In this document: piece by piece, positions 1 to 38,759 of the stretch
How the letters are laid out: each line of letters opens with the position of its first letter
Position numbering within the stretch: position 1 is the stretch's first letter
DNA from: Thermoplasmata archaeon
Lineage (GTDB): Archaea; Thermoplasmatota; Thermoplasmata; Thermoplasmatales; Thermoplasmataceae
Assembly: GCA_021802055.1 (NCBI GenBank)
Contig: JAKAAY010000015.1
Location: 1 to 38,759 of the forward strand
Length of the DNA stretch: 38,759 nt
Direction: 5' to 3'
Translations under genes and position numbers: made by a program
The notes under the pieces: generated by a model
Databases searched by the model: none
What the model saw: only the letters and a program-made list of their open reading frames with translations
What the model was told of the DNA's origin: nothing

Positions 1-788
1 ATTCACCATATTTCAGAGTATTTATGGCATAATTGGCTGATTTTACAATGTTTAGGAAAGACATTGTACTATATCGAATGGTTTTGGGAAATCCTCATTA
101 GAATGCAGAATTCAGCTTTGAGCAGGGACTGCTAATAACAGGGAACTTTGATACTTTTCTTTTCGCTTGGCCTGAAGGTCTTTTCTATATCGCAATTCAT
201 TGAGTACTCCTGTACTATTAAATAGTACATCTGTTTCTAAATTGCCCGTTCGGTTATCTGGAATCCTGTCGACCGTCTGCATTGGCTGGGTTTCGTAATA
301 TTGCATGTGAAGCGCGTTGAATTTGCCCTGTGTGGACCTGGAAACCATCTGATTGCTGCGTCCCTTATTCCATTCTAACCGTTGGAGATGGCAGATTAGG
401 CATGCTTGCAACCGCACCTTCAAGAATTCGGGTTATACCGTCTTAGTAAATCTCCTTCCCAATGTTGCATAAGTTTGGCCCAGAAATACAGAGTAATCAA
501 GGCATACTTTGCCTTTTACTTGGAGCCGTAGTCTGCGTGAGAGTCAATGCAGTGCTGTGAATTTCCTTGTATATTTTCCATCGCAAGTATTCCTATAAGT
601 TACTACGGCACATTCATTTACGCCTGCATCATTTGTTTTACTCCAAATCCAAATGACGTGGAGCATCTTCGAGATTAAAAAGGATCTAGTAAATGATCCC
701 AGAAATCTAGAGTGAAGTTGATAACAAGGTATATCATTCCCCTATGTTTGAAAGCTAAAATATCTAATACTTACTTGGCGGTGAAGCA
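1..788. other. Gene-poor left flank, no recognisable gene
   Basis: No gene is recognised here. The minus strand has two coding-like stretches, about 430-555 (reading ...KAKYALITLYFWAKL..., broken by a stop) and 112-423 (a 103-codon frame starting at TTG). I cannot assign either to a family. The sequence is visibly AT-richer than the core of the window. It most likely represents decayed accessory DNA in front of the glycosyltransferase pair. Confidence 0.4.
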
Positions 789-1589
789 ATGACTGTAGGG
801 GCTTATGCATTCGCGATGGATGATTGGAAAGAGATGCAATACCCCCTAGATCTATGGATCAAGCATAACAGTGAGTTGTTCGATAAGCTTTCACTAGTGT
901 TTATTGGGGATAAGCTGAAAATACCAGAGTTACCTGACAACGTTATCTTAACGCATTTGGAAAAGTCCGACTCAAGGGGCTGGGAAATTTATACTAGATA
1001 CAAGCAAATCGCTCAAGATAAACTGGACACTGAATGGAAACTTCTTCTTGATACAGACGAATTTCTCAACAGAAGGATTGAAACTAAGAAACTGGATACC
1101 AGCAAGATTTATGCAATAAAATATCACCATTTATATGGGAACCCGAATACAGAGATTATAGGCGCCTATCCACCCTATTATTGGAGATTTCATTACGGCA
1201 GAAAAAAGGTGATAAATGATGGTGGAAGCATTGAAGGGGACCAGATGAAATACTTTAAACCACATCTTTCATTTGGAATTAGGAGCACTGTTTACCAGTT
1301 ACGGAGAAATGGAATAAGGAGGTTACTTTATGAACCACACTTTGTCGGAGAGGTATGGCATACTAATACTTTGAGAGATCCGCAGGTAATGAAGATGAAA
1401 TGGAGGATACAGATACAGCGAGCTATAGATGAGGGAAGAACTCCAACACTTAACAGGTTTGATAAAAATATTACGGGGGAAGGAGCTTTTTCCTATGATG
1501 ATCTCGCTGCAGCTCCGTACGTCAAATTGGTTAAAGTGACGCCTCCCGCTAAAATATTAGACTATTATGGGAAAGACAAGAAAGTATGA
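789..1589 (+). CDS. Glycosyltransferase, GT2-like (DTDEF type)
   Basis: This 266-residue protein is probably a cytoplasmic or membrane-associated nucleotide-sugar glycosyltransferase. Its best signature is LLLDTDEFLNRR at residues 85-96: a hydrophobic strand ending in a D-x-D-E metal/sugar-nucleotide motif, as in the Glyco_tranf_2_4 / DUF23-type families. It opens with a short strand (VGAYAFAMDD) rather than the usual PAYNE motif. No signal peptide or membrane helix is visible. The ATG at 789 follows a GGTGA-like ribosome-binding site about 6 nt upstream. Its stop overlaps the next start (ATGA), so the two genes are translationally coupled and presumably act on the same glycan. The acceptor cannot be predicted. 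Composition is AT-richer than genes to the right, suggesting a variable glycan island. Confidence 0.7.
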   Translation: MTVGAYAFAMDDWKEMQYPLDLWIKHNSELFDKLSLVFIGDKLKIPELPDNVILTHLEKSDSRGWEIYTRYKQIAQDKLDTEWKLLLDTDEFLNRRIETKKLDTSKIYAIKYHHLYGNPNTEIIGAYPPYYWRFHYGRKKVINDGGSIEGDQMKYFKPHLSFGIRSTVYQLRRNGIRRLLYEPHFVGEVWHTNTLRDPQVMKMKWRIQIQRAIDEGRTPTLNRFDKNITGEGAFSYDDLAAAPYVKLVKVTPPAKILDYYGKDKKV

Positions 1590-2341
1590 AAATAATTTCA
1601 AATCTTAAGGGAAATAAAGTAATAGCAGTCGTTCCGACCGCAGATCACACCCAAGATCGTGTACAACGTCTCCAAAAGGAGCTTAACGCCCATAAAGTAG
1701 ACTCCATTTTGGTAGAGAACTCAGGCCCGACATTTTCTTTTTCCAAGAGCATGAATGCCGGCATAAAAGAATCGTTGAACCATCAGCCTGATTGTGTCAT
1801 CCTAAGTAATGATGACGTATGGGGAATCGAAGGGATCGATGGAATGATAAATTATGTTTTGAGCCATGATAAATGTTATGCTCAACCTTATCTAAACGGG
1901 CGAAAACCTGTCGTTAATGTAACAACAAGTCCTCTGAAGTTGTTTTTTAGTTATACCCTAGCTCGCAAGGCACCCTTTTATGCATACAAGTTTACTCTCG
2001 GCATAATGAAACTGACATCTGGATTTGCTCTGGGTATCCCATCACTAATAGGAAATGGCCTTGTAAGCGTTCAACCGTTCGGAGTGTTCAAAGCAAGCAC
2101 ACTCGAAGATGAGATGTTCGACGAGAACTTTCACATTTACGTGGAAGATGATGAATTTGCTTACCGTCTATCTTTAAAGGGCATTCATGGCCAGACAAAT
2201 CCTTCCTGGAGAATTCGACATGACGGCGGCACTTCACTGGGAAAAGGAATTAGCGAAGATAGAATCCGTCTAGTGGCTTCTGGGGCATCGTATTTCTACA
2301 CCAAACATTTCAAGACAAAGAAGGAGAACAAATATACGTGA
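1586..2341 (+). CDS. Glycosyltransferase family 2
   Basis: A 251-residue GT-A-fold protein of the rhamnosyltransferase-like GT2 branch. Visible motifs are a first beta strand (KVIAVVPTAD), SNDDVWG near residue 75 where the metal-binding D-x-D lies, and VEDDEFAYRLSLKG near residues 190-205, the ED-x-(D/E)-x2-R motif typical of the catalytic-base region in this branch. It overlaps the upstream glycosyltransferase by 4 nt (ATGA), so the pair forms a two-gene unit. Nothing after its stop continues the operon: the next 1.4 kb is decayed DNA. It is likely to add one sugar to a surface glycan or polyprenyl-linked intermediate. Donor and acceptor are unknown. Confidence 0.8.
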   Translation: MKIISNLKGNKVIAVVPTADHTQDRVQRLQKELNAHKVDSILVENSGPTFSFSKSMNAGIKESLNHQPDCVILSNDDVWGIEGIDGMINYVLSHDKCYAQPYLNGRKPVVNVTTSPLKLFFSYTLARKAPFYAYKFTLGIMKLTSGFALGIPSLIGNGLVSVQPFGVFKASTLEDEMFDENFHIYVEDDEFAYRLSLKGIHGQTNPSWRIRHDGGTSLGKGISEDRIRLVASGASYFYTKHFKTKKENKYT

Positions 2342-2445
2342 TTGCTTCTTAATACCGACTACCTTACTGTTCTTTGGATATTTACGATTTCATTATGTAT
2401 AATTGAGCATAGTACTTCTTGTCTTTAATTGCCTGATGCAGGATA

Positions 2446-2640
2446 ATGGGCGTTAATGATGATTCAGGAGAATTAACCGGGTCTGAATGGAAACGCAGGA
2501 ATGGCATGGAACTACTGGAGACAAGCACAAGGCAGACTGCAGTGGCGAAGGATATTGGCATCAACCGAAGGACGGTATGCAAATGAAAGAAGCGCCTCGA
2601 TAGCTAAGAGGATTACAGGAGTTGTAAGAAGAGCGGCAAT
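2446..2640 (+). pseudogene. IS630-like transposase N-terminal fragment
   Basis: A short frame from ATG 2446 reads as the helix-turn-helix head of an IS630-type transposase: WKRRNGMELLETSTRQTAVA, then KDIGINRRTVCK. It then hits TGA at 2584 exactly where the family normally has the Trp of V-x-K-W-K-K-R-L; the following codons KKRLDS resume the motif before a second stop (TAA). One substitution (TGG to TGA) explains the first lesion. The DDE catalytic domain is absent. This is therefore a dead remnant. The family call rests on the N-terminal motif alone. Confidence 0.55.
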
Positions 2641-3755
2641 CACTGAACACATATATCTGGGCTAACAACTCCTTTTTTTCACTTCACTGACCTCTTTGAA
2701 CCATTCTAAAGTCTTAAGAAAGCCACTCTGAATATCTACAAGTGGTTTTCATTTTAGCAAATTGGTAGACAGAGCATTTTTAGCAGCGCGTCTTATAGAA
2801 GTATCTCTTCTTAAAGGATTGAAACTCAACACTGACGCACTTTTCAGTAAGTTTGTATATTATATTAGCAGGATACAGAAATGAGGCCTGAACAACCACA
2901 CCCATATTCACGACGTTTTCACCAAGATTCTTCAGATTCAAAGGTTTACATGCGGCATTCATCCAGTCGCCTATATACAGATATTACCCTCTCTGTGTTC
3001 GGTCCGTAAATTGATATGTATTCCCCACTCTGGACCTGTGGTGTAAATCTGAGGAGTACTCTCGCCCTAAGAAACCATCTTCTCCTTTCCTGGGAACGTA
3101 GACATTAAACGGTCATCAAGGACAACTCACGATGATAAGCCATTACGAACGCTTTTGAAATTCGCCTTCCTGCGTTGTTGCAACCACTTACTCTGTTTGG
3201 ATTCATGTATCCAGCCTATGTCTCAGAAGTCGGAAGTATTTGTTCTTCACTGTGCATTTCAGACGATGTGATACATAGAAAAATCGCCTTTGAGGCTCTG
3301 GCAATGTCCCACATACGCCTGGTTCCAAGCGAACTTGATAGAAGCATATCACAAGGGGTCAGGATATAGCCTTCCAAGGAAGGCATGCTGCAATATGTGC
3401 TACAAGGTAGAATTTCTCGTCTGTAGTAGAGAATTCAACGTTTCTCTTGATTACTGCAACTTCCTTGGGTAAGCAGGAGTGTACTGATGTTGAGAAATTG
3501 TCAACAAAAGTTACCTCCACATCTCCCTAGCGCCTTTTCTGCAATGAAACTGCCCAAGAAACAGTTTCCGCCCAAAATGATCATTCTTTCCATTTACAGC
3601 TTGGATGCCGGATGGATATTTTATGTTTTGAGAGGTTAAATCACGATACATAAGAGGTGAATTCGCCCATAACACAAAATCAGGAGACGACGGATTCGGT
3701 TTCAAGTGCCTTTAGGAGCTAAGCTCTATATATTGAACAATCTTTACATAAATGC
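2641..3755. other. Decayed, gene-poor stretch
   Basis: About 1.1 kb without a convincing gene. The minus strand keeps several coding-like pieces in changing frames: about 3370-3530 (reading ...KEVAVIKRNVEFSTTDEKFY...), about 2990-3060 (...PEWGIHINLRTEHREG...) and 2780-2962. They are separated by stops and frame changes. This pattern fits an old gene, possibly a transposase, dying on the minus strand, but I cannot name its family. No RNA gene or ordered repeat is visible. Confidence 0.35.
3723..3735 (+). promoter_or_regulatory. TATA-like box of the 3771 glycosyltransferase
   Basis: The sequence CTCTATATATTG sits about 40 nt before ATG 3771. Archaeal transcription normally starts about 25 nt after the TATA centre, which would place the start near 3753-3757 and give a short leader. 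This supports ATG 3771 over the upstream TTG at 3756. Confidence 0.4.
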
Positions 3756-3770
3756 TTGTTTCCTTCTTCA

Positions 3771-4601
3771 ATGAATCAGATTACCGCGCTCGAGACCGGG
3801 AAAATCCGTGACGTTGAGTCAGAAGAAGGAAGATTACATGGGTTCATGCACACAGTTAGCTTTGTGGTGCCTGCCTACAATGAGGAAAAGAGGATCGAGG
3901 CAGTCCTGGAAGACCTGTGCAGGTTGATTTCATTGAGAGAAATGAATTGCGAAGTCATCGTATCCATAGACGGGACAGATGGGACGCAGAAAATTGTTGA
4001 AGAGTTGGCCGACCAATATCCCTTTATCAGTATCGCACGATCTGTCAACAGATCGGGAAAGGGATCTGCCGTAAGGAGGGTTTCTGAACAGGTCTCAAAA
4101 GATTTCACGTTCCTAATGGACGCTGATGGCGCCGTAACCGCTGATCAGTTTCTCTCCCTGCTTGAACTGACCTCACGGTATGATGTAGTGATTGCCGATC
4201 GCTACTCGAAAAGGTTCAACAACATACCTCTTCTCAGGAGAATAATCAGCAAAGGCTTCAACCTTCTTGTTCAGGCTTCGCTTGGCATTAGGGTCAGGGA
4301 TACCCAGTCCGGTTACAAAATTATACGGACGGATCTCTTCAAGAAGGCCATGCGCAGAGTTGGAGTCACTAACACCTTCTTTGACATTTCACTCCTGTTC
4401 CATCTAAAACGATCAGGAGCCAGGATCGTAGAGTGCCCTGTGTTGTATACGCACCACCCTGATTCCAAATTCTCGCCCTTTGGCGAAATCATAGGTCAGG
4501 GGGTTTCCCTCCTTGCATTTCTCGTTAGGCATTCGCGTTTTTCTAATTCAATACCTGATATCTTCGTGATCTTTTACAGGAAAATATTCAAGTGGATTTA
4601 G
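3771..4601 (+). CDS. GT2 glycosyltransferase, dolichyl-phosphate glucosyltransferase-like
   Basis: A 276-residue GT2 enzyme that probably transfers a sugar from a nucleotide donor onto a polyprenyl phosphate at the inner face of the membrane. Visible motifs are SFVVPAYNEEKRIE (residues 30-43), VIVSIDGTDGT (62-72), GKGSAVRR (97-104), FLMDADGA with the D-x-D (114-121) and the distal RDTQSGYK loop. These match the dolichyl-phosphate beta-glucosyltransferase/mannosyltransferase branch. There is no clear C-terminal membrane helix. ATG 3771 was chosen over TTG 3756; an internal ATG at 3846 would start right at the conserved core and cannot be excluded. The gene stands alone between decayed DNA and the PadR operon. 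Confidence 0.8.
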   Translation: MNQITALETGKIRDVESEEGRLHGFMHTVSFVVPAYNEEKRIEAVLEDLCRLISLREMNCEVIVSIDGTDGTQKIVEELADQYPFISIARSVNRSGKGSAVRRVSEQVSKDFTFLMDADGAVTADQFLSLLELTSRYDVVIADRYSKRFNNIPLLRRIISKGFNLLVQASLGIRVRDTQSGYKIIRTDLFKKAMRRVGVTNTFFDISLLFHLKRSGARIVECPVLYTHHPDSKFSPFGEIIGQGVSLLAFLVRHSRFSNSIPDIFVIFYRKIFKWI

Positions 4602-4653
4602 CCTTCTGCCCTGGACACCGCTGCGAATTGAGTGCGTGGGTTCCATAATCACT

Positions 4654-4692
4654 TTCGGGCAAAAAATCAACATAAGGCGCCTTTAACCCGAA
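4654..4692. promoter_or_regulatory. Inverted repeats upstream of the PadR/ABC operon
   Basis: TTCGGG (4654-4659) pairs with CCCGAA (4687-4692) across 27 nt. Inside lies the 10-bp palindrome AAGGCGCCTT (4674-4683). They sit just before the presumed TATA box AAATATC (4691-4697), so they could bind a regulator next to the BRE/TATA, or terminate the upstream glycosyltransferase transcript. Role inferred only. Confidence 0.35.
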
Positions 4693-4716
4693 ATATCATC
4701 CTTAAGTAGTTGAATC

Positions 4717-4734
4717 CGATATCGAATCCGATAT
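4717..4734. promoter_or_regulatory. Palindromic operator candidate at the padR start
   Basis: ATATCG (4719-4724) and CGATAT (4729-4734) form a perfect 6-bp inverted repeat with a 4-nt spacer, overlapping the ATG at 4733. The left half is itself within the palindrome CGATATCG (4717-4724), and the unit GAATCCGATAT occurs twice in tandem. With the TATA-like box AAATATC at 4691-4697, the transcript start falls inside this element. A dimeric winged-helix regulator such as PadR bound here would block initiation. Autoregulation is an inference from position. Confidence 0.5.
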
Positions 4735-5215
4735 GTTTGAACGTTTAGATGAAAAGGAGACTGGGAGTTTTGAAGCACGCCGCATGTGGTCAGACGACCC
4801 ATCAAGGGCATTCAGGCGTTATGGTGGAATGAAATTTTACGTGCTCTGGCTCCTCAGGTCAAAGAACATGAAAGGATCAGAGATAATCAACGAGATAGAA
4901 TCCCAGACCTTGGGATGGTGGAGGCCCAGCCCGGGAACCATTTACCCCCTTCTCTCCAACCTGGAAAAAGAAGGACTCATCCAAAGGGATCAGGTCCTTC
5001 GCTATTCATTGACCGAGAAAGCAAAGTCCGAGTTTTTTCCCAAGAACCAAGGTTCTCAGGATGATATTCCTAAGTCAACAATTGCCAGAACAGTTAAGGA
5101 TCTTGATGCTTGCGTCACGCTCCTTGAAGACGAAGTGGATCATATTGCAGGGTTCAGGGATCAAATCATTGACGTGTCCAGAAGACTGGAAAGACTTCTT
5201 GGGAGGGAACAATAG
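4733..5215 (+). CDS. PadR-family transcriptional regulator
   Basis: A 160-residue DNA-binding protein. After a charged N-terminal tail, residues about 25-90 form the PadR winged helix: FYVLWLLRSKNMKGSEIINE, then the signature WWRPSPGTIYPLLSNLEKEG of helix 3 and the wing start, then IQRDQVLRYSLTEKAK. The C-terminal part (about 110-160) is predicted helical and would make the dimer. The stop TAG shares its last base with the GTG start of the ABC ATPase, so the genes are one transcript. PadR regulators commonly repress an adjacent export system and are relieved by the exported compound. The palindrome over its own start fits autorepression. The mRNA is probably leaderless. Confidence 0.85.
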   Translation: MFERLDEKETGSFEARRMWSDDPSRAFRRYGGMKFYVLWLLRSKNMKGSEIINEIESQTLGWWRPSPGTIYPLLSNLEKEGLIQRDQVLRYSLTEKAKSEFFPKNQGSQDDIPKSTIARTVKDLDACVTLLEDEVDHIAGFRDQIIDVSRRLERLLGREQ

Positions 5216-6210
5216 TGGAGCCCATAATTAAGGTTGAGAACCTGACTAAAATTTACAAGGGCGGTGTTAGGGCCGTAGATTCAATTAGTTTCGAGATCAA
5301 TGAGGGGGAGGTCTATGGACTCCTTGGTCCCAACGGTGCTGGAAAGACCACCACGATTAACATGCTTACGACCAGGCTGTCTCCCACATCGGGCAATGCA
5401 ATGATATCGGGTCATGACATAATCAGACACTCCCTTGACATCCGCAAAATGATTGGAGTGGTACCTCAGGATCTTACGGCCGATGAAGATCTCAGTGGAA
5501 TGGAGAACCTGCTCATGGTGGCAAGTTTCTACGACATTCCCCGGTCTATTGCTATTGAGAGAAGCAAGCGTCTCCTGGAGATGGTCGATCTCCTAGAGGC
5601 TTCTATGCGGCAGGTCAGGCAGTACTCAGGAGGTATGAGGAAGAGACTGGAACTCATTATAGGGCTGATAAACGAGCCAAGGGTCCTTTTCCTGGATGAG
5701 CCGACTCTGGGTCTGGATGTGCAGACAAGAACCACGATGTGGGATTACATCAAGGATCTCAGGAAAAATTACGGCATGACCATCATTCTCACAAGCCACT
5801 ATCTCGAGGAGATCGATGCCCTCGCTGATCGTGTCTCCATTGTGGATCATGGCAAGATACTCATTACTGGAACACCCACTGAGCTCAAGGCCTCCCTAAA
5901 GGGAGATATAATCTCCTTTGGCTTCAGGTCCGCTTCGGACTCGCAGGCAGTGCTGGAATATCCTAAGGGGCTTGACGTTATCAGTTCAGCGGATGGAATG
6001 GTTAAGGTGCGGGTTGAAAACGCAGACGAGTCCCTGCCGGAGCTTATGTCATTCCTTTTCCAGCGCGGGATTAAGCTCCACACACTTTCAGTGCAGAAAC
6101 CCTCGCTTGATGAAGTCTTCCTGCAGTACACCGGCAGAAGCCTGAGGGAAGAAGGCCCCGCAGACCGAATGAAGGTGATGATGAACATGAGGAGAGTGAG
6201 GAGAACATGA
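5215..6210 (+). CDS. ABC transporter ATP-binding protein (ABC-2 exporter type)
   Basis: A 331-residue ATPase that powers the permease encoded next. All catalytic elements are present: Walker A GPNGAGKT (residues 38-45), Q-loop Gln in VVPQD (85), signature YSGGM (137-141), Walker B VLFLDEP (157-163) and the switch His of TSHY (195). Residues about 225-310 form the C-terminal accessory domain seen in DrrA/CcmA-like daunorubicin-type exporters. It starts at GTG 5215, overlapping the padR stop by one base, and ends overlapping the permease start by 4 nt (ATGA). The substrate is probably a drug, lipid or other hydrophobic compound; this cannot be specified from sequence. Confidence 0.92.
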   Translation: MEPIIKVENLTKIYKGGVRAVDSISFEINEGEVYGLLGPNGAGKTTTINMLTTRLSPTSGNAMISGHDIIRHSLDIRKMIGVVPQDLTADEDLSGMENLLMVASFYDIPRSIAIERSKRLLEMVDLLEASMRQVRQYSGGMRKRLELIIGLINEPRVLFLDEPTLGLDVQTRTTMWDYIKDLRKNYGMTIILTSHYLEEIDALADRVSIVDHGKILITGTPTELKASLKGDIISFGFRSASDSQAVLEYPKGLDVISSADGMVKVRVENADESLPELMSFLFQRGIKLHTLSVQKPSLDEVFLQYTGRSLREEGPADRMKVMMNMRRVRRT

Positions 6211-7016
6211 GCGGGCTCCTCCCGCTTATGAAGCGGGACCTGAAGAAATGGTACAGAAATCCTGTATTTCTGCTCACAGGGCTGATTCAGCCATTTTTCT
6301 GGATCGCACTTTTCGGTAGTGCCATGGATATCACCCGGCTCGCAGGACCGGGATTCAACACAGGCATCATCCTCCAGGGGGCTGCAAACTACATAACGTT
6401 CATCGTTGGCGGAGTTCTTACCATAACTGCCCTTTTCACGGGAATGTTTACAGGAACCAATATCATCTTTGACCGCAGGCTGGGGCCCATGGGCCGTTTC
6501 CTATCCTCCCCCATCGCAAGAAGTTCGATCGTATTCTCCAAGATATTCTCTTCTGTCATAAGGATCCTTATCCAGGCGGGCATACTTGTTCTCGCAGCTG
6601 CCATCATACCCAATGGACTGGTATTTCCAGGTGGCTTTGGTCTCGTTGACGTTCTCGTGATCCTGACGGCAATAATTCTTATTGCGCTGATCTTCTCATC
6701 GCTCTTCAGCGTGATTGCCATAAGGATGAGAGAGATGAACACCATCTTCGGCATCGTTAACCTGATCAACCTTCCGCTGCTCTTTGTGAGTTATGCCATG
6801 TTCCCGAAGGACTTCATGGCATCCTGGTTGAGCAACATTGCAGCATACAACCCGGTTTCATGGTCTGCAGAATCCATCAGGATGGTTATCATAAACGGAT
6901 CGCTCACTGCTTCACAGTGGTCAAGCCTTGGGCTCTGGCTTGGAGCGCTGGCCCTGCTTGCGGGATTAATGATTGTGATCACATACATCATGGCCGAGAA
7001 GGAGATCCGGGACTGA
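6207..7016 (+). CDS. ABC-2 type transporter permease
   Basis: A 269-residue integral membrane protein with about six hydrophobic helices: one near residues 20-40, then about 56-78, 105-128, 138-165, 178-195 and 237-258. The loop GPMGRFLSSPIARSSIVFSK between helices 2 and 3 is the conserved cytoplasmic coupling region of DrrB-type ABC-2 permeases. It overlaps the ATPase gene by 4 nt and is the last gene of the padR operon. It would dimerise and form the export channel with two copies of the ATPase. It ends just before a convergent inverted repeat. Confidence 0.9.
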   Translation: MSGLLPLMKRDLKKWYRNPVFLLTGLIQPFFWIALFGSAMDITRLAGPGFNTGIILQGAANYITFIVGGVLTITALFTGMFTGTNIIFDRRLGPMGRFLSSPIARSSIVFSKIFSSVIRILIQAGILVLAAAIIPNGLVFPGGFGLVDVLVILTAIILIALIFSSLFSVIAIRMREMNTIFGIVNLINLPLLFVSYAMFPKDFMASWLSNIAAYNPVSWSAESIRMVIINGSLTASQWSSLGLWLGALALLAGLMIVITYIMAEKEIRD

Positions 7017-7017
7017 T

Positions 7018-7046
7018 CTCCTTTCTATCCGGGTTGACGAAAGGAG
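7018..7046. terminator. Inverted repeat between convergent genes
   Basis: CTCCTTTC (7018-7025) and GAAAGGAG (7039-7046) form a perfect 8-bp stem with a 13-nt loop between the ABC permease stop (7016) and the AMMECR1 stop (7050). Position suggests a bidirectional terminator or mRNA 3'-end hairpin. There is no long T-run on either side, so the role is tentative. Confidence 0.4.
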
Positions 7047-7049
7047 GAC

Positions 7050-7631
7050 TCAAGCACTTGAAGATTCACTTATAACCCTGGCAGAAAACTTGTAGACTTC
7101 CACGTTTCCAGAAAAGACTTGCTCGGGATCAATACCGGCCTTGTGAGCAGTCTCGATGATAAATTCCTCTGCATCGAGGCCGTTCTCCGTAGCCACCTGC
7201 GGTAAGAGGAGGCCAGACCTGATTCCATCTGTCATGTACAACCCTTCTTTGCCCAGGGAGAAGTGTCCTTGAGACTTTCCGGGCAGCAGATCGAGTTTTT
7301 CCAGTTTACCAAGCAGCGTAAGTTCAATGCTCAGTTCTGAGACTTCTCCCCCCTTCACAGGAGGAAATCTTGGATCGTCTGTTACGCTCAGAATTGCTGA
7401 CTCCTTCACCGCTTCCCAGAGTGGATATAGGGGCGATACAAAGCCTATGCATCCTCTGAGCATCCCGCCATTTCTCACCGTTGTGAAAACGCCCATTTTT
7501 TCCGAGTACCTTTTCTTTATGGCTTCAGGAACCTCAAAATTCTGTCCCTTTGCTCCGTTTTTAATGGAATTCCTTGCAATAGCCAGAAGTTCAATTTCCA
7601 TAGTATCGTTATCTTGAGATTTGGATGCCAA
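7050..7631 (-). CDS. AMMECR1 family protein (AmmeMemoRadiSam system protein A)
   Basis: A 193-residue cytoplasmic protein of the AMMECR1 family, whose exact biochemical role is unknown. It shows the family hallmark GMLRGCIGF (about residues 57-65), FTTVRNGG before it, then VTDDPRFPPV and LSIELTLLG, and a C-terminal EVYKF strand; length is typical. The start is TTG at 7631, about 24 nt from a TATA-like CAATATATG on the minus strand, consistent with a leaderless transcript; ATG 7601 is an alternative. It is divergent from the MEMO gene with only 39 bp between them. With MEMO and the radical SAM gene it forms a recurrent genomic trio. Confidence 0.92.
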   Translation of the reverse strand: MASKSQDNDTMEIELLAIARNSIKNGAKGQNFEVPEAIKKRYSEKMGVFTTVRNGGMLRGCIGFVSPLYPLWEAVKESAILSVTDDPRFPPVKGGEVSELSIELTLLGKLEKLDLLPGKSQGHFSLGKEGLYMTDGIRSGLLLPQVATENGLDAEEFIIETAHKAGIDPEQVFSGNVEVYKFSARVISESSSA

Positions 7632-7670
7632 TGCTCAACAATTTAAACTGCATATATTGTATTTGCCATC
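7632..7670. promoter_or_regulatory. Compact divergent promoter, AMMECR1 / MEMO
   Basis: Only 39 bp separate the two start codons. TTTAAA (7642-7647) lies about 26 nt before the MEMO ATG, and CATATATTG (7651-7659), read on the other strand, lies about 24 nt before the AMMECR1 TTG. Both mRNAs would be leaderless and the two TATA boxes lie side by side, so the genes are probably co-regulated. This is inferred from spacing. Confidence 0.5.
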
Positions 7671-8495
7671 ATGGGAAGGCAGAATATTCGAAAGCCATGT
7701 GTTTCAGGAACCTTCTACCCGTCCAGTCGGGATGACCTTGTATCTTTCTTACGGAAGCTCGACATGCAGCAGAATATTCAACCTGAACCGCCAGTTACTC
7801 CTGTTGCAGTTCTGGTTCCACACGCCGGGTATATTTACTCGGGCAGGACGGCCATGGTCGCATACCGGCAGTTGAGAAACAGCACGTCGAGAACGTTCGT
7901 TATCGCAGGGCCAGATCATTACGGAACCACGAACATGGTTTCCATTCAGTCCTCCGGAAAATGGGAGACTCCACTGGGGAATGCGAAAATAAATCAGAAC
8001 ACCGCTTTGGAGATTCTCAGGTCCTCAGATAACGTAGTGGAATATGAGCCTGCCCACAGAATGGAGCATTCAATCGAGGTTCAGCTGCCGTTCCTCCAGT
8101 ACCTGTTTGGCGAAGAGTTCACTTTTGTCCCGCTCTCTCTGGGCAGTCAGACCATGGAGTCAATGATGATTCTTTTTAGATCTCTTGCCTCTTTAAATGA
8201 GCCATTCACGCTTATTGCAAGCTCAGACCTGGATCACTATGAAAGCGATTCTGTGGTCAGGGAAAAGGATATGGAACTGATTGGCACGGTAATAAACCTG
8301 GAAATAGAGAGGTTTTATGAAACCGTCCTGACCAGGGATATAAGCGCCTGTGGTTATGGTTCCATAGCACTTTTGATGATGTATGCAAAATCGCTGGGGC
8401 TTAAGATTAAACTGCTGGACCATACCACATCTGCTGAGGCCAGTGGAGACTTTTCCAGGGTTGTGGGATACGCCTCGATGCTTGCTTCCAGATAA
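7671..8495 (+). CDS. MEMO1 family protein (AmmeMemoRadiSam system protein B)
   Basis: A 274-residue protein of the MEMO family, structurally related to non-heme-iron class III dioxygenases. The conserved metal-pocket region is visible: VPHAGYIYSGRTA (about 44-56), AGPDHYGT, HRMEHSIEVQLPFLQYLF (about 124-141) and SSDLDHYES (about 183-191). Length and order match archaeal homologues. ATG 7671 lies about 26 nt after TTTAAA, giving a leaderless mRNA. The radical SAM gene follows on the same strand, so the two are probably cotranscribed. Enzymatic activity is not established for the archaeal family; human MEMO1 has been linked to copper and redox metabolism. Confidence 0.92.
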   Translation: MGRQNIRKPCVSGTFYPSSRDDLVSFLRKLDMQQNIQPEPPVTPVAVLVPHAGYIYSGRTAMVAYRQLRNSTSRTFVIAGPDHYGTTNMVSIQSSGKWETPLGNAKINQNTALEILRSSDNVVEYEPAHRMEHSIEVQLPFLQYLFGEEFTFVPLSLGSQTMESMMILFRSLASLNEPFTLIASSDLDHYESDSVVREKDMELIGTVINLEIERFYETVLTRDISACGYGSIALLMMYAKSLGLKIKLLDHTTSAEASGDFSRVVGYASMLASR

Positions 8496-8563
8496 AAAAA
8501 CCTGTGATCTCGCGACAGGCAAAAGTTATGCGCACGATTGTCCTGCTATACTGTGGGATAAAA

Positions 8564-9565
8564 GTGCAGGCGGCCCTATACACAGCAATGGATAAAGGCA
8601 GGGTAAGGTGCCTCGCATGTCGCAGGTACTGCATTCTGGGTTCTGATCAGAGAGGGTTCTGCGGCGTTAGGGCCAACAGAGCCGGTTCTCTATTACTGGA
8701 GAATTATGGTCAACCCGCAGCGGTCCACCTGGATCCCATTGAAAAGAAGCCTGTGCTTCATGCTCACCCTGGATCAAAGATTTTCTCCATTGGAACAACG
8801 GGTTGCAACTATGCCTGCCAGTACTGCCAGAACTGGCAGATCAGTCAGGATAAGAGCGTCGGTTCAGATTTCATCAGACCGGATGAAATTGTTTCCCATG
8901 CCATAAAATCTGGGGCCCAGGGTATAGCCTATACCTACAATGAACCAACAATCTTCATCGAGTATGCCAGAGACATTGGACTTGAAGCAAGGAGCAGGGG
9001 GCTCTTTAACATTTTTGTGACCAATGGATATGAGACCCCAGAATCCGTGAAGATGTCTGCGGAATTCCTGGATTTTGCCACCGTGGACTTCAAGGGGAAT
9101 GGTGCGACAGAATTTTACAGAAAGTATATATCTGTCCCATCTGCGGAACCCATATACGAAACGATCTCCTTGATGCTTGACCAAGGCATACATGTGGAGA
9201 TTACCGATCTCGTCGTGCCGGAAGTCGGTGATAGGGTCAACGATCTTGACATTATGCTGCGCAAAATCATGGATACAGCCGGCAGTGAAGTGCCTATCAG
9301 CTTCCTGAGATTTCACCCAGATTACAGGATGATGGATCTGCCCGTTACTACTGTCGAAACCCTTGAGAGCCACTGGCAGCACGCTGTTGACATGGGGTTC
9401 AAATATGTCTATATAGGAAACGTGCCAGGCCACAGGTACCAGAACACGTACTGCCCCGCATGTAAAAACATTGTTGTCAGGAGAGACGGGTTTAAAACGA
9501 ACTACGTACGGATTGCCCATGGCAGATGCGAGTTCTGCCATGAGAAGATACCGTATATCATGTAA
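8564..9565 (+). CDS. amrS: AmmeMemoRadiSam system radical SAM enzyme
   Basis: A radical S-adenosylmethionine enzyme of the AmrS/PflA-like group, about 333 residues from GTG 8564. The [4Fe-4S] motif is CNYACQYC. An N-terminal four-cysteine patch (CLACRRYC followed by GFCGVR) and a C-terminal pair of CxxC motifs (YCPAC and RCEFC) look like extra metal sites. The start is uncertain: GTG 8504 and ATG 8528 are in frame, but GTG 8564 gives the N-terminus usual for the family (M-x2-A-x-Y... before G-x-V-R-C). It follows MEMO on the same strand. The substrate is unknown; the constant company of AMMECR1 and MEMO suggests a shared modification pathway. Confidence 0.9.
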   Translation: MQAALYTAMDKGRVRCLACRRYCILGSDQRGFCGVRANRAGSLLLENYGQPAAVHLDPIEKKPVLHAHPGSKIFSIGTTGCNYACQYCQNWQISQDKSVGSDFIRPDEIVSHAIKSGAQGIAYTYNEPTIFIEYARDIGLEARSRGLFNIFVTNGYETPESVKMSAEFLDFATVDFKGNGATEFYRKYISVPSAEPIYETISLMLDQGIHVEITDLVVPEVGDRVNDLDIMLRKIMDTAGSEVPISFLRFHPDYRMMDLPVTTVETLESHWQHAVDMGFKYVYIGNVPGHRYQNTYCPACKNIVVRRDGFKTNYVRIAHGRCEFCHEKIPYIM

Positions 9566-9598
9566 ATGAATTTGCGATTTGAATTAGGACTGTGCCCT

Positions 9599-9631
9599 GT
9601 ACGCTCCTGGGTGGTGCCCCATACAGCGTAC
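9599..9631. promoter_or_regulatory. Nested inverted repeat upstream of the VWA promoter
   Basis: GTACGCT (9599-9605) pairs perfectly with AGCGTAC (9625-9631); inside, TGGG and CCCA can pair around a 6-nt loop. The element lies 34 nt after the radical SAM stop and about 10 nt before the TATA box of the VWA gene. It could be a regulator site beside the BRE/TATA or a terminator for the upstream operon; no T-run follows, which favours the first. Confidence 0.45.
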
Positions 9632-9640
9632 CAGTAAAAG

Positions 9641-9650
9641 TATATTATAT
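9641..9650 (+). promoter_or_regulatory. TATA box of the VWA/PP2C operon
   Basis: TATATTATAT is centred about 26 nt before ATG 9671, the exact spacing for a leaderless archaeal transcript. This decides the start of the VWA gene against the in-frame TTG at 9650, which lies inside the TATA-box region. Confidence 0.6.
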
Positions 9651-9670
9651 TGGGTCAGCAATTACTCACT

Positions 9671-10495
9671 ATGCCATACTCAGCAGAGATAAGCAGGAAT
9701 AACCCGGGACTGTTCGTTTTTCTCATTGATCAGTCCAGGTCCATGAGCCACAAGATCGGAGGAGGTTCCAGATCAAAGGCTGTAGAAGCCTCTGATGCTA
9801 TCAACAAACAACTCAATGAACTCCTCAACCGTTGCACTAAATCAGAAGGCGTGAGGAATTATTTCGAGATAGGTATAATTGGCTACGGCGTTGCCAGAGA
9901 AACAGCAACATCACTCCTGAAGGATTCACAGATCGTCCCTGTCTCTGAACTGGAGACGAGGATTCTTAAGGTAGAGAAGAGGAAACAGGTCATCGAGGGA
10001 GAAGAAATTGATTTTGACTTCCCCGTATGGTTCGAGCCTGTGGCTGCCAGCGACACCCCGATGGTGAAAGCCTTCACTATGGCCAAGGACTGGACAAGCT
10101 CCTGGATAAACACCCACATGAATTCTTATCCACCGGTGATCATAAACATCAGCGACGGGGAAGCAACCGACGGGGATCCGTCTGCCGTCGTTAACGACAT
10201 CAAGGAAATGGCAACATACGATGGCAACGCACTGGTCTGGAATTGCCATCTTTCCGAGTCAAGAATCACCCCTGTTTCGTACCCAGCATCAGACAGTCAC
10301 CTCCCGGAAGACAAGTATGCCCGAAAGATGTTTGAAATGTCAAGCGAGCTCCCGGAATCCATGATTGCTATCGCCAGGGAAGAGTATAAGGATATCGAGC
10401 GGGGGGCCAGAGGGTATGTCTTCAACGCGCAGTTAGAGGACCTCATAAAGCTGCTTGACATAGGTACCAGGGCAATATCTTCGCTGATGCGATGA
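9671..10495 (+). CDS. VWA domain protein, TerY/YegL-like
   Basis: A 274-residue von Willebrand factor A domain protein with a complete MIDAS metal site: D-x-S-x-S as DQSRS (residues 20-24), Thr in SDTPM (129) and Asp in ISDGEATDGD (162). VWA proteins of this type (TerY, YegL) are cytoplasmic and are found with a PP2C phosphatase and a Hanks-type kinase. Here the PP2C gene overlaps its stop by 4 nt (ATGA) and the kinase gene lies convergently beyond. No signal peptide or membrane helix is seen. It probably acts as a metal-dependent adaptor or kinase target rather than an enzyme. ATG 9671 is set by the TATA spacing. Confidence 0.88.
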   Translation: MPYSAEISRNNPGLFVFLIDQSRSMSHKIGGGSRSKAVEASDAINKQLNELLNRCTKSEGVRNYFEIGIIGYGVARETATSLLKDSQIVPVSELETRILKVEKRKQVIEGEEIDFDFPVWFEPVAASDTPMVKAFTMAKDWTSSWINTHMNSYPPVIINISDGEATDGDPSAVVNDIKEMATYDGNALVWNCHLSESRITPVSYPASDSHLPEDKYARKMFEMSSELPESMIAIAREEYKDIERGARGYVFNAQLEDLIKLLDIGTRAISSLMR

Positions 10496-11211
10496 TTAGT
10501 GTAAGAGAGTTTACAGCGCCAAAGTTTGGCAACAAGCCTGAGGAGAATGAGGATTATCTGCTCTTCGACTCGGGCAAACTCAAATTTGCCGTTGCAGATG
10601 GTGCCAGCGATTCTATTTTTTCAGGCATATGGGCAAAGGCACTGGTCGAGTCCTATCTAAATTCAGATCTATCGTTATTCGATGATGGGGCTTTCATTCA
10701 GCAACTGGTCAGAACAGCCAGAGACAGATGGTACGAAGAGATAAAATGGGACCAGCTGAAACTTTTCGTGAAAAACAAGGCAATAAATGGATCTTTCTCC
10801 ACGTTTACCGCACTCGAGGGAAAGAATGCCGGTGACGTGATCGAGTTCAAAGTGGTTTCTGTTGGCGACAGCTGTTTCCTCAGAAACCAGAATGGATCCC
10901 TGGACTCATTTCCCCTTTCCAGGGCCGAGGATTTCAACATATCTCCCAAACTGATCTGGAGTGGTTACGGCTCTCCATTTTCCAGGGAATTCAAGTGGCG
11001 AAAGCCTGACTTCAAATCCATGAGTTTTACCGCGTCAGCCGCCGATTTTGTGCTTGCAACAGATGCTGTTTCCAAATGGATCATAGAGTATTACCCGGAA
11101 TCATGGGATCACATAGTTGACGGCGATCCAATGGAGCTATTCAGGGATCAGATAGCCAGCAAGAAGATGCGGAATGATGACCTTACATTCCTCCACATAA
11201 GCGTTACGTGA
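10492..11211 (+). CDS. PP2C-family Ser/Thr protein phosphatase (YegK-like)
   Basis: A 239-residue PP2C (PPM) phosphatase expected to reverse the neighbouring kinase's phosphorylation. The two-metal site residues are all present: Asp21 in ENEDYLL, Asp36-Gly37 in VADGASD, Asp191 in LATDAVS and Asp230 in NDDLTFL; GDS at 125-127 is the conserved core turn. It overlaps the VWA gene by 4 nt at the start. Its last 8 nt overlap the last 8 nt of the kinase gene on the other strand (11204-11211). It lacks the classical long flap insertions, as in the short PP2C of the TerY triad. Confidence in the fold is high; the substrate is inferred from context. Confidence 0.88.
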   Translation: MISVREFTAPKFGNKPEENEDYLLFDSGKLKFAVADGASDSIFSGIWAKALVESYLNSDLSLFDDGAFIQQLVRTARDRWYEEIKWDQLKLFVKNKAINGSFSTFTALEGKNAGDVIEFKVVSVGDSCFLRNQNGSLDSFPLSRAEDFNISPKLIWSGYGSPFSREFKWRKPDFKSMSFTASAADFVLATDAVSKWIIEYYPESWDHIVDGDPMELFRDQIASKKMRNDDLTFLHISVT

Positions 11212-12595
11212 TCTGGCTCAGCGAGAACGATTTCCACTGAGAGTCATGCGAACAAAATGCAGCAAGAAGTTCCGCATTGGCCCTGAGTCTTTTGCTGCCC
11301 TTCAGGAGATCGGAAAACACCTTTGACTTCCCCGGGTGGATGAAATCCGATGCCTGGAAGATGAGCCTGTCAGAGTCGCTCTGATTGTAGCCCCAGAATT
11401 TCCTGTCTTCCGCAACTGCCCTCAGGGATAGGTATATCACCAGGGCGGAGAAATTATCCATGGACTGATTGAATTCGTCGCCTCTTCTGGGGTGCTGGAA
11501 GTGCTCGTGGCCCTTCTCTGATGAGGTCTTGCCCTTCAGTGGAGGCACAAACATGCCATCATAATCGATGAACGTTATATCGCCTGTCGGGGAAACTATG
11601 ATGTTGTCGCCCGAGAGATCGCCGTGAGCTATGCCTGAGTCCTGAAGACTCATTACGCCTTCCAGAAATGATTTTGCAGCCTTCTCGATCATGGCCCGGT
11701 CTCCCAGATTCCTCTCTATGAACTGGTTGAGCGTGATGCCTTCCACCCACTCCAGCATAAGCAATGGGAAATACTCCTTGGGCTTGTTCATTACCCTCAC
11801 TGCGGAAGGATGGTAGTTAAAATTCACGAGAAAGGGATGCTTTACCAGGGAAAGATACCAGCTTATGTAGAAGTAGCGTTCCGCGATATCGGGGGAGGCC
11901 CTCGTGAAAAGCTTTAGTGCCCAGTTTTTGCCGTCAATTGAGGCTTTGAATACCGTTCCGAAGTTGCCCGAGCCATAAACGTATGATTTCATCTTTACAT
12001 TGGGATTGGGCTGAAGCTTGGCGTTCAGGAGGTGAGAATACTGAGAGGATATGGAGAACTTGAGATTTTGAAGAGCCTGGGAGTAGTTGGAGGATATTGG
12101 CCATATTCTGGCCTGGGTTTCCAGAATTTCCTTCGGAGGCTTGGGGGGGTTTGGAATACCGGAAATTTTGCCCGGTGATCCGGACTCCTTTGCTGGTTTT
12201 GGGGTCTTTTCCTTCCTTGGTGCTTTTGGTTCCTTTGCTGGTTTTACCGGCTTCTGAGAAGGCTCTGCCTTAACCTTCTCCACCCTGAAGGTAAACGGCT
12301 TGATGACAATGCCTGATGAGTGGTAAACCGCGACCGAGGCTGCATATTCCCCGACGCCATCCAGTCTGGTATCCACGTGATATTTCCCATCAGAACCGAT
12401 GGTAGCGCGAGCAAGCTTTTCGAATCCATCGCTGGAGATCATGGCAATGTCTATACGCCTGAGGCCAGACATTGAAGGAAGCGAAACTGTGAAGGAACTC
12501 AAGCCACCTCTCTGCGGCCCATCGTATGATACTTCGATCTCCTCGGGTCCTATGGAATCCTTCTTTGGCTTTGCATCCTTTGTTCCTCTGGACAA
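11204..12595 (-). CDS. Hanks-type protein kinase with N-terminal Ig-like domain (YegI/TerY-triad type)
   Basis: A 463-residue kinase. Residues about 19-106 look like a beta-sandwich (Ig/E-set-like) domain; 108-157 form a Pro/Lys-rich low-complexity linker; about 200-450 form the kinase domain. Kinase motifs: Gly-loop YGSGNFGTVFKA (207-218), catalytic Lys228 (ALKLF), hinge MLEWVEG, catalytic loop HGDLSGDN (324-331) and metal-binding FIDYDGMFVP (342-351), where DYD replaces DFG. The QHPRR element (367-371) is typical of the YegI/TerY-associated branch. The start is TTG 12595; no ATG lies nearby. It converges on, and overlaps, the PP2C gene by 8 nt. No membrane segment is visible in the protein itself. 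Confidence 0.87.
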   Translation of the reverse strand: MSRGTKDAKPKKDSIGPEEIEVSYDGPQRGGLSSFTVSLPSMSGLRRIDIAMISSDGFEKLARATIGSDGKYHVDTRLDGVGEYAASVAVYHSSGIVIKPFTFRVEKVKAEPSQKPVKPAKEPKAPRKEKTPKPAKESGSPGKISGIPNPPKPPKEILETQARIWPISSNYSQALQNLKFSISSQYSHLLNAKLQPNPNVKMKSYVYGSGNFGTVFKASIDGKNWALKLFTRASPDIAERYFYISWYLSLVKHPFLVNFNYHPSAVRVMNKPKEYFPLLMLEWVEGITLNQFIERNLGDRAMIEKAAKSFLEGVMSLQDSGIAHGDLSGDNIIVSPTGDITFIDYDGMFVPPLKGKTSSEKGHEHFQHPRRGDEFNQSMDNFSALVIYLSLRAVAEDRKFWGYNQSDSDRLIFQASDFIHPGKSKVFSDLLKGSKRLRANAELLAAFCSHDSQWKSFSLSQIT

Positions 12596-12712
12596 TGTAA
12601 GATGAGATGAGGTCTCTGCTAAAGAGCCTTTTGATACTACCGAAGACTAACAGCTTGATCCCTGTATTGATATGCGCAATTTCAGGAATTTACGCGACAG
12701 GATCCATATTTC

Positions 12713-13222
12713 TTATGGGACAATTACGAGGTACGCGAGCACTCCGATCACCATCAGCGCCGAAACAGCAATTGCCGCTAGTGTGATCCTCTTCAGTCTT
12801 CTTTCCCCCAGTATAAAGTGTGGGAACGATTTTTCGTAGGATGACCCAATCTGATAGCCGGCTATCTGCGAGAACCTAATCATGCTGGGAAACAGCGCAC
12901 TCTCAAAGAGTGCAAGATACACAACGATCAGCACGTACGAAACAGGATAGAGCCCTGAAAGAATTGCACCGGCTCCGTCAGACCCAAACCCGGAAGCCAG
13001 CAGTGCAGCAAAAACGGAGAAAAGAATCGAGGTTATGCCGAAAATTCTGAGCAGTGAAAGGCCCCTTCCCAGCAACAGGCTAGAATCTATGGCAGTCTTT
13101 CTCTGCACCGCCATGGAGATAAACGGTATCACGACGTAAAACAACGCGACGAGGATGCCAAGAAAAGTCCCGAGTGCCAATACTACAAGGAAATAGCCGG
13201 CAGTAGCAGGGTCCAACATCAT
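12713..13222 (-). CDS. Four-helix membrane protein of unknown function
   Basis: A 169-residue membrane protein with four predicted helices: about residues 10-35, 55-77, 88-107 and 147-168, with a conserved-looking polar stretch (RFSQIAGYQIGSSYEKSFP) between helices 3 and 4. I recognise no family. It lies upstream of the kinase on the same strand with a 117-bp gap, so it could be cotranscribed with the kinase. ATG 13222 follows a TATA-like TAATATTAA by about 25 nt, so its mRNA is probably leaderless. It could anchor or sense for the kinase module, but that is only a context inference. Confidence 0.7.
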   Translation of the reverse strand: MMLDPATAGYFLVVLALGTFLGILVALFYVVIPFISMAVQRKTAIDSSLLLGRGLSLLRIFGITSILFSVFAALLASGFGSDGAGAILSGLYPVSYVLIVVYLALFESALFPSMIRFSQIAGYQIGSSYEKSFPHFILGERRLKRITLAAIAVSALMVIGVLAYLVIVP

Positions 13223-13390
13223 TATGCATAGGTGAAGAGGACTCAGTTAATATTACTGTTTTTTTTCAAGTGTCCAACCGACGTTGGAGCTGAGACGGGA
13301 TATGGCGCTGCCTTTTTCGCACTTGTTATCCGGGTTTATGGATAGACTCGCAGCAACCCGTTATAACTGGCAAGGTTTATCAAATGCCAT

Positions 13391-14404
13391 TTGCTTGTCG
13401 TTACTGAGCCAGATTTGACCATACCAGTGCAGTTCATGGGAGAGCCCTTTTTCTTTTCGCCAGAGGAGGAGAAAAAGCGGAAGCTCACCTTTGTAGGGAT
13501 CGCGCCAGAAAATGCGACAAGCATCGAAAAATCCATAATAAGTATAGATGATATCTCAGACGAGATCGGTATTCCCAGGGAAATTTTTGTGGTATCTCAC
13601 CTCGACAACCCTAGAACCGCAATGGAACTCAACGACCTTGTGAGGAAATATGAAGAGCTCACTGTCATTGAATCTTCTGGGATATACGGGCTCGACATGC
13701 AAAGATGCGTTGCGGAGAGCTCAGGGAACTATATTGTGACCTTCTCCCCCGACAGCACTTATGATCCCTCCTGGGCTGACGTTATTGACAGGTTTATCAA
13801 GAGCAGGGAAAAAAAAGTCCTCTATTCTGCCCTCTCGATTTATCCACGCAAGATACTGGAGGAAACTGGCGGGTGGAGAGGTTTGAGAGTGTGCTGGGAC
13901 ACAGATTTCCTGGCCAGGGTGAGCAGGACGTTCGGCATTATCTTCATACCCGTTGAAAATGGTGATTTCCCACATTCATTTCTTTACTCCACCGGGAACT
14001 CCATTAAAAAACACAGGTCCGCCAACAGAGCGCTGATGGTGAACAGTTCACTCCTCCGTTACAGGGATTCAATGATTGCCTGCAATTTCTCCTTCCGGGA
14101 TATAATTGAAAGAATCCGACTGGAGAGGTTTTCGCGCAGACCAAAGGCCCAGGTACGCCTGCTTGCAGCCTATCTTCTGGCCCGATGGTACCTCAGAAAA
14201 CACCAGGACAGCGATGAAAACAGGTACGTCAGGCTGGCAGATGCATTCCTGGAGTCCATTATTTTCAAGGAATACGAAAGATTCACAGGAGAATCCATGT
14301 CCATAAGGTTAAAGATCAACTCCGGCGACATGAGGTATCTCAGTGGACACAGCAGTACCTGGCAGAAAATGCAGGAAAGAATACAGGCGCTGATTCAGAC
14401 ATAA
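13391..14404 (+). CDS. Glycosyltransferase-like protein (divergent GT2)
   Basis: A roughly 337-residue protein with a degenerate GT-A-like pattern. The segment EIFVVSHLDN resembles the second beta strand of GT2 enzymes, CVAESSGNYIVTFSPDSTYDPSW the strand carrying the D-x-D (here PDS), and GGWRG...VCWDTDFLARVSRTFG the GGFDE/ED-x-DL region. The acceptor half (about 210-330) is helical and basic. There is no membrane helix. The start is uncertain: TTG 13391 fits the TATA-like GTTATAAC about 25-30 nt upstream, while ATG 13436 is the first in-frame ATG. It precedes the surface protein gene and probably belongs to the surface-glycan cluster. Catalytic competence is unclear. Confidence 0.6.
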   Translation: MLVVTEPDLTIPVQFMGEPFFFSPEEEKKRKLTFVGIAPENATSIEKSIISIDDISDEIGIPREIFVVSHLDNPRTAMELNDLVRKYEELTVIESSGIYGLDMQRCVAESSGNYIVTFSPDSTYDPSWADVIDRFIKSREKKVLYSALSIYPRKILEETGGWRGLRVCWDTDFLARVSRTFGIIFIPVENGDFPHSFLYSTGNSIKKHRSANRALMVNSSLLRYRDSMIACNFSFRDIIERIRLERFSRRPKAQVRLLAAYLLARWYLRKHQDSDENRYVRLADAFLESIIFKEYERFTGESMSIRLKINSGDMRYLSGHSSTWQKMQERIQALIQT

Positions 14405-14498
14405 TGCCGCAATAGGGTAAACTACAGTTTATGCAATAAGTGGAATTCTACTTATCGCGTATTCCGTCACTATTTCTATATCGTTATCATCCCGTGGC

Positions 14499-17255
14499 GT
14501 GAAAGTCCACCTGATCGTCCTATCTGTAGCCCTCATTGTTCTTCCCGTTTCGATCGTTCACCACACCGCTGAGGGGGCAGTTCCACTGTCCGCGAATGTC
14601 CATAACAGAGGGATGTCAGCGCCAGTTACTCTGGACGCCACAATTGGTGACAACCAGACTGAGTCACGCTGTTTTCTCTTCCATAATCTGACTGTTTCAG
14701 AGGGCTCGACCCTTAGCATCAGGAATTCAGTAGTGACTTTCCAGAATCCTGATCCGGCCCTGGTTAACCATGGCAGGGTCATAGTCTGCAATTCCACTCT
14801 ATCCATGCACACACAGGGATTTTCACGTCTCCTGAGTTGCGGCGGTTCAAACAGTTCAATGGCATCTTTCATCATGAAAAACAGCTCCCTCTTCATTGAC
14901 GGTTTTGTGAATATCACCAATACAAAATTCTGCCTGTGGAATTCCACCATCTCAAACGGCACAGGACATGTTTTTCCCCATGAATCCATAGATTTCACAT
15001 CTAGCATCGTATACCTTCACATGTCAAAGATTCAGGGGCTTGCCCAGGATAACCTTACGCATAGTTTTAGTGCGGGCTCCATAAATGACAGTTCTGTACC
15101 GATCTCAAATCCAGGCAGTGTTCACTATACAGCAAATACCACCTATGGAGGAAATCTCATGGTAGAATCCATGAATTTTTCCCTTCTGGTGAGCGGCAAT
15201 AATCCTTACTGCGGAAATTATCTGGATGTGAGGTTGAATGGCGTATCCCTGGCAATGGAACAGCTGCCCAATACTGGATCAATATACTCCAGAAGGGAGT
15301 ATTCCTTCGACGTCAACCTGGAGAAGCTCCAGATGAACCTCACCTCAATACTTTCCGGGTTAACTCTGTATTATAACATGAGCACGGATATCAGGTCAAA
15401 TTCCACAATATGGTCCATCTCGGCAGCAATCATGTCGCAGGACTGGGTGGACAGGTACGGGAATGAATTCAATGAGGTCAGGGCGGTGAACTCTACCGTA
15501 GTGTCATATTGTTCGAACCTCGGGATAAACGATTATGCCAAGAGCCTGAATTGTTCCGTTCCCGATCCTCAGGCTGACATGTTAGTACTCCGGAAAGGGA
15601 GCGCTGCCTATCTTGCTGGAAATTTCTACGATCATCATGGAAATTCAAATTGCCTGCCTGTACTTGCGTCCAGCAGTTCCCTGGCAGTAACTCTGTCTGT
15701 GATCAACATAACTGCTTGCTCCGGTCAAACGCCATTGAACGGTTTCAATATCTCGTCCACATCAGAGGCGCTCAATGAATCACAACGGGCCCTGGGAGAG
15801 CGATGCCTGGAAGCTGGAGAAAGGACCTTTGCTCAGTATAGTGGGTCTCTTGACATCGTTCGTAATGGCAGGGGTAAGATGCTGCTACCCAATTCGCTGA
15901 TCTCTCCCCAGGAGCAACCGGTTTACCTGGGGGCCTTCAACATAACTGTTGCCGGCAAGACGCTCTTCTTTTCGCCAACTCCGTTTCCTGCAGCACACTC
16001 ACTTCAGGGCAACCTCAATTTTTCCTTCTCTCTGGCGATACCAGCGGTGTCCAGCCTCGATAAATACATGCTTGCACACGCAGCTGGCAACCTGTCCTTC
16101 ATGATTTTCCGGAATTATGATCGCCAGTACTCCCTGCAGGCTTTTCTGTCCATACCGCTGGCGGGTGTTTCCAAGGCATGCAGCACGCAGCTCCTGACAA
16201 GCTCCCAAAACATCACCTTTCCCTTAAAAGTCCCGGGTTATATAGATGCGGCAAGCGTGCACGTATATCTGAACCTGTCACTCTCCACAGAAACACCGCA
16301 AGGGAGCACGTTGCACTTCACTTTCCGTCTTCCGGTGAGAAATTCGGTATCCATCAGGCTGAACTCCTCGTTCGACCCATTGTCAGGACTGCTGAATGAT
16401 ACCATCTGTGACCTTAGCTCCCCCAGCAGCATTCCAATGACACTGGTCATAGAAAATGAGACCACGGGTAGTGTACTGGAAAGAACGAACATCAGCGGCA
16501 CAGCAGGATGCGGTAGCAGGATTATTTCCCTATACCTTGGACCCTCCACGAATGCTACAGTTGGGAGCCTGCTCATAGTTCCGCCTGATTACATGGATGC
16601 ATATCCGACCGCGGTCAGCGTTATGGCAAAAAATGCCACTACGTACAAGGTTTCGTTCAACGAAATTGGGCTTCCCGCCTGTACGCCCTGGGCAGTAAAC
16701 CAATCCGGTTCAATTCTTGTTTCAGGCAGTCCGTGGATCAACGTCACGCTTCCCAATGGGAGCTACAGGTTTACAATACCGGAAATCCATGGCTATGACT
16801 CTAAGGCCTTTTCCTGCTCCTTCCGCGTCAGAGGGAGTTCTCTTGTGATCCCGATCAGCTTCATGGTGCACCGCTATATTGTGACGATCATGGAAATGGG
16901 AATCCCTGCCTTTACTTCCTGGTCTGCGTGGATAGGTAATTCGCTTCATACTGCAAATTCCACCATGATGGTCATTTCCCTTCCTGAAGGCGTATATGTC
17001 TTCTCTCCCGAAATCTCGGGAAACTACTTCCCGTCGAATTCATCCTGGGTCATTACCGTATCCGGAAACACAACGGTGAATGTCACTTACAGGTTTTTAC
17101 ATCAACAGTTCCTGGGAGGTTTCTTCGATTTTGTAACTTACAACTACCCTGGGGTCTCAGCGCTCCTGCTGACGCTCATACTCCTTGTGGAATACTGGAG
17201 GCTCAGATCCGGATTCTTCTTTACGGGAGACAGAGGCTCAAAAAAAGAAAAATAG
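14499..17255 (+). CDS. Large cell-surface protein with C-terminal anchor
   Basis: A 918-residue secreted, membrane-anchored protein. Residues 1-27 form a signal peptide (hydrophobic LIVLSVALIVLPVSIV, then A-E-G-A). The long ectodomain is Ser/Thr/Asn-rich with many N-x-S/T sequons, suggesting heavy N-glycosylation. Two copies of the Thermoplasmata surface repeat (F-x-E-x-GLP-x-C-T-x-W... N-G-S-Y-x-F) occupy about 716-790 and 788-866. A single helix (VSALLLTLILLVEYW, about 890-905) and a short basic tail end the protein. GTG 14499 is the start consistent with the signal peptide. Flanking glycosyltransferase and sugar-phosphatase genes fit a glycosylated surface-layer or adhesin role. Confidence 0.78.
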   Translation: MKVHLIVLSVALIVLPVSIVHHTAEGAVPLSANVHNRGMSAPVTLDATIGDNQTESRCFLFHNLTVSEGSTLSIRNSVVTFQNPDPALVNHGRVIVCNSTLSMHTQGFSRLLSCGGSNSSMASFIMKNSSLFIDGFVNITNTKFCLWNSTISNGTGHVFPHESIDFTSSIVYLHMSKIQGLAQDNLTHSFSAGSINDSSVPISNPGSVHYTANTTYGGNLMVESMNFSLLVSGNNPYCGNYLDVRLNGVSLAMEQLPNTGSIYSRREYSFDVNLEKLQMNLTSILSGLTLYYNMSTDIRSNSTIWSISAAIMSQDWVDRYGNEFNEVRAVNSTVVSYCSNLGINDYAKSLNCSVPDPQADMLVLRKGSAAYLAGNFYDHHGNSNCLPVLASSSSLAVTLSVINITACSGQTPLNGFNISSTSEALNESQRALGERCLEAGERTFAQYSGSLDIVRNGRGKMLLPNSLISPQEQPVYLGAFNITVAGKTLFFSPTPFPAAHSLQGNLNFSFSLAIPAVSSLDKYMLAHAAGNLSFMIFRNYDRQYSLQAFLSIPLAGVSKACSTQLLTSSQNITFPLKVPGYIDAASVHVYLNLSLSTETPQGSTLHFTFRLPVRNSVSIRLNSSFDPLSGLLNDTICDLSSPSSIPMTLVIENETTGSVLERTNISGTAGCGSRIISLYLGPSTNATVGSLLIVPPDYMDAYPTAVSVMAKNATTYKVSFNEIGLPACTPWAVNQSGSILVSGSPWINVTLPNGSYRFTIPEIHGYDSKAFSCSFRVRGSSLVIPISFMVHRYIVTIMEMGIPAFTSWSAWIGNSLHTANSTMMVISLPEGVYVFSPEISGNYFPSNSSWVITVSGNTTVNVTYRFLHQQFLGGFFDFVTYNYPGVSALLLTLILLVEYWRLRSGFFFTGDRGSKKEK

Positions 17256-17273
17256 CCGTGCACTCTGGAGGTC

Positions 17274-17747
17274 ATGTTGAAGCCGGCCATATTCACCGAT
17301 CGTGACGGGACACTGAACCGTGACTGCCCGTACTGTCATAACGTGGAAGACCTTGTCATCTACCCAGACGCAGTGGATGTGCTGAGGGAATACCAGGGAA
17401 AGGGGTTCCTTGTGGTGATGATTACAAACCAGTCAGGGATCAATAGAGGTTACTTTACTGAACGGGAGTTCACTGAATTTAACCATGCCCTGAAGCTATC
17501 ATTGGAGGATCGGGGAGTAAGAATAGATGCCATTTATTTCTGCCCTCACAGACCGGATGAAAACTGCGACTGCAGGAAGCCAAAAACGGCACTCATCGAA
17601 AGGGCAGTGAACGATCTGAATATCGATCTGGAAAGGTCCGTTATACTTGGCGACAGGGATGACATAGAGGGGGAGTTGGCCAGGAAACTGGGGATCAAGC
17701 CAATTATATTGAAGAGGGGTGAGGTGCCTGAGTTCCACGGGAGGTGA
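17274..17747 (+). CDS. HAD phosphatase, GmhB/HisB-N type
   Basis: A 157-residue haloacid-dehalogenase-superfamily phosphatase. Motif I is FTDRDGTLN (nucleophile and acid-base Asp), motif II ITNQSG, the zinc-binding loop CPHRPDENCDCRKP, motif III Lys in RKPKT and motif IV GDRDDIEGELA. This set defines the D,D-heptose-1,7-bisphosphate phosphatase / histidinol-phosphatase group. With surface-glycan genes on both sides, a sugar-bisphosphate substrate is more likely than histidinol phosphate, but the sequence does not decide. ATG 17274 starts the family N-terminus; a GGAGGT sequence lies only 1 nt before it, too close for a normal ribosome-binding site. A GT2 gene follows 77 nt later. Confidence 0.85.
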   Translation: MLKPAIFTDRDGTLNRDCPYCHNVEDLVIYPDAVDVLREYQGKGFLVVMITNQSGINRGYFTEREFTEFNHALKLSLEDRGVRIDAIYFCPHRPDENCDCRKPKTALIERAVNDLNIDLERSVILGDRDDIEGELARKLGIKPIILKRGEVPEFHGR

Positions 17748-17824
17748 AATCACGAAGAGGAAGAGCAGGCCAGAGTCAGTATTTCCTGCCGAAGCAGCAG
17801 GATTTTGCATCACGTTGAGGTAAC

Positions 17825-18811
17825 ATGATGATTTCCGTCATTATATCCGCCCATGACAGGAAGCAGTATGTTATGAGCGCAGTTAAATCAGTAATTTCGC
17901 AGGAATTTGCGAGGGATAGATACGAGATCATTGTGGTAAAGAACTTTCTTGACAGCGAGATGGACACATATCTCCATGAAAATGCAGTTGAGAGCCTTTA
18001 CACGGAAGAGAAATCTCTGGCCAGGAAGATGGTCGTTGGCTTCATGAAATCCCGTGGAGAAATCCTTTGCTTTCTGGACGACGATGATCTTTACTCCGCC
18101 GGGAAATTGAAGACGGTCAGCGAATATTTCAGTCACGGTAATCTGTCGTTTCTCCATGATTCCATAGTGCCGGTGAATGAGTCTGGTAAACCCTTGGGAA
18201 AGCTTATAGGGAAGAACCCGGGACAGGATGTCGTGATTGATGGGGGCCAATCGCTGAGAACTGTTGGAAAAGCCCTCAGATACAACGCAGACTGGTACAC
18301 GAGCTCAATGTCTGTCTCAAGAAAACTGTTTGAATCCATAAAGGATGAGTTCTGGCGAATTACACGGGGAATCGACAAGTACCTGTTTTTCACCGCTCTC
18401 TCCAGGGGCGAGCGACTGGTTGTTTCTTCGAAGGAACTCACCATGTACAGGGTGCACGACAGCCTGACCACGTTTGATGTTCCCCTAGAAATGTTCCTGA
18501 GACAGAAAGGTGAGTTCTATAAAGACAGCCTGGATAGTGCCAGGCTCCTTTACAGCAACAGCATGGGTGCACGCTACCCTGAGGCCACGCGTTGCAATCT
18601 AATCCACGCTGAAATGCTGGCCGCCTTCTTTTCCTCGGATGGGCACTGCAGCATTGGGTTGATCTTCAGTGGTGCAAGATGTTACTTTACAGTGGGAAAT
18701 CCAAGCCTTCCCAGGTGGATCGCCCTGTGTCTCATGAAAAACCTGTCCAGAAAAGCGGCATGGCGAAGGTACTATAACTACTACAGGAAAACATACCTGG
18801 AACAGGCCTGA
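17825..18811 (+). CDS. Glycosyltransferase family 2
   Basis: A 328-residue GT2 enzyme. The N-terminal half is canonical: ISVIISAHDRKQYV (residues 3-16), YEIIVVKN (33-40) and the strand LCFLDDDDLYSAGKL (81-95) with the D-x-D metal motif. The C-terminal half is acceptor-specific and basic, with ITRGIDKYLFFTALSRGERLVV resembling the distal catalytic region. No clear membrane helix. GAGGTAAC directly before ATG 17825 is a good ribosome-binding site. It follows the HAD phosphatase gene, suggesting one pathway from an activated sugar to a surface glycan. Donor and acceptor are unknown. Confidence 0.82.
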   Translation: MMISVIISAHDRKQYVMSAVKSVISQEFARDRYEIIVVKNFLDSEMDTYLHENAVESLYTEEKSLARKMVVGFMKSRGEILCFLDDDDLYSAGKLKTVSEYFSHGNLSFLHDSIVPVNESGKPLGKLIGKNPGQDVVIDGGQSLRTVGKALRYNADWYTSSMSVSRKLFESIKDEFWRITRGIDKYLFFTALSRGERLVVSSKELTMYRVHDSLTTFDVPLEMFLRQKGEFYKDSLDSARLLYSNSMGARYPEATRCNLIHAEMLAAFFSSDGHCSIGLIFSGARCYFTVGNPSLPRWIALCLMKNLSRKAAWRRYYNYYRKTYLEQA

Positions 18812-18857
18812 TCCGGCGCAGGCAAGGTTATTAATCAAACATCATACTCTGCCCAAT

Positions 18858-20420
18858 ATGGACGAGTTCTCCAACAATGACAGGGATATTTTCATAGTCA
18901 GGACCCGGAAGATGATCGACCGTGGGGCCCTGATGTCAAGATACAGCAGAACCACTGAACTTGACATCAGGAACGTATACCGCAAAGAATTTGCGGACAG
19001 CGAGACCCGAGGCGAAGAGTTCTACCGGAGGGTCTTTCTCGAATATGGTGACGAGTCCGTGGCGGAACTTGTGACTGCCCAGGTTGCGATCCAGAATGTG
19101 TCGAATCTCTGCACATGGACCATGGAAGAGAAGAGGATCGGCCTGTCCTTTCTGGAGAAATCTTCGCGATATGTGGAATACCAGGAAGGATCCAGACTCT
19201 ACCTCGAACCTTCTAGAAGCGGTCTTCCAGAATGGTCCTGGAAAGAATACGGTGCTATTTGCGATGAGCTATTCCGTCTTTACAGAAAGGTGCTGTCAAA
19301 CGCTGTTTCATACTACATGGAAGCGTATCCCATGGAAGGATTCTCCTTTCCAGATGCTGATGGAAACCAGAAACTTTTTGGCAGCCTGAAGGATGAGAAG
19401 AAGATAAGCTCAGCAAGAAAGGCGTATGATAGAGCCGTGAGGGCAAGAGCCCTTGATGACGCCAGATTCTGCCTGCCGTTCTCGACTCTTACAAATGCTG
19501 GTGTTTCAGGCAACGGAAGAGCGTTCATCGACCTGATCATGAAACTGAACGCCTCAGGACTTCCAGAACTCAGAAAGGTCGCTGAAGGCCTTTTCACGGA
19601 ATTGAAACTTGAACTCCCCAACCTCATAGACAACGCCGTCAACAGGCATGGCAGGGAGACCGAGGCTTACAGCCTTGCCAGAGATTCGCTTGACATGAGT
19701 TTTTCGGAGCTTTCTGAGGTATCTGGAGTGAAAATACTAAAGTGCGACAGTGAGTCAGAAGCGCTCGCGCGGATGCGGATTGCTCTCCAGTTCCTGTCAT
19801 CTGGAACGGAAAGTACTCCCGATGCCACCGGCGGGGGCAACGAAGATGTGATCTCATACATCAACCGCTCATCTGAGATCAGGCAGAACCGCAGGCAGAA
19901 GCCGGGAAGGGTCTTCGAGATTCCGGAATATCTCTGTGCTGCCACCTGCTCCCTGGGGACGCTCCGTGATTTTCAGAGGCACAGAATGATGACCGTTATT
20001 AAAAGGCCAGTGAATCCACTGTCTGGTTACATACTGCCTGAAAGTGTCCATGCCAGCCAGGAACTGATGAATGACTATCGGTCAACCATGGAGCGTTCAA
20101 AGGCGTTCTGGAGGAAACTTCTGCCTGAAGCAGGGGCTGTGAAGGCTCAATATGCGATCCCTTTCGCCTTCTACCAGAAGATCGTGTTCAAGCTTAACCT
20201 CAGGGAGTTGACTTATTTCACTGAACTCAGGTCGGGGAGCGCAGCCCATTTTGAAATCAGGAAGATCGCGATCCAGCTCCTTGAGGAATTACGGAAATAC
20301 CAGCCAAATCTTTCAAAGATAGTCAGATTCGTTGATGCAGCAGACTACCCACTGGGAAGGCTCGGTGCTGAAGTCCGGAAGGAGGATCGGCTCAGCAGCC
20401 TCCGAAAGACCCCGGACTAA
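18858..20420 (+). CDS. Tandem-domain ThyX-like protein (FAD-dependent thymidylate synthase homologue)
   Basis: A 520-residue protein, about twice the length of a normal ThyX (about 220-250). Both halves resemble ThyX but each keeps different elements. The N half has EEKRIGLSFLEKSSRY (90-105), equivalent to the S-x-N-E-x-S-x-R-Y end of the ThyX motif but without RHR, and ARFCLPFSTLTN (202-213). The C half has FQRHRMM (372-378) plus NLRELTYFTELRS...HFEIRKIA (447-471), the typical ThyX C-terminus. ThyX uses FAD and methylene-tetrahydrofolate to make dTMP. ATG 18858 follows a TATA-like TTATTAATC by about 25 nt, so the mRNA is probably leaderless. Whether this long form makes dTMP is not shown by sequence. 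Confidence 0.78.
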   Translation: MDEFSNNDRDIFIVRTRKMIDRGALMSRYSRTTELDIRNVYRKEFADSETRGEEFYRRVFLEYGDESVAELVTAQVAIQNVSNLCTWTMEEKRIGLSFLEKSSRYVEYQEGSRLYLEPSRSGLPEWSWKEYGAICDELFRLYRKVLSNAVSYYMEAYPMEGFSFPDADGNQKLFGSLKDEKKISSARKAYDRAVRARALDDARFCLPFSTLTNAGVSGNGRAFIDLIMKLNASGLPELRKVAEGLFTELKLELPNLIDNAVNRHGRETEAYSLARDSLDMSFSELSEVSGVKILKCDSESEALARMRIALQFLSSGTESTPDATGGGNEDVISYINRSSEIRQNRRQKPGRVFEIPEYLCAATCSLGTLRDFQRHRMMTVIKRPVNPLSGYILPESVHASQELMNDYRSTMERSKAFWRKLLPEAGAVKAQYAIPFAFYQKIVFKLNLRELTYFTELRSGSAAHFEIRKIAIQLLEELRKYQPNLSKIVRFVDAADYPLGRLGAEVRKEDRLSSLRKTPD

Positions 20421-21310
20421 AGGGAAGATATCTCGTTGCTGTACTGGATGTTCATCTTCCACTCATGCATTTTCTGGAAGGCTGCAAGCATTATGGAGGT
20501 GAACCCTGAAAGGTGGAATTCCGGCACGATCACATAATACGTGAATGTCCTTCCATTGAGCCTCTGTCCCATTCCAAGCGGGGCTATGGATTGCCTTGTG
20601 CATTCGTCAAAGAAGAAATTGATGATGGGATTGTCGAATGTCGTTTCATAAATCTTCTCTGACTTTGAAATTTCCGTGGTGGTCAGGTCTTCCCTCAGCA
20701 CTTCGTTTCTCTCATAATAAACCGCGTGAGTTTCCTCACCGAGAAGATATTTTACCTCCCTGAGCCAGTTGTTGCCAAATGTCTTTATGACGTTGTCCTT
20801 GGTGATGCTCATTATGTTGGGAGGCACGGTTGATATTACTTCCATATAATGAAGAGGCACGGTAAAGGAAATCTCCTTCAGTGAGTCTATTATGCCGGAA
20901 GACGGACCCATGAAGGGGACTGAAAAGCCCTCAAGTTCCTTCCCGAACCTGGAAATAAGCTCTGAGACCTGCTGGTGCTCATTGTGATGATACCTGAAAG
21001 TGAAGCTGATTATTGCAGTACTCAGCAGTATCCCATCAACAACAACAGAGTGAATCTTGATTAATTCCTTAAAGAATTCCAGTGTCTTGGTACCCTTGAG
21101 GTCTATGGTCACCGCGGAGGTTTTTCCCCCAGCTTCGGAGTCATAGTCCTTAACCCAGTTAATTATGATAAGCCCTCCTTCCTTGGTGATGCGGATTTTA
21201 GCCACGGCTACAGGTTCATCAGTCAGTATCTCCTTCAGTGAAGGCTCGTTCGTGAAATATGAGATAACCGTTCTTCTGTCCAAAAGCATATTCATGTCTT
21301 CGATTAACAT
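20417..21310 (-). CDS. Conserved-looking protein of unknown function, 297 aa
   Basis: I do not recognise this 297-residue protein. It is soluble by eye: no signal peptide, membrane helix, cysteine cluster or nucleotide-binding loop. It alternates beta-like strands (AVAKIRITKEGGLIIINW, SAVTIDLKG) and helices, with aromatic C-terminal strands (FTYYVIVPEFHLSG). It begins at ATG 21310, about 25 nt after the perfect TATA palindrome TTATATATAA (21331-21340), so it is well expressed and leaderless in appearance. It converges on the ThyX gene and their stop codons overlap in CTAA (20417-20420). The strong promoter argues for a real gene. No function is offered. Confidence 0.7.
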   Translation of the reverse strand: MLIEDMNMLLDRRTVISYFTNEPSLKEILTDEPVAVAKIRITKEGGLIIINWVKDYDSEAGGKTSAVTIDLKGTKTLEFFKELIKIHSVVVDGILLSTAIISFTFRYHHNEHQQVSELISRFGKELEGFSVPFMGPSSGIIDSLKEISFTVPLHYMEVISTVPPNIMSITKDNVIKTFGNNWLREVKYLLGEETHAVYYERNEVLREDLTTTEISKSEKIYETTFDNPIINFFFDECTRQSIAPLGMGQRLNGRTFTYYVIVPEFHLSGFTSIMLAAFQKMHEWKMNIQYSNEISSL

Positions 21311-21402
21311 CAGGTTGTAATATCAACGAGTTATATATAAACTAGCAGGAAGCAGAATATCTGGTTAAGAACCATAGATAAATCTGTTCAGTGACAGTAT
21401 TT

Positions 21403-21434
21403 CCCCAGCATAGTCGTTGCAAACTGGGGCCCCA
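21403..21434. repeat. Inverted repeat and palindrome upstream of thermosome
   Basis: CCCCAG (21403-21408) pairs with CTGGGG (21424-21429), and the latter is part of the 10-bp palindrome TGGGGCCCCA (21425-21434). It lies about 100 nt before the thermosome TATA box in an otherwise empty 268-bp divergent intergenic region. It could be a structured RNA or regulator site; nothing further supports either. Confidence 0.3.
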
Positions 21435-21474
21435 TCATCGTTTAGGGCAAGAACAGGACGCGCAATTGTGAGAA

Positions 21475-21495
21475 TAAGGCTTATTATTAAGGCTT
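21475..21495 (+). promoter_or_regulatory. Direct repeats upstream of the thermosome promoter
   Basis: TAAGGCTT occurs at 21475-21482 and 21488-21495, 13 bp apart start to start, about 35-55 bp upstream of the TATA box. Tandem sites at this distance suit a heat-shock activator or repressor, but no regulator can be named. Confidence 0.3.
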
Positions 21496-21530
21496 TCTGA
21501 ACTCCGATATCTACGTTCATAAAAAAAATG

Positions 21531-21538
21531 TTTATATA
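21531..21538 (+). promoter_or_regulatory. TATA box of the thermosome gene
   Basis: TTTATATA is centred about 44 nt before ATG 21579. Transcription would start near 21560, leaving a leader of roughly 19 nt that contains GAGGTG (21564-21569), a ribosome-binding site 9 nt before the ATG. Unlike most neighbours, this mRNA appears to have a leader. Confidence 0.6.
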
Positions 21539-21578
21539 GAAGTCCTAACTTACACATTCGACCGAGGTGTCAAAATAA

Positions 21579-23198
21579 ATGCTAGGAGGACAGATGCCTA
21601 TCCTTATTCTTAAGGAAGGGACAAAAAGGGAACAGGGGAAAGACGCCCAGAAGGCCAATATTGAGGCTGCGAAGGCAATTGCTGATGCGGTCAGAACTAC
21701 GCTTGGCCCCAAGGGTATGGACAAAATGCTTGTTGATTCCATTGGAGATATCGTGATTTCTAACGACGGTGCAACAATCCTGAAGGAGATGGATGTTGAC
21801 CATCCCACTGCGAAAATGATTGTCGAAGTAGCGAAGTCACAGGATGTCTCTGTGGGAGATGGAACAACTACGGCTGTGATACTTGCAGGGGAATTCCTGA
21901 AGCAGGCAGAATTCCTTCTCGAGCAGGGAGTCCATTCCACAGTCATTGCGAATGGTTACCGCATTGCAATGAACGAAGCAAAGAAACTGCTGGAAAGCCT
22001 CGCAATAAGCGCATCTGATGACAACACGCTGAGAAACGTTGCTCTTACTGCACTCTCCGGGAAGAATACAGGCATTGCATACGATTTCCTTGCAGACCTT
22101 GTTGTCAAGGCAGTCAATGCTGTTGCAGAGGAACGAAATGGCAAGGTCACGGTCGATCCTTCCAATATCAAGGTGGACAAGAAGAACGGTGGCAGTATCA
22201 ATGACACCAGCCTAGTTAACGGCCTCGTCATAGACAAAGAGAAGGTTCACCCCAAGATGCCCTCTGTGGTAAAAGGCGCTAAAATAGCACTCATAGACTC
22301 CGCTCTCGAGATTAAGAAAACGGAGATCGAGGCAAAGGTCCAGATCACCGATCCTTCCAGGATTCAGGACTTCATGTCACAGGAATCTGACACCTTCAAG
22401 CGTATGGTTGAGAAGGTCAAGGCCAGTGGGGCCAATGTGGTCCTCTGCCAGAAGGGAATTGATGACCTTGCACAGCACTTCCTTGCCAAGGAAGGAATTT
22501 ATGCCGTGAGAAGGGTTAAGAAGAGCGACATGGAGAAACTGGTTAAGGCTACTGGTGCGAGAATTGTTACCGAGCTGGATGATCTCAACGAGAAGGCCCT
22601 GGGGAAAGCAGAGAAGGTAGAGGAAAAGAAGATCGGCGATGACAGGATGACGTTCATCACTGGGTGCGCCAACCCCAAAGCCATCAGCATTCTCATCAGG
22701 GGGGGGACAGATCATGTTGTATCTGAAATGGAGAGAAGCCTCAACGATGCAATAAGGGTTGCAGCGATCACAAAGGAGGATGGAAAATATCTTCCGGGCG
22801 GAGGTGCAATTGAAGCAGAGCTTTCCATGAGAATCAGGAACTTCGCCAATACGGTTGGCGGCAGGGAACAGCTTGCAATAGAGGCTTTCGCCAAGACGCT
22901 TGAGGTCATTCCCAGGACGCTGGCCGAGAACTCAGGCATGGACCCGATAAACACGCTCATTAAGCTCAAGGCCAGCCACGAGAAGGGAAACAGCACTCAT
23001 GGCATTGGGTTGAGCGAGAATGCGGTAGTGGACATGTCATCTGCGGGCGTTTATGATCCTCTGAGGGTAAAGAAGCACGCGCTGGAATCTGCCGTGGAAG
23101 TTGCCACCATGATCCTCAGGATCGATGATGTCATAGCTTCAAAGAAGAGTGCCCCCTCCGGCCCGCCTGGAGGCATGGGCGGAGAAATGCCCTACTAA
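21579..23198 (+). CDS. thsA: Thermosome subunit (group II chaperonin), alpha-like
   Basis: A 539-residue ATP-driven chaperonin subunit that assembles into double rings and folds cytoplasmic proteins. Visible motifs: [15 protein letters not shown] (about 38-52), [18 protein letters not shown] (ATP site, about 92-97), [10 protein letters not shown], the apical/intermediate hinge regions, and [10 protein letters not shown] plus [13 protein letters not shown] near the C-terminus; it ends in the usual Gly/Pro/Met-rich tail. It resembles the Thermoplasma alpha subunit (MMTGQ...PILVLKEG) more than beta. ATG 21579 matches that N-terminus and has GAGGTG upstream; ATG 21594 is an alternative. The upstream region carries repeats that may mediate heat-shock control. 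A hairpin/T-run ends the gene. Confidence 0.97.
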
Positions 23199-23217
23199 GG
23201 GCATAAACCTTTTTTTT
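23187..23217 (+). terminator. Hairpin plus T-run at the thermosome stop
   Basis: ATGCCC (23187-23192) and GGGCAT (23199-23204) form a perfect 6-bp stem around a 6-nt loop that contains the TAA stop. AAACC then a run of eight T (23210-23217) and further T-rich sequence follow. This is an intrinsic-type terminator embedded in the end of the coding sequence. Confidence 0.7.
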
Positions 23218-23336
23218 ACATTTTTCCTTTTTATTGCTTGATTATCTCTGTAAATGGTAATTTCAAGCTTCCCTGCGTGAGTACAACACAACAAACATTC
23301 TTATTGAGACTTACAATCCCACCTCGTGGTGTATCT

Positions 23337-24443
23337 TTGAACCTTTATGAATACCTTGGAAAAGATATCTTCCGGAAAAACGGGATTCCCGTCCCAGACG
23401 GATACCTTGTTGAGAAGAAGGAAGATGTCAGAAAGTACGAAAAGCCCGTGGTGGTAAAGTCGCAGATCCTTCTGGGAGGCAGGGGGAAATCTGGTGGAAT
23501 AAAGTTCGTGAAATCTGAGGCTGACCTGAAGCCCGCTGTAGACTCCCTTCTTGGTTCAGAAGTTAGGGGACTTAAGGTGACCAGGCTCCTTGTGGAAGAA
23601 ATGATTGACATCAGGAAGGAAATGTACGTAAGCTTCTCCCTTAACAGGACGGAGAGAAAGCCCATGTTGATGGCCACGGTGGAAGGGGGAGTGGAGATCG
23701 AGTCTCTTCCCCATGACAAGATCTTTCTGCGCCTCATCGACCCCCTGATGGGTTATTCGGATTACATCGCGAAAGAGGCCGTCAAATTCATGCAGCTGGA
23801 ACCTGCCATCGCCGCACAGTTCAGGTCCCTGTTGGCCAAACTTTATGAGATATTCAATAAGTACGACTGCGAGCTCGTGGAAATAAATCCACTCGTCATA
23901 ACAGGAGAGGGCAAGCTTATTGCTGCAGACGCCAAGGTGGTCATGGACTCTGATTCCCTTTTCAGGCACAGGGAGTTTAACGTAATTGATCCTGAGAAGA
24001 CTCCCCTTGAGCTGGAAGCCAACGGGAGAGGATACAGCTTTGTGGAGCTTCAGGGTGACATCGGCGTGATTGCAAACGGCGCGGGGCTAACCATGGCAAC
24101 GCTTGATGCACTCACCCTTCACAAGGGCAAACCGCGAAATTTCCTTGACCTGGGCGGTACAGATTCCGTGGACATCGTGATAGATGCCTTTGACCTGGTA
24201 CTTAAGGCTAACCCGAAAACCATACTCGTAAACATCTTTGGAGGCGTCACAAAGTGCGACACTGTTGCGAACGGAATAGTGGAGGCAAAGAAAAAATACG
24301 GAATCAAACAGCCCATTGTTGTAAGGCTCAGTGGCATCCATGAGGAAGAGGGAAGAGAAATACTGAAAAAGAACGGTGTGGATGCATTCTCAGACATGAT
24401 GAGCGCCATTGAGACAGCAGTGAAGAGAGAGGGTGGTAACTGA
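23337..24443 (+). CDS. sucC: Succinate-CoA ligase (ADP-forming), beta subunit
   Basis: The beta subunit of succinyl-CoA synthetase (about 368 residues), which with SucD interconverts succinyl-CoA and succinate with substrate-level ATP formation in the TCA cycle. It has the N-terminal ATP-grasp domain (NLYEYLGKDIFRKNGIPVP, KSQILLGGRGKSGGIK, VEINPLVITGEGKLIAADAKV) and the C-terminal ligase domain (FLDLGGT, LVNIFGGVTKCDTVANGI). The TTG at 23337 is chosen because family members begin at N-L-Y-E-Y; the frame is open back to 23238 but the extra 33 residues do not look like family sequence. The stop overlaps the sucD ATG (TGATG). Confidence 0.95.
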   Translation: MNLYEYLGKDIFRKNGIPVPDGYLVEKKEDVRKYEKPVVVKSQILLGGRGKSGGIKFVKSEADLKPAVDSLLGSEVRGLKVTRLLVEEMIDIRKEMYVSFSLNRTERKPMLMATVEGGVEIESLPHDKIFLRLIDPLMGYSDYIAKEAVKFMQLEPAIAAQFRSLLAKLYEIFNKYDCELVEINPLVITGEGKLIAADAKVVMDSDSLFRHREFNVIDPEKTPLELEANGRGYSFVELQGDIGVIANGAGLTMATLDALTLHKGKPRNFLDLGGTDSVDIVIDAFDLVLKANPKTILVNIFGGVTKCDTVANGIVEAKKKYGIKQPIVVRLSGIHEEEGREILKKNGVDAFSDMMSAIETAVKREGGN

Positions 24444-25297
24444 TGAAGAATTACGTGGACGAGAATACGAAGGTTATAGTACAGGGGATAACCGGGCACC
24501 AGGGTAAATTCCATTCCGGAGAGATGCTCAAGTTTGGAACCAAAGTTGTGGCCGGTGTTTCACCAGGCAAATCCAGCGAGAAGGTCAATGGGGTCCAGAT
24601 ATTTGATACGGTGGCTGACACCATGCATCTTAACCCGACTGCATCCATGATATCAGTGCCGGCACCGTACGTAAAAGACGCAGCGTTTGAGGCCATAGAT
24701 GCTGGCATAGAACTGATCTACGTCCTCACAGAACATGTGCCTTTCCACGACACCATGGACATCCTCTATGAGGCATCCAGAAAAGGCATCACCCTGTTGG
24801 GTCCAAATGGCCCTGGAATCACCAGGCCGGGAAAGTGCAAGATTGGAATCATGCCCAACCACATCTTCAAGGACGGTGACGTGGCAGTCGCATCCAGAAG
24901 CGGCACTCTCACTTATGAGATAGTGGGCGCACTAACAAAAGCCGGGTTTGGCCAGAGTACCGTTATTGGGCTTGGGGGAGATCCAGTAGTTGGCCTTACG
25001 TTCATAGATGTCCTCAAAGTGTTCAACGACGATCCGAACACCAGGAAGATTGTTCTGGTGGGCGAGATAGGAGGGATCAATGAGGAAATGGCTGCGGACT
25101 ATATACGGAAAAACGTGAAGAAAAAGGTGGTGGCTTACATCGCCGGAAGAAGCGCACCGCCAGGCAAGAGGATGGGGCATGCGGGAGCCATAATAGAGAA
25201 GGGATCAGGGACGGCGGAATCAAAGATCAAGGCCTTTAATGCCGCCGGCGTGCATGTTGCCGATTTCCCGGCAGACATTCCAGGCCTCCTTGGGTGA
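24443..25297 (+). CDS. sucD: Succinate-CoA ligase, alpha subunit
   Basis: The 284-residue CoA-binding, phospho-histidine subunit of succinyl-CoA synthetase. Seen: VQGITGHQGKFHS and VAGVSPGKS of the CoA-binding Rossmann domain, LGPNGPGI, SRSGTLTYE, IGLGGDPVVG and the active-site GHAGAIIEKGSGTAESK, whose His is transiently phosphorylated. Length is typical. It overlaps sucC by one base and is followed after 6 nt by the ornithine carbamoyltransferase gene, so sucC-sucD-argF form one transcript. Acts in the cytoplasm as an SucCD heteromer. Confidence 0.96.
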   Translation: MKNYVDENTKVIVQGITGHQGKFHSGEMLKFGTKVVAGVSPGKSSEKVNGVQIFDTVADTMHLNPTASMISVPAPYVKDAAFEAIDAGIELIYVLTEHVPFHDTMDILYEASRKGITLLGPNGPGITRPGKCKIGIMPNHIFKDGDVAVASRSGTLTYEIVGALTKAGFGQSTVIGLGGDPVVGLTFIDVLKVFNDDPNTRKIVLVGEIGGINEEMAADYIRKNVKKKVVAYIAGRSAPPGKRMGHAGAIIEKGSGTAESKIKAFNAAGVHVADFPADIPGLLG

Positions 25298-25303
25298 TCC
25301 ACC

Positions 25304-26212
25304 ATGAAGAGAGACATAATCTCTGTTGCAGACATGAAAGAGGACTTCACCTCCATCATAGAGCTGGCCATGAAGCTCAAGAGAGGCAGATACGACTCCT
25401 ATGATGATACGAAGAACCGCGTGCTCGCGCTCATATTTGAGAAGCCCAGCACCAGGACAAGGATATCGTTTGAAGTGGCCATGAGGCAGCTCGGAGGTCA
25501 TTCTATCTATCTTAACCCCAATGACATGCAGATGGGGCGCGGCGAAACCATTTCTGACACGGCTAAGGTTCTCTCAAGATTTGTTGACGTGATAGCATAC
25601 AGGGCTTTTGAGAACGCCAATGTAAGGGAACTGGCACTCAACGCGTCGGTTCCTGTCATCAATGCGCTGGATAACAAGGAACATCCTGTGCAGATGCTGG
25701 CGGACTTCATGACCATACTGGAGAGGAAGGGGAGGCTGAAAGGGCTCAAACTTGTCTACGTGGGCGACGGAAACAACGTTGCAAATTCCCTAATGATTGC
25801 CGGTGCAATCACTGGTGTTAATGTTACCATAGCTTCTCCAAAGGGATTTGAACCAAAGGATGAGTTTGTCTCGAAGGCAAAATCTCTGTCTTCCTCTGCC
25901 CGAATAGAGGTCACCAATGACGCATCCACTGCTGTTGCCGATGCAGACGTCATTTACACCGATGTCTGGATCTCCATGGGGGAAGAGAAGGAGAAGGAAA
26001 GAAAGGAGAAGGCCTTCTCAGGGTTCCAGGTGAACTCTGCACTGATGCGCAAAGCCGATCCAGCTGCCATGTTTCTGCACTGTCTGCCGGCTCACAGGGG
26101 TCTGGAAGTGTCTGCAGATGTCATAGATGGCGGTCAGAGTTTCGTCTTTGACGAGGCAGAGAACAGGCTGCATACTGAAAAAGCCTTGCTGCTGAAACTC
26201 CTCAAATTCTAG
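25304..26212 (+). CDS. argF: Ornithine carbamoyltransferase
   Basis: A 302-residue enzyme that joins carbamoyl phosphate and ornithine to citrulline in arginine synthesis (or runs in reverse in arginine catabolism). Motifs: carbamoyl-phosphate loop EKPSTRTRISFE (about 46-57), HPVQMLADF (about 126-134), the ornithine-specific SMG loop in VWISMGEE, the catalytic FLHCLPAHRG and the C-terminal DEAENRLHTEKALL. HCLP and SMG separate it from aspartate carbamoyltransferase. It starts 6 nt after sucD, with no promoter of its own visible, so it is tied to the TCA operon. T-rich sequence (CCCTATTTTTTCG) follows its stop. Confidence 0.95.
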   Translation: MKRDIISVADMKEDFTSIIELAMKLKRGRYDSYDDTKNRVLALIFEKPSTRTRISFEVAMRQLGGHSIYLNPNDMQMGRGETISDTAKVLSRFVDVIAYRAFENANVRELALNASVPVINALDNKEHPVQMLADFMTILERKGRLKGLKLVYVGDGNNVANSLMIAGAITGVNVTIASPKGFEPKDEFVSKAKSLSSSARIEVTNDASTAVADADVIYTDVWISMGEEKEKERKEKAFSGFQVNSALMRKADPAAMFLHCLPAHRGLEVSADVIDGGQSFVFDEAENRLHTEKALLLKLLKF

Positions 26213-26279
26213 CCAGCAGCAAACCCTATTTTTTCGCCTTGCACAACCTTTAAGTTCATGCTTTTGCTAATGTGTAGTA

Positions 26280-26591
26280 ATGGCAAGCTCCCGCAGTAAT
26301 GACAGGATTGACAGAATTATCTACGAAAAGAGAAAGTCTGCCAGCCTTGGGTCAATACCGGATATCCTCATACCTGTGTGGCAGATAAAACTGAAGGAGA
26401 GGTTCGGCATAAACGTGGACAGGGAGATTGCTTCTTATGTGGTTCTTGCTGCGCATGAGCAGGGTACCTGGAAGAGATACAGGGCCGTCAAGAGGATTGA
26501 GAAGATATTGCGTGAAAGGGGAGAGGATCCAGCAACGGCTCACAAACTTGCCAGCGAAATAGTCATAATTTCAATGGGCCCCGGCCAGTGA
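26280..26591 (+). CDS. Small conserved-looking protein, unknown function
   Basis: A 103-residue protein I do not recognise. It is basic at the N-terminus (RSNDRIDRIIYEKRKS) and mostly helical, with a C-terminal half rich in Arg/Lys (TWKRYRAVKRIEKILRERG). There is no membrane segment or metal motif. ATG 26280 follows the TATA-like CTTTAAGTTC by about 25 nt. Its stop overlaps the GTG start of the methyltransferase (GTGA), so translation is coupled. The charge and coupling would fit an RNA-binding partner or rRNA/tRNA-related accessory, but this is inference. Confidence 0.7.
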   Translation: MASSRSNDRIDRIIYEKRKSASLGSIPDILIPVWQIKLKERFGINVDREIASYVVLAAHEQGTWKRYRAVKRIEKILRERGEDPATAHKLASEIVIISMGPGQ

Positions 26592-27202
26592 ACACACAAA
26601 CCAGAATTTCTTCACTAAAACAGTTAGAGATTGCTCTTTCCAAATTGAAGTCACCGGGGAGTTATAAATTTTCACTGGGGCAGTATCCCACAACACCAGG
26701 TATCGCTGCGAGGCTCTGTTATATGGGCTATGCCGATGGAAACATATCTGGCAAGATCGTGGGTGACTTCGGGACAGGGAATGGGATTCTTTCCGTTGGG
26801 GCCAGTCTCCTGGGCGCAGATGAAGTGTTTGCGTATGACGCAGACCCAGACATGGTCCGGCTTGCCCATGAGAATACGGAGGGTATGACCATCGAGGTTA
26901 TACTTTCAGAGATAGACAAAGTGAAGGGCAGATTCGACACCGTGCTCATGAACCCTCCGTGGGGTGACTCTTCTTCGAACCTTGACAGGGCATTCATGCT
27001 GAAGGCATCCGAAACCTCAGGGCATCTCTATGCAATACACAACATCAAGTCGCTAGACTTCCTGGAAAATTTCTATAACCGGCTGGGAAAAGTGGAGCAA
27101 ATTGTGAAAGTAACCTTTGACATGCCCAGGATATACAGACATCATACCAGAGACCTGGGTCGAATAGAAGGGGCCATCTTTTCGGTTAGCTTTAACGGGT
27201 GA
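26588..27202 (+). CDS. METTL5-like class I methyltransferase
   Basis: A 204-residue Rossmann-fold SAM-dependent methyltransferase. The N-terminal LGQYPTTPGIAARLCYMGY (residues 30-48) matches the LEQY-x-TP head of the METTL5 family; SAM motif I is DFGTGNGILSVGASLLGA (60-77), acidic motif II AYDAD (82-86) and the catalytic NPPW (122-125). NPPF/Y/W marks methylation of an exocyclic amine, as in adenine N6. Eukaryotic METTL5 modifies 18S rRNA with TRMT112; the archaeal equivalent is likely an rRNA or tRNA m6A enzyme. It starts at GTG 26588 inside the stop of the small upstream gene. tRNA-His follows. Confidence 0.85.
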   Translation: MNTQTRISSLKQLEIALSKLKSPGSYKFSLGQYPTTPGIAARLCYMGYADGNISGKIVGDFGTGNGILSVGASLLGADEVFAYDADPDMVRLAHENTEGMTIEVILSEIDKVKGRFDTVLMNPPWGDSSSNLDRAFMLKASETSGHLYAIHNIKSLDFLENFYNRLGKVEQIVKVTFDMPRIYRHHTRDLGRIEGAIFSVSFNG

Positions 27203-27228
27203 AAGCGGGTCAAAAGAAGTATATTAAG

Positions 27229-27236
27229 GAAAATAA
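27229..27236 (+). promoter_or_regulatory. TATA box of tRNA-His
   Basis: GTATATTA is centred about 22 nt before the first base of the tRNA (27254), the right spacing for archaeal transcription start at or near the mature 5' end. Confidence 0.5.
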
Positions 27237-27253
27237 GATTTCGGCTGGAAAAT

Positions 27254-27326
27254 GGCCGGGGTGGGGTAGTGGATATCCTTGGGGACTGTGGATCCCCGGA
27301 CCCGGGTTCAATTCCCGGACCCGGCC
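27254..27326 (+). tRNA. trnH: tRNA-His (anticodon GTG)
   Basis: The cloverleaf is clear. The anticodon stem GGGGA/TCCCC encloses loop CTGTGGA with anticodon GTG; the T arm is CCGGG-TTCAATT-CCCGG; the D arm is GGGT...ATCC with G18-G19. The extra 5' G (27254), the His identity element, opposes C73 (27326). The acceptor stem pairs G1-C72 to G6-C67, but G7 faces A66 (27319), a mismatch next to the T stem. The 3' CCA is not encoded (CTT follows). It uses its own TATA box and is followed by T-rich sequence. Confidence 0.93.
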
Positions 27327-27415
27327 CTTGATACATTCTTACTCTTATCAAAATCTTAGAACACTTTATCGTAAAATGATTCTCATATGGTAGTAGCTGT
27401 TAGATGGAACTAAAA

Positions 27416-27430
27416 GTTAATATATAATTA
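27416..27430 (+). promoter_or_regulatory. TATA box of the six-repeat surface protein
   Basis: TTAATATATAATTAG is centred about 24 nt before ATG 27446, giving a leaderless mRNA. It is one of the strongest TATA-like elements in the window, fitting an abundant surface protein. Confidence 0.5.
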
Positions 27431-27445
27431 GTTTTATCCTGCTTA

Positions 27446-29350
27446 ATGTCTAAAACACGTTCAGACTGGAAAAGACCGGTTCTGGCAGGAATTGCTATAG
27501 CCGTTGTTTTCCTGATGATTGCATCGTACGGGATCTCCGATTTCGGGATCTCACAGGTATCGGTATCCGGAGGTAAATACAAGCCCGATGCCTTGCCGGC
27601 AGGATCGTATTACGTCAATTTTACGGAGACTGGACTTCAGGTCGGAACAACGTGGCAACTCTCGTATGGCACATCCATCTCATTCCTTTCCAATACTGTG
27701 TATAGCACAAACTCGGTGATCAGTTTTACCGAAACAAACGGCACCATTTATTTTGCCGCTTTGGAAGCAGATAACCCCCAGTACTCTTATGTGCCTAACA
27801 TATCTTCTGGGTCAATTGTAATCGATGGCAATAACGTGTTTGTGAATGTTTTCTTCACGAACACAACCACAACACCCGCTCCTTCGTACCACGAGAACTT
27901 CAACATCACCAACCTCCCCAGCTTCTTCAACGGTGTAGTGTGGGAATGGGATGTATCGGTGGTTGGGGTAAGTTCAAGTTATAACCAAAAAGTTCAGTCT
28001 ACAGGCACCTCAATGAGCTTCAGCGGGCTGGAGACGGGCACCTATGACTACTCTGTTTCCTCCGCCTTTGGTACGTCGCTTTCCCCCGGCTCCGGCGCCC
28101 TTTCAGTCAGTGCAAACGGTACCGTCAACCTCAAGTTCTCGTTCGATAAGCTTTACCCGGTGACGTTCAAGGAAAATGGCCTGCCAGGCAAACAGACCTT
28201 CTCAGTCGGCGCACGCTCTATTCAGTTTGGGCAATGCTACCAGAACACGAGTTTCCCGGGAGATAACTATTTAACCTTTAAGCTACCCAACGGGTCTTAC
28301 TCCTTCTGTGCAGGAACTTCAGGAAACTATAGACCAAACCCCACCTATGGGTCATTTATTGTCAACGGGTCGTCCCTCACGGTAGCTGTTAAATACTCGC
28401 TTGCACCCACTACCTATGACGCCAGCTTCACTATCGTCAATCCTCCTGCTGTTCTTAACGAATCTTCACTGTCTTATGGCATTGAACTTGAGACTCCGAC
28501 CGGAGGCTTTATACACAACTATTTTAGTGACTCGCTTCCCACTGTCACAGTCACAGGTCTAAGCAATGGAACCTATCTGTACCACTCCTCCTCCTGTATC
28601 CAGAATTATTATCTGTCACCATCTCTGGGAGAGTTTACTGTGAGCGGAGCGAACGTCAGTGTTGCCCTTACGATACACACTAATCCAAAGACCTATTCTG
28701 CTAATTTCACCATTACAGATATTCAGAAAGGTGTCCCTGATTGGGGCATCATGTTGATGAACAGTACCAAAGAACTGGAGCATTCTTTTGTCTGTAATCC
28801 TGAGACTTCATTCTCTAGGCTGAGCCCGGGAATCTATACCTATTCCCTGGCAGCCTACGACGGATATTTATTTGAAAACCAGACCGGTACAATAAATATC
28901 ACAGACGCAAATGTGAATGTGAACCTGCAGGTAACATTGCAGAAGTCTTACCCCATCTATTTCTCTGAGAGCGGATTGCCTTCTGGAGTTCAATGGGGTG
29001 TTGTTCCGACGTTTGGCGTTCCATTCAGTTCAAAGGTTGTTTCTACTTGCTGCCTTGATCTATCAAGTGTCAGCTCACCGCTGGAATTCCCGCTTTATTT
29101 GGCTAACGGTACCTATCAGTTTCAGACCTTTGTATATTCCCTGGGAGCCTACACGTTCTCTGCACCATTTACGTTGACAGTGAACGGGCACAGTCAGAAT
29201 GCAACCAGCAATTTTGCTCCCCCAACAACGGGCAACAATAACGGAGCCCTGGCACTGGATGCTGGCATAGCAGCCGCAGTAATTGTAGCAGCGGGACTTG
29301 GAATAACCTACATGTACCGTAAGAAAATATTCCCTCCAAAGAAAGAGTGA
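27446..29350 (+). CDS. Cell-surface protein with six tandem repeats
   Basis: A 634-residue membrane-anchored exported protein. A hydrophobic N-terminal segment (VLAGIAIAVVFLMIASYGI, about residues 11-29) acts as signal or anchor. The ectodomain has about six copies of a roughly 90-residue beta repeat opening with Y-x-(V/A)-x-F and often GLP/GL-x-G-x-x-W (for example VNFTETGLQVGTTW, VTFKENGLPGKQTF, IYFSESGLPSGVQW) and closing with N-G-T-Y. N-x-S/T sequons are frequent. Near the C-terminus GIAAAVIVAAGLGITYMY (about 606-623) is a membrane helix followed by a Lys-rich tail. It likely forms part of the cell envelope. A hairpin terminator straddles the stop. Confidence 0.8.
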   Translation: MSKTRSDWKRPVLAGIAIAVVFLMIASYGISDFGISQVSVSGGKYKPDALPAGSYYVNFTETGLQVGTTWQLSYGTSISFLSNTVYSTNSVISFTETNGTIYFAALEADNPQYSYVPNISSGSIVIDGNNVFVNVFFTNTTTTPAPSYHENFNITNLPSFFNGVVWEWDVSVVGVSSSYNQKVQSTGTSMSFSGLETGTYDYSVSSAFGTSLSPGSGALSVSANGTVNLKFSFDKLYPVTFKENGLPGKQTFSVGARSIQFGQCYQNTSFPGDNYLTFKLPNGSYSFCAGTSGNYRPNPTYGSFIVNGSSLTVAVKYSLAPTTYDASFTIVNPPAVLNESSLSYGIELETPTGGFIHNYFSDSLPTVTVTGLSNGTYLYHSSSCIQNYYLSPSLGEFTVSGANVSVALTIHTNPKTYSANFTITDIQKGVPDWGIMLMNSTKELEHSFVCNPETSFSRLSPGIYTYSLAAYDGYLFENQTGTINITDANVNVNLQVTLQKSYPIYFSESGLPSGVQWGVVPTFGVPFSSKVVSTCCLDLSSVSSPLEFPLYLANGTYQFQTFVYSLGAYTFSAPFTLTVNGHSQNATSNFAPPTTGNNNGALALDAGIAAAVIVAAGLGITYMYRKKIFPPKKE

Positions 29351-29371
29351 GGGTTTTCCTCACCTTTTTTT
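29347..29371 (+). terminator. Hairpin plus T-run at the surface-protein stop
   Basis: GTGAGG (29347-29352) and CCTCAC (29358-29363) form a perfect 6-bp stem around GTTTT, immediately followed by C and seven T (29365-29371). The TGA stop (29348-29350) lies inside the 5' arm. Confidence 0.75.
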
Positions 29372-29489
29372 GCCTTTTAATTTTTGTATATCTCTGTTTT
29401 ATCACTTTCCGGCTGCGACATAACATATTTAAAATATTCCATCGTCATTGCCTTAATCTGGCATAACAACCGGCAGCGAGTGTACCATC

Positions 29490-30524
29490 ATGACATTATT
29501 AACTTTGCAGATTCATCCTCAATCTGAAATGACCCAGGTAGAAAAGCTTGGTGATAAACTTGAGGAACTGGGGATAGACGCTGAACTGGTCATTATCGAA
29601 GATCAAAATACTTCTCCTGAGTTCAACGAATTTTCGCTAAACCAGAGGCTGAAAGTACTGAGGATACGCAATTCTGGCGACTTCCTTATAAACTTTGACG
29701 AGGCCATGCAGCGATCCAGTGGGGAGTATATCCTTGTCGTGGACTCTTCTGCGAGAGTTTCGGGGGAATTTCTGGCAGTGCTGCTGGACAAGGCCCTCGA
29801 AGGATACGATCTCGTATTAGGATCAAGATCAGGCAAAACCGGACTGAGAACCTTAATCGCCAAGATCCTGGTCAGAGAACTGTCTGGCATAAGGGACCCG
29901 CTTTCAAACGTCTTCATAGCCCGCAGAGAGGTTCTTGAAAATATAGAGTTGAGAACTGGCGTAAGCACCATGCTTGCGGAAATCGTTATAAAGAACCGTT
30001 CTGCCCGCATTGCTGAGGTCCCTCTGAAGGCTCATGCCAGAAGGAGGAATGCCCACGTCTCCCCACAATCCTATCTTGCATACCTATGGTCTGTCCTCAC
30101 CCTTTCGAAATTCCGGGTGGTTAAATTCGCTCTTGTGGGTGTTACCGGGATAGGTGTCAACGAAGGGTTGCTTTACCTCCTGGACAACGTGTTCAGTTTT
30201 TATTTTTCGGGCCTTCACCTGCTTATCCTTCCCGTAGCCTCCATAATAGCCGTTGAAGCTTCCATCATATGGAATTTTACGCTTAACAACTCGTGGACTT
30301 TCTCAGACCGGAAGTCCGGATCAATTCTGATGCGGCTGCTGAAATACAATGTCTTCACAGGCATTGGATCTGCCGTCAACGTGGCTGCCACGGTGGGACT
30401 GACGGACTATGCCATTCTTCCAGATTACCTCGTAGCGAACCTGATTGGCATAATGTTTGGCTTCTTCATAAATTACTTCTCAAGTGATTACCTTGTATGG
30501 AAAATTTCCGGGAACAGGGAATAG
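29490..30524 (+). CDS. GT2-like domain fused to GtrA membrane domain
   Basis: A 344-residue two-domain protein. Residues 1-200 follow the GT2 fold of polyprenyl-phosphate mannosyltransferases: VIIEDQNT where VVDDGST is expected, GEYILVVDSSARVSGEFL (78-95) where the D-x-D strand lies, then VLGSRSGKTG and SGIRDPLSNVFIARREVL. The usual D-x-D (DADLQHP) is replaced by DSSARV and the N-terminal PAYNE motif is missing, so it may be catalytically impaired. Residues about 205-340 are a GtrA domain with four helices (VKFALVGVTGIGVNEG..., NFTLNNSWTF, ...GFFINYFSSDYLVWK), a family linked to flipping lipid-linked sugars. A second GtrA gene follows after 15 nt. Confidence 0.82.
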   Translation: MTLLTLQIHPQSEMTQVEKLGDKLEELGIDAELVIIEDQNTSPEFNEFSLNQRLKVLRIRNSGDFLINFDEAMQRSSGEYILVVDSSARVSGEFLAVLLDKALEGYDLVLGSRSGKTGLRTLIAKILVRELSGIRDPLSNVFIARREVLENIELRTGVSTMLAEIVIKNRSARIAEVPLKAHARRRNAHVSPQSYLAYLWSVLTLSKFRVVKFALVGVTGIGVNEGLLYLLDNVFSFYFSGLHLLILPVASIIAVEASIIWNFTLNNSWTFSDRKSGSILMRLLKYNVFTGIGSAVNVAATVGLTDYAILPDYLVANLIGIMFGFFINYFSSDYLVWKISGNRE

Positions 30525-30539
30525 AGTCGGTACGGTCCA

Positions 30540-31001
30540 ATGGATAACCGGGAAAGCGTATTTTTGAAAATTAAGGATTTTTACAGACTCAACCGGAACA
30601 GGGCGATAAAGTTTGTAGTAACTGGCGGAGGAGGGTTTCTGGTCTCAGAGGCCATCATCACCTTCGGACTAATTTTGCTGGGCATAGGATTTTTCCTGGC
30701 CATTGAAATTACGGCCAATTTCCTCAGCGTCACTTTCGGATTCTTTGTCAATGACAGATGGTCCACAAGAAATCAGGGGATGCATGCAAGCAAGCCTTTG
30801 TCTGTACTCATAAACCTTATGAAATTCCAGCTTGTTTACATATTGGGTGCCGCAGTATCCATTTCTGTCCAGTACGTCCTGCTTCACTTCGACGGCATAT
30901 CCCCAATTCTTGGGAATTTCGCCGGCAGCGCCATAGCACTGGTACCCAACTATTTCATCTCAATGAAGCTGGTATGGAAAATCTACGTGACCCGTGAATG
31001 A
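30540..31001 (+). CDS. GtrA family membrane protein
   Basis: A 153-residue GtrA protein with four helices (about residues 22-47, 50-72, 90-112 and 120-145). Family marks are RAIKFVVTGGGGFLVSE at helix 1, GFFVNDRWS after helix 2 and NYFISMKLVWK at the C-terminus. GtrA proteins are thought to move polyprenyl-linked sugars across the membrane. It lies 15 nt after the GT2-GtrA fusion, so it is in the same transcript. Its 3' end overlaps the convergent mannosyltransferase gene by 19 nt (30983-31001). Confidence 0.87.
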   Translation: MDNRESVFLKIKDFYRLNRNRAIKFVVTGGGGFLVSEAIITFGLILLGIGFFLAIEITANFLSVTFGFFVNDRWSTRNQGMHASKPLSVLINLMKFQLVYILGAAVSISVQYVLLHFDGISPILGNFAGSAIALVPNYFISMKLVWKIYVTRE

Positions 31002-31732
31002 GAAGTTGCTTCTTTCTGGATCTGCCTGTACAGGTTCAGTTCCCTGATATATCTTCTTAGAAAATGTGTGGATCTCTGTGTGAGTTTTGAAACACCATGG
31101 ACTCTCATGCCAAATGAGAATGGGATTTCAGATATTCTGAGGGCTGGATTCGCCGCCATTACGTAAAGCAGAAGCTTGTACAACCCACCCATGGGTTTGA
31201 GATTCTCCAGGTACTTCCGTCCGACTATGAAGTATCCTGAAATGGGATCCCTGACTTCACGAGCCTGAACCACGGCCCGCCTCGCCAGAAATTCAGCCCC
31301 GCGGCTTATAATCGCTCTCGCCATTGTCCTTTCAACCTTTCCGCCCTGAGTATTGCGGGATGCAACCACGAGATCAAATCCCTTTGATTTCTCCGCGATG
31401 AGATCCACCAGCACCTCAGGAGGGTGCTGCAGATCTCCGTCCATTACAACAATGTCGTTACCGGTGGCGAGGTGCAGAGCTTCCAGGGTTGCAGGGGCAG
31501 TGCCAGGCCTGATTTTCTGGTGCTCAATCCCCACGGAATATGGCTTACCCTCGCGGATGAGAGCGTCTATGACTTCAAGGGTCCTGTCGGTGCTTCCGCC
31601 ATCGCAAAATATGATGTCTTTCAGGTCAGTGAGTTTGCCATTGGCAACAAGCGAGTCAATTCTGGCTATCAACGGAGGGATGTTGCTTTCTTCATTTATA
31701 ACCGCCAGTATGATTGAAAAGCCGTTGCCCAT
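30983..31732 (-). CDS. Polyprenyl-phosphate mannosyltransferase (DPM1-like)
   Basis: A 249-residue soluble GT2 enzyme that transfers mannose (or another hexose) from GDP/UDP donors to a dolichol or polyprenyl phosphate. Canonical motifs are intact: SIILAVINEESNI (residues 6-18), IIFCDGGSTDRT (about 40-51), IVVMDGDLQHPPE with the metal-binding D-x-D (about 94-106), VVASRNTQGG, and VRDPISGYFIVGR. There is no C-terminal membrane helix, as in DPM1 proper. It overlaps the convergent GtrA gene by 19 nt; the two GtrA proteins opposite are natural partners for moving the lipid-linked product. The degenerate GT2-GtrA fusion nearby looks like a relative of this enzyme. Confidence 0.9.
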   Translation of the reverse strand: MGNGFSIILAVINEESNIPPLIARIDSLVANGKLTDLKDIIFCDGGSTDRTLEVIDALIREGKPYSVGIEHQKIRPGTAPATLEALHLATGNDIVVMDGDLQHPPEVLVDLIAEKSKGFDLVVASRNTQGGKVERTMARAIISRGAEFLARRAVVQAREVRDPISGYFIVGRKYLENLKPMGGLYKLLLYVMAANPALRISEIPFSFGMRVHGVSKLTQRSTHFLRRYIRELNLYRQIQKEATSHSRVT

Positions 31733-31812
31733 TAATCCACGTTTCCAGGAAAAAGTGGATCATCAGTGCAGTAATAATGTTTGCTGGGTATGAAACTGAT
31801 CCGGTTTCCCGG

Positions 31813-32514
31813 TCAGTTTCTGTTATCGGATAGTCCGAGCCAGAACTTCTCTTCTAGCTTCAGGATGCCATCGGCTCCACTCCTGAAGTTCTTCCTGGCC
31901 TGCGGGTCGTTCTTGTGGGCACCGAGGACGTCAGCCATGGCTTCCTCGTGATGTATTTCAAGTTCCCTGTGGAAGGTGAAATACTCTATGTCCATCTTCT
32001 TATATTCCGGATGCTTCTTTACCCATACTTCAAAACCCGCAAGGATCTTATCCCACATGGGAATGGCCATGTTCTCAAGCCCGAATTCTGCCCCCAGAGC
32101 CTCAAAATAATCTGACGCGAAGTATCTTCTCATGCCGTCGAGCCATGCGGCAGTCGACTGGAGTTTCCTCTTCCTTACTATCTCGGCGGGGTCGAGACCT
32201 AGGCTTCTCAGGTATTTCCTGTAGAGCAACTCATGCCTCTTCTTCGGGTCTGCATCTCCAAGTTCAGAGACAAGTATCGTCGTGAGGTTTTCAGCGTCAG
32301 ATTCCTCTGGCGTGTTTACAAGCAGTATGGACAGTATGGAGGGCCACTCTCTTGTAAAATGATAAAACTCAACGGAAAATCTCCTGAACTCCTCTTCGGT
32401 TATGTCCCCACGTGCAAACCTGTTTATAAAGTCGTTATTGGTCGCTGCATGATCCTTGACAAACCTGTACGTTTCCTGGTAAAAATCTCCGTTATTTTCG
32501 ATCCTGGCTTCCAT
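31813..32514 (-). CDS. Heme-oxygenase-fold iron protein (TenA/PqqC/CADD-like)
   Basis: A 233-residue all-helical protein of the iron-containing redox enzyme family within the heme-oxygenase-like superfamily. The family pattern is visible: EFYHFTREWP (49-58), SELGDADPKKRHELL (83-97), EFGLENMAIPMWDKI (143-157) and FHRELEIHHEEAM (181-193). Candidate iron ligands are Glu84, His94, Glu143, His182, Glu186 and His189; the H-x3-(E/D)-x2-H spacing matches diiron members such as CADD. The substrate is unknown; relatives make p-aminobenzoate, oxidise PQQ precursors or cleave fatty acids or amino acids. ATG 32514 is about 27 nt from TATA-like GGTTATTATC. It stands alone between divergent and parallel neighbours. 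Confidence 0.75.
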   Translation of the reverse strand: MEARIENNGDFYQETYRFVKDHAATNNDFINRFARGDITEEEFRRFSVEFYHFTREWPSILSILLVNTPEESDAENLTTILVSELGDADPKKRHELLYRKYLRSLGLDPAEIVRKRKLQSTAAWLDGMRRYFASDYFEALGAEFGLENMAIPMWDKILAGFEVWVKKHPEYKKMDIEYFTFHRELEIHHEEAMADVLGAHKNDPQARKNFRSGADGILKLEEKFWLGLSDNRN

Positions 32515-32631
32515 AGATTGTAAAGCAACAAAGATGATAATAACCTTTTGATTTCACGAGCTATAAAATGATAGTACATCGATTTCCATGAAATGCCTCC
32601 AAGCACAGCACCATTTTTAGTTGCCGGAAAT

Positions 32632-34608
32632 TTATTTTTCTATTGCCGCGTAGAATAGGCTGCCCGGTGTTATCAGGTTCCCCTCAATCCGGTCAATCAA
32701 TGAAGCAAAGACTGGTTCCGACATGTGATCAGGCTTTCGGTACGATCTTTTATCTGCGGCATATACCCTCGATCTGGTCATTTCTTTCAGGATCTCAAGC
32801 GCAATTTTTCCTGCATCCGTCCGGCTCATGCTTTTCTCCGGAGTGCCGGGTCCAAGCAGGTCCCTGACAGAAAACGGCTGGAGTCTGCTGTATAGGGACA
32901 GGTACAGCCTCTGCCCCCTGCATTCAACAATGTAGATACCCGAGAAGAATTCACCCATGTCGCTGTATCGTATGGATGAGCCGTTCTTCGACGGCCCATT
33001 TTCCATAAAGAGCCCGTTGTTGTCCGTGAAATTTATTGCTCCGAAGATGGTTCTGTAAGTTGTTTCAGAAGATCCTTCTGGTGCCAGGAGTAGAAGCTTC
33101 CTGCCTGAATAACGTGCAATTTTTTCCAGCACCCTGTAGCTTCTTGAGAGATCCGAAACCTCAACCTCCACCACGTAATCCGTGCCGTTGTAGCGGAATA
33201 TTCCGTCCGGGATAAAGCCGGAAATCTTCTCACCAGTCCTTAGCTCGATACCATTACGTAGCAAAAACCGCCTCAGGGTTTCGACCATCTGTTCATGCAT
33301 CCCAGGCGATTCTTCGATCATCTCATGCTCTTCCCGTAATTCACCAAATTGAGAAATTAACGCGTCCAACACGGCCTCCATTTCTTGCAGGGAATGGACA
33401 GATGGCTTATAGTCCGGCCTCAGGTGGGTAGGGCCATGGAAACCCGTATTGTTATAAGTCCATATGACCGCATTGTGAGACCTCTGGCCTATGAGGACAT
33501 CCATGAGCTTTTCCTGGATCCTCCTGTCGGGGACTTCCTTCGCCAGAATCCTTGCGTCGTCCTGTGACACACTGAAACTTACGAAGTTCCTGACATTCCC
33601 TTCTATGGAACTGATAAAACTCTTTCCCAGTTGTGAAAGAAACTGCGTCGCAAGGATCAGCCTTATCCCCAGTTTCCTCCCCTCACTCAGCATCCTCTCC
33701 AGTATCACCGATGGCACATTGTGTGCCTCATCTATTGCAATAAAGACGGGGTTGTCCGGCTTTCCGTTCTTCAGAAGAATGTTCCAGATCTTCATCAGCA
33801 TGAGCAATGAGAGAATTCTTCCCGTTTCCTCTGGCATTTTCCTTTTGGAGCAGTCTATGGCTATCAATCGCGGGTGGATTGCAATTTGTTCCTGCAAATC
33901 CACTGAATCATGCCGGGAAGATACCATCCCCCTGGTGAGGGAGTTTGACAGGACTGGAACCAGTTTATTCAGACTGCTTGACACATATTCCACCCACCTG
34001 CTCCAGTTGCTCTGCTGCATCAGCAGGAATTCACTCAATTCCCTGTTCTTCGATGAAGAGATGAGCTTTCGAATGGCATTCCTGTTGGTTATGAAGATGG
34101 AGAAGTCAGAAAGGTTGGCGCCGGGGTTCTGATACAGGAATTCCTTGACCAGTGAACCGAGTACAAGCGATATTCTGGGTCCCCAGGTGTTTCCGGATAG
34201 GTCTGAAGAGATGGCAAAAATCTCCTTTATCCACTGGCTGGTGATTTCCGCGTCCATCTCGGTCTTCACATCGCCAAGGACGTTGAATCCCACATGCCTG
34301 CCATCTCTGGAACTGAATGGACTCACGTACAGAGTACTGGCAGTGTGGTTCTGAACCAGGTTTTCCATCAGGTCCCCATGGGGGTCGATGAGAACAACGG
34401 TGGATTGTTTCTGAATTAACTCAGAGATAATGTTCGAAATGAGGTTTGACTTTCCTGTGCCGCTCTTCCCCAGAACTAAAAGATGGCCGGAGAAGTCTTT
34501 TTCAGCCAGGGATACGGGAAGGCCACTGCTGTCTATCCCCAATACAATGGCGGAAGAATCATGGTAGTGCCCATGGTTCCTCCGGATTATTCTGTCGTAT
34601 CTGTACAT
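32632..34608 (-). CDS. HerA/VirB4-like ATPase with C-terminal PD-(D/E)XK-like domain
   Basis: A 658-residue protein. Residues about 20-420 are a HerA/FtsK-superfamily DNA-pumping ATPase: GHLLVLGKSGTGKSNLI with Walker A (47-54), VVLIDPHGDL (71-80), Walker B VFIAIDEAHN (288-297) and the ATQF motif (320-323). Residues about 440-530 resemble a PD-(D/E)XK nuclease fold: IPDGIFRYNG (466-475), then YVVEVEVSD (478-486) and EKIARY (495-500); Glu483 stands where Lys is usual. Similar PD...E-x-(D/E)...KY patterns occur in replication-relaxation-type proteins. No membrane helix. It begins 6 nt after the citrate synthase stop and would be translated from the same mRNA. Possible roles: DNA repair, mobile-element transfer or defence. 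Confidence 0.8.
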   Translation of the reverse strand: MYRYDRIIRRNHGHYHDSSAIVLGIDSSGLPVSLAEKDFSGHLLVLGKSGTGKSNLISNIISELIQKQSTVVLIDPHGDLMENLVQNHTASTLYVSPFSSRDGRHVGFNVLGDVKTEMDAEITSQWIKEIFAISSDLSGNTWGPRISLVLGSLVKEFLYQNPGANLSDFSIFITNRNAIRKLISSSKNRELSEFLLMQQSNWSRWVEYVSSSLNKLVPVLSNSLTRGMVSSRHDSVDLQEQIAIHPRLIAIDCSKRKMPEETGRILSLLMLMKIWNILLKNGKPDNPVFIAIDEAHNVPSVILERMLSEGRKLGIRLILATQFLSQLGKSFISSIEGNVRNFVSFSVSQDDARILAKEVPDRRIQEKLMDVLIGQRSHNAVIWTYNNTGFHGPTHLRPDYKPSVHSLQEMEAVLDALISQFGELREEHEMIEESPGMHEQMVETLRRFLLRNGIELRTGEKISGFIPDGIFRYNGTDYVVEVEVSDLSRSYRVLEKIARYSGRKLLLLAPEGSSETTYRTIFGAINFTDNNGLFMENGPSKNGSSIRYSDMGEFFSGIYIVECRGQRLYLSLYSRLQPFSVRDLLGPGTPEKSMSRTDAGKIALEILKEMTRSRVYAADKRSYRKPDHMSEPVFASLIDRIEGNLITPGSLFYAAIEK

Positions 34609-34614
34609 CGGGAT

Positions 34615-35760
34615 TCAGCGTTTCTGAATCCCAACATATTCCTTCGGCCCTGCTTCACCGATGTACTTTGCCTTGGGCCTGAAGAGCTTATTGTCCCTGA
34701 TATACTCAAGAGATCTGGCGGTCCATCCGGCGATTCTTGCCAGTGCAAAGATGGGCGTAAACATCCTGCTGTCGAATCCCAGTGAGTCATAAACCATTCC
34801 GGAGTAAAAGTCCACGTTGGGGAAAATTCCCTTCTCTCCCAGCTTGGATATCATCACCTTCTCCATCTGCTCGGCAGTTCTGAAGAGATCCTCCTTCCCG
34901 TTTCTCCTTGTAACGGACTCGGCGTACTTCTTCAGTATTCTTGCCCTGGGATCATATACCTTGTAAACCCTGTGCCCAAATCCCATAATTTTCTCCTTCT
35001 TTGCCAGCATTTCAGACAGCACATGTTCGGCATTTTCCGGCTTTGCTACCTTCTTTATGGTTTCAAGGGCCAGTTCATTTGCACCGCCGTGAAGGGGGCC
35101 CTTCAGGGTTGAGATTGCTGAGGTGACGGCCGAATACATATCTGCAAGGGTAGAAATGGTGACAAGAGCGGAAAAGGTCGAGGCATTGCTTCCATGGTCT
35201 GCATGAAGGATCAGGCAGGTGTCCATGATCTTCTCGTGCTCCTTATCTGGCCTTTTTCCGGTGCTGCAATACAGGAAATTCGCCGCATAACTCAGTTCTG
35301 GATCGGGCTTTATGGCGTCCTGGCCCTTAGAAGCCCTGGAAATGGTTCCTACGATTGCAGGAAGCTTTGACATTAACTTCAGAGACATCTCCTCTTGATC
35401 CCTGAGATCCGTGCTATTGCTCTTCTGGTCCTGTGCACCGATGAATGAAACCACCGTCCGGAGAACAGACATGGGGTGAGCCTTAGGAGCAATAGACTTG
35501 ATGAGGGCCACAACATCTGCGTTCAGATCCATCGTGGTTCTCAGCCTCGCCCTGAAGTTCTCGAATTCCTTGGCATTTGGCAGGTGCCCATATAAGAGCA
35601 GATAAGCAACTTCCTCATAATTTGAATTGTCGGCCAGAGTCTCTATATTATATCCCCTGTATACAAGCCTTCCAGCCTGTCCGTCTACAAACCCAACTGA
35701 TGACTCTGTTACGATTACTCCTTCAAGACCCTTGTGAACCTCTGTGTCAGCCTGCATCAT
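34615..35760 (-). CDS. gltA: Citrate synthase
   Basis: About 381 residues from ATG 35760, the usual archaeal size. It condenses oxaloacetate and acetyl-CoA to citrate, opening the TCA cycle. Seen: KGLEGVIVTESSVGFVDG at the N-terminus, LVYRGYNIETLA, LHADHGSNASTF, the catalytic His in LKGPLHGGANE, the second His in MGFGHRVYKVYDPRA and the catalytic Asp in NVDFYSGMVYDSLG. The frame is open to ATG 35790, but the TATA-like ACATATATG near 35799 would start transcription near 35772, so the later ATG (35760 or 35757) is preferred. The ATPase gene follows 6 nt after the stop. Confidence 0.96.
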   Translation of the reverse strand: MMQADTEVHKGLEGVIVTESSVGFVDGQAGRLVYRGYNIETLADNSNYEEVAYLLLYGHLPNAKEFENFRARLRTTMDLNADVVALIKSIAPKAHPMSVLRTVVSFIGAQDQKSNSTDLRDQEEMSLKLMSKLPAIVGTISRASKGQDAIKPDPELSYAANFLYCSTGKRPDKEHEKIMDTCLILHADHGSNASTFSALVTISTLADMYSAVTSAISTLKGPLHGGANELALETIKKVAKPENAEHVLSEMLAKKEKIMGFGHRVYKVYDPRARILKKYAESVTRRNGKEDLFRTAEQMEKVMISKLGEKGIFPNVDFYSGMVYDSLGFDSRMFTPIFALARIAGWTARSLEYIRDNKLFRPKAKYIGEAGPKEYVGIQKR

Positions 35761-35792
35761 AACGATCCATAGCGGATCACATTCAGCCACAT

Positions 35793-35806
35793 ATATGTTT
35801 ACAGGA
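35793..35806 (-). promoter_or_regulatory. TATA box of the citrate synthase/ATPase operon
   Basis: On the minus strand AACATATATGTGG lies about 35-40 nt before ATG 35760. Predicted transcription start near 35772 gives a short leader and excludes ATG 35790. Both the citrate synthase and ATPase genes would depend on it. Confidence 0.45.
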
Positions 35807-35822
35807 TGAAATTTTGTGACCT

Positions 35823-36857
35823 TCAGTGAGTCCCCGGAGGGAACACTTCATTGTCATATGCCCTGTACCTGGGGTCTTCAAAGCGCAGTAGGTCGGGGTT
35901 TACTCCCACCTTCAGCGCAAGGTAATATGCCAGGAAGTAAAGCGGGCCCATGTTATAGAGGGGTGAGAAATTCTCTGATTCCGGCTCCATGATATCCACG
36001 TTGTAATCACCCTCGCCATTGATGGTCAGTGTTGGAGATCCTACGTGCCTTGAGGCTCTGATTATTTCCATGGCTCTCTCGTCCACGGTCGGATTGCAAA
36101 GGAGCACTATGGCAGTCTTCTCTGTCATGACTGCAGTGCAGCCATGGTTGAATTCCTCCAGTTCAATTCCCTCTGCAGGTATGTGAGCAGCTTCTTTTAT
36201 CTTCTGTGCTGCTTCACGGGCACCATAGTAGTTGGGCCCAGCTCCCAGCACATACATGTGTTCCGGAGTGGGCATATTACTTATGATTTCCTTTGCACTC
36301 CCCTCGCAGGAGGATATGACTTTGACAATATCAGACTCTATCTTATCCAGCCCAGGGTTGAAAGCGGAATAGGCAGACGACATATGCATGACTGCAAGTG
36401 CATTGTCGAAGAATGCCTTGGTATTGCAGAGACTCAAATCCCTGCCCGGCAACACTACTGAGTAATCAGATTCTCTTGAAATCGGGGAGTCTGCATCATG
36501 TGTGATCCCGATGGTCACCGCCTTCTTCTTATATTTCAGCATGGCATCCAGCGTAGATTTTGTCTTACCACTGTGCGATACGGCCACCAGGGTTCCATCT
36601 GCATTTCCATAATTCTCAAGTTCGTATGCCTGTATGCAGCAGGACGGACGGTCTGTTTCACGCAGGAAATAAGAGCCAACTTCAGCGGAATGAAATGCGG
36701 TTCCATTACCTGTGAAGTTAAGGTTACCCTTCATTATTCCAGCATCGAAGTTCTTCATGTATTCTGAAACCTTGGCGATACTGGATGATACAGATCTGAG
36801 CATGTCATGCATTACATATGGATGGCCCTTTCTGACTTCAGGCAGATCGTCTGTCAT
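35823..36857 (-). CDS. Double-SIS sugar isomerase/deaminase-like protein (GlmS isomerase half)
   Basis: A 344-residue protein with two SIS phosphosugar-binding domains and no glutaminase domain. Domain 1 (about 35-165) shows LNFTGNGTAFHSAEVGSYFL and VAVSHSGKTKSTLDAM; domain 2 (about 195-330) shows MYVLGAGPNYYGAREAAQKIKE, followed by AEGIELEEFNHGCTAVM, like the isomerase half of GlmS. The N-terminal KGHPYVMHDML also recalls GlmS (H-x-M-x-K-E-I). Without the amidotransferase half it may use free ammonia to make, or deaminate, an amino-sugar phosphate, or isomerise another sugar phosphate. It is upstream of citrate synthase on the same strand (62-nt gap to ATG 35760, which has its own promoter) and divergent from glutamate dehydrogenase. 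Confidence 0.82.
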   Translation of the reverse strand: MTDDLPEVRKGHPYVMHDMLRSVSSSIAKVSEYMKNFDAGIMKGNLNFTGNGTAFHSAEVGSYFLRETDRPSCCIQAYELENYGNADGTLVAVSHSGKTKSTLDAMLKYKKKAVTIGITHDADSPISRESDYSVVLPGRDLSLCNTKAFFDNALAVMHMSSAYSAFNPGLDKIESDIVKVISSCEGSAKEIISNMPTPEHMYVLGAGPNYYGAREAAQKIKEAAHIPAEGIELEEFNHGCTAVMTEKTAIVLLCNPTVDERAMEIIRASRHVGSPTLTINGEGDYNVDIMEPESENFSPLYNMGPLYFLAYYLALKVGVNPDLLRFEDPRYRAYDNEVFPPGTH

Positions 36858-37012
36858 AATTGATTAGAGAAACATCCGATTTAATCATTGGGTGAGAAGC
36901 ATTCAGACAGGACTTAAACCTGGTGATGTCGCTTCTCACACCTCATATAACCGTGAATAAGTTAAATATCGCACACGAGATGACCGGCGGCCTTAAGTGG
37001 CAGGATGATAAC

Positions 37013-38278
37013 ATGCAGCAACAAAAATCAATCGAGGATCTTGATCCTTTCGACATAGCTGTGAAGCAACTGGAAAAGGCAGCTAAAGTGATAAACCTGG
37101 ATAAAACGGCTCTGGAACTACTAAAGGAACCACAGCAGATCCTTCAGTTCAGAATCCCCGTAAGAATGGATTCCGGAGAGACCAAAGTATTCACCGGTTT
37201 CCGGGTGCACTACAATGGAGCCAGGGGGCCTGTTAAGGGAGGCATCAGATTTCACCCCCAGGAAAGTCTTTCAACCGTGAAGGCCCTTGCAGCGTGGATG
37301 ACCTGGAAGACGGCGATCGTAAATATTCCGCTTGGAGGCGCAAAAGGGGGAGTTATATGTGATCCGAAGAAGTTGAGTGCCGGGGAACTGGAGAGACTCA
37401 GCAGGGCCTATGTGAGAGCAGTCGGCGAATTCATAGGGCCAGAGGTTGACATTCCGGCTCCGGACGTCTACACAACTCCACAGATTATGGCATGGATGAT
37501 GGATGAATATGAGAATATTGTCAGGAAATCCTCGCCGGGTGTTATTACCGGCAAACCCATAGAGATCGGAGGTTCCCTTGGGAGAGGTGACGCAACTGCG
37601 AAAGGCGGGATGTACGTCCTCAGAGAGGCGGCAAAGAGGAAAGGCATGGATCTTTCCAAGGCAACCGTTGCTGTGCAGGGATTTGGCAATGCAGGGCAGT
37701 TTGCGGTAAAACTTGTTCAGGAGATGTTCGGTTCAAAGGTAGTAGCAGTTTCCGACACGGTTGGCGGGATATATTTAGAGAAGGGAATAAACTTCCAGGA
37801 TATTCTCGCCCACAAGAAGAAGACAGGATCCGTTGTAGGGTTCCCGGGGAGCAAGAAGATCACCAACGAGGAACTCCTGGAGCTTAAGGTTGACGTCCTG
37901 ATACCTGCTGCCATTGAAAACCAGCTTACTGGCGAAAATGCAAATAGCATACACGCCAAGGTGATATTGGAACTGGCCAACGGTCCAACCACTCCCGAAG
38001 CTGATGAAATATTCCATAAGAATGGGATCCTTCTGTTGCCGGATTTTCTGTCTAATTCCGGCGGGGTAACTGTCTCATACTTCGAGTGGGCCCAGAATGT
38101 TTCTGGTTACTACTGGACAGAAGAAGAGGTCTACAGCAGGCTGGATCAGAAGCTTACCGAGGCCACTAAGCAGGTCCTTGACTCATCAGAGAAGCTCAAG
38201 GTCGACCCAAGAACCGCTGCTTATACAATCTCCGTGAAGCGCGTCGCTGAAGCAATGAAGCTGAGGGGCTGGTATTAA
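37013..38278 (+). CDS. gdhA: Glutamate dehydrogenase
   Basis: A 421-residue hexameric-type NAD(P)-dependent enzyme linking 2-oxoglutarate plus ammonia to glutamate. Seen: [21 protein letters not shown], the substrate loop GGAKGGV with catalytic Lys, [14 protein letters not shown] with catalytic Asp, the Rossmann [11 protein letters not shown] (dinucleotide site) and the distal [14 protein letters not shown] and [21 protein letters not shown] 37013 gives the family N-terminus ([14 protein letters not shown]); the frame is open to 36923 but TTAAATATC (36962-36970) looks like the TATA box, placing transcription start near 36992. Cofactor preference is not decided here. It would draw 2-oxoglutarate from the TCA enzymes encoded nearby. 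Confidence 0.96.
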
Positions 38279-38298
38279 CCTCCCCCAACCCATTTTTT
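38263..38298 (+). terminator. Hairpin plus T-run at the gdhA stop
   Basis: GGGG (38265-38268) can pair with CCCC (38282-38285), or GAGG with CCTC, across a loop containing the TAA stop (38276-38278); six T follow at 38293-38298. Weaker than the two other hairpins of this kind in the window. Confidence 0.5.
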
Positions 38299-38338
38299 CC
38301 ATCTTAATATATAGAAGAACCACGGTCACTTATTGTTT

Positions 38339-38759
38339 GTCAGGATCTTGACAGCATTGAATTCATGGCATTCATCCATGTATCTCCGGTCAGGGGTATC
38401 CTGCTAGGGACATAGCATCATAGAGGTGGTGATGCCATGGACAGAGAAGAGATGCAGATTCACGCTGAGATTCGAAACAAGATCCATAAGGATGCTCCAG
38501 AATATTGACACATACAATTTCACTGACATCATGAAATTATCATGGAACCAGGCATGGAACATCCTTGATCGGGCAGTGAAAAGGGAGAGGAAGAGCGGCC
38601 ACACACATGTTATGGCATTGACAAAAAATCCCACAGGAAGGGGCACAAATACATCACACTTGTCTATGACATGATCAACAATGGTGTGGAATACATTTCA
38701 TTCCACAGGAAGAAGAAATCACTGGATGAATATTACAATACCCTGTCCCATGAACAGCT
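38339..38759 (+). pseudogene. Broken ISL3-family transposase, cut by the window end
   Basis: Two adjoining frames together read as an ISL3 transposase. Frame one: YLRSGVSC, TAG stop (38405-38407), GHSIIEVVMPW, TEKRCRFTLRFETRSI, SWNQAWNILDRAVKR. Frame two, from about 38611: YGIDKKSHRKGHKYITLVYD... KKKSLDEYY, holding the first catalytic Asp. The C-x2-H...PW zinc motif carries the TAG at its second position, and a -1 shift near 38609-38611 separates the halves. At least two lesions make it inactive unless the rest supplies suppression. The C-terminal half lies beyond the window. Confidence 0.75.

What the first reader, a model, noticed from the sequence alone, without database searches (positions are those of the whole stretch)
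9671..13222. Archaeal VWA / PP2C / Hanks-kinase module with a convergent kinase and membrane partner
Sequence shows complete MIDAS, PP2C and kinase motifs in three adjacent genes. In bacteria the same trio (YegL/YegK/YegI, or the TerY triad tied to tellurium-type stress systems) forms a phosphorylation switch. Here the kinase faces the other two and shares 8 nt with the phosphatase, no other Ter genes are present, and a four-helix protein lies behind the kinase. This could be a stand-alone archaeal stress-signalling unit.
Basis: partly seen in the sequence, partly recalled or inferred. Interest (0 to 1): 0.75.

Follow-up and report, generated by a model that had tools for sequence, protein, structure and literature searches.

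The report
Archaeal membrane-linked TerY-type phosphorylation switch
Acid-loving archaea of the Thermoplasma group carry a compact set of a kinase, a phosphatase and a metal-binding VWA protein, built like a bacterial anti-phage triad but with the kinase turned round and given membrane-directed input parts, so it looks like a distinct archaeal signalling switch whose trigger is still unknown.

Summary
Four intact genes lie at 9671-13222: a TerY-type VWA protein, a PP2C phosphatase, a convergent Hanks kinase sharing 8 nt with the phosphatase, and a four-helix membrane protein behind the kinase. PADLOC profiles place the first three in the TerY-P anti-phage triad (E 5e-82, 4e-24, 5e-58). E. coli YegL/K/I are only remote relatives. 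The kinase lacks the C-terminal OB or zinc-ribbon domain of TerY-P and has an N-terminal beta-sandwich instead. In 56 of 56 Thermoplasmatota species the kinase is convergent; in 30 of 30 bacterial loci it is co-directional. The archaeal VWA proteins form one clade (100/100). Kinase input domains come in three types, one per branch: beta-sandwich, PH fold, or fused transmembrane helices. The membrane gene occurs in 7 of 77 family genomes, always directly behind this kinase. The three genes share one history that conflicts strongly with rpoB plus EF-2, so the block moved between genera, yet presence clusters by genus, unlike a restriction-system control. No TerD in 77 genomes. Most likely this is a membrane-coupled TerY-type kinase/phosphatase switch. 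Whether it answers viruses or stress is open. New variant of a known kind.

The parts
9671..10495 (+). TerY-type VWA protein (274 aa), complete MIDAS (DxSxS...T...D)
   Evidence: PADLOC TerY PDLC02224 E 5.3e-82 over the full profile; 45% identity over 275 aa to Simplicispira TerY; MIDAS residues 57/57
10492..11211 (+). PP2C-type protein phosphatase (239 aa), metal-binding residues complete
   Evidence: PADLOC PP2C PDLC02222 E 3.5e-24, full length; Pfam PP2C_2 E 6e-4, below cut-off; residues conserved
11204..12595 (-). Hanks-type Ser/Thr kinase (463 aa), convergent with the phosphatase; no C-terminal OB or zinc-ribbon domain
   Evidence: Pfam Pkinase E 1.1e-10; PADLOC STK_OB E 4.8e-58, kinase part only (42-283 of 562); AlphaFold2 pLDDT 82.8
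11246..11998 (-). kinase domain, about residues 200-450 (GSGNFG, ALK, HGDLSGDN, IDYDGM)
12281..12535 (-). N-terminal seven-strand beta-sandwich of the kinase (residues 21-105), followed by a disordered Lys/Pro linker (111-143)
   Evidence: AlphaFold2, block pLDDT 77-91; no Pfam match; 'Ig-like' is inferred from strand count only
11204..11211 (.). 8-nt overlap of the 3' ends of phosphatase and kinase genes
   Evidence: 43 of 56 archaeal loci overlap by 7-23 nt here
12713..13222 (-). four-helix membrane protein (169 aa), same strand as and upstream of the kinase
   Evidence: strong homologues in 7 of 77 family genomes, all directly behind the triad kinase
9641..9649 (+). TATA-like box TATATTATA centred 26 nt before the VWA ATG (leaderless-type promoter, inferred)
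   Evidence: read from the sequence
13247..13255 (-). TATA-like box TAATATTAA centred about 29 nt before the membrane-protein ATG (inferred)
   Evidence: read from the sequence

Best explanation
The locus is a TerY-type phosphorylation switch of an archaeal lineage, built as two converging transcription units: VWA-phosphatase from the left, membrane protein-kinase from the right. The kinase phosphorylates the VWA protein or an effector bound to it, the PP2C removes the phosphate, and the MIDAS metal site of the VWA protein is the docking or sensing surface that changes with phosphorylation. Input is taken at the membrane: here the N-terminal beta-sandwich of the kinase is proposed to bind the four-helix partner; in sister branches a PH-fold domain or fused transmembrane helices do the job. 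Shown: gene set, orientation, intact active sites, strict linkage of the membrane gene, input-domain swapping, common history of the three genes. Inferred: who phosphorylates whom, membrane input, separate control of kinase and phosphatase by opposing promoters. Not known: the trigger (virus, envelope or acid stress) and the final output.
For: PADLOC matches to all three TerY-P components and pairwise matches to the Simplicispira triad, whose kinase is a full-length STK_OB match. Order VWA-PP2C-kinase kept in 56 archaeal and 30 bacterial loci; kinase convergent in every archaeal one of this clade, co-directional in every bacterial one. Catalytic residues invariant. Searching 72,556 plasmids separately with VWA and with kinase finds the same two records. 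VWA, PP2C and kinase trees have no strong conflict with one another. The membrane gene is found only behind this kinase. Input domains: seven-strand sandwich in the window, PH fold in L100 (Foldseek to GRK2 and TFIIH p62 PH domains, E about 1e-4), fused transmembrane helices in genera g8, g15, g18 and Sysuiplasma. Related bacterial triads are active modules: TerY-P protects P. aeruginosa from Autographiviridae (PMC10889362) and is described as acting against T7-like phages (PMC7699616).
Against: No biochemical data for any archaeal member. The beta-sandwich/membrane-protein contact is not modelled. The membrane gene is missing in other sandwich-bearing genera (g4, g6), so it is not needed there or is replaced. 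It is not homologous to the fused transmembrane domains. A PH fold need not mean membrane binding (TFIIH p62 and FACT subunits also have it).
Confidence: 0.6

Rival explanations
1. It is an antiviral defence system, the archaeal counterpart of TerY-P: infection is sensed by the kinase and phosphorylation of VWA or host targets blocks the virus.
For: Sequence closeness to the proven OB-type TerY-P triads; the block has been transferred between genera (AU tests), as defence cassettes are; patchy at larger scale (absent from g2, g5, g13).
Against: No OB or zinc-ribbon domain. Flanks are mostly housekeeping genes: among 115 neighbours only isolated defence-like matches (a type II methyltransferase, a UvrD-type helicase). 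Presence clusters by genus (149/193 concordant pairs, 3 of 2000 shuffles as high), unlike HsdR (120/193, no clustering). No VWA relatives in phage or viral collections.
Confidence: 0.35
2. It is a housekeeping stress or envelope-signalling switch: the kinase senses membrane state in thermoacidophiles and controls a metal-dependent VWA effector; it has lost any defence role.
For: Single copy, stable within genera, mostly housekeeping flanks, membrane-type input modules replacing the nucleic-acid-type domain of bacterial relatives.
Against: Wholly absent from complete genomes of genera g5 and g2 of the same family; transferred between genera; no stress data.
Confidence: 0.45
3. It belongs to the E. 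coli YegL/YegK/YegI type, or is part of a tellurium (Ter) system.
For: Same three protein kinds in E. coli; remote kinase similarity to YegI (hhalign probability 83) and a 54-aa VWA match.
Against: YegL, YegK, YegI do not match the PADLOC models that the window proteins match; PP2C shows no match. TerD is absent from all 77 family genomes; the VWA query finds only two cyanobacterial plasmids.
Confidence: 0.05
4. The shared order reflects neutral conservation and the four proteins do not act together.
For: No direct interaction data.
Against: Order kept across archaea and several bacterial phyla while flanks change; common gene history against the species markers; the membrane gene never occurs apart from the kinase.
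Confidence: 0.05

Closest known systems
TerY-P anti-phage triad with STK_OB kinase (Gao et al. 2020 type; PADLOC TerY/PP2C/STK_OB; here Simplicispira metamorpha L134)
   Same: VWA, PP2C and kinase are homologous, in the same gene order; VWA 45% identical, kinase domain 35%; same kinase signature (HGDL...DN, IDYDGM, E..GH..FQHP)
   Different: Kinase gene inverted; no C-terminal OB domain; N-terminal sandwich, PH or transmembrane input domain; extra membrane gene in one branch; stable chromosomal setting
TerY-P triad of CoCoNuT and Ter gene neighbourhoods (kinase with zinc ribbon; Anantharaman et al. 2012, as described in PMC11090510)
   Same: Same three protein kinds; proposed metal-sensing phosphorylation switch
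   Different: No zinc ribbon, no Ter genes, no McrBC-type or helicase partners conserved
E. coli YegL/PphC(YegK)/YegI
   Same: VWA, PP2C and kinase near one another
   Different: Only remote sequence relation; kinase separated from the phosphatase by yegJ; no match to the TerY-P models
Co-directional VWA/PP2C/kinase triads of Rhodospirillaceae, cyanobacterial plasmids, Thermotogae and others (L085, L086, L145, L152 and others)
   Same: Homologous trio in the same order
   Different: All genes on one strand; kinases short (about 320 aa) or with other added domains
KKP kinase-kinase-phosphatase module of Pf prophages (PMC11341870)
   Same: Ser/Thr kinase and phosphatase module with anti-phage activity
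   Different: Two kinases and no VWA protein in the name and abstract; prophage-borne

Membership tests
TerY-P triad (Gao 2020 / PADLOC) | TerY-like VWA protein | tested here: met
   PDLC02224 E 5.3e-82, full length
TerY-P triad (Gao 2020 / PADLOC) | PP2C phosphatase of the triad type | tested here: met
   PDLC02222 E 3.5e-24, positions 8-239 of 242
TerY-P triad (Gao 2020 / PADLOC) | kinase domain of the STK_OB type | tested here: met
   PDLC02223 E 4.8e-58 over positions 42-283
TerY-P triad (Gao 2020 / PADLOC) | C-terminal OB-fold or zinc-ribbon domain on the kinase | tested here: not met
   Kinase ends just after the catalytic domain; profile positions 284-562 unmatched in the window kinase; also unmatched in L055, L078, L105
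TerY-P triad (Gao 2020 / PADLOC) | three genes co-directional (30/30 bacterial loci here) | tested here: not met
   Kinase convergent in 56/56 archaeal loci
TerY-P triad (Gao 2020 / PADLOC) | anti-phage activity | not testable with these tools
   No experiment possible; known for bacterial members (PMC10889362, PMC7699616)
Ter-associated TerY triad | neighbourhood of or co-occurrence with Ter genes | tested here: not met
   TerD PF02342 0 of 77 genomes; no Ter genes in the best-matching families of the flanks
E. coli YegL/YegK/YegI | clear homology of all three proteins | tested here: not met
   Only a 54-aa VWA match, no PP2C match, remote kinase match
Hanks-type protein kinase superfamily | Lys, HxD, Asn and Asp catalytic residues and fold | tested here: met
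   Residues conserved; fold matches PKC, Myt1, PKR

The most novel reading that the evidence does not exclude
A membrane-sensing phosphorylation switch that archaea derived from, or share with, the TerY-P defence triads by inverting the kinase gene and exchanging its nucleic-acid-type domain for membrane-type input domains (sandwich plus four-helix partner, PH fold, or fused helices); it spreads between Thermoplasmata genera as an intact block and controls the kinase/phosphatase balance through opposing, overlapping transcription units.
Probability: 0.35. Interest if true: 0.75.

Novelty: new variant of a known kind. Interest (0 to 1): 0.55.

Why it matters
I found no description of how TerY-P triads sense and respond, even in bacteria. 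This archaeal lineage offers natural variants in which the three core enzymes stay fixed while the input part of the kinase is exchanged, which points to the kinase end domain as the sensor. It also occurs in cultured genera (Thermoplasma, Cuniculiplasma, Thermogymnomonas), so it can be tested. If it is a defence system it would add an innate system to archaea; if not, it would show a defence-type switch used in ordinary membrane signalling.

Tried and rejected
Homology of the four-helix protein to the transmembrane domains fused to other kinases of the family: rejected, hhalign probability under 1%. A defence-island setting: not found. Carriage by viruses or phages: none found. Purely vertical inheritance: rejected; the triad data reject species-marker groups g18+g19 (p-AU 2e-8) and g8+g11 (4e-55), and the species data reject the membrane-gene carriers as one clade (4e-41). 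A first rpoB tree was wrong because minus-strand loci were read on the wrong strand; redone. Convergence as a trait of all archaea: rejected; a distant Thermoplasmatota genome (G448) has a divergent co-directional triad (L235). That the triad phosphatase is the only PP2C of these genomes: rejected; genome G101 (a Thermoplasma) has a second at 708 kb and the window genome has one on C15. Solved structures of the VWA protein: none found by profile.
Full report
What is in the sequence. The VWA gene starts at the ATG at 9671, as judged from 17 relatives that begin at or near the same residue. It overlaps the PP2C gene by 4 nt. The kinase gene comes from the other strand and ends inside the last 8 nt of the PP2C gene (11204-11211). 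Behind the kinase, on the same strand, lies a 169-aa protein with four to five hydrophobic segments. TATA-like boxes stand about 26 nt before the VWA start and about 29 nt before the membrane-protein start, which would fit two leaderless converging transcripts; this is read from sequence and not tested.

What the proteins are. Pfam recognises the kinase clearly (E 1.1e-10) and the VWA and PP2C proteins weakly. The PADLOC library of defence proteins gives the strongest matches: TerY over the full length (5.3e-82), triad PP2C over the full length (3.5e-24), and the TerY-P kinase STK_OB (4.8e-58), but only over its kinase part. Against a canonical OB-type triad from Simplicispira (kinase E 1.7e-251 to STK_OB), the VWA is 45% identical over 275 aa, the kinase 35% over 243 aa and the PP2C 24% over 240 aa (E 3e-12). 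The E. coli YegL, PphC (YegK) and YegI proteins do not match these models and show at most remote similarity to the window proteins. So the lead to TerY was right and the lead to YegI was not close. All catalytic and metal-binding residues are conserved across the archaeal set.

Distribution. In the order, 53 of 117 genomes carry the VWA protein, one locus each, all in one family; a sample of 390 genomes of the phylum adds a Sysuiplasma-like genome with the same arrangement and one distant genome with a divergent triad. Named relatives include Thermoplasma, Cuniculiplasma, Thermogymnomonas acidicola, E-plasma, the ASS_A1 genome and Ca. Sysuiplasma. The collection scan behind these names uses two peptide patterns, so it finds close relatives only. 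Outside archaea the nearest relatives are scattered Proteobacteria, cyanobacterial plasmids, Planctomycetota, Thermotogota and Armatimonadota. A separate search of the plasmids with the kinase returned the same two records as the VWA.

Orientation. Of 57 archaeal loci of this clade, 56 are complete and all 56 have VWA and PP2C together and the kinase convergent; the remaining one stops at a contig end. In 43 the 3' ends overlap by 7-23 nt. Of 33 bacterial loci, 30 are complete and in all 30 the kinase is co-directional. The archaeal VWA proteins are one side of a branch with full support (100/100). A distant Thermoplasmatota genome has a divergent co-directional triad (L235), so the convergent form belongs to this clade and is not a rule for archaea.

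Input domains. None of the archaeal kinases examined matches the C-terminal OB part. Instead they carry one of three N-terminal modules: a beta-sandwich (the window and genera g3, g4, g6, g7, g19), a PH-like domain (g9-g12, g16, g17), or transmembrane helices (g8, g15, g18, Sysuiplasma). The window kinase was modelled at mean pLDDT 82.8, with seven strands at residues 21-105 and a disordered linker; the full-length Foldseek search is dominated by kinases, so 'Ig-like' is only a description of the strand pattern. The PH-like domain was modelled at 84.5 and matches PH domains of GRK2 and TFIIH p62. On the VWA tree the sandwich and the PH groups are clades of high support, as is the transmembrane group.

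The membrane partner. In 77 family genomes the four-helix protein has strong matches in 7, and every one lies directly behind this kinase; the eighth candidate, G085, has its contig end inside the kinase. The carriers (g1, g3, g7, g19) are a group on the triad tree (84/82 concatenated; 98/88 for VWA), but the species markers reject them as one clade (p-AU 4e-41). So the membrane gene has probably travelled with the triad. It is not detectably related to the helices fused to other kinases. The beta-sandwich genera g4 and g6 have no such gene.

History. Trees of VWA, PP2C and kinase domain show no strong conflict with each other, but 7, 3 and 4 of their strong splits conflict with an rpoB plus EF-2 tree. 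AU tests agree. The block therefore moved between genera as a unit. Two markers are a limited stand-in for a species tree. Within genera, presence is stable: 149 of 193 same-genus pairs agree, which 3 of 2000 shuffles reach; the restriction subunit HsdR shows 120 of 193 and no clustering. Incomplete genomes add noise to both counts. Flanking genes differ between genera and are mostly housekeeping, with few defence-like matches among 115 neighbours. TerD is absent throughout.

How it probably works. From the families involved (general knowledge of Hanks kinases, PP2C and MIDAS proteins) the simplest reading is a reversible phosphorylation switch centred on the VWA protein. The fixed core and exchanged kinase end suggest that the end domain is the input. 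All three archaeal input types can plausibly act at a membrane, which is an inference: a PH fold can also bind proteins. The inverted kinase gene separates the kinase from the phosphatase promoter, and overlapping ends leave no room for a terminator between them, so mutual antisense control is possible but untested.

Defence or stress. Bacterial TerY-P protects P. aeruginosa against Autographiviridae (PMC10889362) and is described as acting against T7-like phages (PMC7699616); the OB domain there suggests binding of an oligonucleotide, and the zinc ribbon may do the same (PMC11090510). The archaeal form lacks these domains and sits in a stable, mostly ordinary chromosomal setting, which tilts slightly to signalling, while block transfer between genera and sequence closeness tilt to defence. 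I leave this open, 0.45 to 0.35.

Novelty. I found no paper in the held library describing this archaeal form; subscription papers, including Anantharaman 2012 and Gao 2020 themselves, were not read here. It is best filed as a new variant of the TerY-type triad, not as TerY-P proper, since the C-terminal kinase domain was tested and not met.

Noticed in passing
window 7053-9565: AMMECR1, Memo and radical SAM genes lie side by side just before the triad, the known AmmeMemoRadiSam set; in the family they flank the triad only in the same genus.
   Followed up: partly
window 14499-17255 and 27446-29350: Two large secreted-type proteins (918 and 634 aa) with a C-terminal hydrophobic anchor share repeats of the type 'F.E.GLP....W', suggesting a repeated surface domain.
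   Followed up: no
G000 contig C15, about 71879-73495: A second, separate Hanks kinase (E 7e-39) and PP2C pair in the same genome.
   Followed up: no
L037-L041, L043, L044 (Cuniculiplasma-type genus g4), directly behind the kinase: A divergently transcribed UvrD-like helicase gene lies next to the kinase in most loci of this genus; could be a genus-specific partner.
   Followed up: no
L235 and L234 (genome G448): Divergent archaeal triad with co-directional order in L235 and a second, possibly decayed set in L234.
   Followed up: partly
L065 / L090 (Thermogymnomonas acidicola) and L077 / L132 (UBA582): Kinase, and in L077 also VWA, frames are broken into pieces; sequencing error or gene decay.
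   Followed up: no
L059, L060 (genus g10): The kinase appears to carry two tandem PH-like domains at its N-terminus, as judged from repeated sequence.
   Followed up: no
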